This document shows positions 1 to 43,265 of a stretch of DNA of 43,265 nt, piece after piece (position 1 is the stretch's first letter; each line of letters opens with the position of its first letter). Where the stretch lies: the IMG/VR virus record IMGVR_UViG_3300045996_001143, positions 1 to 43,265 of that record. One strand, 5' to 3'. The position numbers and the translations under genes were made by a program. The DNA is from a virus. The notes under the pieces were generated by a model. That model searched no databases. It saw nothing but the letters and a program-made list of their open reading frames with translations, and had not been told where the DNA came from.

Positions 1-170
1 CGATCCACGGAGTCAATAGCACACTTCCAGGCTGGGATGTTTGGACCCAGCCGGGCCAGTCCGAGGAAGCCGCTCGGATCAGATCAGAGACCCCCTTGGA
101 GACCATGGCAAGGGTCACGTCCCGAGCTGGGGCCATTCTCTTATTCCGGAAAGATGATCATGGAAGCTGA
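1..170 (+). CDS. 3' part of junction-spanning zinc-binding-like protein (partial)
   Basis: This is the C-terminal end of the protein encoded intact at 42969-43253. Reading begins with the codon at position 3 and ends at the TGA at 168-170. The readable tail ends in FRKDDHGS. It overlaps the start of the next HTH gene by 17 bases. It is broken only because the circular map was opened inside the gene; see 42969-43253 for the full description. Confidence 0.6.
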   Translation, partial: IHGVNSTLPGWDVWTQPGQSEEAARIRSETPLETMARVTSRAGAILLFRKDDHGS

Positions 171-182
171 GACCCCCTGGCT
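1..182. repeat. Left copy of 182-bp terminal direct repeat
   Basis: Bases 1-182 recur at 43084-43265 with a single difference (T at 128, G at 43211). The difference falls in the third position of an Ala codon of the junction-spanning gene and is silent. The repeat lies inside coding sequence rather than at a gene boundary. This favours a circular or circularly permuted map read slightly past one full turn, with a real variant in the sampled population, over a fixed-end terminal repeat. The implied unit length is 43,083 bp. Confidence 0.9.
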
Positions 183-339
183 GACGACGGCCGAGGCATG
201 TTCCTACCTCAAGGTGTCCCGGAGCACTCTTTACCGAATCGTTACCAAACATAAGAACATTCGGAGAGCGGCCGGCCCAGGGAGATCGATCCGTTACCGG
301 AAAGATGATCTTGACAGGGTAATGAGACCAGTAGAGTAA
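154..339 (+). CDS. Small excisionase-like HTH DNA-binding protein
   Basis: A 61-aa protein, almost entirely one winged HTH of the MerR/excisionase (HTH_17) type. It reads WLTTAEACSYLKVSRSTLYR, a spacer, then the family's closing motif IRYRKDDLDRVM. An upstream in-frame start at 37 is rejected because it lies inside the preceding gene and has no ribosome site. GGAAAG directly precedes ATG154, and a second in-frame ATG at 160 has better spacing, so the true start may be 160. Family members direct recombination (Xis) or act as small transcription regulators. With no integrase in the genome, a regulatory or plasmid-maintenance role is my inference. A perfect hairpin terminator follows immediately. 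Confidence 0.8.
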   Translation: MIMEAETPWLTTAEACSYLKVSRSTLYRIVTKHKNIRRAAGPGRSIRYRKDDLDRVMRPVE

Positions 340-340
340 T

Positions 341-373
341 CAGACCCGGCCCGTGGGAGCTGGGCCGGGTCTG
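341..373 (+). terminator. Hairpin terminator after HTH gene
   Basis: A perfect 12-bp inverted repeat (CAGACCCGGCCC / GGGCCGGGTCTG) with a 9-nt loop starts 2 bases after the TAA at 337-339. There is no U-tract, as is common for actinobacterial intrinsic terminators. It separates the HTH gene from the replication genes. Confidence 0.7.
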
Positions 374-377
374 CGTA

Positions 378-394
378 GCTCCAGGAACTGGAGC
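378..394. promoter_or_regulatory. 7-bp inverted repeat, possible operator
   Basis: GCTCCAG-GAA-CTGGAGC is a compact dyad between the terminator and the polymerase ribosome site. It could be an operator for the adjacent HTH protein or a second small hairpin. No clear -35/-10 pair is visible, so the assignment is tentative. Confidence 0.3.
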
Positions 395-432
395 CTCTGA
401 ACCATCCCCCGCCAGAAGGAGATTCACCCTCC

Positions 433-2256
433 ATGTTAACCACTGAACCCCCGGCCCGGATACCTTCCGAGATGATGGGGACCTACCAGTTGGCCTCAGA
501 CATTGGAGCGCCGAGTTACACACTCGGCCGGGACTATGCTATTCCGGCCCTTCAGAAGCTGGTCCGAGATAATCAGCTCCTGGCCGTCGATATCGAGACC
601 TACGGGCTAGGGCTGGATGCACGTCATATCAAGTGCGTTCAGTTCGCTGACGATAACTCGGCCGTGATCCTCGATCCCAGAGATCCGGCCCAGGAAATGG
701 CTATCCAGTGGGCACTCCGGACCCTGAGATGGCTGGCCTTCCACAAGTCCTCTTTCGATGTTCCCAACCTTTGCGTTAACGGCCTGATGGACCTGGAAAG
801 TATCGCCAAAGTCTGGGACGTTCTGATCTATGCCCGGATGGCTGAGCCAGATGAGAGGACAGCCAAGAGCCTCGGAAAGTGTGCTGAGCGCTGGCTGGGC
901 TTCCCTCCTGGCACCCCTATGGAGAAGGTCTTTCGCCGGCTTGGCATGACCAAGAAGGAAGGATTCTATCTGGGGGACATCAATCAGCCTCTCTACGTGG
1001 AAAGAGCCGCTATCGATCCGATCCTGACTTTCCGGCTCTTACCCATCGTCCGTAAGGCCGCGTATCTCCGGACGATCTCTGATCACCCCTTCACAGTGAC
1101 AGGGGTCAAGGGCGAAGAAGCTAAGCGGCTCGTGGACCGAGAGCAACGGATTAACCGGCTCTTGCTCCGGAGGTCAGCCCGAGGACTCCGAGTAGATCTT
1201 GGCTTCCTGGATCGGTTCCAGGACGGCAATCGAGCCGCTATCGGAGCCGCTCAAGATCAGCTCGTAACAGCCGGCATAGCTCCGGGCAATGGAGCCTCGC
1301 TGGCCAAGTTCCTGGACGGGCTCGGGGCTTTCCCTCCTGGCTATCCACGGACACCTAAGACCAAGGCTCCCTCGACACAGGCCAAGCATCTGGAGGCTCT
1401 GAGCCATCCCATGGCCCAGACCTTTGTCCAGCACAAGCAACTCACCAAGATCCAGGATGACTACCTGGAGAAGATCCGGCTCCTGGAGCTGAACGGTCGA
1501 GTCCATCCCTCCGTTGACCTTCTGGCCGCGACTACTGGCCGAATGTCCATGTCTGATCCCCCATTCCAACAGTTCCCGGCCCCAGCTCGGGGGATCGTGC
1601 TAGCCGATGAAAGGGACTCCCTGACCTCTATCGACTGGTCTCAGATCGAGCCGGTAGTGATCGCCAACATAGCCAAGGACATGAGAGTGCTTCGAGGCTA
1701 TGAGGATGGGACCTCTGACCTTTATACCGATATCGGAGGGCTGGCCCGAGTAGACCGGAAAGTGGCTAAGGTCATCGTCCTGGCTCAGATGTACGGGGAA
1801 GGGATGGAAAAGCTGGCCGGAGATCTCGGAGTGACCCTGGATCGGGCCTACGAGCTGAGAACAGCGGTCTTCTCGGCCATGCCTATGGTCAAGCGGCTGA
1901 TCTGGCAGCTCCGAGACATAGGGGAGAAGCACCTGAAGGTCTTCACTCTGTCCGGCCGGATTCTTACTGTCCCCTCTGGCTCTGACTGGGTAGCTACTCA
2001 TAAGGCCGTGAACTACTTTGTCCAGGGCTCGGCCTATGACGTTCTGGCTGAAGCTCTGATCCGGATCGAGGAAGCCGGCCTAGGGGATGCTGTCTATCTG
2101 GCCATGCATGATGAGCTGATCGTTTCCAGCTCCGTTGCTCTTGAGATCGAGATGATCATGAGACAGCCTCCTGAGCGGCTCTGTTTCCTGGCCGGCCGGA
2201 CTCCTGTGCTCCGTACTGACCTAGTGGAGCTGGGGGAAAGGTGGGCCGCTGCGTGA
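433..2256 (+). CDS. polA: Family A DNA polymerase with 3'-5' exonuclease domain
   Basis: A 607-aa phage replicative polymerase. Exonuclease motifs: ExoI around D53/E55 (VDIETYG), ExoII at D109, ExoIII at D195. Polymerase motifs: A at D401 (DWSQIE), B from R442 to Y454 with K446, C at H559-D560-E561. No 5'-nuclease domain is present, as is usual in phage. Three things are odd. Position 450, equivalent to Taq F667 and E. coli F762, is Leu. The motif A stretch after QIE is PVV instead of the usual LRV. The ExoIII Tyr four residues before D195 is Arg191. AGGAG at 417-421 lies 11 nt before ATG433; a later in-frame ATG exists at 472. The 3' end overlaps a small membrane gene (GTGA), so it is coupled to the downstream primase-helicase. 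Confidence 0.95.
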   Translation: MLTTEPPARIPSEMMGTYQLASDIGAPSYTLGRDYAIPALQKLVRDNQLLAVDIETYGLGLDARHIKCVQFADDNSAVILDPRDPAQEMAIQWALRTLRWLAFHKSSFDVPNLCVNGLMDLESIAKVWDVLIYARMAEPDERTAKSLGKCAERWLGFPPGTPMEKVFRRLGMTKKEGFYLGDINQPLYVERAAIDPILTFRLLPIVRKAAYLRTISDHPFTVTGVKGEEAKRLVDREQRINRLLLRRSARGLRVDLGFLDRFQDGNRAAIGAAQDQLVTAGIAPGNGASLAKFLDGLGAFPPGYPRTPKTKAPSTQAKHLEALSHPMAQTFVQHKQLTKIQDDYLEKIRLLELNGRVHPSVDLLAATTGRMSMSDPPFQQFPAPARGIVLADERDSLTSIDWSQIEPVVIANIAKDMRVLRGYEDGTSDLYTDIGGLARVDRKVAKVIVLAQMYGEGMEKLAGDLGVTLDRAYELRTAVFSAMPMVKRLIWQLRDIGEKHLKVFTLSGRILTVPSGSDWVATHKAVNYFVQGSAYDVLAEALIRIEEAGLGDAVYLAMHDELIVSSSVALEIEMIMRQPPERLCFLAGRTPVLRTDLVELGERWAAA

Positions 2257-2372
2257 TCTATGTCTTTTTGGCCTTTACCATGATCAATCTCATGATCCTA
2301 GGTCTCAATCTGAAGCTTTATACGGAGTACTTCAAAGACCGCTCCATTGCCAGGAGAAGGGATCAAGCCTGA
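2253..2372 (+). CDS. 39-aa single-pass membrane peptide between polymerase and primase
   Basis: The GTG at 2253 overlaps the polymerase stop (GTGA), and the TGA at 2370-2372 overlaps the primase start (TGATG), so all three genes are translationally coupled. The N-terminal half is a membrane segment (roughly residues 2-20, FLAFTMINLMILGLNL). The C-terminal half is basic and polar (KDRSIARRRD), predicting a cytoplasmic tail. A purine-rich GGGGGAAAGG precedes the start. I do not recognise a family. A membrane peptide in a replication operon could tether the replisome to the envelope, but that is inference. The tight overlap at both ends is the main reason for calling it real. Confidence 0.7.
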   Translation: MIYVFLAFTMINLMILGLNLKLYTEYFKDRSIARRRDQA

Positions 2373-4699
2373 TGATCGCCAATCCGGATGTGATCAAAGA
2401 GCACTTCGGCCATGTTGCTCCAGGGGATCTTTCCAAGATCAATGAGATCATCCGATGGGCTGTCAAGGACGGCCTGGCCATCGTGCTTAATCGGCCCGGA
2501 ACCAAGCAACCACTCTGCACTTTGACAGCTCGGCAGGCCAAGACCGCTGACGTAGCCGCTCAGAGGGACGCTCGGGAGGCTGGCCGGCATGACTGGCACC
2601 GGAAGCGCCATGCCTGTGGGATCGCTCATGCCTTCATCGAACCTGGGAAGAGCTATGACGCCATAGTCAAGAGGGCTCTGGCCACGTACGGCTCTATCAA
2701 TATCGGTGTAGAAGTCGGCCGGAGCCGGATGGTCGTGGTGGACGTGGACACCGAGGCCCAGAGCCAGAGCTTCCTGGAGGACTGGCAAAGTGCTGAGGGA
2801 GGCTTCCAGATGGGAAGGTCCCTGACGGTCAAGTCCCCCGGCTCCAAGAACGAGACCGGAGATTGGGTCCACAGCTCCGGAGGACACTTCTGGTTCACCG
2901 TGCCGGATGATGTGGAGCTACCCGAGGGCTCAGGGGCTCTGAAGGCCCCTGGAGGCTACGCCGTGATGTGGGCCAAGCATCAGGTCCTGGTCCCTCCCTC
3001 GGTACGTGAGGAAGGCCCCTATGTGGCTGTGGGCTCGGTCGAGCGAGTCCCGAGCTTCCTGATCCAGATGATCAAGGATCAGACCCTAGCTCGGGATGAA
3101 CGCTACCGGGCTAATGCGGACAAGCTCCTGGACGCCAATGATCCGATAGACCGTCACTTTGCTGGCATGGACTGGGAAGAAGAGATCCTGGTCCCCGAGG
3201 GCTGGACAGCTACCGGGCTCGTGGATACGTGCTCATGCCCTATTGTGACGGCTCCGGGCCTGCACGCCTCGAAGAAGTCCGCCACAGCTCATAATCTCGG
3301 ATGCACTCTCTACAACACTGAGACCGGATCTGGACCGCTCCACATCTGGACCGACAACCCTCCTGAGTTCCTCACTGTCCCCTTCAGTCAGGGCATCCGG
3401 ACCTTCACCAAGCTCCAGTATCTGGCCTGGCGTGATCATGAAGGTTCGATGTCTCGGGCCATGGTTGCCGCTGGCCTGAAGGAAGGAGACTCGGAATTCT
3501 CTTCTCCTGAGGTAGAGGACCTGGATCTAGCAGCTCAGGAAGGGACGAGGGGGACGGGGCTCTCTGCCCAGGAGCCGGCTGACATGTTCACTGATGCTGA
3601 TGAGCCCGAGGATGGCATAACAGAAACCGACTCCGAGCCAGAAGCCGAGCGGCTCGAAGATTCGGTAGAAGTGATGTGGTCGGAGTTCCTCGGCCCGGAG
3701 GAACTGGACGCTCTCCCTGATCCCGTTCCTTTGGTAGAAGGAATGCTGGATCTGAACACGTTGGCCCGGATCAATGGGAAGCCCGGCCATGGAAAGAGCT
3801 TCCTGGCTCTGGACATGGCCTGCTCGATCTCTCTTGGACGTTCTTGGCACGGGTACAGGGTACGGCAAGGCCGAGTGGCGTACATCGCCGCTGAGGGGGT
3901 CCAGGGGCTCAAGAAACGGAAGAAGGCTTGGGAACAGTTCTACGGTGTCACGCTGTCCCGCGAAGACATCCTCTTTCTTCCTCGGCCGGTCCAGATCGGT
4001 AGTGATACTACGTCCTGGCGATTGCTGATCAAGGCTCTAGAGCGATGGAAGCCGGTCTTGGTGATCTTGGACACTCAGGCCCGGATGACTCTTGGATCTG
4101 AAGAGAATTCCACTAAGGACATGAGCATCATTGCCGAGCGGATCGATCAGATGAAGCGGGCTACCGGAGCGTGTGTCCTGGTCATCCATCACATGGGCCA
4201 TAGTGGGGAACATGGCCGGGGGTCCTCAGCCCTTCTGGGAGCGATGGATACGGAGATAGCGGTCAGCAAGAAAGAGACCACTGTGATCCTGAGCAACTCC
4301 AAACAGAAGGAGTCGGCCCAGTTCGAGGACATCCGGCTACGGCTCCAGCCTCACGGAGAATCGGCTGTGTTGGTAGGGGCTGATGAAGATCCGGACGGCT
4401 TTGCTATTGCCGAGCTGCACGGGTCTCCGGAGGAACGGATGGCCCGGCTGATCTGGACTTACTACCGGCACGGGGACGGCTGTCTTCGGGCACAAGCGGT
4501 TAGGACGGTCAAGGAGTATGACCTGGACGAGAAGGGCCACTGTCGGATGGGCAAGGACAGCAACATCGGCAAGGTTTTTGACCGGCTCAAGGAGAACGGG
4601 GCTCTAGATCGGATGGTTGACGGAGCTACCGGCCGTGTCACTAAGAACTACAAGCTCAAGGCTGAGTGGGCACAGCGGCTAGGGCTGGAAAATACATAG
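2372..4699 (+). CDS. Bifunctional primase-polymerase / RepA-like helicase
   Basis: A 775-aa two-domain replication initiator. The N-terminal half is a prim-pol (archaeo-eukaryotic primase fold): metal-binding D124-V-D126 inside VVVDVD, H167 and H172 in HSSGGHFWF, then a conserved VLVPPS segment. An acidic linker follows (about residues 385-440). The C-terminal half is a RepA/RecA-type ATPase: Walker A GKPGHGKS at 469-476, Walker B VLVILD ending at D567, then IHHMGHSG. The last 60 or so residues look like a winged helix. The same architecture serves as primase-helicase in actinophages and as the replication protein in many actinobacterial integrative elements. AGGAGAAGG sits about 10 nt before ATG2372. 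A candidate origin follows directly downstream. Confidence 0.9.
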   Translation: MIANPDVIKEHFGHVAPGDLSKINEIIRWAVKDGLAIVLNRPGTKQPLCTLTARQAKTADVAAQRDAREAGRHDWHRKRHACGIAHAFIEPGKSYDAIVKRALATYGSINIGVEVGRSRMVVVDVDTEAQSQSFLEDWQSAEGGFQMGRSLTVKSPGSKNETGDWVHSSGGHFWFTVPDDVELPEGSGALKAPGGYAVMWAKHQVLVPPSVREEGPYVAVGSVERVPSFLIQMIKDQTLARDERYRANADKLLDANDPIDRHFAGMDWEEEILVPEGWTATGLVDTCSCPIVTAPGLHASKKSATAHNLGCTLYNTETGSGPLHIWTDNPPEFLTVPFSQGIRTFTKLQYLAWRDHEGSMSRAMVAAGLKEGDSEFSSPEVEDLDLAAQEGTRGTGLSAQEPADMFTDADEPEDGITETDSEPEAERLEDSVEVMWSEFLGPEELDALPDPVPLVEGMLDLNTLARINGKPGHGKSFLALDMACSISLGRSWHGYRVRQGRVAYIAAEGVQGLKKRKKAWEQFYGVTLSREDILFLPRPVQIGSDTTSWRLLIKALERWKPVLVILDTQARMTLGSEENSTKDMSIIAERIDQMKRATGACVLVIHHMGHSGEHGRGSSALLGAMDTEIAVSKKETTVILSNSKQKESAQFEDIRLRLQPHGESAVLVGADEDPDGFAIAELHGSPEERMARLIWTYYRHGDGCLRAQAVRTVKEYDLDEKGHCRMGKDSNIGKVFDRLKENGALDRMVDGATGRVTKNYKLKAEWAQRLGLENT

Positions 4700-4862
4700 C
4701 CTCTCGAAGTGAATCGAGTAGTGAAAGAGAAGTGAAAGACGAAAAATATTTCGTTAGTGACTGGCAGTAGGTAAGAGAAGTGAATTTTGGGTAAAACCCC
4801 TAGTCAGAGCGTAGGTAATCGAAAGGTAATGAGGTCGGCCGAGGATGTGAGGGTAATAGGTA
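4700..4862. other. Candidate replication origin (iteron-like, AT-rich non-coding region)
   Basis: This 163-nt non-coding stretch is visibly AT-richer than its surroundings. It carries several short repeats. AGTGAA occurs four times (4708, 4720, 4731, 4779), the first three spaced 12 and 11 bp apart, close to a helical turn. GTAGGTAA occurs at 4767 and 4811, with related GGTAAT sites at 4814, 4825 and 4852. TAGTGACT occurs at 4755 and 4861. An AT-rich dyad CGAAAAATATTTCG lies at 4740-4753. Repeats in phase, an AT-rich element and position next to the prim-pol/helicase gene are what an origin would show. A promoter with operators for the next operon is the alternative. Confidence 0.45.
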
Positions 4863-4895
4863 GTGACTCTCTCTCTCTTAGGAGAGTCACCTTTT
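4863..4895 (+). terminator. Rho-independent terminator of the replication operon
   Basis: Perfect 9-bp stem GTGACTCTC (4863-4871) / GAGAGTCAC (4882-4890), a 10-nt loop and then CTTTT. The T-run on the plus strand orients it as the terminator of rightward transcription from the polymerase/primase operon. Confidence 0.7.
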
Positions 4896-4932
4896 ACCCA
4901 TCCTTACCTTTTTGGCCCGTTCTGGAGGAAAG

Positions 4933-5412
4933 ATGATCATGGACAAAGAATGCAAGGACTGTAGGGCTGAGGACCGGGCTGGGGCTAAGTTGGCGGCTCC
5001 CTATCCGGGGCCTCGGTGCTATCGGCACTACCAAGCTCGGAGGAAGCGCAACAGAGCCAAGGCCCGAGCTGGGAGGCTGGGAGCCAAGTTCGGGCTGACT
5101 GAGGACGAATACCAGCGGCTCTATGCGGCACAGGGGGAGGCATGTGCGGGCTGTGGGCTCGTACGTGGCGGGGACGGGTCGGCCGAGCAACGGCAGAAGC
5201 GTTTACCGGTCGATCATGATCATGGATGTCCGAGCTGTGGGGGCCAGGGTTGTCGGAGCTGTGTTCGAGGCCTCTTGTGTGACTGGTGTAATCGGACAGT
5301 GGCTCGGTTTCAGGAACAGCCCTGGAGGATCGAGCGGCTAGCTCGGTATTTGGAGAACCCTCCGGCTCAAGCTGTCCTAGCGTCCATGGATGATGTAGGC
5401 TCTATGTCATGA
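4933..5412 (+). CDS. Recombination endonuclease VII-like HNH nuclease
   Basis: A 159-aa protein of the phage T4 gp49/endonuclease VII family, which cleaves branched DNA before packaging. A zinc site is formed by C71/C74 and C116/C119. The catalytic core is VDHDH (D94-H97), followed by the family's RGLLCDWCN. An extra Cys-rich loop (CPSCGGQGCRSC, about 99-110) sits between the core and the RGLLC motif. The N-terminus has another C7/C10 pair and a basic helix rich in Arg/Lys. GGAGG at 4924-4928 serves either ATG4933 or ATG4939, the latter with better spacing. The earlier in-frame TTG at 4912 is rejected because it lies before the ribosome site. The stop overlaps the next gene (ATGA). Confidence 0.9.
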   Translation: MIMDKECKDCRAEDRAGAKLAAPYPGPRCYRHYQARRKRNRAKARAGRLGAKFGLTEDEYQRLYAAQGEACAGCGLVRGGDGSAEQRQKRLPVDHDHGCPSCGGQGCRSCVRGLLCDWCNRTVARFQEQPWRIERLARYLENPPAQAVLASMDDVGSMS

Positions 5413-5660
5413 GCGTCCTTGACTATCCCGGAGATCCTCGGGTACGAGTTAGCAAGTTAGCCGGCGTAGCTGAGCTGGCCGAGATGTTGCATGTTGGCCG
5501 GTCAGCAATCGGGGAATGGCGTAGGCGTGCTCCCGGCTTTCCTGAACCTCTCTTTGAGCTGGCTATGGGGCCGGTCTGGGATCGAGAGGAAGTCAAAGTA
5601 TGGTTCCGGACTTACGTTCCGGGACATGGCCAGCCCAAGAAAGGATGGATCGATGAGTGA
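5409..5660 (+). CDS. AlpA/excisionase-like HTH protein
   Basis: An 83-aa protein. An HTH follows the first 15 or so residues: LAGVAELAEMLHVGRSAIGEW. The segment PVWDREEVKVWFRTY then matches the wing/closing helix of AlpA-like and MerR-type regulators. Its ATG overlaps the endonuclease VII stop by 4 nt, and its own end overlaps the next gene by 8 nt, so it is expressed within this operon. Such proteins are sequence-specific DNA-binding regulators or excisionases. It is the second of three HTH proteins of this size class in the genome. Its target is unknown. Confidence 0.75.
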   Translation: MSVLDYPGDPRVRVSKLAGVAELAEMLHVGRSAIGEWRRRAPGFPEPLFELAMGPVWDREEVKVWFRTYVPGHGQPKKGWIDE

Positions 5661-6087
5661 TCGAGAGCCCGAGGCTGTCTCTTTGGAGGACTGGCGTGCT
5701 CGGAAGATGTGGCGAGAGATCGAGAAGGCTACTTTGCCGGACCTGATCGCTGATGAGTTCGGCCTTCGAGCTGGACAGTCGCTCCAGGCTGACCTGGACA
5801 AGGCCGGCCACTTGACCAGCGAGGAACGTTACGCCGAGTTTCCTCCGAGTTATGACATAGCGAGTCCGAGGCGCTATGAGCTTGGAGGCCCGATCTTCTC
5901 GACTCCTTCAACCCCTTTGAACCGTGTTAGCCAGGGCCAGGAACGTACGCAGGAAGAGCTGGCAGAGATCCGGGCTCAAGTGCATGAAGCCGTGATCCGG
6001 GAGCGCCGTAGGGCTTGGACAATGTGGGCCGTGGTCGCTCTGGCCGCTCTGATCGTCGCTCTGATCTTCTGGAGGATGAACTTCTGA
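5653..6087 (+). CDS. Tail-anchored membrane protein of unknown function
   Basis: A 144-aa protein. Residues 1-117 or so are soluble and charged (MSDREPEAVSLEDW at the start). A probable amphipathic/coiled helix follows (RTQEELAEIRAQVHEAVIRERRRA). A single C-terminal membrane span, WAVVALAALIVALIFW, sits at about 122-140. This topology puts the bulk of the protein in the cytoplasm. The start ATG5653 overlaps the preceding stop and is preceded by AAAGGATGG; an in-frame extension back to 5491 lies inside the previous gene and is rejected. The stop is coupled to the next gene (TGATG). No family recognised. It is one of several small membrane proteins around the FtsK-like gene. Confidence 0.7.
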   Translation: MSDREPEAVSLEDWRARKMWREIEKATLPDLIADEFGLRAGQSLQADLDKAGHLTSEERYAEFPPSYDIASPRRYELGGPIFSTPSTPLNRVSQGQERTQEELAEIRAQVHEAVIRERRRAWTMWAVVALAALIVALIFWRMNF

Positions 6088-6224
6088 TGACCGAGCTAAG
6101 CCATGAGCGACTTTCTCAGAAGTTGAAGTCACACGATGATGTCTTTCAAAGCGCAATCATCCCTCGGAAACGCTCCAAGACAGGCCCTCTCGACACATTG
6201 TCGAAAGGGTGGGTATCCGCATGA
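6087..6224 (+). CDS. 45-aa protein, N-terminus paralogous to next gene
   Basis: It begins MTELSHERLSQ, against MTEPSHSRLSQ in the following gene, so the two share 9 of 11 opening residues. After that it diverges and ends at residue 45, while its neighbour continues to 170. GGAGG lies 11 nt upstream inside the preceding gene, with TGATG coupling; the stop overlaps the next ATG (ATGA). It may be a truncated duplicate or a short independent peptide. No function recognised. Confidence 0.6.
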   Translation: MTELSHERLSQKLKSHDDVFQSAIIPRKRSKTGPLDTLSKGWVSA

Positions 6225-6733
6225 CCGAGCCGAGCCATTCCCGTTTGTCTCAGATAGAAGCCGACATTGAAGCGCTCAAGACCTGGGCTCAGCAAGCTCA
6301 GGCCGCTCTGGACGATATAGGCCCTGCCGTCCGTTACTTAGCCGTTCATGCTAGTCCCCGGCCTCCTGTCTATGAAAAAGATCCGTTGCAACCGTTCCGG
6401 AAAGCTCGTACGGTCGCAGAGGCTGAGCGAGATGGCTTGCCGAGCAATCTGGAGATTCCATCATTCCCAAGCCGATCCGGTACTGGCCAATGGTGGTTTA
6501 TCCGGGATGCGGGACCCCAGAGCTATCAGATCCCTTTGGGTCAGCCTCGGGCTGATCAGATCTTTATGGCCGGCCTAATTGTGGATTCTCTTACAGGAAC
6601 GGTCAAGACCTTCTCGACTGAGGCCTCTACTCCGGACTCTCTGAAGTCCATTGGCGTGGCTAGCTTGGCTCGGACCATCTCGGAGTTCCGGATGGAGCTA
6701 GGGAAGCTTCAGCAACGGCCGATGCAGTCCTAG
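6221..6733 (+). CDS. Unknown 170-aa protein with N-terminal coiled coil
   Basis: Starts at ATG6221, overlapping the preceding stop (ATGA); an upstream in-frame GTG at 6209 is less likely. The N-terminus is a short predicted coiled coil (RLSQIEADIEALKTWAQQAQAALDDI). A middle region reads SGTGQWWFIRDAGPQSYQIP, and the C-terminus is helical. No membrane segment or cysteine motif is visible. It sits immediately before the FtsK-like gene, separated by 57 nt. I do not recognise a family. Its place suggests a soluble partner of the membrane-associated genes around it, but the sequence does not prove this. Confidence 0.7.
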   Translation: MTEPSHSRLSQIEADIEALKTWAQQAQAALDDIGPAVRYLAVHASPRPPVYEKDPLQPFRKARTVAEAERDGLPSNLEIPSFPSRSGTGQWWFIRDAGPQSYQIPLGQPRADQIFMAGLIVDSLTGTVKTFSTEASTPDSLKSIGVASLARTISEFRMELGKLQQRPMQS

Positions 6734-6790
6734 AGACGGTAGTGGGACACCTGGAGTAGTCTGGATGGCCTAGACCTCTCGGAGGAGACC

Positions 6791-9028
6791 GTGCCAAGGC
6801 CATCCAGAGTACGTATAGACGATCCGTTAGAGATCGTCCTCTATTGGATCTGGCTTGCCCTCACCTTCTGGATACGGGCCTATTTCCGTTACTTCTGGCT
6901 TGCTACTCCAGTCCTGACGGGGGAGCCGAAGGATAATGCGACCTTCAACCACGCGGCTGACAAGGACTACCGGGGCCGGCCGGCCGGAGCCGAGAAGCTC
7001 TCCAAACCGAAGAAGTACCGGCTAGCTCGGCGCTGGGCCTTCATCGGGATCTTCTGCCATCTGATCGTCCTGAGCTGGATCTTGTCCCCCTGGGAGCCTC
7101 TCCTTAGCTCGATCCTTCACTGGCTGGCCATCATCTATCAGGTCGTGATCATGGCTATTGGGGGATGGTGGCTGGGGACCTGGCTTCAGAACCGTATCCG
7201 CTATCGGAAGGTCCGGAAGGACGTTATTGGCCCAGCCGCTAAGGCCGTCCGGGGAGTGGTAGGGCCGACATTCCATCTGGCCCAGGATGAGAAGATCATT
7301 AGCCTTCCCCCGAGCTATACCAAGCCCAAGCGCCGTGACGCGGCTATGGCTCCGGTCCAGGTCAATCTCCCTCAAGGCATTAACTGGACCGACTCCAAGA
7401 AGAAGCAGTTAACTGACGCGGCGGGGGGAGCGCTTGGCCTGGAGAATGCTCAAGCTGAGTTCTTCACGTCCGGGGCTAAGCCCTTTGCTTTGCTCAGTCC
7501 TCTCTCCTTGCCGGGCAAGCTGACCTTGGCCGATTGCTGGGAGTGGATCGAGAAGACGGACAAAGATCATCCCTTCATCGGGCTGGGAGCTGATGGAGGT
7601 CCTCGTTACCTCGACTACAAGGAGATCAGTCCGCACTGGCTCTGGAGTGGGCCGACTGGAACCGGCAAGACCAGCGTAGGCCGGGACATCTTCCCCCAGT
7701 GGGGACGATTCGGAGCGGCCTTGGTGATCTTCGATTACAAGAGGATCTCCAGCCTTTGGGCTCATAATTTGCCCGGCTGTCTGTACCTCTGGGAACTGGA
7801 CGACATAGAGCGAGGCGTGCTGGCTCTGGAGCAACTTCTGGAGGCCAGGAAGCGAGGTCCGATAGAACAGCTCGGTCACTATGACGATGTTGTGATCATG
7901 GCTGACGAGATCCCTTCCATGATGATGAAGCTTCAGCGGCACTATAAGAGGAAGGGCCGAACAGGAATCAGCCCGGCTGTGGAAGCCTTCCAGAACTTGA
8001 TCTTTATGGGCCGAGAGCTTCAGATTTTCTATCATCCGTTTGGTAACCGGCTCTCGGCCAAGACCTTTGGCCCGGACGGAGGGGACGCCAGAACTGCTAT
8101 AGCCGGTCGAGGCATAGCCAAGTACGATCCTCAGGCTTTCCGGATGTTGGCTGGCGGAATCCGCTATGTCCCTTGGCCCGGAGGGGGCCGGGGAATCTGG
8201 GGCCTCTTCTTTGATGACCGGCTGGACTTTGTTCGAGTTCCGCTCTGGACTGATGGAGAAGCCCGAGAAGTGTTCATGTCCGGCAAGCCCAGTCCGGATC
8301 TTCAGATCGAGATGGGCTCTCGGGTCCTAGGCGGGGATCATCCCGTCATTGCTCCCGGAGTGGACCTGAAAACCCCTGAGCTGGAATCCCGAAGAGTCAG
8401 CCTGTCCAAGGGCCTGGCTAACGTGCCAGGGCCGGCCATGGAGCTGGGGACATGGCGTAGAGCTATCGGCCGGGCCAAACAGGCAGGCTGGGGGCCGGAG
8501 CCCGTTGATTGGGAGGGAAGAACTGCCATCTATCTTCAAAGTGATCTGAACGTCTTTAAGCTGACCATTGACCAGCGCCGTAAGGTCGATTCGGGGGACG
8601 AGCCTGCTTTTCCTGGGATCATCTATGCCATCTTTGTCCGATTGCCTGACACTGGCCAGGTCGTATGTGGTTATGTCGGCCAGACTAGGAGATCTCTGGA
8701 ACAGCGATTTTCAGAGCATGAAGAAGATCAGCCTTGGGCGGACCTGATCTATGGCCCTCCTGTCAAGATCTTTGTAGATAATATCAGCCAAGCTGATCTT
8801 GACGTGCTGGAGCTTCGAGTTATGGATGAGATGAAGCCCATATTCAACTGGATTGGCAATGAGACCGCCAATGAGTTCTCTATCAGCCTAGATGAAGCTA
8901 TCGAGCAACGGTGGCAGCGTGATGACGAATTAGGCCGGCCCCGGTTCATTCCGAAGAAGGATCGGGAACCGCCAGAGCTGGAAGGGCCTCCTGAGGGGGT
9001 TGTCCTAAGTCTCAATAGGGGGAGATAA
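6791..9028 (+). CDS. Membrane-anchored FtsK/TraB-like ATPase fused to a GIY-YIG nuclease
   Basis: A 745-aa protein. Two hydrophobic regions (about 12-32 and 75-140) give an N-terminal membrane anchor. An FtsK/HerA-type motor follows: Walker A GPTGTGKT at 287-294 and Walker B VVIMADE ending D372-E373. The last 135 or so residues form a GIY-YIG endonuclease: GIIYAI at 609, YVGQTRRS from Y628, QRFSEH, and ELRVMDEMKPIFNW carrying the catalytic Glu. FtsK/TraB motors move double-stranded DNA, as in septal chromosome pumping or actinobacterial conjugation; GIY-YIG domains cut DNA. A motor and nuclease in one membrane protein could pump and cut DNA at the envelope, which is inference. GTG6791 follows GGAGGAGACC closely; no better start is seen. 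I do not recall this fusion in phages. Confidence 0.88.
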   Translation: MPRPSRVRIDDPLEIVLYWIWLALTFWIRAYFRYFWLATPVLTGEPKDNATFNHAADKDYRGRPAGAEKLSKPKKYRLARRWAFIGIFCHLIVLSWILSPWEPLLSSILHWLAIIYQVVIMAIGGWWLGTWLQNRIRYRKVRKDVIGPAAKAVRGVVGPTFHLAQDEKIISLPPSYTKPKRRDAAMAPVQVNLPQGINWTDSKKKQLTDAAGGALGLENAQAEFFTSGAKPFALLSPLSLPGKLTLADCWEWIEKTDKDHPFIGLGADGGPRYLDYKEISPHWLWSGPTGTGKTSVGRDIFPQWGRFGAALVIFDYKRISSLWAHNLPGCLYLWELDDIERGVLALEQLLEARKRGPIEQLGHYDDVVIMADEIPSMMMKLQRHYKRKGRTGISPAVEAFQNLIFMGRELQIFYHPFGNRLSAKTFGPDGGDARTAIAGRGIAKYDPQAFRMLAGGIRYVPWPGGGRGIWGLFFDDRLDFVRVPLWTDGEAREVFMSGKPSPDLQIEMGSRVLGGDHPVIAPGVDLKTPELESRRVSLSKGLANVPGPAMELGTWRRAIGRAKQAGWGPEPVDWEGRTAIYLQSDLNVFKLTIDQRRKVDSGDEPAFPGIIYAIFVRLPDTGQVVCGYVGQTRRSLEQRFSEHEEDQPWADLIYGPPVKIFVDNISQADLDVLELRVMDEMKPIFNWIGNETANEFSISLDEAIEQRWQRDDELGRPRFIPKKDREPPELEGPPEGVVLSLNRGR

Positions 9029-9044
9029 GCGTAATGCTGGAGTT

Positions 9045-9060
9045 GCTGTCTTAAGACAGC
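9045..9060. promoter_or_regulatory. 16-bp perfect palindrome (operator or small hairpin)
   Basis: GCTGTCTTAAGACAGC is a complete 16-bp palindrome in the 50-nt gap between the FtsK-like gene and the next membrane gene. It has no T-run, so an operator is as likely as an attenuator. Confidence 0.45.
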
Positions 9061-9078
9061 TCGAATCAAGGAGAGACC

Positions 9079-9399
9079 GTGCCTGAGCAAGATCCCGTGG
9101 TATTCGAGGACCGTCCTGGCCTGAGCAAAATGGATTGGACCGGAATAGACGTGCACAGACATAGCCCCTCTAGGGGGACAGAGCTGGCCGGTTGGAAGCT
9201 GGGGCTGAGTTTCGTCCTGACTTCCACATTCTTGTTCGCATGTTTCCGAGTCATCCTGATGGGCCATGCTGTGGCCGGATCAATTCTGGCTGTTATCTAT
9301 CTGGTAGTAATGATGATCATGAACGTCTATAACAAGCCAAATAAGGAGACATGCCACATATGCGGGAAACTTCTGGAGAAAGCACCGAGTCACCCCTAA
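9079..9399 (+). CDS. Two-span membrane protein with C-terminal Cys pair
   Basis: A 106-aa protein. GTG9079 is preceded by AAGGAGAGACC, nearly the same leader as the FtsK-like gene. Residues 1-35 or so are soluble. Two adjacent membrane spans follow (LGLSFVLTSTFLFACFRVI and AVAGSILAVIYLVVMMIM). A short tail contains CHICGK, a possible half zinc ribbon. The length and topology resemble the small Spd-type membrane proteins that accompany TraB in actinobacterial plasmids, but no sequence family is recognised. The 3' end is overlapped by the next small ORF. Confidence 0.7.
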   Translation: MPEQDPVVFEDRPGLSKMDWTGIDVHRHSPSRGTELAGWKLGLSFVLTSTFLFACFRVILMGHAVAGSILAVIYLVVMMIMNVYNKPNKETCHICGKLLEKAPSHP

Positions 9400-9497
9400 G
9401 AACGTGGTTCTGGCACTGGGGAGCGCCTCTCGGGACTCTGACAGTCTGTCTGATCGTGGTGATCTTGGTCCTGGACGGAGTGGGCTGGGTTGACTGA
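9351..9497 (+). CDS. 48-aa single-pass membrane peptide
   Basis: Starts at ATG9351 or ATG9360, both behind AAGGAG (9343-9348), and overlaps the end of the previous gene in another frame. The N-terminal half is polar and Trp-rich (TWFWHWG). The C-terminal half is a membrane span (LTVCLIVVILVL). It ends in a short acidic tail. There is no homology I recognise. Support is the ribosome site, the clear hydrophobic segment and the fit into an otherwise empty gap before 9547. Confidence 0.5.
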   Translation: MPHMRETSGESTESPLRTWFWHWGAPLGTLTVCLIVVILVLDGVGWVD

Positions 9498-9546
9498 CTG
9501 GGACAGCTATGAGACGATTAGACATCCCCGCCAAGAAAGGATGACC

Positions 9547-10068
9547 ATGTGCAGAGACAAGCTCCACGGGGGCCGGCGCTGTAACGGCAAGCATGGCAGC
9601 TCGGGCTCTAGTGTTGTCGGGAGTGCTCCGGTCAGCTCCAATGTCCCCTATGGTCCAGAGAAGCCTCCCCCTCACCCGTTCACTCGGGAGCATGTCCAGC
9701 AATTAGCGGCCAAGATCCCCAAGGATCGACGGGACGCTTTCGGAAAGAAACTGACGGCTAAGGATCGTCGGTTCTTTGCTGTTCGGGAAGCGGGATGGAC
9801 TGGGCCGATTGATCAAGACGGATATCCAGTCCATAGCGATGAGCCCTGGCCTAAATATCGAGGCAAGGGAAAGCCTCGCTCTGGAGTGGAAGATTCTGAC
9901 ACGACCAAGCCCGGCACGGCCGGTAACCCTTGGCCTAAGCCGACATGGACAATGACTCCGACTCAGAAGGCTGATCATGATTATGACCAGCCGGCCTTTG
10001 TCGGGTTGTCTGACACTGGGCAGCGCATGAGAGGCTATCTCAAAGACAAGTTAGCTGGCCGGTCATGA
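9547..10068 (+). CDS. Unknown Gly/Pro-rich 173-aa protein
   Basis: ATG9547 is preceded by AAAGG at good spacing; ATG9541 is an alternative. The first 45 residues are low-complexity (Gly/Ser/Pro-rich) with two Cys (C2, C12). A basic helical region follows (EHVQQLAAKIPKDRRDAFGKKL), then a Pro/Trp-rich stretch containing EPWPKYRGKGKPR and NPWPKPTW. It has no membrane span and no recognised domain. It overlaps the next gene by 4 nt (ATGA), so it belongs to the same operon. Confidence 0.65.
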   Translation: MCRDKLHGGRRCNGKHGSSGSSVVGSAPVSSNVPYGPEKPPPHPFTREHVQQLAAKIPKDRRDAFGKKLTAKDRRFFAVREAGWTGPIDQDGYPVHSDEPWPKYRGKGKPRSGVEDSDTTKPGTAGNPWPKPTWTMTPTQKADHDYDQPAFVGLSDTGQRMRGYLKDKLAGRS

Positions 10069-10388
10069 AAGAGACGATCTGGCTAGCTGTGGACCAGCGT
10101 GGCGTTAACCGGATGACCAAGAAGCTTCCCAGCCTGAACCGGGGAGAAATTCCGATCAAGCTAGAAGTGATCGTAGAGCCCTCGGCTTTCACTACACCTA
10201 CTCTGGTCCGTACCGTCCATGTCGAGGACTGGCGTCAAGGAGTGGACATCTCTGATGTGGAGTTTAAAGAGACCACGATCACCGAGGATGAAGCCGCTCT
10301 GATCCGAGCCAGGCGCTTGGAGAAGATGGCCGAGATCCTTACTGACCACGGATTTGGAGTGACGGTCCCCGATGCCCCTAACTCCTGA
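10065..10388 (+). CDS. Unknown 107-aa protein
   Basis: Coupled to the previous gene by an ATGA overlap. An N-terminal beta-rich part (IPIKLEVIVEPSAF, TLVRTVHVEDW) is followed by a C-terminal helix (DEAALIRARRLEKMAEILTDHGF). There are no cysteines, membrane spans or catalytic motifs. It overlaps the next ORF by 17 nt. Function is not recognisable. Confidence 0.6.
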   Translation: MKETIWLAVDQRGVNRMTKKLPSLNRGEIPIKLEVIVEPSAFTTPTLVRTVHVEDWRQGVDISDVEFKETTITEDEAALIRARRLEKMAEILTDHGFGVTVPDAPNS

Positions 10389-10617
10389 CTATTCAGCTCA
10401 CTACCCGACCAAGACCGGAGAAGGCCCCAAGCGTAAGAATGAGCCGCTCCAGTGCGCTCGGGATCTCCAGGTCTGGCCCTGTGAAGTCGAGCAAGCTCGG
10501 GACTATGGGGCTAAGCTCCAGCGCCGTATCACTCGGGCCTTGGCCGAGTTAGAAGGATGGGAAGAATTCGGCTTGTATCAGATAATCAAGCCGATTCTGG
10601 AAGGACAGGAAGAATGA
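10372..10617 (+). CDS. Unknown 81-aa protein
   Basis: Starts at ATG10372 inside the end of the previous gene and ends in an ATGA overlap with the next. It opens with polar residues, then has a helical stretch (EVEQARDYGAKLQRRITRALAELEGWEEF). No family recognised. The overlaps on both sides and the helical charge pattern argue for a real gene. Confidence 0.55.
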   Translation: MPLTPDYSAHYPTKTGEGPKRKNEPLQCARDLQVWPCEVEQARDYGAKLQRRITRALAELEGWEEFGLYQIIKPILEGQEE

Positions 10618-10757
10618 GCAAAGAGCCGGCCTGTGTTCGCTGTAATCGGTTGAAGGACACTCACCCTAGTCCGGCTTGTCTGCACTATGTCCCCCCAGCT
10701 CCTGGCTGGATGGTTGCTCTGAACAAGGTCCTGGCCAAGGTCAATCAGAAGATATGA
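10614..10757 (+). CDS. 47-aa Cys-containing small protein
   Basis: Starts at ATG10614 behind GGAAGGACAGGAAGA. CVRCNRLKDTHPSPACLHY looks like a small zinc knuckle (C7, C10, C21, with H23 as a possible fourth ligand). The rest is a short hydrophobic/basic helix. The stop overlaps the next start (ATGA). Function unknown. Confidence 0.55.
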   Translation: MSKEPACVRCNRLKDTHPSPACLHYVPPAPGWMVALNKVLAKVNQKI

Positions 10758-11077
10758 CCGAGACTGAGGGAGCTGAGTACATAGCCGATGGACCGTCTAT
10801 CGCAGCGGCCTATGGCTACAGCCCTTCTACGATCCGAACCTGGAAGGATCGAGGTCACATAGCCGAGTGGGGCCGGGATTCTCACGGCCGGATCTTGTAC
10901 CGGGTCCGAGACGTGGAAGCCTTCATTGGCAAGACCAAGCGGAGCCGCTCAGACGGCGCTCCTGGCTCTTGCTCGTGGTGTCCACTCCCAGCCCATCCGG
11001 CCGCTCCCGTGCCGCTCTGCATTCCGCATATAGCCGCTGTAGCTGAGTTTGCTCATCAGGCTGATCTAGTAAGGTGA
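10754..11077 (+). CDS. MerR-type HTH protein with Cys/His C-terminus
   Basis: A 107-aa protein starting at ATG10754, coupled to the preceding gene. An upstream in-frame start at 10676 lies within that gene and is rejected. Residues 7-65 or so form an HTH: GPSIAAAYGYSPSTIRTWKDRG, then a wing ending ILYRVRDVEAFI, the same scheme as the other two HTH proteins here. The tail has CSWCPLPAH...CIPH, a plausible zinc site. It lies just before the terminase genes, a place where actinophages often carry small DNA-binding proteins. It may regulate the late operon; that is inference. Confidence 0.7.
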   Translation: MTETEGAEYIADGPSIAAAYGYSPSTIRTWKDRGHIAEWGRDSHGRILYRVRDVEAFIGKTKRSRSDGAPGSCSWCPLPAHPAAPVPLCIPHIAAVAEFAHQADLVR

Positions 11078-11109
11078 TCTCTTATCTAGCTCCCCAGGAG
11101 GGATGACCG

Positions 11110-11658
11110 ATGCCCGGAGGCCGAGGACACAAGAGCCCCGATCCAGGAGACCCTCTCCACGATCAGATCCTGGACATGGTTCGGGAGGGCAAAGGCCGTA
11201 ACGAGATCTCCCGAGAGCTGAACATCCCTTATATGTGGGTCACTCGGACAGCTCAAAGAGCCGGCCTGAGCTTCCTCAACACTCGGCCCCTTGAGGCTGT
11301 GGAAGCCTTACGGCGTCAGAACGCCGAGCGAAGGGCACGGTTAGCGGCCGAGCTTCTGGACGACATAGAACAGCTCCGAGAGCGGCTCTTCTCTCCGATT
11401 GTCTATGTCGATCATGGCGGGAAGGATTTCCGTAGAGTTGAGATCGACCAAGACCAGCCTGTCCCCCATGATCAGGCCGCTCTGTCCCGATCCGTTTCGA
11501 TGCTGATCGACCGCCATGTCCGGCTGGATGAATACGCCGGTCGGGCTGGCGGCTCTGAAGAGTCACGTTCTATGCTGGGCCAACTCGCTTCCCTGTTCCA
11601 AGCAGCAGCCAGCGCACCAGAGCCAGATGATACGGAGTCAGGGGACGATGATCATTGA
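11110..11658 (+). CDS. terS: Terminase small subunit
   Basis: A 182-aa protein. An N-terminal HTH (ILDMVREGKGRNEISRELN, then MWVTRTAQRAG) matches the DNA-recognition domain of small terminases. A long helical region follows (RRQNAERRARLAAELLDDIEQLRERL) and an acidic tail. The protein would bind the packaging site and load the large subunit. AGGAGGG precedes ATG11110. The large terminase follows after one short ORF, the standard order. Family members share little sequence, so the call leans on the HTH, length and position. Confidence 0.85.
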   Translation: MPGGRGHKSPDPGDPLHDQILDMVREGKGRNEISRELNIPYMWVTRTAQRAGLSFLNTRPLEAVEALRRQNAERRARLAAELLDDIEQLRERLFSPIVYVDHGGKDFRRVEIDQDQPVPHDQAALSRSVSMLIDRHVRLDEYAGRAGGSEESRSMLGQLASLFQAAASAPEPDDTESGDDDH

Positions 11659-11818
11659 TCTTCTCGCGCATGTCCGAGATGGCCAGATCTTCCAGCTTGC
11701 CTCTGTAGAAGGTCAGACTCCCTCGGAAGTGCTAGATGCCCTCGGGGAGATCGTGGATGAAGACCTGGCCAGCTTCTCTGAGCTAGAAGAGCATCTAGAT
11801 GTCCTTGCCTCTAGATGA
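11648..11818 (+). CDS. 56-aa acidic protein between terminase subunits
   Basis: ATG11648 overlaps the end of the small terminase by 11 nt. The 3' end overlaps the large terminase by 20 nt. It is acidic and helical (EVLDALGEIVDEDLASFSELEEHLDVL) with no known motif. It could be an adaptor of the packaging machine or an independent peptide. The overlaps support it being translated. Confidence 0.55.
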   Translation: MIIDLLAHVRDGQIFQLASVEGQTPSEVLDALGEIVDEDLASFSELEEHLDVLASR

Positions 11819-13058
11819 AGTCCGGCGCACCTTTTCCCAAAAGCAGATTGACTCAGTAGTTCGCTCCCAGGGCAAGATCAATATCTGGGAGGGCTCAGTT
11901 CGATCAGGTAAGACCATCGGAAGCCTAGTCCGGTGGCTGATGTTCATTAATGAAGCTCCCAAGAATGGTGAGCTGGCCATGATCGGTAAGACGATCCAGA
12001 CCTTGGCCCGAAACGTTATTGCTCCACTCCGAAGCGCTGAGATATTTGGTCCCTTGGCCCGAGAGACTCAGTATGTGATGGGAGCCCCTCAGGCTGTCAT
12101 CCTTGGCCGGCCAGTCCACATCATTGGCGCGGCTGATGCTCGATCAGAAGAGAAGATTCGAGGACTGACCGGAGCTGGCTTCTATGTGGATGAAGCCACA
12201 CTGATTCCTGAGCTGGTCTGGAACCAAGTCCTCACCCGGATGAGCGTTCCCGGCTCTAAGCTCTTTGCCACCACTAACCCTGACAACCCTTATCACTGGC
12301 TCAGGACAAACTTCATCCTTGGGGGAGACCATCGGACTCGGACATTCAAGTTCCGACTTCCTGACAATCCGTCCCTAGAACCGGAGTATATTGACTGGCT
12401 TAAGACACAGTTTCATGGCTTGTTCTATCGACGCTTCATTGATGGAGACTGGGTAGCCGCTGAAGGGGCTATTTATGACATGCTGGATCATGACGTTCAT
12501 GTAGTGGACATCATTCCTGCTATCTCCCAGTGGCTATGTGTCGGGATCGACTACGGCACTTCTAACCCGTTCCATGCCCTTCTTCTGGGACTGACCATTA
12601 CAGGAGAGTTGTATGTCTGTGCCGAGTGGAGATATCACGGACGGAAAGCCCAGCGACAGCTCACAGATGCTCAGTACGCGGATAAGTTACGGGAGTGGCT
12701 TGCTCGTGATCCAGTGGGACCAAGATATGGAGCTATCGATCCGCACTGGTGGATTGTTGACCCTTCGGCCGCTAGCTTCCGAACCGAGCTTAAAACTCGG
12801 GGAGTCCGACAGTATGAAGCGGACAACTCCGTTCTAGACGGTATCCGGTTAGTGTCGTCCCTCCTAGGAGGGAACAAGCTTAGAATCCATCGGAGCTGTG
12901 AACATCTGATCAATGAGATGTCCGGCTATTCATGGGACGACAGTCTGGCTCTGATGGGCAAGGATGCTCCGCTCAAGGAGAACGATCACGGCCCAGACGC
13001 TCTACGCTATGCGGTAAAGACTACGGAGGCCATCTGGAGGCCCCGGCTCGCTGCGTAG
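11799..13058 (+). CDS. terL: Terminase large subunit
   Basis: A 419-aa packaging motor-nuclease of the PBSX/Terminase_6 type. Walker A variant GSVRSGKT at 32-39. Walker B YVDE with D131-E132. RNase H-fold nuclease acids: D251 in GIDYGTSNP and D400 in HGPDALRYA. The length is normal for the family. The ATG lies within the preceding small ORF, implying coupled translation. The motor pumps DNA into the prohead through the portal encoded next. Confidence 0.95.
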   Translation: MSLPLDEVRRTFSQKQIDSVVRSQGKINIWEGSVRSGKTIGSLVRWLMFINEAPKNGELAMIGKTIQTLARNVIAPLRSAEIFGPLARETQYVMGAPQAVILGRPVHIIGAADARSEEKIRGLTGAGFYVDEATLIPELVWNQVLTRMSVPGSKLFATTNPDNPYHWLRTNFILGGDHRTRTFKFRLPDNPSLEPEYIDWLKTQFHGLFYRRFIDGDWVAAEGAIYDMLDHDVHVVDIIPAISQWLCVGIDYGTSNPFHALLLGLTITGELYVCAEWRYHGRKAQRQLTDAQYADKLREWLARDPVGPRYGAIDPHWWIVDPSAASFRTELKTRGVRQYEADNSVLDGIRLVSSLLGGNKLRIHRSCEHLINEMSGYSWDDSLALMGKDAPLKENDHGPDALRYAVKTTEAIWRPRLAA

Positions 13059-13069
13059 AAGGGCTCTCA

Positions 13070-14719
13070 GTGCCACTCCCATCCAATCAGCCATGGCCTC
13101 CCCCGTACCTGGAGCCGGTCTACCGGGTCATGGATCGCTGGTCAGCTTGGTACTCCGGAGATCCTGACCAGCTTGCCTCAGCTCTCGGGTCACAGTCTGG
13201 CCGGCCTAATCCGTTCCCTCAGGATCGAACCTCTCAGTATCGAGGGGGAGTAGTGGGTACTCTGGCTCGGTTCTGGTGGGGAAAGCCCAGCTCGACCAGC
13301 TCTCCGACCGGCCAGGAGGAAGCCAAGCTCCATATCCCAGTGGCTGGGGACCTGGCCGCTATGTCCTCTGATCTTCTCTTTGCGGCCGAGCCCGACTTGA
13401 CGATGCCCGGAACAGAGAAAGACCGGAAGCCGGCCAGCCAGGTACGGCTGGAAGAGTACCTGGAGAACGGTCTGATGGTCTCGATCCGGGAAGCGGCCGA
13501 GGTCCAGGCCGCTCTGGGAGGGGTCTACCTCCGAGCGGTTTGGGACCGTACGGTCTATGACCGACCCTGGATTCAGCCGGTCCATCCTGACCTGGCCATT
13601 CCAGAGTGGAGCTTTGACAAGCTCCGAGCCGTCACCTATTGGCGCGTAGTGCTGGAGAACAGCTCCGGGGAGGTCTGGCGTCACCTAGAGCGCCATGAGC
13701 CTGGAGTGATCTTCCATGGCCTTTACAAGGGCACCAAGGCCGAGCTGGGGACTGTTATCCCCCTGAATGATCATCCGGAAACAGAGATTTTTGTCAGCTC
13801 TCTGACCCGTGATGACTACATAGAGACCGGGATCGAAGAGCTGACGAGTGTCTATGTCCCCAATGTCCGACCTAATCGGATCTGGCGCAAGATTCCAGGG
13901 GTTCAGAACTTCGGTCGCTCCGACTATGCCGGAGTAGAGGGGGAGATGGATCAGCTTGACTTTGCCTGGACTTCTTGGATGAGAGATCTCCGGCTAGGGA
14001 TTGCTCGGATCATCGTTCCCCAGTCGGCCCTGATCTCGGACGGAGCTGGCCAAGGAGCCTCGATCAATATTGATCAAGAGCTGCTAGTAGGGATGAACCT
14101 GAGCCCCAGCCCTGACAGTGACATGCTGACTCAAGTCCAGTTCAATCTTCGAGTTCAGGAGCATCGGGACACTACTCAGTCACTCTTAGAGCAAATCGTG
14201 AGGGACTCGGGCTATTCCATGCAGACGTTCTCGGGAGAGACAGACGGAAACGCTCAGACGGCCACAGAGGTCACGGCCAAAGAGAAGCGGACCCTAACTA
14301 CTCGGGACCGGAAGATTGCTTACTGGACTCTCGGACTCCGGGACGCTGTGAAGATGCTCTTGGCCGTCGATAATGCCCAGTTCTCGGCCGGAGTCGAGGT
14401 AGATCGGCCTAATGTGGAGTTTCCGGACGCTGTCTCTGATCCTCCGGAAGTGGTGGCCAGGACGATCAAGACTCTTGAGGAAGCCAAGGCCATCTCGACA
14501 GAGGTAAAGATCCGAATGCTTCATCCGGACTGGAACGATGATCAAATAGCCGATGAGATCGACTCAATCGAGGGACTTAACCGGCTCCAGCAGCAAGCTT
14601 CCATCGTGGACACTCTTGGCCGGGCTCAGGCCCTCGGAGCTGTGGACACGTCCACTACTGAGTCTGTCGTCCGGAGGATGACCAATGGCCAGCGTCAGCC
14701 AGCTTCTAGCGCTTCTTGA
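13070..14719 (+). CDS. Portal protein
   Basis: A 549-aa protein. GTG13070 follows AGAAGGG; in-frame starts farther upstream lie inside the terminase gene and are rejected. It has the usual portal pattern: an early aromatic segment (PVYRVMDRWSAWYSGDP), a beta-rich middle (GGVYLRAVWDRTVYDRPW), a clip/stem-like stretch, and a long helical C-terminus rich in acidic and Gln residues. Position between the large terminase and a MuF-like gene is diagnostic. Its end overlaps the MuF-like gene by 35 nt. Confidence 0.88.
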   Translation: MPLPSNQPWPPPYLEPVYRVMDRWSAWYSGDPDQLASALGSQSGRPNPFPQDRTSQYRGGVVGTLARFWWGKPSSTSSPTGQEEAKLHIPVAGDLAAMSSDLLFAAEPDLTMPGTEKDRKPASQVRLEEYLENGLMVSIREAAEVQAALGGVYLRAVWDRTVYDRPWIQPVHPDLAIPEWSFDKLRAVTYWRVVLENSSGEVWRHLERHEPGVIFHGLYKGTKAELGTVIPLNDHPETEIFVSSLTRDDYIETGIEELTSVYVPNVRPNRIWRKIPGVQNFGRSDYAGVEGEMDQLDFAWTSWMRDLRLGIARIIVPQSALISDGAGQGASINIDQELLVGMNLSPSPDSDMLTQVQFNLRVQEHRDTTQSLLEQIVRDSGYSMQTFSGETDGNAQTATEVTAKEKRTLTTRDRKIAYWTLGLRDAVKMLLAVDNAQFSAGVEVDRPNVEFPDAVSDPPEVVARTIKTLEEAKAISTEVKIRMLHPDWNDDQIADEIDSIEGLNRLQQQASIVDTLGRAQALGAVDTSTTESVVRRMTNGQRQPASSAS

Positions 14720-15632
14720 TCGACAAGCTGATGAGCTTCTTAAGCTCGAAGAGCTAGCAGCCGGCCGGGCTTCCCGAGAGCTGAGAGCCTCGATCCGAGC
14801 CATAGCGGCCGATGCTAAACGGCGCTGGGCCGAGCTTGGTCCTGAGCCGGGGCCGGTCCAGCTCCTTCTCTTCCAGAGCCAACTGGCCGGAGAAATCGAG
14901 ACCCTGAAGCGTATCCGGATTGACCTAACTAGTACGGCTGAGGAAGCTGTCCGGCTCGGGATCAGTCATGGCCTTGAGCAAGGGACCAATCTTGTTCAGC
15001 CTTCCTGGGAGATCCCGGCCGAGGTTGCCGCAACCGTGGCCATGGTCTCTCTCACAGTCGCCCGCCAGCTCGATCAAGCCTCGAAGCTGGCCAAGCTACA
15101 AGGGTTCGATCTTGATCAGACCCTGGCCGCTGCGTTCCTCACGGTCACAAGAGCGGAATCCTCGGGTCGATGGCTAGTCACTCGGGCAAGTTCTTATGGT
15201 GTAACGCTGGTAGGTCAGAGAAACGATCTTGATCGGGTCTGGCGGGCTGAACGTGATGGCTGTTTGGGATGCATGGCCTACAGCGGCAAGATCCAGCGCC
15301 GAGGAAGGTTCCCAGGAGATCTGACCTTTGGGACTAAGCCCCTCACTTCTGTCTCAATTCCAGGCCCTCCTTTACATCCTAATTGCCGCTGCCAGCTCGC
15401 TCTTCTTCCTTCGGACGATCACAGAGCGGCCGAGGCTTTGGCACGTGAGGCCCGTAGATCGGTCATTAAGGGCTGGTCTTTGGAGTCTGAGAGCGAATCT
15501 GAGCGGCTCAAGGCCGCTGATCGGCTTTTACGTCAAGGGGCCGGCCTGCCCAAGACTGTCGAGGAACGGGCTAGGGCCTCAGTACGAGCTGCCAAGGAAG
15601 GCCGTAGAAAGTTCCGGCGTCCAGTACCCTGA
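14685..15632 (+). CDS. MuF-like head morphogenesis protein
   Basis: A 315-aa protein. GGAGG sits 7 nt before ATG14685. The N-terminal two thirds is helical, rich in Ala and Arg. The C-terminal part contains the MuF signature region with GCMAYSGKIQRRG and HPNCRCQL at about residue 231. Such proteins enter the capsid in low copy and assist head assembly or are ejected. No toxin domain is attached, unlike some MuF proteins. Confidence 0.85.
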   Translation: MASVSQLLALLDRQADELLKLEELAAGRASRELRASIRAIAADAKRRWAELGPEPGPVQLLLFQSQLAGEIETLKRIRIDLTSTAEEAVRLGISHGLEQGTNLVQPSWEIPAEVAATVAMVSLTVARQLDQASKLAKLQGFDLDQTLAAAFLTVTRAESSGRWLVTRASSYGVTLVGQRNDLDRVWRAERDGCLGCMAYSGKIQRRGRFPGDLTFGTKPLTSVSIPGPPLHPNCRCQLALLPSDDHRAAEALAREARRSVIKGWSLESESESERLKAADRLLRQGAGLPKTVEERARASVRAAKEGRRKFRRPVP

Positions 15633-15655
15633 TCCTGTTCTGGCATGTGCCAGGC

Positions 15656-15680
15656 CCCAGCCTGGAGCTGGGCTCTCTTT
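15656..15680 (+). terminator. Hairpin with short T-run between MuF-like and scaffold genes
   Basis: CCCAGC-CTGGA-GCTGGG followed by CTCTCTTT. The 6-bp stem and pyrimidine run make a weak terminator or attenuator that could tune expression of the abundant capsid genes against the upstream genes. Confidence 0.45.
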
Positions 15681-15696
15681 CAGCCCTGGAGGCATC

Positions 15697-16389
15697 ATGC
15701 TTATTCGTTCGTTCCTGCCCTCCCTTATTCCGTTCATGACCATTGACGCCGGAGGGGACTCTGGTGGCTCTTCTGATCAGAGTTCAGACCAAGGGGGACA
15801 GCAAGATCAGAACGATAAGCAAGACCAAAGTCAGAGCGATGACAAAGGACTTCCTAAGCCAGGCTCTGACGAATTCGCGCAATTGTCCCCAGCCACTCAA
15901 GCCGAGATCCGGAAACTTCGGAATGAGAATCAGAACATCCGGGCTCGGGCTAAGACTGCCGAGGACAGCCAGGCTGAGCTTTTGAAGAAGTTGGCCGAGG
16001 CTCTCGGGCTTAGCAAGGATGGGGACAAGCCAGACCCGGATCAGCTCACAGCAGAACTAACCAAGGCTCAGGAAGCCCAGAAGCGTAGTGATCTCGCTGT
16101 GAAGGTGCTCCGGCTTGCTCCCAAGGCAGGAGCTAATCCAGATGCAATGGTGGAGTCCGATTCCTTCATGACGACGGCTCTCGCTTTGGGATCAGTCCCA
16201 GATGCTGAGCTAATCGAGCTGATTAAGTCTACTGTGGCTGAAAAGTCATGGATGAAGGCGCAAACTTCCGCTACCCGTTCCGGAGGGGACATGGCTGGAG
16301 GCCAACCCCCTGGAGAGAAGAAATACGCTACTCCGGCCGACCGGCTGAGAGCCGCCTACGCCAATAGCGGCAATGGCACACAGACATAA
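15697..16389 (+). CDS. Capsid scaffolding protein
   Basis: A 230-aa protein from ATG15697 behind GGAGG. Early residues are highly polar and Gln/Asp/Ser-rich (SSDQSSDQGGQQDQND). A long predicted coiled coil follows (TQAEIRKLRNENQNIRARA, then AELLKKLAEALGL). The C-terminus ends in a basic helix of the kind scaffolds use to bind capsid protein. It lies directly before the major capsid gene, the canonical place. No protease is visible nearby. Confidence 0.85.
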   Translation: MLIRSFLPSLIPFMTIDAGGDSGGSSDQSSDQGGQQDQNDKQDQSQSDDKGLPKPGSDEFAQLSPATQAEIRKLRNENQNIRARAKTAEDSQAELLKKLAEALGLSKDGDKPDPDQLTAELTKAQEAQKRSDLAVKVLRLAPKAGANPDAMVESDSFMTTALALGSVPDAELIELIKSTVAEKSWMKAQTSATRSGGDMAGGQPPGEKKYATPADRLRAAYANSGNGTQT

Positions 16390-16404
16390 GAAAGAGAGAA
16401 ACTA

Positions 16405-17370
16405 ATGGCCGTTTCATTGGCCCAGGCTGCCACGCTGTCACAGAATGACCTTCAGCGAGGCGTGATTGAGACCTTTGTCCAGCTCAGCCCTGTGCTGGAC
16501 CGGCTTCCCCTGATGTCTATCGAGGGTAATGCTTTCGCATACAACACTGAAGGCACCCTTCCCGGCGTGGCGTTCCGTAACGTCAACGAGGCGTATACGG
16601 AATCGACCGGCGTTGTCAACCAAGCCACTGAGTCCCTGGTGATCATGGGTGGGGATGCTGACGTAGACCGCTTCATCGTCCAGACCCGAGGCAACCTGAA
16701 TGATCAGAGGGCTGTCCAGACCCGGCTCAAGGTCAAGGCATCGTCCTACCGATTCCAGGATGCCTTCTTCAATAATGATGTCGCGGCCGGTGGCGAAGCT
16801 GCCAAGGGCTTTGACGGATTGAAGAAGCGTCTGACCGGTGCTCAGGTGATCGCTGGAGGTACGAACGGGATCAATGTCGTCGGCAACGGGACCACTGATC
16901 CTCACGTGTTCCTTGACAAGCTGGACGAGCTTCTTGGCTTGGTCCCTGGGATCGGGCCGGACAATGGCGCGATCTACGCCAACAGCTTCATTCTTCCCAA
17001 GGTCCGGAGTGCTACCCGGCGCATCGGTGGGACGGAGATCATCCAGGAGGATCTCACCAGAAAGCGAATCCTGACCTACAACGGGATTCCGCTTCTCGAT
17101 CCAGGGGACAATCTGGCCGGGACCAAGATTCTTCCCCAGACCGAGACCCAGGGAGCCAGCTCCGTGGCCAGCTCGATCTACGCGGTCAAGTTCGGCGAGG
17201 ACGAGAACGACGGAGGCGTGACCGGCCTCACCAATGGAGGGGTCATGGTCGATGATCTCGGCTTCCTCCAGTCCCAGCCTGTCTACCGGACCCGGATCGA
17301 GTTCTACTGCGGTCTTGCGCTTTTCGCAGGCAAGGCAGCGGCCCGGCTGACCGGCATTCTTAACGGCTGA
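16405..17370 (+). CDS. Major capsid protein
   Basis: A 321-aa HK97-fold capsid protein, typical length. Recognisable features are the N-terminal arm, a beta-rich E-loop region (TLPGVAFRNVNEAY), the spine helix, and a C-terminal region with KILTYNGIPLLDPGD-type sequence (here RILTYNGIPLLDPGD) and a final SQPVYRTRIEFYCGL strand. AAAGAGAGAAAC precedes the ATG. By eye it uses GCG, CGT, GTC and AAC codons more than its neighbours, which fits selection for high expression. A disordered protein and the connector genes follow. Confidence 0.92.
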   Translation: MAVSLAQAATLSQNDLQRGVIETFVQLSPVLDRLPLMSIEGNAFAYNTEGTLPGVAFRNVNEAYTESTGVVNQATESLVIMGGDADVDRFIVQTRGNLNDQRAVQTRLKVKASSYRFQDAFFNNDVAAGGEAAKGFDGLKKRLTGAQVIAGGTNGINVVGNGTTDPHVFLDKLDELLGLVPGIGPDNGAIYANSFILPKVRSATRRIGGTEIIQEDLTRKRILTYNGIPLLDPGDNLAGTKILPQTETQGASSVASSIYAVKFGEDENDGGVTGLTNGGVMVDDLGFLQSQPVYRTRIEFYCGLALFAGKAAARLTGILNG

Positions 17371-17417
17371 TCTTCAGTCCGTCCATTACAAGATCAGAAT
17401 CAGGAGATCAGTTCAAT

Positions 17418-17978
17418 ATGGCTGACGAGAAGCAAGCACGAAACAGAAGCGGGGATCAGCCCGCCAGCGAGGACACCACGGCTCAGCCGGCCGACTCAGG
17501 AGGCCAGACGTTCAATCTGGTCACGCCTTCATCCAATCCTGAGGGAGCTGGGGAGTCCGGCGTTCCGGTTGCCCTGGGAGGCGTGTCCAGCGTCCCGGTT
17601 CAGGAGAACAGCGGAGATACGGCCGAGGCAGCGGCCAGCTCGGTGGATGATCACCGGACTGGAGAGCGGCCTTGGGTGACCCGAGCTGAGGGAGAAGTCC
17701 CTGGCACCGAGTCCCATACGGCTCCAGGGGATGCTCCGGCTGATACCACGGACCCGAGGGAGCGGCTTTCGACGGCTACCCCGAGCGGCTCTGAGCTGGC
17801 CAAGGCCGCTCAGGCTGGTCTGGGCTCTGTCGTGGCCTATGCCAAGGTGGGCGAGTCGGCTCCGGTTCCCTCTGTCGAGGGGGGCCGGATCGAGCGATAC
17901 CAAGTGCCCGTAGACCAGTTTGGGAATACGGTCACGGTCGAGCACAACATCGATACGGGCAAGTCTCGGCGAGTCTGA
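17418..17978 (+). CDS. Low-complexity head-associated protein
   Basis: A 186-aa protein dominated by Ala, Ser, Pro, Gly, Glu and Asp through residue 130 or so, so largely disordered. A C-terminal stretch contains ERYQVPVDQFGNTVTVEHN and may be folded. It is placed between the major capsid and the first connector. Proteins in that slot are often decoration proteins or head fibres, but the sequence alone does not prove it. The stop is 3 nt from the next ATG. Confidence 0.65.
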   Translation: MADEKQARNRSGDQPASEDTTAQPADSGGQTFNLVTPSSNPEGAGESGVPVALGGVSSVPVQENSGDTAEAAASSVDDHRTGERPWVTRAEGEVPGTESHTAPGDAPADTTDPRERLSTATPSGSELAKAAQAGLGSVVAYAKVGESAPVPSVEGGRIERYQVPVDQFGNTVTVEHNIDTGKSRRV

Positions 17979-17981
17979 CTT

Positions 17982-18365
17982 ATGCCTAGCTACGTCACTC
18001 CGGATGAGCTAGAGGACTTCCTGGATTCAGATCCAGGAACTACTCATCCGGAGCGACTCCTAGAACGGGCCTCGGAGATCATTGATGGTCTCCTGGTTGG
18101 CAGGGTCTATGACGTGGACACGGCCGGGCTTCCCACAGACAGCACCGTTCAGACCAAGATCAAAAGAGCGGTCTTGCTCCAAGCTCAATACATGATCGCT
18201 CTAGGGGACGAGACTGGCGTAAAAGGCCAGTTCTCTTCCCTGAGTACCGGAGGCGTTAGCTGGTCACGAGCTGGGGACTCTTCGGCCGCTGTGGTGGCTC
18301 CGGCTGTTCAGGACTTCTTCCGAGTGGCCGGACTGCCAGGGACTCTCACACTCAGGATTGGCTGA
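17982..18365 (+). CDS. Head-tail connector (adaptor) protein
   Basis: A 127-aa protein beginning with the Gp6-like pattern: TPDELEDFL, helices, then KIKRAVLLQAQYMIALGD and a Ser/Gly loop. Length, helical content and gene order match the adaptor that joins the portal to the stopper. The stop overlaps the next start. Confidence 0.8.
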   Translation: MPSYVTPDELEDFLDSDPGTTHPERLLERASEIIDGLLVGRVYDVDTAGLPTDSTVQTKIKRAVLLQAQYMIALGDETGVKGQFSSLSTGGVSWSRAGDSSAAVVAPAVQDFFRVAGLPGTLTLRIG

Positions 18366-18706
18366 TGTTTGCCGTTCCGAGTGTGGCTCTGGTGATCGAA
18401 ACTCCTGGAGCTGTCCCCGATCCTCTGGACGAAACTCCAGTAACAGGAGAGCCCGAGACTGTCACGGTTCAAGGAGTGGTGATCCCTGAAGGATCTAGCT
18501 CTGACAACCGGGAAGTGATGACACGTACACAGATCGAGACTTTCTATCGGGTCTTTGTCGAGGGGTCATGTCCTTATCTAGTGCCTACCTCGAAGGTGCG
18601 CTGGTCTGGACTGACTCTCGATATTCGGGGGAAACCTGAATTCTGGCCTGATGGAGTAGGTGGAATCTCGCACACTGAGGCCCTGGCGGCTCTGGTGACA
18701 GGATGA
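18365..18706 (+). CDS. Head closure (stopper) protein
   Basis: A 113-aa beta-rich protein (VTVQGVVIPEG, TRTQIETFYRVFVEG). It overlaps the preceding connector and the next gene by 1-4 nt. In siphoviruses this slot holds the head completion or stopper protein that seals DNA in the capsid. The call rests on order, size and secondary-structure impression. Confidence 0.7.
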   Translation: MFAVPSVALVIETPGAVPDPLDETPVTGEPETVTVQGVVIPEGSSSDNREVMTRTQIETFYRVFVEGSCPYLVPTSKVRWSGLTLDIRGKPEFWPDGVGGISHTEALAALVTG

Positions 18707-18981
18707 GCCGAGTAGAGCTGTATCCAGACTGGGAAAGAACGGTTCAGAGAGCCTCAGATCCCCAAATTAGGGCTCGGGCCGAGAAAGCCTTGGACTGGGC
18801 CATCAGAACAGCCCCAGTCGATACGGGAGAGTACAAAAGCAAGCTCAGAATGAGAGCCCTCCCTGGAGGGGGCTACCGGATAGAAGCTCTAGCTGATCAT
18901 TCTGTCTTTGTCGAATTTGGGACCTGGAAAATGGCTCCCTACCATACTTTGGCGGTAGCTCTCGGAGCTGCCAGGACATGA
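18703..18981 (+). CDS. HK97 Gp10-like tail connector
   Basis: A 92-aa protein with the family's pattern: DWAIRTAPVDTGEYKSKLR, a Gly-rich turn, then HSVFVEFGTWKMAPYHTL near the end. Members join the tail tube to the head. It overlaps the previous gene (ATGA). Confidence 0.85.
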   Translation: MSRVELYPDWERTVQRASDPQIRARAEKALDWAIRTAPVDTGEYKSKLRMRALPGGGYRIEALADHSVFVEFGTWKMAPYHTLAVALGAART

Positions 18982-18990
18982 AAGAGAATC

Positions 18991-19188
18991 ATGGGAACTA
19001 AGGTAGAAGTCCGTTTTCCCTTCCCGGACTATGACTATCAGGCTCGGAGAATCATTCCGGCTGAAGAAGGTGGCCGGACTCACAAGGTTGGGGACGTGGT
19101 CGAGCTGGACGATGAAGTAGCCCGGCTCCGGATCGCTGATGGCTTTGCTGTCGAGACTGACTCTCGTAAGACCCCCAAGGAGAGCTAA
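18991..19188 (+). CDS. 65-aa small protein in the connector cluster
   Basis: A small beta-rich protein (KVEVRFPFPDYDYQARRIIPA, then KVGDVVELDDEVARLRIADGFA). It resembles short SH3-like or hub proteins often found beside connectors. The ATG lies 9 nt after the previous stop, and its own stop overlaps the next ATG. No specific function is known to me. Confidence 0.65.
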   Translation: MGTKVEVRFPFPDYDYQARRIIPAEEGGRTHKVGDVVELDDEVARLRIADGFAVETDSRKTPKES

Positions 19189-19610
19189 TGCCTGTCGGGA
19201 CTCAGACCGATCCACATCGGTTAGTCACTGAGTTTCCCGATATCGAAACAATTACGGGACGCTATCTCCGTGATCAGTTCGGCTCGGACGCATACGTTTA
19301 CACCGTGCTTCCTTCCACAGTGACCTATGACAAGCCCGTCATTAGAGCGCTGAGGATCGGAGGACAGCAATCATGGCCAGTGATCGATAATCCCCAAGTG
19401 GACTTCGATGTCTGGGCCAGAACGTTGGCAGAAGTCAAGGCCGCTGTTAGTAGGGCTCGGGCTTACTGCCAAGCAATGAAGGGCTTCACCTATATGGGTG
19501 GAGTGATCACTAGAACAGAGGAATTCGCTGGTCCGGTCAGAAGGCCGGAGACAGATGAGGGACTGGAGCGAATCGGCTTCAGCTTTGCTTTCGGGCTTCA
19601 GAAGATCTAA
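19188..19610 (+). CDS. Tail terminator protein
   Basis: A 140-aa protein. Length, fold pattern (alternating strands and helices, IRALRIGGQQSWPVIDNPQVDFDVWA) and position before the tail tube gene match tail terminators, which cap the tail at the head end. The call rests on order and size. Confidence 0.75.
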   Translation: MPVGTQTDPHRLVTEFPDIETITGRYLRDQFGSDAYVYTVLPSTVTYDKPVIRALRIGGQQSWPVIDNPQVDFDVWARTLAEVKAAVSRARAYCQAMKGFTYMGGVITRTEEFAGPVRRPETDEGLERIGFSFAFGLQKI

Positions 19611-19622
19611 GGAGAGAGAACA

Positions 19623-20198
19623 ATGGCAGGCGATGCCACTAATGTCCGGATCGGTGTCTCTGGTCTGGCGTATACAGCAATTGTCGGCTCCACTGTTCCG
19701 AGCACTCTAACCGGAGCTTGGGCAGCGGCATGGACTGACCTTGGGCTGATCCTCAAGGAGGACGGTCTGACCGAGGCCATGGACATGGAGCGTAATGAGT
19801 TCTTTGCCTGGGGCTATCAGTCTCCAGTCCGGAGCCAGGTTCTCCGTAAGACCATCACGTTCCGAGCGGTCTTCTTGGAGTCCAAGGCGCACGTTCTCAG
19901 TCTCTACCACGCGCATCCACTCTCAGGCATGACCAGCTCGGGATCTGGCGCTGATCAAGCTCTGACCTGGACACAAGGCCAGTCCAGTGATCCGGACGTG
20001 AGAGCGCTGGGCCTTGACATCATCGACGGGACCAAGCGGAACAGGTTCATTGTTCCTCGGGCAGAAGTGACCGAGCGTGGCGATATCGTCTATAAAGAAG
20101 ACGATATGGTCCAGTACGACATGACCTTTACGGCCCTCCTGGCCTCGGATGGCTCATCTGTTCAGCGCATGTACGGAGGCGTAGCCGCTCCGGTCTGA
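19623..20198 (+). CDS. Major tail (tube) protein
   Basis: A 191-aa protein from ATG19623 after AAGGAGAGAACA. It is beta-rich with the tube-protein pattern GLTEAMDMERNEFFAWGYQSPVR, and KRNRFIVPRAEVTERGDI further on. It is followed by a strong hairpin and then the frameshifting chaperone pair, exactly the order expected for tube, chaperones, tape measure. Confidence 0.85.
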   Translation: MAGDATNVRIGVSGLAYTAIVGSTVPSTLTGAWAAAWTDLGLILKEDGLTEAMDMERNEFFAWGYQSPVRSQVLRKTITFRAVFLESKAHVLSLYHAHPLSGMTSSGSGADQALTWTQGQSSDPDVRALGLDIIDGTKRNRFIVPRAEVTERGDIVYKEDDMVQYDMTFTALLASDGSSVQRMYGGVAAPV

Positions 20199-20211
20199 TA
20201 AGGTCTCGGAT

Positions 20212-20254
20212 ACAGGACCAGCTCTGTGAATCGCACTCGGGGGGCTGGTCCTGT
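20212..20254 (+). terminator. Hairpin after the tail tube gene
   Basis: A perfect 11-bp inverted repeat ACAGGACCAGC / GCTGGTCCTGT with a 21-nt loop and no T-run. It lies between the abundant tail tube gene and the low-abundance chaperone genes, where partial termination is expected. Confidence 0.6.
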
Positions 20255-20280
20255 CCCGACTATCTAGGAGACCGTGCCAC

Positions 20281-20658
20281 GTGTCCGAAGAGACCTTTGA
20301 CCCGAAATTTGATCTTGACCTGGACGCTCAGGACGATGCAATCTCGGCCGAGGCCGAGGCCAAAGAAGTCAAGATCAAGGTCCGGATCGCCGGCCGGACT
20401 ATCGAGTTCCCTCCGCTCCGAGACTGGCCCTATGACACTCAGGAGACCATCTCAGACGGCTTCCTGATCGAGGCCATAGAGGATGTCATGGAAAGGCAGC
20501 TTGGCCGAGACGGGGCCAAGGAGCTGGGGGAGTTCCTCCGCAAGCAACCCGGCCAGAAGATCGTAGACATCATGCAGCACCTTGACCGAGTGTCGGGGGT
20601 CAAGACGGGGGATTTTTCTTCCTCCAATCGAGCCTCACGCAGGAATCGACGGCGTTAG
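20281..20658 (+). CDS. Tail assembly chaperone, upstream (G-like) product
   Basis: A 125-aa acidic helical protein from GTG20281, with AGGAG 10 nt upstream. It is the zero-frame product of the chaperone pair that guides tail tube assembly around the tape measure. The C-terminus turns basic (NRASRRNRRR), as expected for residues after the shift site that are not under strong constraint. The -1 frame is open from 20586. Confidence 0.85.
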   Translation: MSEETFDPKFDLDLDAQDDAISAEAEAKEVKIKVRIAGRTIEFPPLRDWPYDTQETISDGFLIEAIEDVMERQLGRDGAKELGEFLRKQPGQKIVDIMQHLDRVSGVKTGDFSSSNRASRRNRRR

Positions 20659-21098
20659 AGGCTGACTTCCAGGAGTTCTATCATCTGGAGCTGACGGACT
20701 TCTACCGAGGGAAGATCTCCAAGAGACGGATGATCGTCCTGATCAAGGGACTTCTCTACCGTGAGACATCACGGTTCCGGACAGCCTTCTTGGAGCTGGA
20801 GCATTCATGGTCAACTCAGGATGAGCTTCTGGCCTCGATCAATGACCGGATAGCCTCGCTCTTCGAGCTGACACGGGTCAAGGGCACCAAAGACCGGTTT
20901 AAGAAGCCGGCTCCGTTGCCGCGTCCCAAAGTGGGACAGCAATCAGATATGCTCGGTGCTGACCAAGACCAAGAAGCTAATGATCTTGCTCTTGAGTACC
21001 TACGCCAGTTTTCCCCCGGAGGGAAAGGCGAAGGATCATCGTCCATCCCCGAAGTGGCAGCTCTGCGCACGGTCGAGGATGAACGCCATGTGATCTGA
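20281..21098 (+). CDS. Tail assembly chaperone, frameshifted (GT-like) product
   Basis: Formed by a -1 shift within 20586-20658. The -1 frame has a stop at 20583-20585 and then stays open to 21098. Its sequence just after the overlap, LEADFQEFYHLELTDFYRG followed by RRMIVLIKGL, is the familiar start of the T domain in actinophage chaperones. The separate in-frame ATG at 20730 is probably not used because conserved sequence lies upstream of it. Total product about 272 residues. Confidence 0.8.
20594..20619 (+). other. Candidate -1 ribosomal frameshift site
   Basis: Within the overlap there are a G5 run (20595-20599), a second G5 run (20607-20611) and a T5 run (20613-20617). GGGGGAT at 20607-20613 and TTTTTCT at 20613-20619 allow P-site re-pairing in the -1 frame. 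Neither is a textbook X-XXY-YYZ heptamer for both tRNAs, so the exact site is uncertain. Confidence 0.5.
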
Positions 21099-21121
21099 GC
21101 TGACCTCTCGGGGAGGGATCT

Positions 21122-23608
21122 TTGAGCACAGCCGCTGGGGCTGTCCATGTTGACGTACTCCCCGAGTTCCGCTCCTTTGGAGCCCGTTTCCGAGCCGGCC
21201 TAGGCCGCTCTGTCCGAGCGGCTGGGACCACTGAGTTCCGGCGTCACGGTGAAGCCAGCGGCCGGGCCATGGCCGAGGGGGCCGAGCGCGAGACACGTAG
21301 GCGAGGCGTACGGGGCTTTGTCAGTGCCGGCCGCTCGATGGGTGGGGGGCTCCGAGCTGGGATCGTAGGCAGCATCGGAGGGCTCCCAGGGATCATCTCT
21401 GGGATTATGGGCGGTGTAGTGGTCTCGGCCGTCCACAAGACCACTCAGAGCGCTTCAGACCTAAATGAGACGGTCTCCAAGACCAGCGCCATATTCAAGA
21501 GTGCTACTCCCGAGATCATGTCCTTTGCCGCTAATGCGGCAACATCCCTCGGGATGAGCCGAGCTGAGGCATTAGAAGGAGCCTCAGCCTTTGGGAACTT
21601 CTTCGACCAGATAGGGCTGGCTCGTGGCGAGTCGGTCAAGATGTCCACTTCTCTGGTCAGGATGTCTACAGACCTGGCCAGCTTTAATAATGCCAATCCA
21701 GCCGAGGTCATGGAAGCCTTCCAGGCCGCCACTCGGGGAGAATACGACACACTCCAGCGATTCATCCCAACTATCTCGGCTGCCACGGTCGAGACAGAAG
21801 CTCTCCGGCAAAGCCATAAGAAGAGCGCTGATGACCTTACAGCCGCTGACAAAGCAGCGGCTCTTTACTCTCTCAGCGTTAAGGGGATGGGCCAGGCCCA
21901 AGGGGACTTCGCCAAGACCTCTGGAGGGCTGGCCAATCAGCAAAGGATCTTGGCTGCTAACTGGGCTGATCTCTCGGCCAAGATAGGCCAGATCTTCCTT
22001 CCCGGAGCAATCCGCATGGCCAAGTGGATGAATACCACTCTGATCCCCGTACTTGGCCGCGTGGCATCGTTCCTCTCGGCTGTCTGGGCTCATAAGTGGA
22101 ATGCAGCCGCTGACATCCTGAATGAGTTCCGGGCCAAGATGATTGCTTGGGCTCGGGACACACTCCCCCGGTGGTGGGCAGCTCTCCAGCAACTTGGCTC
22201 CCGACTCGTGGCCTGGATTACGCCACGGATAGGGCCGGCCGCTGTCCAGCTCGCCAAGTGGGGTCTAGCCCTGATCAAGTGGATCACGGGGACCTATTGG
22301 CCCTGGCTGTGGCGGACGGCTCAGAGCCTCGGTACGCGGCTCGTGGCCTGGATCGGGCCTCGTATAGGCCCGGCCGTTGCCAAGCTCCAGGAATGGGGCT
22401 CCCGGCTCGTGGGATGGCTTCTGAGGACAGGTATCCCCTGGCTTGTGGCTCGGCTCACAACCATGGGAGAGAAGCTCGTGGCGTGGATTCGGCCCCGAGT
22501 TCAGCCCATGCTTAATCAGCTTGCGTACTGGGCTGGCCGGTTAGTGGGCTGGCTTCTCTCTACGGGTCTTCCCTGGCTTCAGCGTCGTATGGCTGAGATG
22601 GGAGTAAAGCTGGTCTCCTGGATCGCTCCCCGGATTCCGGGCATGATCGCGGCCCTGGTGGTCTTCGGAATGAAGATGACTGGCTGGATCATCACCAAGG
22701 GAATTCCCATGCTGGTCGTGTCCTCGGCCAAGATGGGAGCGGCGTTTATCGAGGGCCTCAAGGACGGAATCCAGGGCCAGATGAATTCCATAGGCTCCTG
22801 GATCAAGAGTCACATAGTAGACCCGATCATCAGCGCCGTTAAGAACTTCTTTGGCATCCACAGCCCCTCTCGGGTCTTCGAGGGCATAGGCGGAAACCTG
22901 ATCCGGGGTCTGGCCAAAGGTCTGATCGGAGGTAACCCGAGAGCCCTTATAGGTAAGGTCTTTGGCGGTATGCCTCAGGCACTGGGAGCTTTGTTCTCTA
23001 AGGGCCTGATTGGGCTTCAGGGGCTGGGGAGAAGGGCTCTTGACGCTTTGGGCTTTGGAGTTCCGGGAGGGATCTCGGCTGACTTCCTCGGGTCTATCAA
23101 GGGCTTTGGCGGGGCCGGAGTCTCTGGGATCTTGGCCATAGCTCGGGCTCTGGGTAACGGGTTCAATGCTCATACGGACCCCCAGGGAGGCTCAGCCTTT
23201 GACATCTTCGCTTCTGGAGCGGCTAACGCTCGATTGGGAGAAGCTCTGAGGCTGGCTCATAATCTCCTGGGGCTCCGTTACGTGATCACCAATATGATGA
23301 TTGCGTCAGCTCGATCAGCCTGGAACTGGCGTCCCTATACTCCGATAGCCAGCACGGGAGACTTCCGTCACGAAAACCACACTCACGTTTCCTATGATTC
23401 GGGGGGCTGGCTTCCCCCTGGCCATACGATGACCTACAACGGGACCAGACATAACGAGCTGATCTTGACCAAGGCCCAGCAAGACAAGCTCTTTGGCCGG
23501 GCTGGTGGAGACAGGAACTTCTATATCCAGGCTCGTGAGATCCCGGTAGAGCGTGCCATTATCGAAGCTCAGCAACGGGCCGACCTTTTAGAGCGCATAG
23601 GAGCCTGA
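21122..23608 (+). CDS. Tape measure protein with C-terminal M15-like peptidase region
   Basis: An 828-aa protein from TTG21122 behind GGGAGGG. It is the longest tail gene and follows the chaperones. Residues 70-110 contain Gly-rich hydrophobic segments. From about residue 362 there are four consecutive 45-residue units (LVAWIGPRIGP...GIPW...). Near the end, H684-T-D-P-x-G-G-S-A-F-D and H750-E-N-H-T-H-V resemble the zinc-binding motifs of M15 peptidases, suggesting local peptidoglycan cleavage during entry. The peptidase reading comes from motif layout only. Confidence 0.88.
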   Translation: MSTAAGAVHVDVLPEFRSFGARFRAGLGRSVRAAGTTEFRRHGEASGRAMAEGAERETRRRGVRGFVSAGRSMGGGLRAGIVGSIGGLPGIISGIMGGVVVSAVHKTTQSASDLNETVSKTSAIFKSATPEIMSFAANAATSLGMSRAEALEGASAFGNFFDQIGLARGESVKMSTSLVRMSTDLASFNNANPAEVMEAFQAATRGEYDTLQRFIPTISAATVETEALRQSHKKSADDLTAADKAAALYSLSVKGMGQAQGDFAKTSGGLANQQRILAANWADLSAKIGQIFLPGAIRMAKWMNTTLIPVLGRVASFLSAVWAHKWNAAADILNEFRAKMIAWARDTLPRWWAALQQLGSRLVAWITPRIGPAAVQLAKWGLALIKWITGTYWPWLWRTAQSLGTRLVAWIGPRIGPAVAKLQEWGSRLVGWLLRTGIPWLVARLTTMGEKLVAWIRPRVQPMLNQLAYWAGRLVGWLLSTGLPWLQRRMAEMGVKLVSWIAPRIPGMIAALVVFGMKMTGWIITKGIPMLVVSSAKMGAAFIEGLKDGIQGQMNSIGSWIKSHIVDPIISAVKNFFGIHSPSRVFEGIGGNLIRGLAKGLIGGNPRALIGKVFGGMPQALGALFSKGLIGLQGLGRRALDALGFGVPGGISADFLGSIKGFGGAGVSGILAIARALGNGFNAHTDPQGGSAFDIFASGAANARLGEALRLAHNLLGLRYVITNMMIASARSAWNWRPYTPIASTGDFRHENHTHVSYDSGGWLPPGHTMTYNGTRHNELILTKAQQDKLFGRAGGDRNFYIQAREIPVERAIIEAQQRADLLERIGA
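22205..22744 (+). repeat. Four 45-residue (135-bp) units in the tape measure gene
   Basis: Units start at LVAWITPRIGP, LVAWIGPRIGP, LVAWIRPRVQP and LVSWIAPRIPG, each exactly 45 residues apart. A second Trp-rich block (LVGWLLRTGIPWL in unit 2) lies mid-unit. The DNA has diverged but the phase is kept. Confidence 0.8.
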
Positions 23609-23610
23609 GC

Positions 23611-24549
23611 GTGCCAATTCTTGTAGCTCCTGGCTCTGTAGTTCCAGAGACTCCGACTGTTCCAGAGATCGAGGCTACTCAGCTCGACTGGATCTCAGCC
23701 TCTGGAGAGATAATCCGGCTAACGGACTGGTACGCCCTGGATTCTGGCCTAATGGTGATGCCTGGAGTGCTGGGCCATCTCATGCCGAGCTGGGAATTCT
23801 ACTCAGACACAAGCCCAGCCTTTGACGGAGAAAGTATCCGGGGAGTCCGAGCTGGACCGCGCAATATTACAGTCCCGGTCTTGATGTGGGGACCTGACCG
23901 GAATACGTGTCTAGATATCTTCCATCGGTTGATCTCTTCCCTCAATCCCCGGAACGGGATAGGGACTCTGGTCTTTACTGAGCCAAGTGGCCGGTCTTAC
24001 TCTATCCAGGGCTACTACGCTTCAGGCTTTGAGGGGGACGATAACGACGACGAAACTGGACGACACTGGATAACGGCTGTCCTGGTCTTCCGATGCCCTC
24101 GGCCGTACTTTGAGGGAGATATAGTTTCCTACACTTGGCAGCTAGCCGAGACTCCTGGAAACTTCTTCCCGTTCTTCCCTCTAAACGTGTCCCCCAGCCA
24201 GGTACTTGGGAGTCTAGAGATCGTCAATATTGGGGATGCTGAAGCCTTTCCGATCTGGGATCTCTCTGGCCCCTATACCTCGATCACTCTTGAGAACTTG
24301 TCCACTGGAAAGAGCTTGATCATAGCTAAGGACGCTCTAGCGGGACAAGTAGCCGTGATCGACACGACTGAGGGAGTTAAGACGGCTGTCCTAGACGGCT
24401 CTACGAATCTCTATGAGTGGATGAGCCTTACCAGCTCTCTCTGGCCGCTCCGTCCCGGATCTAATCAGATCTCTATCTCTCTGTCCGGAGCTACCACTGG
24501 AGCATCTGCCACGCTCACTTATCGGCCCCGATACCTAGCAGGGGTCTGA
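23611..24549 (+). CDS. Distal tail (Dit-like) protein
   Basis: A 312-aa protein starting at GTG23611, 2 nt after the tape measure stop. It is beta-rich with the actinophage pattern GWTDLTDWYAL-like start (here RLTDWYALDSGLMVMPG) and a mid-protein GRHWITAVLVFRCPRPYFEG strand. Dit hubs link the tail tube to the tip. The gene order (tape measure, Dit, Gp37-like) supports it. Confidence 0.8.
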   Translation: MPILVAPGSVVPETPTVPEIEATQLDWISASGEIIRLTDWYALDSGLMVMPGVLGHLMPSWEFYSDTSPAFDGESIRGVRAGPRNITVPVLMWGPDRNTCLDIFHRLISSLNPRNGIGTLVFTEPSGRSYSIQGYYASGFEGDDNDDETGRHWITAVLVFRCPRPYFEGDIVSYTWQLAETPGNFFPFFPLNVSPSQVLGSLEIVNIGDAEAFPIWDLSGPYTSITLENLSTGKSLIIAKDALAGQVAVIDTTEGVKTAVLDGSTNLYEWMSLTSSLWPLRPGSNQISISLSGATTGASATLTYRPRYLAGV

Positions 24550-24550
24550 C

Positions 24551-25813
24551 ATGGCACTAGTGGACCTCCATGTCTTCATCCGGGACATTAACCGAAAGCT
24601 TCTGACTGAGATCGATGATTACAAGAAACTGACTTACCGTCCCTCTTTTAATGATGTGGGGACATGGATTCTGGACTTGAATCTGCACGCGGCTAAGGCT
24701 CCATTCCTTGATCCTCGGGCCGGGGGAAGCAATCCAGGAGGGGGGATCATCGTCGTCCGTAACGGCTCGATCCTGTTCTCCGGTCCTATCGACTACTACC
24801 AAGGGAAGGGCTCGGCCGAGGATCAATCTTCTGATGATCTTGTCGTGTCCGGCTTTGACGATAACGCTGTGCTGGAGCAAAGGACTGTCTGGCCTGTGCC
24901 GGCCAATGCCTTCACAGCCCAGGGAGCTACGGCCTTCTATGAGATCTCCGGAGCAAGTACCAAGATGGAGACCCTTATGAGATCTCTGGTCAACGTCCAG
25001 ACTGGGCCAGGGGCTCGGGTTGAGCGCCGGACTCCGGGACTCGTCCTTTTGGCTGACAGTCTCCGAGGGACCAATACGGCCTATCGTGGCAAGTTCCGCT
25101 TTGAAACGGTGATCCAGGCTCTCCGAGAGATTGCCAAAGCTGCTCCATCGGGCCTGTCTGGTCCGTTCGGCCGAGGGGGGCTTGGTTTCCGAGTCACTCA
25201 GAACATGACCGGCACGGCTCTAGAGTTCACGGTCTATGACATCGCTAACCGGATCAATATCGCCAAGTTCTCCCCCGAGCTGGGAAACCTGATCGAGTGG
25301 GACTATTCGGCTCAAAGGCCGGCCACGACGTTTCTCGGGCTTGGGGCTGGGCGCACAGCCGCATTCAGCAACGGGCCTACCGTGGCATCTAACCTCTACG
25401 CCTACGAGCGGACAGATCTGATGTTCCCCAGCCTCCGAGCTGAGGACTTCGAGGATGTGGGGGAGGTAGACCCAGCCGCTACGGACGCTCAGGCCCAGCT
25501 AGATGAAAGGGCCGAGAGTCACTACGACAGTAACGCCGGCCAGGTAGGGGCGACCTTTAAGCTCCTGGATACTGAGAGTGTCAAGTTCTATGACCATTGG
25601 CGCATCGGAGATTACGTGTCTGTCCGGATGCCCAATCTGACGCTCCAGGAACAAGTCCGCTCGATTACGCTAGAGTATGACGCTGACCGGAACGAGCAAA
25701 TAACGGCCACTGTAGGGACTGAAGACGGGGCCTATAAACGCAGGACTCCGGGAATCTACCGGAGAATTAACGGAGTATCGCGCAAAGTGGCCAAACTGGA
25801 GGTCCGGCAATAA
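24551..25813 (+). CDS. ReqiPepy6 Gp37-like tail-tip protein
   Basis: A 420-aa protein with the family's opening pattern: a strand-rich VFIRDINRKLLTEIDDYKKL, then FNDVGTWILDLNL and a GIIVVRNGSILFSGPI stretch. It is the tail hub or tip protein in many actinophages, analogous to Tal. It runs directly into the next gene with a 1-nt overlap. Confidence 0.88.
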   Translation: MALVDLHVFIRDINRKLLTEIDDYKKLTYRPSFNDVGTWILDLNLHAAKAPFLDPRAGGSNPGGGIIVVRNGSILFSGPIDYYQGKGSAEDQSSDDLVVSGFDDNAVLEQRTVWPVPANAFTAQGATAFYEISGASTKMETLMRSLVNVQTGPGARVERRTPGLVLLADSLRGTNTAYRGKFRFETVIQALREIAKAAPSGLSGPFGRGGLGFRVTQNMTGTALEFTVYDIANRINIAKFSPELGNLIEWDYSAQRPATTFLGLGAGRTAAFSNGPTVASNLYAYERTDLMFPSLRAEDFEDVGEVDPAATDAQAQLDERAESHYDSNAGQVGATFKLLDTESVKFYDHWRIGDYVSVRMPNLTLQEQVRSITLEYDADRNEQITATVGTEDGAYKRRTPGIYRRINGVSRKVAKLEVRQ

Positions 25814-26757
25814 TGGCAGAGACTAGCCTTCCATTCTCGACTAGCCCTGTAGCTACTGAAGCTCAGTGGAGTTCTCTGATCGGGTCTCTTGGCATGGTGG
25901 ACGGAGTGGATGCTAACGATCCGACTGGCACAGTCCTTAAAGTTACGGCTAACGGGACCAGCACTCTCTCAATAGCAGAGGGAGAAGCTATGGTAAACGG
26001 CTTCTATTACAATAACTCGGCTGTACTGAACAAGACTGTCCCGAATAATGCCGGAGGAACTTCACGGATTGACCGAGTAGTGCTCCGATGCTCTCAGACC
26101 GCTAACAGTGTGGTGGTTACCTATCTCACTGGAGGTTCCTCGGCTCCGACGATTGCTAACGACCGAGACGACATATTCGATATTCCCCTGGCCAAGATCA
26201 CAGTCCCGGCCGGTACAGCCTCAGTCCCTCCAGGTAACGTCGTGGATGAGCGATGGTTTAGAGGTAAGGGAGTCGCCTCCAGCCTTTCCGCTTATCGACG
26301 GCCGGCCTATTACGGCCAGATCATTATCGAGGGTCCTGGAACTGATCCGAACATTTACATGGGATCGGGAGCCAATTCCTGGACTCAGCTCTTCCCTGTC
26401 CTTAGGTCAGCAGCTACGTGGACTGTTGTTTCTTTTGCTACTGGTTGGGAGAATCTGAACAGTGGAGATTACGCTGATGTGGCATATACCAAGTTAGCTA
26501 ATAACATGGTAAAGATTAGGGGCAATGCTCGGGCTTCTTCTGATCGTCCTAATGATTCTCGGATATTTACTCTTCCGTCTGGATTCCGGCCAGGATCTCG
26601 GGAAGTGTTTCAGAATTCGTCCTCTGATACGGACTATACGACTAGCCCTTGGACCGGCCGAGTTGATGTCCTGCCTAATGGTGAAGTTCATTACTATTCT
26701 GAAATGTCTGCGGACCAATGGGTTTCCCTATCTAATGTATTTTTCCAAGCGGTCTGA
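25813..26757 (+). CDS. Tail-tip / upper baseplate-like protein
   Basis: A 314-aa protein. The first 150 residues match a common actinophage tail protein: SPVATEAQWSSLIGSLG at the start, EGEAMVNGFYYNN, then RIDRVVLRCSQTANSVVVTYLTG. The C-terminal third is beta-rich and could be receptor-facing. The last 300 bases are AT-richer than the rest. It precedes the fibres, consistent with a baseplate or adaptor role. Confidence 0.75.
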   Translation: MAETSLPFSTSPVATEAQWSSLIGSLGMVDGVDANDPTGTVLKVTANGTSTLSIAEGEAMVNGFYYNNSAVLNKTVPNNAGGTSRIDRVVLRCSQTANSVVVTYLTGGSSAPTIANDRDDIFDIPLAKITVPAGTASVPPGNVVDERWFRGKGVASSLSAYRRPAYYGQIIIEGPGTDPNIYMGSGANSWTQLFPVLRSAATWTVVSFATGWENLNSGDYADVAYTKLANNMVKIRGNARASSDRPNDSRIFTLPSGFRPGSREVFQNSSSDTDYTTSPWTGRVDVLPNGEVHYYSEMSADQWVSLSNVFFQAV

Positions 26758-26772
26758 ATTGAGAGCCCTTAG

Positions 26773-28890
26773 ATGACTCGTTATTTGTTCGGACTATCTC
26801 CGGCTGATTTTGCTGTAGAAGTTGTAGGAGATGAGTTAGAGTTACGTCCTGGAGCTGTAGGTAATGTATATGGCTCGTACTCTGGTTCAGATCAGATTGT
26901 CGATCTACAAACTCCTGAAGGAAACCCGATTACTGTTGTAACGGCTGATGATTCAGGAAGGATCGGCTTTCTCGGACCAGACAATGTACTGACCACGTAT
27001 ATAGATTTTGGGCATGGGCGTTTTGCTCTTCAGGCTCTTGACATCACGGCCATCTTGGAAGCTCAGAATACTTCCATAGCAGACTTCCAGGACCAGATCA
27101 ATGGAATCAGTGGGGGCCAACAGTTCATGTATGTGAACCCCTTGGCCGCTAATGACACTCAGGACGGCCGGACCTGGAACAAAGCCAAGAAGACCTTGGC
27201 CGCTGCTATTGCCGCTGGCGTCAAGGGAGACATGATCTTGCTTGGCCCAGGAGCCCATGACTGTGGCTCCGGAGTGGACATGCCCAGAGACAAGATTATG
27301 GCGGTCCATGGCATGGTCCCTCTAAATCAAAAGCAGCACGCCTCTACATCCACAGTGGGCCAGGCTGTCCTGACCTCTACGGCCGGCACGCGGCCGGCCT
27401 ATTACATCCGGATTCCAGCCTCCCCAGCTCCTGGAGGGGCCAATGTCTATGGAGGATCATTCCAGAACTTTTATATAGACGGAGACAAACTGGCAGACAC
27501 AGGAGCGGCTATAGAAGCTCATGCTGTTAACTATGTGTCTGTCATAGGAGTGCGAGGACGAGCCCAGACCCCTGTCAATACTCGGGTTCTTGTCAGGTCT
27601 GACCGAACCAATGGCGACGATGCTTCCTGGTGGACTTTCCGAGAATGCGGCACTTACAGTATGCGAGGGCCAGAGATGGACGGGAACTACATTACGATTG
27701 ACGAGAGTTGTGCGTTTATGCATACCTCTCCCGGAGTAGGTCCTGGGGTCAAGATCACTGGAGGGACTCAGCCTAAGATCCGTTGTGATTTAGAGGGCTG
27801 GGATACAGGGGTATACCTGGACGGATGTCGAGGCCCAATCGTGGCCACTACAGGAGAGTCCCTTACTACCTCTGTTTATGCCAAAGACTGCTATGCCGGG
27901 GATATTAGCCATATGTCCTATGCGGCTACCGGTAATTCTAAGATTGTTATGGACGGGGGAGGCTATTCCGGATCAGGGGCTGAGCTACCCAACTTTGTCC
28001 GGACTCCGAATGAAGTTCAGCGGCTTAATAACCCGAATTTCATCCTGATCAGCCATCGGGCTGAGACTTTGCCACTCCAGAAGATGGCGGCTAGTGGTGG
28101 CCTGATCAATCACACCTTGGCTAATCAGGTCAATCCGGGCTTGGAGATCGAGCCTCAGCTAACCCAGGATGCTTACTCCATGACAGGGCTTACCTTGGAG
28201 TATTGGAATGGCTCGGCCTGGGTAGCCTGGACCGGCCTAGCGGCTGGTAGTGATGTCCACACTCTCCATGTTCAGGACTCCAGTGGAATCACGATAGACG
28301 AGACTCATAAGCGCTTCCGGGTCCGTAACACACTTTCCCTGGTAGGTAATGGGGGAGGCCGGCTGATCGGTCGGCTGATCCAAAGCTCAGGAGCTACTGG
28401 GACTATCACATGCCGGGCCTTGGATGGCTCCATGGTCGAGGACACGGCTAAGACTGTTGTCCTGTCCTTCTCTTCCCCGGCCTCCCGCCGTGGATTCTGG
28501 GCGGATATGGGCCTGCCCAGTGCGACCTTTATCGAAGTCGAGTTTAATCTCGGGATCTCCGGGGTCCAGACAGCCACTCTGAGAAGGCTCGCTCTTCTTA
28601 CTTCTGAGGTCCATGCCAATAACTTTGGCCGAGAGCTGAGAGGATCGCTCACGCCTCAGGGCAACGTTACCGGGGCTCGGGGAGATACCTACCACTGCAC
28701 TGGAGCCAGCATAGCGGCTGATGCCGGCTGGTATCAGCATAACGGGACGGCCTGGATTAAGCTGATCGGCCGGCCAGCTTCTGGAGCTACAGCAATCACG
28801 GGATCTCGGGCCAACCCTGAACAAGCCTTGGCCAATCTTCTTACCGAGCTAGCCGCTCGGGGAATCATCATCAATAGCACTAGTGCGTAA
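26773..28890 (+). CDS. Tail fibre with beta-helix (pectate lyase-like) region
   Basis: A 705-aa protein. The first 95 or so residues are an adaptor domain shared with the next gene (FGLSPADFAVEV, RIGFLGPDNV, YIDFGHGRFAL). A beta-solenoid pattern follows: TWNKAKKTLAAAIAAGVKGDMILLGPG, then many short strands with Gly turns through residue 410 or so. The C-terminal part is a further beta domain. This layout is typical of fibres or tailspikes that bind or degrade surface glycans. The enzyme activity is not proved by any visible catalytic triad. The first 150 bases are AT-richer than the rest. Confidence 0.82.
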   Translation: MTRYLFGLSPADFAVEVVGDELELRPGAVGNVYGSYSGSDQIVDLQTPEGNPITVVTADDSGRIGFLGPDNVLTTYIDFGHGRFALQALDITAILEAQNTSIADFQDQINGISGGQQFMYVNPLAANDTQDGRTWNKAKKTLAAAIAAGVKGDMILLGPGAHDCGSGVDMPRDKIMAVHGMVPLNQKQHASTSTVGQAVLTSTAGTRPAYYIRIPASPAPGGANVYGGSFQNFYIDGDKLADTGAAIEAHAVNYVSVIGVRGRAQTPVNTRVLVRSDRTNGDDASWWTFRECGTYSMRGPEMDGNYITIDESCAFMHTSPGVGPGVKITGGTQPKIRCDLEGWDTGVYLDGCRGPIVATTGESLTTSVYAKDCYAGDISHMSYAATGNSKIVMDGGGYSGSGAELPNFVRTPNEVQRLNNPNFILISHRAETLPLQKMAASGGLINHTLANQVNPGLEIEPQLTQDAYSMTGLTLEYWNGSAWVAWTGLAAGSDVHTLHVQDSSGITIDETHKRFRVRNTLSLVGNGGGRLIGRLIQSSGATGTITCRALDGSMVEDTAKTVVLSFSSPASRRGFWADMGLPSATFIEVEFNLGISGVQTATLRRLALLTSEVHANNFGRELRGSLTPQGNVTGARGDTYHCTGASIAADAGWYQHNGTAWIKLIGRPASGATAITGSRANPEQALANLLTELAARGIIINSTSA

Positions 28891-28901
28891 GGGATCTGAT
28901 T

Positions 28902-29531
28902 GTGGCTCGTCACCAATTTGGACTTAGCTCGGCTGACTTAGCCCTAGAACGTCTAGAAGATGAGCTAAGGGTACGTCCAGGATCAGTAGGCACAGTTTGG
29001 GACGCATACATTGGAGGAAGTCAATTAACTGATCTTCAAAATCTCGGACTTTCAAGTGTTACCGAAGTTATAGCTGATTCAGATGGACGAGTCGGATTTT
29101 GGGGACCAGATGAAGTCTTCCTGGTCTATGTAGATTTTGGCTGGGGTCGATTCGCTATGTCAGCTATCGATCTAGGAGACATTCTCAGTAATGCCATAGA
29201 AAGAATTACGACACTAGAAGCCCCTATTTCTGTCAATATTCAGACAGGAGCAAGCTATACTCTTGCTCTAGCTGATGCAGAAAACAGAGTTGAAAGGAAT
29301 AATGCTAGCGCGCACACAACTACCGTCCCCCCAAACTCATCAGTACCGTTTCCTCTAGAAACCACAATTCTGTTACGTAATTACGGAACAGGGGCTATGA
29401 GTATCGTAGCCGGATCAGGAGTCACAATTAGGAGCAGAGGGGGGTCACTGTCCTTGGCCGGCCAGTATTCCTCTGCACTTCTTACAAAGCGTGGAACTGA
29501 TGAGTGGATGCTAGACGGAGACCTGACATAA
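28902..29531 (+). CDS. Short tail fibre with duplicated N-terminal adaptor
   Basis: A 209-aa protein starting at GTG28902. Residues 1-95 or so align with the preceding fibre without large gaps, roughly half identical by eye (FGLSSADLALER, RVGFWGPDEV, YVDFGWGRFAM). The rest is a small beta domain ending SGVTIRSRGGSLSLAGQ and KRGTDEWMLDGDL, an ending common in phage fibres. The gene is distinctly AT-richer (about 45% GC at 29221-29280). It may be an alternative or accessory receptor-binding fibre or a recent acquisition. Confidence 0.78.
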   Translation: MARHQFGLSSADLALERLEDELRVRPGSVGTVWDAYIGGSQLTDLQNLGLSSVTEVIADSDGRVGFWGPDEVFLVYVDFGWGRFAMSAIDLGDILSNAIERITTLEAPISVNIQTGASYTLALADAENRVERNNASAHTTTVPPNSSVPFPLETTILLRNYGTGAMSIVAGSGVTIRSRGGSLSLAGQYSSALLTKRGTDEWMLDGDLT

Positions 29532-29564
29532 TCGTATCCATAATTAAGGAAAGGAAGACTTACC

Positions 29565-29981
29565 ATGGCCGTCGGCCTCAACCCTGCTATTGCGAATTCA
29601 CTTCTGGATGCGCTTCTCAATCAAACGAACTACACCGCTCCTACCACTATCGCTATCCAGCTTCATACTGGTGATCCAGGAGCGGCCGGTACTGCCAACA
29701 TCGCTCAAGGTGGAGCGGGCAGCCAAACTCGCAAAGACATTACGGCGGCCTTTCCGGCCGCTGCGGCTGGGTCATGTACCAATAACGTGGATATTGCATG
29801 GACAGCCGGGGAAGTGGACGTAGCTGAGGACTACACGCACTATTCCATCTGGACATCAGCTACTCCCGGTTCAGGAACCTTTCTATGGTCGGGAGTGATC
29901 ACGGCTAACGCTGTCTTGGTGGGAGACCAATTCAAGATCTTGTCCGGTGGCCTGGCTGTTACCTTCGCTCTGGCCGCGTAA
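29565..29981 (+). CDS. Phage tail-associated beta protein
   Basis: A 138-aa protein with a pattern frequent among actinophage tail genes: AIANSLLDALLNQTNYTAP, then TTIAIQLHTGDPGAAGTAN and YTHYSIWTSATPGSGTFLW. AAGGAAAGGAAGAC lies upstream of ATG29565. It is probably a minor structural protein of the tail tip. Exact role unknown. Confidence 0.7.
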   Translation: MAVGLNPAIANSLLDALLNQTNYTAPTTIAIQLHTGDPGAAGTANIAQGGAGSQTRKDITAAFPAAAAGSCTNNVDIAWTAGEVDVAEDYTHYSIWTSATPGSGTFLWSGVITANAVLVGDQFKILSGGLAVTFALAA

Positions 29982-29988
29982 TCCTCAG

Positions 29989-30003
29989 AGGGCTTTGAGC
30001 CCT
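29989..30003 (+). terminator. Small hairpin between tail genes
   Basis: AGGGCT-TTG-AGCCCT, a 6-bp stem with a 3-nt loop, no T-run. It could be a weak attenuator. The downstream bases include the 11-mer CCCTAAGAACG, which also occurs at 9394 and 38017. Confidence 0.3.
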
Positions 30004-30018
30004 AAGAACGGGTAACCA

Positions 30019-32418
30019 ATGGCCACAAGGCTTTATGGAGTTGGCACTACAGCCGCTCCAGTGTCCCCTGGCTTTGGCGCATGGACGACCACCACGGGAG
30101 CAGTTAGGCGCTCTCTGGACTTAACTAAGTCAGGGAGTGCTGAGACCCGTTCTGCCGTTGCTGTCACGTCTGGAGCTGGCAATAACGCTCTAGGCTTCCA
30201 GCTTGTCTCTGATCCGCTGAGCGGTGCTCAGACAATTACTGGAACCGTGACCATCGTCACTCGTGGCCGAGAGCTGGCCGGTACGGACAACATTGGTGCT
30301 CGTGTCCGGACAATCAAGGTTTACAGCAATGATGGGAGCACTCTTCGAGGAACACTCCTAGCCCTTGGTAACCACTCGGTCACCACTGAGCTAGGGACTA
30401 CTCTGGCCGGATATCCGGCCGCTAATGCTCAAGCTCTCAGCTCTGTCTCTGCCCAGGACGGAGATCGTATTGTCGTAGAACTGGGCTACGGATTGACCGG
30501 CACCGGAACCACGCCTCAATATGACATGGTCATTGGGGGGACCGGAACTGATCACGCTAACGCTGAGGGAGACACGACAGGAACTATTCCCTGGATTGAG
30601 TTCTCTCAGAATTTAAGCTTCCAGGTTCCGATTGTCACAGGAACAATCAGCTCTAATCTTGAATTCTCAGCCCCGGCTTCTGGAAGTTCAATCAAGCTTG
30701 GAACTTCTAGCTCTGATCTGGGCTTCTCAGGACCGGCTTCTGGCACTAACCATCCAGGCGCAATTACAGGATTGCATGTCTGGCTAGCCGCTGACAGACA
30801 AACGGGCTTGGCTGGGGGAGCGTCAGTCTCCCAATGGGACGATACTTCAGGCCTTATCAATCATGCAATACAAGCAACGTCAACAGCGCAACCTAGCTAC
30901 CAGACAAACGTCATTAACGGTAAGCCCGCAATTCGTTATGACGGTAATGATTACTTATCGATCACTAACACTGATGCACTGGCATTAACTAATAACCGAG
31001 CGGCAATTACCTTTTTCGTTGTTGCCTCGCTGTCCTCGGCAGGAAATGTACTTCGTAACCTCCTGTACTTCTCTACGGCCGCTGCGGACTCTACTCGTGC
31101 CAAACTAAGCCAGCGCACGGCTGGAGTGTGGGGATTATCTGGACGGAGGCTAGATAGTGACGGATTCGTAGCTGTAGAAGGCAGCTCGGCTACTCAAACC
31201 GGCTTCCAGATGTTCTGTGCAGTTTTTGACTGGGCTAATAGTGACGTAACGTTACGTCGTAATGGAGCCATAGAGCTATCCTCAACTGCTTTCCAAACAG
31301 ATGGCAATACTTCTCCTACCGACTCAGGAGCTGTGACAGTCGGGGGCGCAACGGCGTCCACTAGTGAGCCATGGCTTGGGGATATTGCTGAAATTCTGGT
31401 ATATGACCGTGCTTTGTCCAGTGATGAACAAGCCACTATCGAAGCCTATTTAAGTAATAAATATGGGTTAACAAGTGCGGTTACTGGAACAATCAGCTCT
31501 GATCTGGGGTTCTCAGGCCCGGCTTCCGGAGTTCTGGTCAAGCTTGGAACTTCTAGCTCTGATCTTGGTTTCTCGGCCCCTGCCTCCGGAGTTCCGGTCA
31601 AGCTCGGGACGGTCTCTACCAGTTTGGGCTTTTCGGGTTTAGCTTCTGGAATACCGGTCAAGCTCGGGACGGTCTCGACCAATCTAGGATTCTCAGCTCC
31701 GGCCGCTGGTGATTCGATCAAGCTCGGCACGGTCTCGACCAGCCTGGGCTTCTCTGGGCCGGCCACTGGGACCATTGTGGGGGCTCCGGTCACAGGCACG
31801 GCCACGGGGGCTCTGGGCTTCTCTGCTCCTGCTTCCGGCGTGCCTGTCAAGCTCGGGATCAGCTCCGTGGGGCTGGGCTTCTCCGGGCCGGCCTCGGGCT
31901 TCAAGATCGTTCAGGGGTCCTCGACTACCGGGCTCGGCTTCTCCGGGCCGGCCACGGGTTCCAAGATCGTCCAGGGGTCCTCAGTTACCGGCCTGGGATT
32001 CTCTGGGCCGGCCGCTGGCGTGCCGGTCAAGATCGGGACCAGCTCGATCAGCCTGGGCTTCTCAGCTCCGGCAACGGGAACCGTAGTCGGGATCATCACC
32101 GGGACCAGCTCGGCCAATCTGGGCTTCTCAGCTCCGGCCGCTGGCGTGCCTGTCAAGCTCGGGACCAGCTCGATCAGCCTCGGCTTCTCGGCCCCGGCCT
32201 CAGGGGCTGGCACTACTGGAGCACTGGTCACGGGCACGGCCACGGGCCTCCTGGGCTTCCTGGCTGGGGCTGTGGGAACGGTGATCAGTGCGATCCCTCC
32301 CAAGGTCCGGAAATTCCCTGTGACGCTCGGAGCTACGAGATCTTCTAGCTCCGAGCTGGGCTCAGAATCGAGCGGCCAGGCTCTAGGCTCTACCGTGGCA
32401 ACAGCCGAGAGAGGATGA
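30019..32418 (+). CDS. Large tail fibre: 20-residue repeats interrupted by a ConA-like lectin domain
   Basis: A 799-aa protein. Residues 1-205 are a beta-rich N-terminal domain seen in actinophage tail proteins (RTIKVYSNDGSTLRGTLLALG). Residues 208-243 hold two 20-residue units of the type GTSSSDLGFSAPASGVPVKL. Residues 248-489 form a ConA/LamG-like lectin or glucanase fold (GLHVWLAADRQTG, SQWDDTSG, then YDRALSSDEQATIEAYLSNKYG). The repeat then resumes from residue 490 for about 13 units. The lectin segment is AT-richer than the flanks. It is likely a glycan-binding fibre; the repeats probably form a stalk. Confidence 0.85.
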   Translation: MATRLYGVGTTAAPVSPGFGAWTTTTGAVRRSLDLTKSGSAETRSAVAVTSGAGNNALGFQLVSDPLSGAQTITGTVTIVTRGRELAGTDNIGARVRTIKVYSNDGSTLRGTLLALGNHSVTTELGTTLAGYPAANAQALSSVSAQDGDRIVVELGYGLTGTGTTPQYDMVIGGTGTDHANAEGDTTGTIPWIEFSQNLSFQVPIVTGTISSNLEFSAPASGSSIKLGTSSSDLGFSGPASGTNHPGAITGLHVWLAADRQTGLAGGASVSQWDDTSGLINHAIQATSTAQPSYQTNVINGKPAIRYDGNDYLSITNTDALALTNNRAAITFFVVASLSSAGNVLRNLLYFSTAAADSTRAKLSQRTAGVWGLSGRRLDSDGFVAVEGSSATQTGFQMFCAVFDWANSDVTLRRNGAIELSSTAFQTDGNTSPTDSGAVTVGGATASTSEPWLGDIAEILVYDRALSSDEQATIEAYLSNKYGLTSAVTGTISSDLGFSGPASGVLVKLGTSSSDLGFSAPASGVPVKLGTVSTSLGFSGLASGIPVKLGTVSTNLGFSAPAAGDSIKLGTVSTSLGFSGPATGTIVGAPVTGTATGALGFSAPASGVPVKLGISSVGLGFSGPASGFKIVQGSSTTGLGFSGPATGSKIVQGSSVTGLGFSGPAAGVPVKIGTSSISLGFSAPATGTVVGIITGTSSANLGFSAPAAGVPVKLGTSSISLGFSAPASGAGTTGALVTGTATGLLGFLAGAVGTVISAIPPKVRKFPVTLGATRSSSSELGSESSGQALGSTVATAERG
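30640..30747 (+). repeat. First two units of the 20-residue fibre repeat
   Basis: Two 60-bp units, GTISSNLEFSAPASGSSIKL and a partial GTSSSDLGFSGPASG, end abruptly where the lectin domain begins. The same phase resumes at 31486. Confidence 0.85.
31486..32285 (+). repeat. About thirteen 20-residue (60-bp) fibre repeats
   Basis: Consensus GTSSxxLGFSAPASGVPVKL. Three units are lengthened by 2-4 residues (for example TIVGAPVT, TGALVT) and the last is degenerate. The core LGFS-(A/G)-PA is nearly invariant. The DNA units remain similar enough for slippage or recombination. Confidence 0.85.
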
Positions 32419-32723
32419 TCATGTCTTTAGGTCCGTACCGAGTCGGAGACCAGCCGGCCGACCAGATAGCTCTGGTGATCAGCCGAGCTGGGGACGCTGA
32501 CCCCCTCTCGGGCTTCTCAGATGCCACGGTCGAGATGAGACGGCCGGACAGGACTTCCACGAGCTGGGATGCCTCGCTTGAGCTTCCCAGCTCTGTCGTA
32601 TCGGCCTGGCCGTCCAACCCCTTCACACAGTCCGGCCAGTATCGGATTCGAGCTGTCCTGACTGGATCTGGAGGGGTTATCGAGAGGGCCTCCTGGGTCC
32701 GTTTCTGGGTCCGTCCCGCATAG
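32415..32723 (+). CDS. Unknown 102-aa beta-rich tail-region protein
   Basis: Starts at ATG32415 or ATG32421 (ATGATCATG), overlapping the fibre stop. GAGAGAGG precedes it. Beta strands alternate (ADQIALVISRAG, DATVEMRRPD, GQYRIRAVLTG, WVRFWVRPA), suggesting an Ig-like or baseplate upper protein-type domain. It is the last gene of the tail operon and a terminator follows. Function uncertain. Confidence 0.7.
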   Translation: MIMSLGPYRVGDQPADQIALVISRAGDADPLSGFSDATVEMRRPDRTSTSWDASLELPSSVVSAWPSNPFTQSGQYRIRAVLTGSGGVIERASWVRFWVRPA

Positions 32724-32726
32724 TCC

Positions 32727-32780
32727 GGCTGGGCCTCGGCCCCTGTACCCTGGCACGGTCTCCGGGGGCCGGGCTCAGCC
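32727..32780 (+). terminator. Imperfect long hairpin ending the tail operon
   Basis: GGCTGGGCCTCGGCCCC (32727-32743) pairs with GGGGCCGGGCTCAGCC (32765-32780) through about 15 bp with one bulge and one mismatch. It starts 4 nt after the last tail gene and has no T-run. Confidence 0.6.
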
Positions 32781-32798
32781 TCCGATAGAGTGAGGGCC

Positions 32799-32885
32799 AT
32801 GCCTCGCTGGGTAGCAATCGCCTTTGGCGTGCTCTGCATTCTTCTGTCCATCCTGGTGATCCTTCAGATCATTGGGAGTGTCTAG
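32799..32885 (+). CDS. 28-aa single-span membrane peptide
   Basis: GTGAGGG precedes ATG32799. After MPRW the whole peptide is one membrane span (AIAFGVLCILLSILVILQIIG). It lies between the tail-operon terminator and the next small gene. Size and topology would suit a holin-like or envelope peptide. There is no sequence family I can name, so it is tentative. Confidence 0.45.
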   Translation: MPRWVAIAFGVLCILLSILVILQIIGSV

Positions 32886-32905
32886 ACCCGAGAGGGGGTG
32901 AAACT

Positions 32906-33091
32906 ATGAAGAAGAGAACCATGATCAAGACCGGCCTAGCTGGGATTGGTGCGGCTATCGTGCTGGCTCTGCCAGTGATGGCCGGAGCTGAATCGTCCTT
33001 TGGTCCTGGAGCCAGTGACAAGGGTCCTCAGGATGCTGGGGCTCGCTGTCATCCTCCGGGCCAGACCACGGATCGAGCTGAATGCAAGTAG
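32906..33091 (+). CDS. Small secreted peptide with Sec signal and two cysteines
   Basis: A 61-aa precursor. A classic signal peptide (basic KKR start, GLAGIGAAIVLALPVMAGA, AxA-type cleavage after about residue 28) is followed by a 33-residue mature peptide with C48 and C60, which could form one disulfide once exported. GGGGGTG lies upstream of ATG32906. It is the last rightward gene before the convergent terminator. Such a gene is unusual among structural genes and may be a host-modifying (moron) peptide or a lysis accessory. No family recognised. Confidence 0.65.
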   Translation: MKKRTMIKTGLAGIGAAIVLALPVMAGAESSFGPGASDKGPQDAGARCHPPGQTTDRAECK

Positions 33092-33100
33092 CCTGAACAT

Positions 33101-33141
33101 GACAGAGCCCCTCAAGGCTCATACCTTCGAGGGGCTCTGTC
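33101..33141. terminator. Bidirectional terminator between converging operons
   Basis: A perfect 13-bp inverted repeat GACAGAGCCCCTC (33101-33113) / GAGGGGCTCTGTC (33129-33141), extended inward by AAGG/CCTT with one bulged C. It sits between the last rightward gene and the last leftward gene, so it can stop transcription from both sides. No T-run is present. Confidence 0.8.
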
Positions 33142-33162
33142 CAGGGCCGGGATGCCTGACTC

Positions 33163-33435
33163 TTATAACTCTACCTCGGCCCAGTCTATGGCCACACTGG
33201 CCGAATGAATCCGAGCCCCGTCCAGGAAGCCCAGGACTCCTTCCCAGGGCAGAGGGCCGGGAAAGCCAGCCATCCACCACCTACCAGCTATCTTGCTGAT
33301 CACGTAGGTCTTGCTCTTGATGCTGTACCGGCCAGCACGATGGCTCCGAGTGGCTTTGACCATCAGCACGGTCTCATCCGGGAAGGTATCGGCCGGGGCT
33401 GGCTTGGTCTCAGAGTTGACTAGACGGAGGTTCAT
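33163..33435 (-). CDS. Unknown 90-aa protein, last gene of leftward operon
   Basis: A basic, beta-rich small protein with a Trp/Gly-rich C-terminal half (RWWMAGFPGPLPWEGVLGFL). The ATG follows the previous stop by 13 nt with AAGAGAGGA as ribosome site. There is no membrane span or Cys motif. Function unknown. Confidence 0.65.
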   Translation of the reverse strand: MNLRLVNSETKPAPADTFPDETVLMVKATRSHRAGRYSIKSKTYVISKIAGRWWMAGFPGPLPWEGVLGFLDGARIHSASVAIDWAEVEL

Positions 33436-33448
33436 GAGAAGTCCTCTC

Positions 33449-33679
33449 TTATTGAGTTTCCCAAGGGGCTATGGGCCGGTCAGGGTAGCCGTATTCAGGA
33501 CCTTCTGGATATCCAGGGAAAAGCGCTCGGGCTCGGTCAGGGAGGGACAGGAACCACAGCGCGGCTTCCCGGCACTGTTGCTCGAAGTCCGGCCCCAAGG
33601 TCAGAGTAATGACGATCTTGCTCTGACCTCCAGAAGCCGGCTGAGCTTCGATGAAGGCTGGAGGGAGCTGTTCAGCCAT
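33449..33679 (-). CDS. Unknown 76-aa protein
   Basis: Coupled to the previous gene by TGATG. It has strands (KIVITLTLG), then a helix (FEQQCREAALWFLSLPDRARALF), then a Pro/Tyr-rich tail. No family recognised. It is placed downstream of the lysis genes with two other small unknown genes. Confidence 0.6.
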   Translation of the reverse strand: MAEQLPPAFIEAQPASGGQSKIVITLTLGPDFEQQCREAALWFLSLPDRARALFPGYPEGPEYGYPDRPIAPWETQ

Positions 33680-33894
33680 CAGAGAGCCCCAGCCCGATCC
33701 AGGTAGTTCAGGCCCAGTTCCAGGAAGTCCTGCTCGGCCTGGGTAACTTCGGCCTCGATCACTCCAGGAGTGGTCAGTTCAGGGTCCGTCATCGCGGCCC
33801 AGAAGTCAGCCAGGTAAGAGTTCCGCTCGGGGATGGACATGGCCGCTAGCTTGCGGTCTGACTCGGTGAGTGGCATGAGTCCATGGTATGACAT
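33679..33894 (-). CDS. Unknown 71-aa helical protein
   Basis: Starts at minus-strand ATG33894 or, six codons later, ATG33876 (MPLTESDRKLAAM). An 8-bp inverted repeat straddles the first ATG, so the second start may be the real one. It is acidic and helical throughout (ELTTPGVIEAEVTQAEQDFLELGLNYLDRA). Function unknown. Confidence 0.6.
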   Translation of the reverse strand: MSYHGLMPLTESDRKLAAMSIPERNSYLADFWAAMTDPELTTPGVIEAEVTQAEQDFLELGLNYLDRAGAL

Positions 33895-33902
33895 CCATGG
33901 AC
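33879..33902. promoter_or_regulatory. Inverted repeat at a leftward start codon
   Basis: GTCCATGG-TATGACAT-CCATGGAC, a perfect 8-bp dyad with an 8-nt spacer. In the leftward mRNA the first possible ATG would lie in the loop of this hairpin, which could control translation or act as an operator or weak terminator between 33913 and 33876. Confidence 0.45.
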
Positions 33903-33912
33903 AGATCGCAAG

Positions 33913-34797
33913 CTAGAACGGGGTAAATGATGCGTCATCGATGAACAGTGGTCCACCTTCGCCGTAGTGCCCTGCGCCGAAGACCCAGGATCGAGGGGTA
34001 CCGACTGCATAGCTACGGCCAATGTGATGTTGCGATGCTAGCGAGGTCTTCCAAAAGACGCCGTTAAAGTACCAGTCGATCTTATCGCCTTCCCACAAGT
34101 CAGCCCGGATCTCGAACCAAGACCCGGTAGGAAGTACCTTGTACTCCGATGGGCTTAGATACGATCCACCACTAGGCCAGTTCTCAATTCGCAAAGCAGG
34201 CTGACTAGGGTTACCAAGATCGCCAACAGTACATATCGCAATCCACCATTCAGCATTTTGGCGGAAAGGGTCTTGCTCATCTAACTTCCACTGGAAAATG
34301 TTTGCACCGCCAGCCCACTGAAAGCCGGCCTGAGCGTAATACCAACACCGATAGGTGCCATTAATGGAGTTATTAGGCGCAGCCTGCAAATTACGGCCGA
34401 ACACATCGACAATGGTGGTTGAGCCAGCGAATTGGAACTGTTTGTAAACCTTAGAGTGATACAGGTTCGCCAGCCAGGCGGTATGGTCGGTTCTGAACAT
34501 GCCCACACATTGACCGGAATGGGCAGCGAATCCATAATCAGAAGCCAGTACCACGCCGCTCAGGGCTGGATTAGCCTGATCTGGCTCTTCGGCCTGAACG
34601 AACGACCAGTCTTCATAGCCCGAGTATTTGTCTATTCCATTAGAGGGGCCGGACTCAAATTTAGCTGACCAATACGGAATAGGCGGCCGGCGACGACTGG
34701 CGGAAATCGCGCCCTTTAACGGGTTAGTTGCAATTCCTGAAACCACGAGTCCTGCTCCTAATTTTGCCAATTGTCTACGAGAAAGTAAGGAATCCAT
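33913..34797 (-). CDS. Exported jelly-roll protein with twin-arginine signal (polysaccharide lyase-like)
   Basis: A 294-aa precursor. N-terminus SRRQLAKLGAGLVVSG with R7-R8 is a Tat-type signal. The mature part is beta-rich with many aromatic residues: YWSAKFESG at the start, RCWYYAQAGFQWAGG, IFQWKLDEQDPF, EWWIAIC, then WFEIRADLWEGDKIDWYFNGVFWKT. This pattern resembles the concanavalin-like folds of heparin/alginate/glucuronan lyases and related glycan-binding proteins. Catalytic residues cannot be placed by eye. The gene is AT-richer than the endolysin genes beside it and overlaps the preceding gene (TGATG). It might degrade a host surface polymer on release or be a host-benefit gene. Confidence 0.72.
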   Translation of the reverse strand: MDSLLSRRQLAKLGAGLVVSGIATNPLKGAISASRRRPPIPYWSAKFESGPSNGIDKYSGYEDWSFVQAEEPDQANPALSGVVLASDYGFAAHSGQCVGMFRTDHTAWLANLYHSKVYKQFQFAGSTTIVDVFGRNLQAAPNNSINGTYRCWYYAQAGFQWAGGANIFQWKLDEQDPFRQNAEWWIAICTVGDLGNPSQPALRIENWPSGGSYLSPSEYKVLPTGSWFEIRADLWEGDKIDWYFNGVFWKTSLASQHHIGRSYAVGTPRSWVFGAGHYGEGGPLFIDDASFTPF

Positions 34798-34979
34798 CAG
34801 TTATCGCCTCTATGTTCACGCTGGGGATGTTTGTCCGTATAGCAATGCCAGACAGCCGTCCAGCTCGGAGCGTGCTGAGCTTGTCCCCACGGCTGCCAGC
34901 AAGGCAACTCGGGGGGAGGGGAACCGTGGAAGATCGGAGAGCTGGTCACAATTGCGACCAAGACAGCAAGGTTCTTCAT
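34797..34979 (-). CDS. 60-aa peptide with hydrophobic N-terminus, downstream of holin
   Basis: ATG34979 overlaps the holin stop (ATGA), and its stop overlaps the next start (TGATG). N-terminal KNLAVLVAIVTSSPIF could be a signal or short membrane segment. The remainder is polar with Pro, Trp, His and two Cys (C27, C45). Position after a holin would suit a spanin-like or second lysis peptide, but no lipobox is clear. The double overlap is the main support. Confidence 0.5.
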   Translation of the reverse strand: MKNLAVLVAIVTSSPIFHGSPPPELPCWQPWGQAQHAPSWTAVWHCYTDKHPQREHRGDN

Positions 34980-35371
34980 CGTCCATCGTTCCAATCTTCG
35001 CGCTCAGCTCGGGCCTGGATCTCGGAAGGAAAGATCCTGCCAGGGATAGTGTCATCGTCCGGATCGTAATCCTCGGGCTCTTCAGGAGGGACATCCTGAT
35101 TCTCTGCTCTGTCTGCCCAGTGAGGTCCCTCAACTTGGGCCACGTTGGCCGGCGTCACGGCCGGAGTGGTCTTGATCACTACATTAGAGGCAGCGGTCAG
35201 ACCGAAGGCAGCCCCGAAGTACAGAGCTACAGCATTAGCGGCCTTCAGCCAGTCAGGCTGTGGAGCCTCGATAGCTCCAAACCATGTGGCGGCTGAGCCC
35301 AGAAGGACACAGATCACGACGTAGGCCCAGTAGATAACGGCCCGAACCTTGGGAGGAAAAGCTACAGTCAT
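34976..35371 (-). CDS. Holin
   Basis: A 131-aa protein. Two membrane spans: VIYWAYVVICVLLGSAATWFG at about 12-32 and AANAVALYFGAAFGLTAAS at about 44-62. A long acidic tail follows (PPEEPEDYDPDDD). The opening FPPKVRAVIYWAYVVI and the GAAFGLTAAS segment are typical of actinophage holins. Adjacent endolysin genes confirm the context. It would form the membrane lesions that release the lysins. The start overlaps the endopeptidase stop. Confidence 0.85.
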   Translation of the reverse strand: MTVAFPPKVRAVIYWAYVVICVLLGSAATWFGAIEAPQPDWLKAANAVALYFGAAFGLTAASNVVIKTTPAVTPANVAQVEGPHWADRAENQDVPPEEPEDYDPDDDTIPGRIFPSEIQARAEREDWNDGR

Positions 35372-36231
35372 CCTCTGTCCCCTCTGAAGAAGTCGATATT
35401 GACACGCTCGATCACGGTTCCCTTAGCTCCCCGGACCTGGAGCCGGATCTTCCTTGTTCCGCTCGGAGCTTTGCCAGGGTTACGGGTGAACGGAGCATTC
35501 TCCGAGCTGGGAAGCGCAGCCCCTACAGAAGCATGAGCGGTCTGGAGAACCTGTCCCCCTGAAGCCACATCATCCTCTACGATCCGGAACTGGAGAGGAA
35601 GGTTCCCCTTGGTCTTGACGTTTATAGTGCCGGACTTGATTGAGCATGGAGCATTAGCAATAGTGACGTAGCTCAGCTCATTGATCTTGAGATATTGCCA
35701 GACTCCATCAGCCTTGATGGTCTGATCGGTCGATCTCCGGTAAGCCTTGAATGTGTCTGGCAACTCAATAACCCCTTCTGTCTGAGCTAGGTATCTGGTG
35801 AGGGCAATGTCCCAGTCCAGGAGGGCCGGGCCTATTGGTCCAGGCCCGGTAATCGGTCCCTTCCCTAACAGTCCGTTCCGGTATTGGTTCCACTCGTAGT
35901 CCTGGACCTGGGCATCTTCGGAGAGATGTGGACAGCCCTCGGGCCAGCCATGCCCGTGGTCTTGCTCGAAGAACGGACTCCGGTCCTGCATAGCCCAGCC
36001 CAGCATTCTCCAGACCTCCAGAGCCTCCCAGGAGAACTGACCTACATCGATACAGCCTCCCTGGCTGTGAGTGCCGGCCGAGGCCACCACATCAGACCGG
36101 TAGCCCCACTGGAAGACATCGATGCTCTCCCGGATGATGCCTCGCTTGATCATCTCACGTTCTACGTAGGGGAGGGACTTGACAACACAAGAGCATGTCA
36201 GCCCTCCCCGGAACGGGACTCTCTCAGCCAC
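35368..36231 (-). CDS. M15-type peptidoglycan endopeptidase (endolysin)
   Basis: A 287-aa protein from minus-strand GTG36231. The zinc motif AGTHSQGGCID (H55, D62) and DHGHGWPEGCPHL (about 91-102) match M15 / D-Ala-D-Ala carboxypeptidase-type lysins. The C-terminal 140 residues form a separate beta-rich region likely to bind the cell wall (IKSGTINVKTKGNLPLQFRI). It lies between a muramidase and a holin. No strong ribosome site is seen, but its stop-to-start distance of 3 nt from the muramidase supports coupling. Confidence 0.82.
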   Translation of the reverse strand: MAERVPFRGGLTCSCVVKSLPYVEREMIKRGIIRESIDVFQWGYRSDVVASAGTHSQGGCIDVGQFSWEALEVWRMLGWAMQDRSPFFEQDHGHGWPEGCPHLSEDAQVQDYEWNQYRNGLLGKGPITGPGPIGPALLDWDIALTRYLAQTEGVIELPDTFKAYRRSTDQTIKADGVWQYLKINELSYVTIANAPCSIKSGTINVKTKGNLPLQFRIVEDDVASGGQVLQTAHASVGAALPSSENAPFTRNPGKAPSGTRKIRLQVRGAKGTVIERVNIDFFRGDRG

Positions 36232-36234
36232 GAG

Positions 36235-37104
36235 CTAGGAGACTACCGGGAGCCGGAGTGTGGCGTTACTGAGAAGCCGAAGATTGTCCAGGGTCGGACT
36301 GGTCACGGTCAGCTTTCGACTCTCACAGAAACGCCGGTAAGCGGCCTGGGAGATCGGTCCAAACTTGCCGTCTAGCGGTCCTGTGTAGAAGGCAAGCTGA
36401 CGCAGCATGGCCTGAGTCCACCAAGCGTTAAACCCTACCGAGCTGGGATTTTTGATAGCCCAGATCAGCTTTGAGAGGTCCACAGCGGCCCAGCCCCAGA
36501 ACAGCTCCGGATCTCGATTGGCGTAGTCGGAGAGGCTGGCCTGAAGAAGATAGACCCGGTTACGCCGGTTCCGATCAGACGGAGCGTCATTGATCATGAA
36601 AGCATAGGCGGCTTCATACCAGTTACCGAGATTCAGGAGCCGTGCCAGGTTAGGCCAGCTCTCAGGGAAGGCCGGCCCCATGTTCCAGGCTCCAGACATG
36701 ACAGCCATCTGAGCATCGGCCGTCCAGTTCTCCCACTCCGGGAAGTAAGTTGAGACCTTCTTTTCCATAGATGCCGCTGTCCGATCAAACATCCATCGAA
36801 CGACGTTCTGATCAAGAAACAGAGTGGCACTGTCCTTATAGGCATAGCCTCCGGCCGCTGAGATCCCCAGCCCCTTAAGCCGCTCATACTCAGCCGCCAC
36901 TGTGGACTCTCGGACGTAGTTCCCTGACTTGGTACGCCATGGGAGGGACAGGCCAAAGCCGCTCAGACCGTCCCCTGTGTCGATCATGTTTCCCACTCCT
37001 GTAGTAGCAAGGGGAGGATTGTGAGTGTCGAAATAGAGCCAGTTAGTCCAGCCCTCTAGCAGGACCATCTCATCATAGAAACGGTCAGCCGCTGAAGCTC
37101 TCAT
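36235..37104 (-). CDS. GH24-type muramidase with peptidoglycan-binding domain (endolysin)
   Basis: A 289-aa protein. T4-lysozyme-type pattern: E17-G, Y24-x-D26, then T35-G-V-G38, fitting the Glu/Asp/Thr catalytic set of GH24. AVMSGAWNMGPAF further on is also typical. A C-terminal PG_binding_1-like stretch, YTGPLDGKFGPISQAAYRRF, sits at about 242-265. AAGGAGA precedes ATG37104. It is the second cell-wall hydrolase, cutting glycan strands while the neighbouring enzyme cuts peptides. The start lies inside the end of the upstream gene (20-nt overlap). Confidence 0.85.
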   Translation of the reverse strand: MRASAADRFYDEMVLLEGWTNWLYFDTHNPPLATTGVGNMIDTGDGLSGFGLSLPWRTKSGNYVRESTVAAEYERLKGLGISAAGGYAYKDSATLFLDQNVVRWMFDRTAASMEKKVSTYFPEWENWTADAQMAVMSGAWNMGPAFPESWPNLARLLNLGNWYEAAYAFMINDAPSDRNRRNRVYLLQASLSDYANRDPELFWGWAAVDLSKLIWAIKNPSSVGFNAWWTQAMLRQLAFYTGPLDGKFGPISQAAYRRFCESRKLTVTSPTLDNLRLLSNATLRLPVVS

Positions 37105-37468
37105 TGGGGGTCTCCTTCGGTCGATTCGTACGTCGTAGGCGGGGGAGGGGGGTTTTTGCTCGAATACGGGTGATAGCTCCTGGATCGAGCCGTTCCAGCT
37201 CGGACTCTATGTCTTCATCCCAGGGGACATGCTCATCATTCCACCATGTCTGGACTTCTTCTTGCCATGTCCGGAAGTCACTTAGCTCGGCTCGGGTTCC
37301 TAGAGCAATATCCAGAGCTAGCCGGCCAGCACTAACGTCCGTAGCGGCTGTGGAGACCTTCTCCTGACTCTTGGCCATAGCTCGCTGGCCAGATCGAGCA
37401 TAAGCCCCCTGGATAATGACAACCCCGATAGCCACGGCAATCCCTGCCCAGGCCAGAGCACTCTCCAT
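37085..37468 (-). CDS. Single-pass membrane protein with acidic/basic tail
   Basis: A 127-aa protein. ATG37468 lies 2 nt after the upstream stop; extensions farther upstream in this frame run through another gene and are rejected. An N-terminal membrane span (ALAWAGIAVAIGVVIIQGAY) is followed by a helical, probably coiled region (SGQRAMAKSQEKVSTAATDVSAGRL is split by turns). The tail is acidic and then basic (RIRAKTPLPRLRRTNRPK). It overlaps the muramidase start by 20 nt. It may be a lysis accessory (spanin-like i-subunit), but this is inference. Confidence 0.7.
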   Translation of the reverse strand: MESALAWAGIAVAIGVVIIQGAYARSGQRAMAKSQEKVSTAATDVSAGRLALDIALGTRAELSDFRTWQEEVQTWWNDEHVPWDEDIESELERLDPGAITRIRAKTPLPRLRRTNRPKETPNESFSG

Positions 37469-37470
37469 GA

Positions 37471-38034
37471 TCAAGACCTCTGATCTTGTTGCCAACGTTC
37501 CAGGACTCGCTGAAGCTCTTCCCTTGTCAGTTTGGCTAGAAGCCGGGAGATCTGGTCTGGGTCCAACTCGTCCGGCCAGGTAGAGAGCACATAGAGAACC
37601 CCTATCCAAAGAGTGTAGAAAGCCGCTCCCGAGATCCGATTGGCCATGACTGCGTAATGGCCCATATCGGCGTTCAGGGCAATCGAGAACATGAAGGAAG
37701 CCCAGCGCTCGGCTGGGGGAGCACATAGAGCCATGAAGGCAATCCACTGGTAATCCTTCATCGAACCAAAGCCCCGAGAGAACGTAAGCCCTATGCCGGC
37801 CGCAGAAGCCCAGAGAGTGATCCGGGCCCAGATCGGAAGGTGAGTATGGATTAGATCGGGGACGTACTGGGGCTCCATGAAAGCCAACGTGCAGGCCACG
37901 CAGATATAGACAACAGAGAACAGCCAGATGATCACGGCGCGATGACCGTAGCGGCGTGTCAGGTGTCGCATCCCTGAGCGCTGCCAGCGCTGATCTTGCT
38001 TCTGAGTCACATAAGGCCCTAAGAACGCCGGCAC
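37471..38034 (-). CDS. Multi-span membrane protein
   Basis: Up to 187 aa from GTG38034, or 166 aa from ATG37971. Four to five hydrophobic stretches: AVIIWLFSVVYICVACTLAF, ARITLWASAAGIGLTF, WIAFMALCA, FMFSIALNA and AAFYTLWIGVLYVLS. The C-terminal tail is a charged helix (RLLAKLTREELQRVLERWQ). A large perfect inverted repeat overlaps the first start, so the internal ATG is a reasonable alternative. Its place at the head of the lysis operon resembles accessory membrane proteins of actinophages. No family recognised. Confidence 0.7.
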   Translation of the reverse strand: MPAFLGPYVTQKQDQRWQRSGMRHLTRRYGHRAVIIWLFSVVYICVACTLAFMEPQYVPDLIHTHLPIWARITLWASAAGIGLTFSRGFGSMKDYQWIAFMALCAPPAERWASFMFSIALNADMGHYAVMANRISGAAFYTLWIGVLYVLSTWPDELDPDQISRLLAKLTREELQRVLERWQQDQRS

Positions 38035-38060
38035 GGCTCGCCAACATCTTAGGGCCTTAT
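38011..38060. promoter_or_regulatory. Perfect 14-bp inverted repeat with 22-nt spacer
   Basis: ATAAGGCCCTAAGA (38011-38024) and TCTTAGGGCCTTAT (38047-38060). It lies between the coiled-coil gene and the lysis operon. It could terminate leftward transcription, or be an operator controlling the lysis genes. Confidence 0.65.
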
Positions 38061-38086
38061 GGGCACGGTCTCAGACGGCTCAGAGC

Positions 38087-38437
38087 TTAGACAGCGGCAC
38101 GCCGGCCAGATGGCTCGTTCTCTGCGATATGGTCGGCCAGCTCGTCCAGTTCCTCGGGCTCAGTATCGCTAGCTTCGGTCTCATCCATGCCGGAGTCCAA
38201 GGGGGTCTCGGTCTCTTCCCGTACAGGCATCGTGCTGACCCATGTGAGCTGTTCCCGAGCTACTTTGAGATCAGCGCTGTGATCCTCGCGCCGTGCTTCG
38301 ATCCGGTCCTTCTCCTTGGCGTAGTTCTCATTCAGACGCCGGAGCTGGTCCTGGTCCTTCTCGACCAGCTTGGACAGCCGGTCTACTTCCTTCTGAGCCG
38401 CATTGACTCGCTTCTGCTTGACTGACAGATCAGCCAT
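38087..38437 (-). CDS. Coiled-coil protein of unknown function
   Basis: A 116-aa protein. Residues 1-65 or so form a strong coiled coil (VNAAQKEVDRLSKLVEKDQ continuing with heptads). The second half is acidic and likely disordered (ETEASDTEPEELDEL). AAGGAGAAACGATC precedes ATG38437. It is flanked by hairpins on both sides, so it may be its own transcription unit. Possible roles include a structural or DNA-metabolism accessory; no evidence decides. Confidence 0.7.
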   Translation of the reverse strand: MADLSVKQKRVNAAQKEVDRLSKLVEKDQDQLRRLNENYAKEKDRIEARREDHSADLKVAREQLTWVSTMPVREETETPLDSGMDETEASDTEPEELDELADHIAENEPSGRRAAV

Positions 38438-38477
38438 GATCGTTTCTCCTTGTGATGGTTTTTGTGATTGATAGAGC

Positions 38478-38522
38478 GGCCCCGGCCGGCTCTTCAGGGG
38501 GGCTGTGGGGACGGCCGGGGCC
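38478..38522 (-). terminator. GC-rich terminator of leftward transcription
   Basis: A perfect 11-bp inverted repeat GGCCCCGGCCG (38478-38488) / CGGCCGGGGCC (38512-38522). It lies 24 nt after the stop of the gene at 38547 on the minus strand. Confidence 0.7.
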
Positions 38523-38546
38523 TGTCTGGGACTAGGGAGCTATGCC

Positions 38547-39008
38547 CTAGGTGTCGAGGTCAGAGAACGGGCTGGTCTCCCGAGCGTCCAGGTACTTCTG
38601 GCCCTCGGTACGAGCCACCTTCCTGACCGGATCGTCCTTGTCAATACTTTTCGAGTCCAGGACATAGGCATCATTAAAGCCCTTGGTCTGGGCCTTCTGC
38701 TTGCTCACGCGGCCGAGGACCAGACCGTGGCTCTTGACCTTTGGCCGGAGCTGATTGACCACGACGGAACCGGAGATCCGCATTCCCTCGATAGTGGTTG
38801 GCACGGTCTCGATACCGATCTCATCATCCGGCTCTCCGTCCAACACGATCACGTCAGCCGTGATTGCGTCATACTCCTTGCCTTCCTGGCCTCGGAGTGT
38901 GGACTTGAGCGTCTGGATCTCCTGGGGAGCTACCAGCACTGTCCGGTCAATGAGATCATCCAGCTTGGTGAAGCTGGACCGAGCATCGGTAAACGGGTCT
39001 GTACTCAT
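38547..39008 (-). CDS. Possible single-stranded DNA-binding protein
   Basis: A 153-aa beta-rich protein: TVLVAPQEIQTLKSTLRG, YDAITADVIVLDGEPDDE, RISGSVVVNQLRPKVKSHG, VLGRVSKQKAQTKGF, then an acidic end (FSDLDT). Strand spacing and the acidic tip fit OB-fold SSB-like proteins, and it sits near nuclease and helicase genes. The homology is not certain by eye, so function is tentative. AGGAAGAGAAG precedes the ATG. A short-tandem tract rich in ACAGA lies just upstream. Confidence 0.7.
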   Translation of the reverse strand: MSTDPFTDARSSFTKLDDLIDRTVLVAPQEIQTLKSTLRGQEGKEYDAITADVIVLDGEPDDEIGIETVPTTIEGMRISGSVVVNQLRPKVKSHGLVLGRVSKQKAQTKGFNDAYVLDSKSIDKDDPVRKVARTEGQKYLDARETSPFSDLDT

Positions 39009-39017
39009 CTTCTCTTC

Positions 39018-39046
39018 CTGTTCTGTTCGGTTCTGTTCTGTTTCGG
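39018..39046 (-). repeat. Short TTCTG-rich tandem tract in the leader of 38547-39008
   Basis: GTTCTGTTCG is followed by GTTCTGTTCTGTTTCGG. On the minus strand this gives repeated ACAGA units ending beside the ribosome site. It could be a slippage-prone leader or a binding site. Confidence 0.4.
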
Positions 39047-39149
39047 ACCCTTGAGCGGTAACCCTCCTTTCCTTAGCTCAAAGAGTCCAGATCGGCCGCA
39101 ATCCTCCGAGGGACCTCGCTAGCTGACGCAAAGCGGCCGAGCTAGACAA

Positions 39150-39173
39150 GAACATCCTATGTACTGGATGTTC
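39150..39173 (-). terminator. Hairpin terminator after the Cas4-like nuclease gene
   Basis: GAACATCC / GGATGTTC, a perfect 8-bp stem with an 8-nt loop, then TTGTCT on the minus strand. It starts 6 nt after the nuclease stop and ends the early leftward operon. The rest of the 39009-39179 gap holds no recognisable gene. Confidence 0.6.
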
Positions 39174-39179
39174 CTACGG

Positions 39180-40208
39180 TCAATTGGACAGCTCTTGATA
39201 TTTCCTCCGAGCTGTGGCCATCAGGACATCGTTCCACACTCCAGCTCCCTCAGCCTCCTGCCAGATGTCCTTCAGCTCCTGTCGGTGGGTGGCTTTACTG
39301 ATCCGGACCAAGAAAGCCGCATGATCCGAGGACACGTCAGGAGGAAGCTCGACAGAGGTCCGAGGCTTGGGGAGCTGACGGCCCTTTCGGTAAGCCCAGA
39401 TGGTCTTAGCAAGATCAGCACCATACTTCCCTTGCTGAAGGTCCACTTCATAGGAGAAGGCTTGGCCGGCCCCGGCTGGAAGATGAATCACAAGAGCGTA
39501 GTCCTTCTCGATCTCCGGCATAGGCTCATAGGTCTTCGAGTCCTTGTTATAGATCACTCGGGAGTCGGAGTAGACAAAGCACTGGACTTCGATCTCTCCC
39601 CAGCCATACTCCAAGGTTCGGCCAGTCTTCAGATCCATCATCCGTAACTTGCCATCAGGACAGCGCACGATCCCGTCAAAGGTGCCGGCTACTTGATAGC
39701 CCCGGTGGACTATGGTTCGCTCTACATACTCAGGAACGGGGGTCAGGCCCTCTCTAGCCAGAAGCTCCTGATAGACCTTCAGATCCTGATCCCAGGGCTC
39801 CAGGGGAGCAAATTTCCGACCCTTGTCCAGAGCCGCTCTCATTCGATGCAGAGCCGTACCGATCTCGGCCGGGTCCTTGGCTCCAGCTATGCGCTGGGCT
39901 TCATCGGCCAAGGGCTGAAGCTCAGCCTTCTTCTTGGCCGGGCTAAGATCCTCGGACAGGACAGCCGCGATCTGGGCTTGGAGCTTCCGAGACATGGCCA
40001 CTCCCTCAGCCACGATTCTCTTATCCCATTCACGGATCAGGAACGTATCCGAGGCGGCCTTATTGAACGTAGTCACCCGTTGCCATGTCCGAGTGGTTCC
40101 GGTCTTGGGATCAGGCAGCCGATAACGCTTTCCGTCCTTGGTTAACAGCTCATCATCAGGAGCTGGCTCGGCCAGGATCTCTTCAGCCTCGGAGAACGTG
40201 TCAGTCAT
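39180..40208 (-). CDS. PD-(D/E)XK exonuclease of the Cas4/RecB type
   Basis: A 342-aa nuclease. Motifs in order: GTALH with H121; GTFDG with D178; MDLKTG with D192 and K194; then QCFVY (Q209-x3-Y213), the QxxxY signature of RecB/AddB/Cas4 nucleases. No cysteine cluster for a Cas4-type Fe-S centre is evident; C183 and C210 are isolated. In phages such nucleases process DNA ends for recombination or repair, or degrade host DNA. It ends the operon that begins with zinc proteins and an SF2 helicase. The start overlaps the upstream gene (ATGA). Confidence 0.88.
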   Translation of the reverse strand: MTDTFSEAEEILAEPAPDDELLTKDGKRYRLPDPKTGTTRTWQRVTTFNKAASDTFLIREWDKRIVAEGVAMSRKLQAQIAAVLSEDLSPAKKKAELQPLADEAQRIAGAKDPAEIGTALHRMRAALDKGRKFAPLEPWDQDLKVYQELLAREGLTPVPEYVERTIVHRGYQVAGTFDGIVRCPDGKLRMMDLKTGRTLEYGWGEIEVQCFVYSDSRVIYNKDSKTYEPMPEIEKDYALVIHLPAGAGQAFSYEVDLQQGKYGADLAKTIWAYRKGRQLPKPRTSVELPPDVSSDHAAFLVRISKATHRQELKDIWQEAEGAGVWNDVLMATARRKYQELSN

Positions 40209-40480
40209 GTCCTGGCCTCTCTCTTAGGGTCGTCCTTGTATCTCCAGTCATCGCCATGAGCGATTACGTCAGGGTTAATAGCTCTAGGCTCTTCTCCGTC
40301 CAAGGTCACAATCAGTTCTTCCTTGACGTAAGTAACGACGGTCCTACGAATGTCCGTGACATGGCCCCATCGATTCCTATTTTGATCTGGATATGAGCCG
40401 TCATGTCCAGGAATTACGCAACGTTCACCAACCTTGAATCTATTTCCAAGGGGGAATGTCGGCTCTCTAGGCTCAGTCAT
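40205..40480 (-). CDS. Unknown 91-aa protein with SH3-like pattern
   Basis: ATG40480 follows GGGAGGAACTGATC; longer in-frame extensions overlap another gene. The sequence FKVGERCVIPGHDGSY, then WGHVTDIRRTVVTYVKEELIVTLDG, alternates short strands as in SH3/KOW-type barrels. It is coupled to the nuclease gene by ATGA. It may be an accessory to the nuclease-helicase pair; not proved. Confidence 0.65.
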   Translation of the reverse strand: MTEPREPTFPLGNRFKVGERCVIPGHDGSYPDQNRNRWGHVTDIRRTVVTYVKEELIVTLDGEEPRAINPDVIAHGDDWRYKDDPKREART

Positions 40481-40482
40481 GA

Positions 40483-40737
40483 TCAGTTCCTCCCTGGGGC
40501 TATGTGCTGAACGATGACATGATGAGCTACCTTCATGATGTCCGGAGCAAAGTTGAATAGGAAAGTAGCGACCCAGCAAAGCTGAGCCCCGTAGTCCAGC
40601 TCGGCCCATCGGGGGGCCTTGTCTTCCTTGATCAGGAGATCCCAGATCTGGCCTAAGATCTCGAAGTTCTCCGGGGTAGCGACGTTGGCCACTTCCTGAT
40701 CTGTCATGGGCTCTTCCTGATAGTCCTGATCGGTCAT
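40483..40737 (-). CDS. Unknown 84-aa helical protein
   Basis: ATG40737 overlaps the previous stop (ATGA), with AAGGAG 9 nt upstream. Upstream in-frame extension lies within the zinc-protein gene. Helical with a hydrophobic stretch, GAQLCWVATFLFNFAPDIMKVAHHVIV, that may be amphipathic or membrane-associated. No family recognised. Confidence 0.6.
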   Translation of the reverse strand: MTDQDYQEEPMTDQEVANVATPENFEILGQIWDLLIKEDKAPRWAELDYGAQLCWVATFLFNFAPDIMKVAHHVIVQHIAPGRN

Positions 40738-41048
40738 CGTGCTGGCTCCTTCACTGGCGGGGCTGAAGATCTCCAGTTCTTGGAAATCCGATACTCTCTG
40801 CAATCCTCCTTGTCGGCACAGGCCAAGCCATCTAGCTCGGTCTCTCCCTCGAATCTCTTGCACTGAATACACTTGTTTCGGAGACTATGGGAACATCCAC
40901 ATTCACAGCGCCAGATGTATCGAGTGGTCTTAGCCTCCTTGCTGTGAGAGGTCCGGGCTTTTCCCCGCTCGGACCTCTGTCCCATCTCTATGACAGCTAC
41001 ACAGTGCTCATGATCTCCAGTCATGCACCATCCACAACGGATCTTCAC
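40734..41048 (-). CDS. Cys/His-rich zinc-binding protein
   Basis: A 104-aa protein from GTG41048, overlapping the helicase stop (GTGA). CGWC near residue 5 with H13 and C16, CECGC at about 48-52, CIQC, then ACADKEDC: enough ligands for two zinc fingers. It could target the helicase or nuclease to DNA. The exact family is unknown. Confidence 0.7.
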   Translation of the reverse strand: MKIRCGWCMTGDHEHCVAVIEMGQRSERGKARTSHSKEAKTTRYIWRCECGCSHSLRNKCIQCKRFEGETELDGLACADKEDCREYRISKNWRSSAPPVKEPAR

Positions 41049-42697
41049 TTCTTCACCTTTGGGTCTAGCTGGCGACTTGCCAGAGCAATACTGATCATGT
41101 TCGATAGCTCGGCCTTGGTAGTGGCTGGAGTGAAGGTTAACCGGAGCTTCTGGGCCAGGTTCTTCTGGGCCTCGGACGGCTGAGCCTTGGCCTTACGCCA
41201 TGAAGCGCTCTTGGAGCTGATCGAGTGATCCTCAGCCTCGGCTTCCTGTTCGGCCCAGCTCATGGCGTACTCCATCGTCAGGCTCCTATGGGGCCAGGCC
41301 ACACTGGACCGGAATTCGTTAGGTATCCGGCCGACTGCATAGAGGCCGGGATTCTTCGGCTCTTCCCAGAGGAACCATGTAGCGGCCTTAGTTGGGATGA
41401 ACCACACTCCCTTATAGGTCCGGAGCCAGGCCGAGCTGGAACGGTCGAACATATCGACCTCTTGGGCTTCCATGGCAGCCTCGGCCGAGACCAGCACCTT
41501 ACGCTCTTCCTGCTTGGCCGATCCCTCCAGCAAGCTCAGCTCTTCTTCCAGGACTTCTTCCTCAGTGACCTGACCTGGAGCAAGATCGACTAGAGCGGCC
41601 AGCTTGTGACGGCCCGAGGCCCCTACCACGTCCAGGACCAGAGCGTTCTCCTTGCCAGGCCACGGACGGAGGACCCGGCCAACCATCTGAATATAGAGAC
41701 TGGCTGAAGTGGTCGGCCGAGCGATGACAGCACAGGAAGCCTGAGGCATGTCAAATCCCTCAGTCAGCACCATGCAATTAGAGAGAACCTGGATCTTGCC
41801 GTCTCGAAACTCCTTGTAGATCTCTTGACGCTCCGGGACAGGAGTATTGCCCTCGATCACGGCAGATTTCACTCCAGAGCGCTGAAGATCCCGAGCCCAG
41901 GTATAAGCGCTGGCCACGTTGGGAGTGAACAAGATTCCTTGTCGGTCTTTGGCGTGCTCTGTGTAAGCCTCCGCGATCAGTTCCCCCGCTCCTGACTCAA
42001 TCATGGCCGAGCCAAGATCATCAGCCTGATAATCGCCACGAGAGCGCTGGACCTTGTTCAGATCGAGATTCTGGATCTGGACTCGCTTACCCTTCACGTC
42101 CGAGAGATGGCCGGCCATGATTCCATGCAAGATGTCACGGGTATAAGCAACGGACTGCCAGACATCACCTAGACCGACTTCATCCCCTCGGGCCAAGGTG
42201 GCTGTGAAGCCGACTGTGGGAGTTGGATCGATCTCTCCATCAGTGTCCTCAAAGGTGAGGAAGGCCCCAAACTCTTCCAGAATCTCCTGATAGGTCCGTG
42301 CCACTGCATGGTGGCACTCATCCATGATGATCATGGATGGAAAGCCGATAGCTATCCAGAGCTGACTTCTCCGCTTTTCCCGAGCCAGGGTCTGGACTGA
42401 GGCAATGATCACGTCAGCATCGGTCTCGTTCCGCTCGGCCTTGACCACGCCGATACGCAACTCAGGAGCGATGGACCGGATCTTGTCCTCAGCCTGACGG
42501 ACCAGCTCATCACGATGGACCAGCACTAAGGCCGGAGCGTTACCGTCCAGCTCGTGACGATGCTTGATCAGGAAGGCAAAGATGACGGTCTTACCCATCC
42601 CAGTGGGGAGGACCACGGCTGTCCGGGCTATGCCCTTGGACCACTCGGCTTCTATGGCCTGGATGGCTTCTTGCTGGTACGGCCGGAGGTTAAGCAT
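41045..42697 (-). CDS. SF2 DEAD/DEAH-type DNA helicase
   Basis: A 550-aa helicase. ATG42697 lies 6 nt after GGAGG; an in-frame extension to 42784 overlaps another gene and is rejected. Motif I PTGMGKT (31-37), motif II DECH (126-129), motif III TATL (165-168), motif VI QMVGRVLRP (337-345). The N-terminal RPYQQEAI is the Q-motif-like start common to type III restriction/RecQ-like and phage UvsW-like helicases. The C-terminal 150 residues are of unclear fold. Probably acts in replication restart or recombination with the Cas4-like nuclease in the same operon. Confidence 0.9.
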   Translation of the reverse strand: MLNLRPYQQEAIQAIEAEWSKGIARTAVVLPTGMGKTVIFAFLIKHRHELDGNAPALVLVHRDELVRQAEDKIRSIAPELRIGVVKAERNETDADVIIASVQTLAREKRRSQLWIAIGFPSMIIMDECHHAVARTYQEILEEFGAFLTFEDTDGEIDPTPTVGFTATLARGDEVGLGDVWQSVAYTRDILHGIMAGHLSDVKGKRVQIQNLDLNKVQRSRGDYQADDLGSAMIESGAGELIAEAYTEHAKDRQGILFTPNVASAYTWARDLQRSGVKSAVIEGNTPVPERQEIYKEFRDGKIQVLSNCMVLTEGFDMPQASCAVIARPTTSASLYIQMVGRVLRPWPGKENALVLDVVGASGRHKLAALVDLAPGQVTEEEVLEEELSLLEGSAKQEERKVLVSAEAAMEAQEVDMFDRSSSAWLRTYKGVWFIPTKAATWFLWEEPKNPGLYAVGRIPNEFRSSVAWPHRSLTMEYAMSWAEQEAEAEDHSISSKSASWRKAKAQPSEAQKNLAQKLRLTFTPATTKAELSNMISIALASRQLDPKVKK

Positions 42698-42872
42698 TAG
42701 CGGCCTCCACATCCTTACGCTCTTCCCAGGACAGTGACTGACCATCGCAACGTTCTTTGCCGGTCTCGGCATGGTGCCAGGCATACTCTCGGCTAGTACG
42801 CCGAATTTCCTCCTGACAATGGCTACAAGTGGCGTACTCAGTACCTGGCTTGGGCTGGGCGTAATCGGTCAT
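42690..42872 (-). CDS. 60-aa zinc-binding protein, first gene of early leftward operon
   Basis: AAGGAGCCCC precedes ATG42872. CSHC at 17-20, then H33-H34 and C42 give a plausible zinc site. The end overlaps the helicase start by 8 nt. It heads the operon next to the divergent promoter region. Possibly a DNA-binding regulator; unproved. Confidence 0.65.
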   Translation of the reverse strand: MTDYAQPKPGTEYATCSHCQEEIRRTSREYAWHHAETGKERCDGQSLSWEERKDVEAANA

Positions 42873-42968
42873 GAACGGGGCTCCTTTGGCGGGGGAACGG
42901 CTGTGGCCTTCAGTGTTTCATGTGCGGTCAGGTTGTGTCAAGCTGTGTCATGGCGTATCGTTCGGGCC
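42873..42968. promoter_or_regulatory. Divergent promoter region
   Basis: It separates leftward early genes from rightward genes. On the minus strand a perfect TTGACA occurs at 42941-42936, with only a weak -10 (AAACAC or GAAACA) 16-17 nt on. TGTGTCA occurs twice 10 bp apart (42934, 42944), a possible operator that would overlap the -35. Nothing else is clear in this gap. Confidence 0.35.
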
Positions 42969-43253
42969 ATGGACTACCTACCTTTCCCCGGCTTCTCGGC
43001 CACCAAGTGTTGTTGCTATCACTGGCCGGTCCTGGGACATCCTGGAGGCGCTCACACGATGTTTCGGGTACATCCAGACTGTCCGATCCACGGAGTCAAT
43101 AGCACACTTCCAGGCTGGGATGTTTGGACCCAGCCGGGCCAGTCCGAGGAAGCCGCTCGGATCAGATCAGAGACCCCCTTGGAGACCATGGCAAGGGTCA
43201 CGTCCCGAGCGGGGGCCATTCTCTTATTCCGGAAAGATGATCATGGAAGCTGA
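42969..43253 (+). CDS. Junction-spanning 94-aa Cys/His-containing protein
   Basis: From ATG42969 to a TGA at 43251-43253, equivalent to 168-170 at the left end. It starts MDYLPFPGFSATKCCCYHW. C14-C16, H18, and a later HPDCPIHG could bind zinc. The second half is helical (QSEEAARIRSETPLETMARV). The only base difference from the left-end copy is silent, which supports real coding. No clear ribosome site is seen; an in-frame GTG at 42945 is an alternative start. Its 3' end overlaps the HTH gene. Function unknown. Confidence 0.6.
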   Translation: MDYLPFPGFSATKCCCYHWPVLGHPGGAHTMFRVHPDCPIHGVNSTLPGWDVWTQPGQSEEAARIRSETPLETMARVTSRAGAILLFRKDDHGS

Positions 43254-43265
43254 GACCCCCTGGCT
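43084..43265. repeat. Right copy of 182-bp terminal direct repeat
   Basis: Repeats 1-182 with one mismatch (G43211 for T128). See the left copy. Confidence 0.9.
43237..43265 (+). CDS. 5' fragment of the HTH gene (second copy, partial)
   Basis: This is the start of the excisionase-like HTH gene at 154-339, cut by the end of the window. It is present only because the end repeats the beginning. Confidence 0.7.

What the first reader, a model, noticed from the sequence alone, without database searches (positions are those of the whole stretch)
6791..9028. Membrane-anchored FtsK/TraB-like translocase fused to a GIY-YIG nuclease
One protein carries membrane spans, a full FtsK/HerA-type P-loop motor (Walker A 287-294, Walker B D372-E373) and a C-terminal GIY-YIG nuclease (609 onward, Y628-V-G-Q-T, catalytic-type Glu in ELRVMDEM). 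FtsK motors of this kind drive chromosome pumping or actinobacterial conjugation; siphophages package with terminase and do not need one. The added nuclease suggests a membrane-located pump that also cuts DNA. It could cut host DNA, resolve or linearise phage DNA at the envelope, exclude incoming phage DNA, or support cell-to-cell transfer of an episomal form.
Basis: partly seen in the sequence, partly recalled or inferred. Interest (0 to 1): 0.78.

Follow-up and report, generated by a model that had tools for sequence, protein, structure and literature searches.

The report
Phage conjugation-type DNA pump plus nuclease
This actinobacterial phage carries one protein that joins a membrane-anchored DNA pump, of the kind plasmids use to move DNA between cells, to a DNA-cutting GIY-YIG nuclease; the same combination turned up in only a few other uncultured phages, in no plasmid and in no cultured phage examined, and what it does is untested.

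Summary
The reading of the sequence is right. The motor belongs to the transfer (Tra) ATPases of actinobacterial plasmids. A second phage contig has the whole architecture (34-35% identity). A third holds its nuclease end. A fourth has the same motor and HTH fused to a different GIY-YIG family (MUG113/T5orf172). In a fifth a MUG113 nuclease gene lies 3' of an unfused motor. No plasmid or cellular homologue found carries a nuclease, nor does any of 50,697 cultured-phage records. In contigs two to four a DUF2637 membrane-protein gene follows, a family also found 5' of plasmid tra genes. I found no description of this fusion in the papers searched. Best reading: a conjugation ATPase captured by actinophages and armed with a nuclease. 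I favour cut-and-transfer of the phage's own episomal DNA (about 0.42) over a weapon that cuts rival plasmid or phage DNA (about 0.33). Function is inferred only; no clt (transfer) site, integrase or partition gene was found in the window. New variant of a known kind.

The parts
6791..9028 (+). Whole ORF: membrane-anchored Tra/FtsK-type ATPase with HTH and C-terminal GIY-YIG nuclease, 745 aa
7034..7159 (+). Two hydrophobic membrane segments (residues 82-100 and 105-123); a further predicted helix at residues 12-37
   Evidence: hydropathy and model
7349..8290 (+). Motor region (about residues 187-500), homologous to plasmid Tra proteins
   Evidence: tblastn to 50 plasmid records, alignment, Foldseek to FtsK and TcpA
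7649..7672 (+). Walker A GPTGTGKT (287-294)
   Evidence: sequence, conserved in alignment
7889..7909 (+). Walker B VVIMADE (367-373)
   Evidence: sequence, alignment
8396..8581 (+). Excisionase-like HTH (about residues 536-597), the C-terminal DNA-reading head shared with plasmid Tra proteins
   Evidence: alignments, model
8615..8860 (+). GIY-YIG nuclease core (residues 609-690); Y612, Y628, R639, H643, E674, N686
6756..6812 (+). Inverted repeat with 16-nt arms enclosing the Shine-Dalgarno and GTG start; predicted RNA hairpin
   Evidence: z-score -3.0, 0 of 200 shuffles fold as well
9079..9399 (+). Small two-helix membrane protein directly 3' of the fusion, in the place where relatives have DUF2637; not itself DUF2637

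Best explanation
The protein is a dsDNA translocase taken from the conjugation (Tra/TcpA-like) ATPases of actinobacterial plasmids and fused to a GIY-YIG endonuclease. Most likely it moves the phage's own intracellular DNA. A hexamer sits in the membrane at a septum or cell contact. Its HTH binds a specific site on the episomal phage DNA. The GIY-YIG domain nicks or cuts there, opening circular or concatemeric DNA. The motor then pumps the DNA across the envelope into the neighbouring hyphal compartment or cell, with small membrane proteins (DUF2637 in relatives) as partners. Shown computationally: domains, catalytic residues, homology to plasmid transfer ATPases, recurrence of the fusion, DUF2637 linkage in relatives. 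Inferred: hexamer, DNA site, cutting, transfer.
For: The motor is homologous to plasmid Tra proteins, and the model matches FtsK on DNA and the conjugation ATPase TcpA. The C-terminal HTH is shared with plasmid Tra. DUF2637 genes lie next to tra on plasmids pPR2 and pFRL6 and directly 3' of the fusion in L009, L026 and L032. A TcpC-type conjugation gene follows tra on pFRL6. [quoted passage not shown] Catalytic residues are kept in all copies.
Against: The window itself has no DUF2637, no recognised integrase or partition gene and no clear clt-like repeat array. None of the conjugative-plasmid homologues found has the nuclease, so plasmid transfer does not need it. The window motor is fast-evolving (branch 2.14) and has GN where most of the family has AQ at the likely sensor position.
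Confidence: 0.42

Rival explanations
1. A weapon against other mobile DNA ('HerA/FtsK capture'). The phage has taken a plasmid transfer motor with its HTH so that it binds the transfer sites, or mixes into the hexamers, of resident conjugative plasmids or competing phages, and the fused nuclease destroys that DNA.
For: The nuclease is found only on phage versions, never on plasmid ones. Two different GIY-YIG families sit at the same place, as in conflict systems where effectors are exchanged. The window motor diverges fast. HerA/FtsK plus HTH plus endonuclease is a described anti-invader theme (PMC10853773).
Against: DUF2637 linkage in three contigs fits transfer better. There are only weak, short P-loop matches to PADLOC defence models. 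The accessory modules of the described capture systems were not seen among the annotated neighbours.
Confidence: 0.33
2. A lytic-cycle enzyme: it cuts host chromosome or processes branched or concatemeric phage DNA at the membrane, helping replication or nucleotide supply.
For: It lies between replication genes (polymerase A, primase-helicase, endonuclease VII at 433-5412) and the terminase on the same strand.
Against: A membrane pump with an HTH from plasmid transfer proteins is not needed for this, an endonuclease VII is already present, and the related cultured phages Nyceirae and Rowa show no such gene in their annotation.
Confidence: 0.15
3. A functionless or decaying fusion: a homing-type GIY-YIG domain landed at the end of a captured tra gene and neither part matters to the phage.
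For: Free-standing GIY-YIG homing endonucleases are frequent in phages (general knowledge). The window copy is fast-evolving.
Against: Same domain order at 34-35% identity in L009, with catalytic and Walker residues kept; a second nuclease family at the same place in L026; an intact 745-codon frame.
Confidence: 0.08

Closest known systems
Tra/pRL2-11 (DUF87) transfer ATPases of actinobacterial plasmids (e.g. pFRL6, pPR2, pPSED03, Pseudonocardia p1)
   Same: Membrane helices, FtsK-type motor and excisionase-like C-terminal HTH in the same order; DUF2637 genes near tra on pPR2 and pFRL6
   Different: No nuclease domain in any homologue found; 22-29% identity; plasmid, not phage
TcpA (pCW3) and TraB (Streptomyces) conjugation ATPases; FtsK/SpoIIIE
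   Same: Motor fold (Foldseek to 6o1x and 6t8b); membrane anchor; C-terminal DNA-reading domain
   Different: Sequence identity only 14-16%; fused GIY-YIG nuclease
GIY-YIG nucleases (UvrC N-domain, PF01541; MUG113/T5orf172 in L026)
   Same: Fold and catalytic residues
   Different: Fused behind a membrane translocase and an HTH; PF01541 score below the curated cut-off
HerA/FtsK capture systems (DndH and others, PMC10853773)
   Same: HerA/FtsK motor combined with HTH and endonuclease; motor taken from mobile elements
   Different: Those use REase or 3'-5' exonuclease domains with Orc/Cdc6, D5 helicase or Dnd modules; here GIY-YIG, membrane helices and a phage home
Streptomyces plasmid-phage pZL12
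   Same: A phage that uses a plasmid-type tra gene to transfer (PMC3583192)
   Different: No nuclease fusion reported in the passages read; its Tra protein was not compared here and the original paper could not be read

Membership tests
GIY-YIG nuclease superfamily | GIY and YIG motifs with catalytic Arg, His/Tyr, Glu and Asn | tested here: met
   GIIYAI, YVGQT, R639, H643, E674, N686; last four invariant in all relatives
GIY-YIG nuclease superfamily | Curated Pfam score PF01541 (22.6 bits) | tested here: not met
   16.0 bits for the domain alone; L009 16.8; L026 passes MUG113 and T5orf172
GIY-YIG nuclease superfamily | Beta-beta-alpha-beta-alpha fold | tested here: met
   Model order E9-17 E24-32 H36-46 E58-63 H67-81; UvrC domain the only confident match, E 0.018
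GIY-YIG nuclease superfamily | DNA cutting activity | not testable with these tools
   Needs biochemistry
FtsK/TcpA-type conjugation ATPase (plasmid Tra) | Sequence homology and Walker A/B of the motor | tested here: met
FtsK/TcpA-type conjugation ATPase (plasmid Tra) | N-terminal membrane anchor | tested here: met
FtsK/TcpA-type conjugation ATPase (plasmid Tra) | C-terminal HTH | tested here: met
   weakest in the window copy
FtsK/TcpA-type conjugation ATPase (plasmid Tra) | Partner transfer genes nearby | tested here: inconclusive
   DUF2637 next to the fusion in L009, L026, L032 but not in the window
FtsK/TcpA-type conjugation ATPase (plasmid Tra) | clt-type target repeats | tested here: inconclusive
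   No convincing array near the gene
FtsK/TcpA-type conjugation ATPase (plasmid Tra) | DNA transfer activity | not testable with these tools
   Needs a mating assay
Phage-plasmid (pZL12 type) | Replication and partition genes of a plasmid, or integrase, plus tra | tested here: inconclusive
   polymerase A, primase-helicase and excisionase-type HTH genes, but no integrase or partition gene recognised among the ORFs scanned; record ends not closed
HerA/FtsK capture defence | HerA/FtsK plus HTH plus active endonuclease with known accessory modules | tested here: inconclusive
   The domain triad is present; no accessory module among the annotated neighbours; PADLOC gives only short P-loop matches

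The most novel reading that the evidence does not exclude
Actinophages have built a site-specific cut-and-pump machine from plasmid conjugation ATPases. One polypeptide reads a DNA site (HTH), cuts it (GIY-YIG) and drives dsDNA through the membrane, letting phage DNA spread between hyphal compartments or cells without virions. It would be a natural one-protein answer to how a DNA circle could be threaded through a TraB-type hexamer.
Probability: 0.25. Interest if true: 0.85.

Novelty: new variant of a known kind. Interest (0 to 1): 0.6.

Why it matters
TraB/Tra-type conjugation in actinobacteria is reported to move dsDNA circles with one FtsK-like protein, and the mechanism of TraB-dependent chromosomal transfer is described as undetermined (PMC3218068, PMC12857230). 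A natural fusion of that kind of motor with a nuclease gives a single protein in which cutting, site reading and pumping can be tested together. If it moves phage DNA, it is a virion-free route of phage spread; if it attacks plasmids, it is a new kind of phage weapon. Either way an unannotated phage protein type gains a testable role.

Tried and rejected
(1) Single-protein Pfam, PHROG and NCBIfam scans of the whole protein missed the nuclease and largely the motor; only split domains, relatives and models settled it. (2) phmmer against PDB sequences: nothing. (3) Close relatives by back-translated patterns of P0001, of the nuclease alone and of the primase: none. (5) clt-like repeat arrays: none convincing. 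(6) DUF2637 in the window: absent. (7) Defence family (PADLOC): only weak P-loop matches. (8) Packaging role: rejected, since a terminase and portal are present and the protein has membrane helices. (9) Inserted homing endonuclease: rejected, because the boundary and domain order are shared with L009 and a different nuclease sits at the same place in L026. (10) Single against double origin of the fusion: the motor tree leaves L026 unresolved (73/76). (11) The 985-aa protein 5' of the free-standing nuclease in L065/L069 looks like a membrane translocase by eye (GVTGTGKS), but no Pfam family supports it and it does not match the Tra model; given little weight.

Full report
What is there. The ORF at 6791-9028 (+) encodes 745 aa from GTG with a Shine-Dalgarno just upstream. 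It lies in a 43,265-base virus record with a portal protein, terminase, major capsid protein and tape measure. The capsid protein is 64% identical to that of Gordonia phage Nyceirae and 63-64% to that of Streptomyces phage Rowa, which have genomes of 41.9-42.9 kb, so the host is probably an actinobacterium and the record may be nearly complete. Those phages show no such gene in their annotation (one Nyceirae gene, 49, carries an ambiguous note 'FtsK DNA translocase; sliding clamp', but P0001 found no match in that phage).

Domains. Whole-protein scans gave almost nothing. Split, the C-terminal part matches PF01541 weakly (E 0.015, below cut-off) and a PHROG endonuclease family (E 0.007). The motor matches 50 plasmid records by tblastn, 46 of them Streptomyces, best E 1e-36 to a Pseudonocardia plasmid, including a protein named Tra on pFRL6. 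The alignment keeps Walker A (287-294), the Walker B glutamate E373, G407, R408 and the SPH motif. An AlphaFold2 model from 23 sequences (mean pLDDT 80; motor mostly 76-95, nuclease core mostly 86-94) matches DNA-bound FtsK (6t8b, E 4e-12) and the conjugation ATPase TcpA (6o1x) in the PDB. The nuclease modelled alone has the beta-beta-alpha-beta-alpha order of GIY-YIG, and its only confident PDB matches are the four chains of the UvrC GIY-YIG domain (probability 0.92-1.00, E 0.018-0.057; nothing reached E 0.001). Between motor and nuclease lies an excisionase-like HTH that aligns with the C-terminus of the plasmid Tra proteins.

Relatives. In IMG/VR one contig (L009, 28.2 kb, with portal, capsid, tape measure, holin and endolysin genes) has the complete architecture at 34-35% identity. 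A second (L032) begins inside the same nuclease. R639, H643, E674 and N686 are invariant in all. A third (L026, 49 kb, with phage genes) has the same motor and HTH followed by a different GIY-YIG family, MUG113/T5orf172, well over the Pfam cut-offs. In a fourth (L012) the motor ends after the HTH and a MUG113 gene starts about 260 bases further on. That contig has two MUG113 genes in 69 kb, so this single adjacency could be chance. The window and L009 motors form a clade (99/95), while L026 is unresolved, so one or two origins of the fusion remain possible.

Where the fusion is absent. None of the plasmid and genome homologues collected carries a nuclease after the motor. Seven whole plasmid or phage-free records behind the plasmid loci contain no PF01541 or MUG113 match (six plasmids and one Dagobah phage record, W01-W07). 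No cultured phage among 50,697 records has the fusion; the only match is the short motor-only protein of Streptomyces phage Dagobah. The nuclease subfamily was found in one of about 1,430 actinobacterial genome searches (396, 299, 347 and 392 genomes, possibly overlapping). There it is a free-standing protein with a C-terminal membrane helix, in an element that IMG/VR also lists as a 127.7-kb virus.

Conjugation context. DUF2637 membrane-protein genes stand 5' of tra in plasmids pPR2 and pFRL6, and directly 3' of the fusion in L009, L026 and L032 (L009 and L032 score just under the Pfam cut-off, L026 over it). A TcpC-family conjugation gene follows tra on pFRL6. The window has no DUF2637 gene; a small two-helix membrane protein follows instead. 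DUF2637 alone is not proof of transfer: Stanwilliamsviridae phages carry it with no annotated motor beside it. The literature gives the setting: actinobacterial plasmids and AICEs are reported to transfer double-stranded circular DNA with one FtsK-like Tra protein that binds clt (PMC3218068; [quoted passage not shown]

Mechanism. I favour cut-and-transfer of the phage's own episomal DNA (0.42): HTH finds a site, GIY-YIG opens it, the hexamer pumps it through the membrane. The main rival (0.33) is a weapon: PMC10853773 describes 'HerA/FtsK capture' systems in which a motor taken from mobile elements, with HTH and endonuclease, intercepts invader DNA. The restriction of the nuclease to phage versions and the two nuclease families suit that reading; the DUF2637 linkage suits transfer. 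Lytic DNA processing (0.15) and a functionless fusion (0.08) are less likely. The probabilities are judgements. No activity, site, hexamer or lysogenic state was shown.

Caveats. The window copy is the more diverged of the two complete PF01541-type copies: long motor branch, GN in place of AQ at the likely sensor position, weakest HTH match. Sample sizes are small: two complete PF01541-type fusions, one fragment and one MUG113 fusion. Literature coverage is limited to open papers, so a description elsewhere cannot be excluded.

Noticed in passing
window 6756-6812: Inverted repeat with 16-nt arms (94% complementary) enclosing the Shine-Dalgarno and GTG start of the fusion gene; folds better than 200 of 200 shuffles. 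Possible hairpin or operator control of a potentially harmful protein.
   Followed up: partly
L065:6402-10305 (same element as L069:892-8666): A Pseudonocardiales element listed as a 127.7-kb virus carries a free-standing, membrane-tailed relative of the window's nuclease directly 3' of a 985-aa membrane protein with a Walker A motif, and a second GIY-YIG gene close by.
   Followed up: partly
L002:2547-3476 and L011, L013-L019, L021-L025, L027: A short motor-only (about 310 aa) branch of the same Tra family, without hydropathy-predicted membrane helices in the Dagobah member, recurs in viral contigs and cultured Streptomyces phage Dagobah, and as a second gene 3' of tra in Streptomyces genomes (L033, L047, L051 and others). 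Function unknown.
   Followed up: partly
window 30019-30630; L028 (G001:19805-20419): The first about 200 residues of a virion-type protein are 62% identical between the window and the L009 phage, although their other proteins share almost nothing except the fusion.
   Followed up: no
Streptomyces phages such as Enygma (L072:4932-5828): DUF2637-like membrane proteins occur in 37 Streptomyces phage records of about 130 kb with no annotated translocase beside them.
   Followed up: no
window 6087-6120 and 6221-6254; 31870-32199: A 34-nt imperfect direct repeat, one copy at the start of a short ORF and one near the start of the next; and a 60-bp coding tandem repeat in the virion-type protein 30019-32418.
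   Followed up: no
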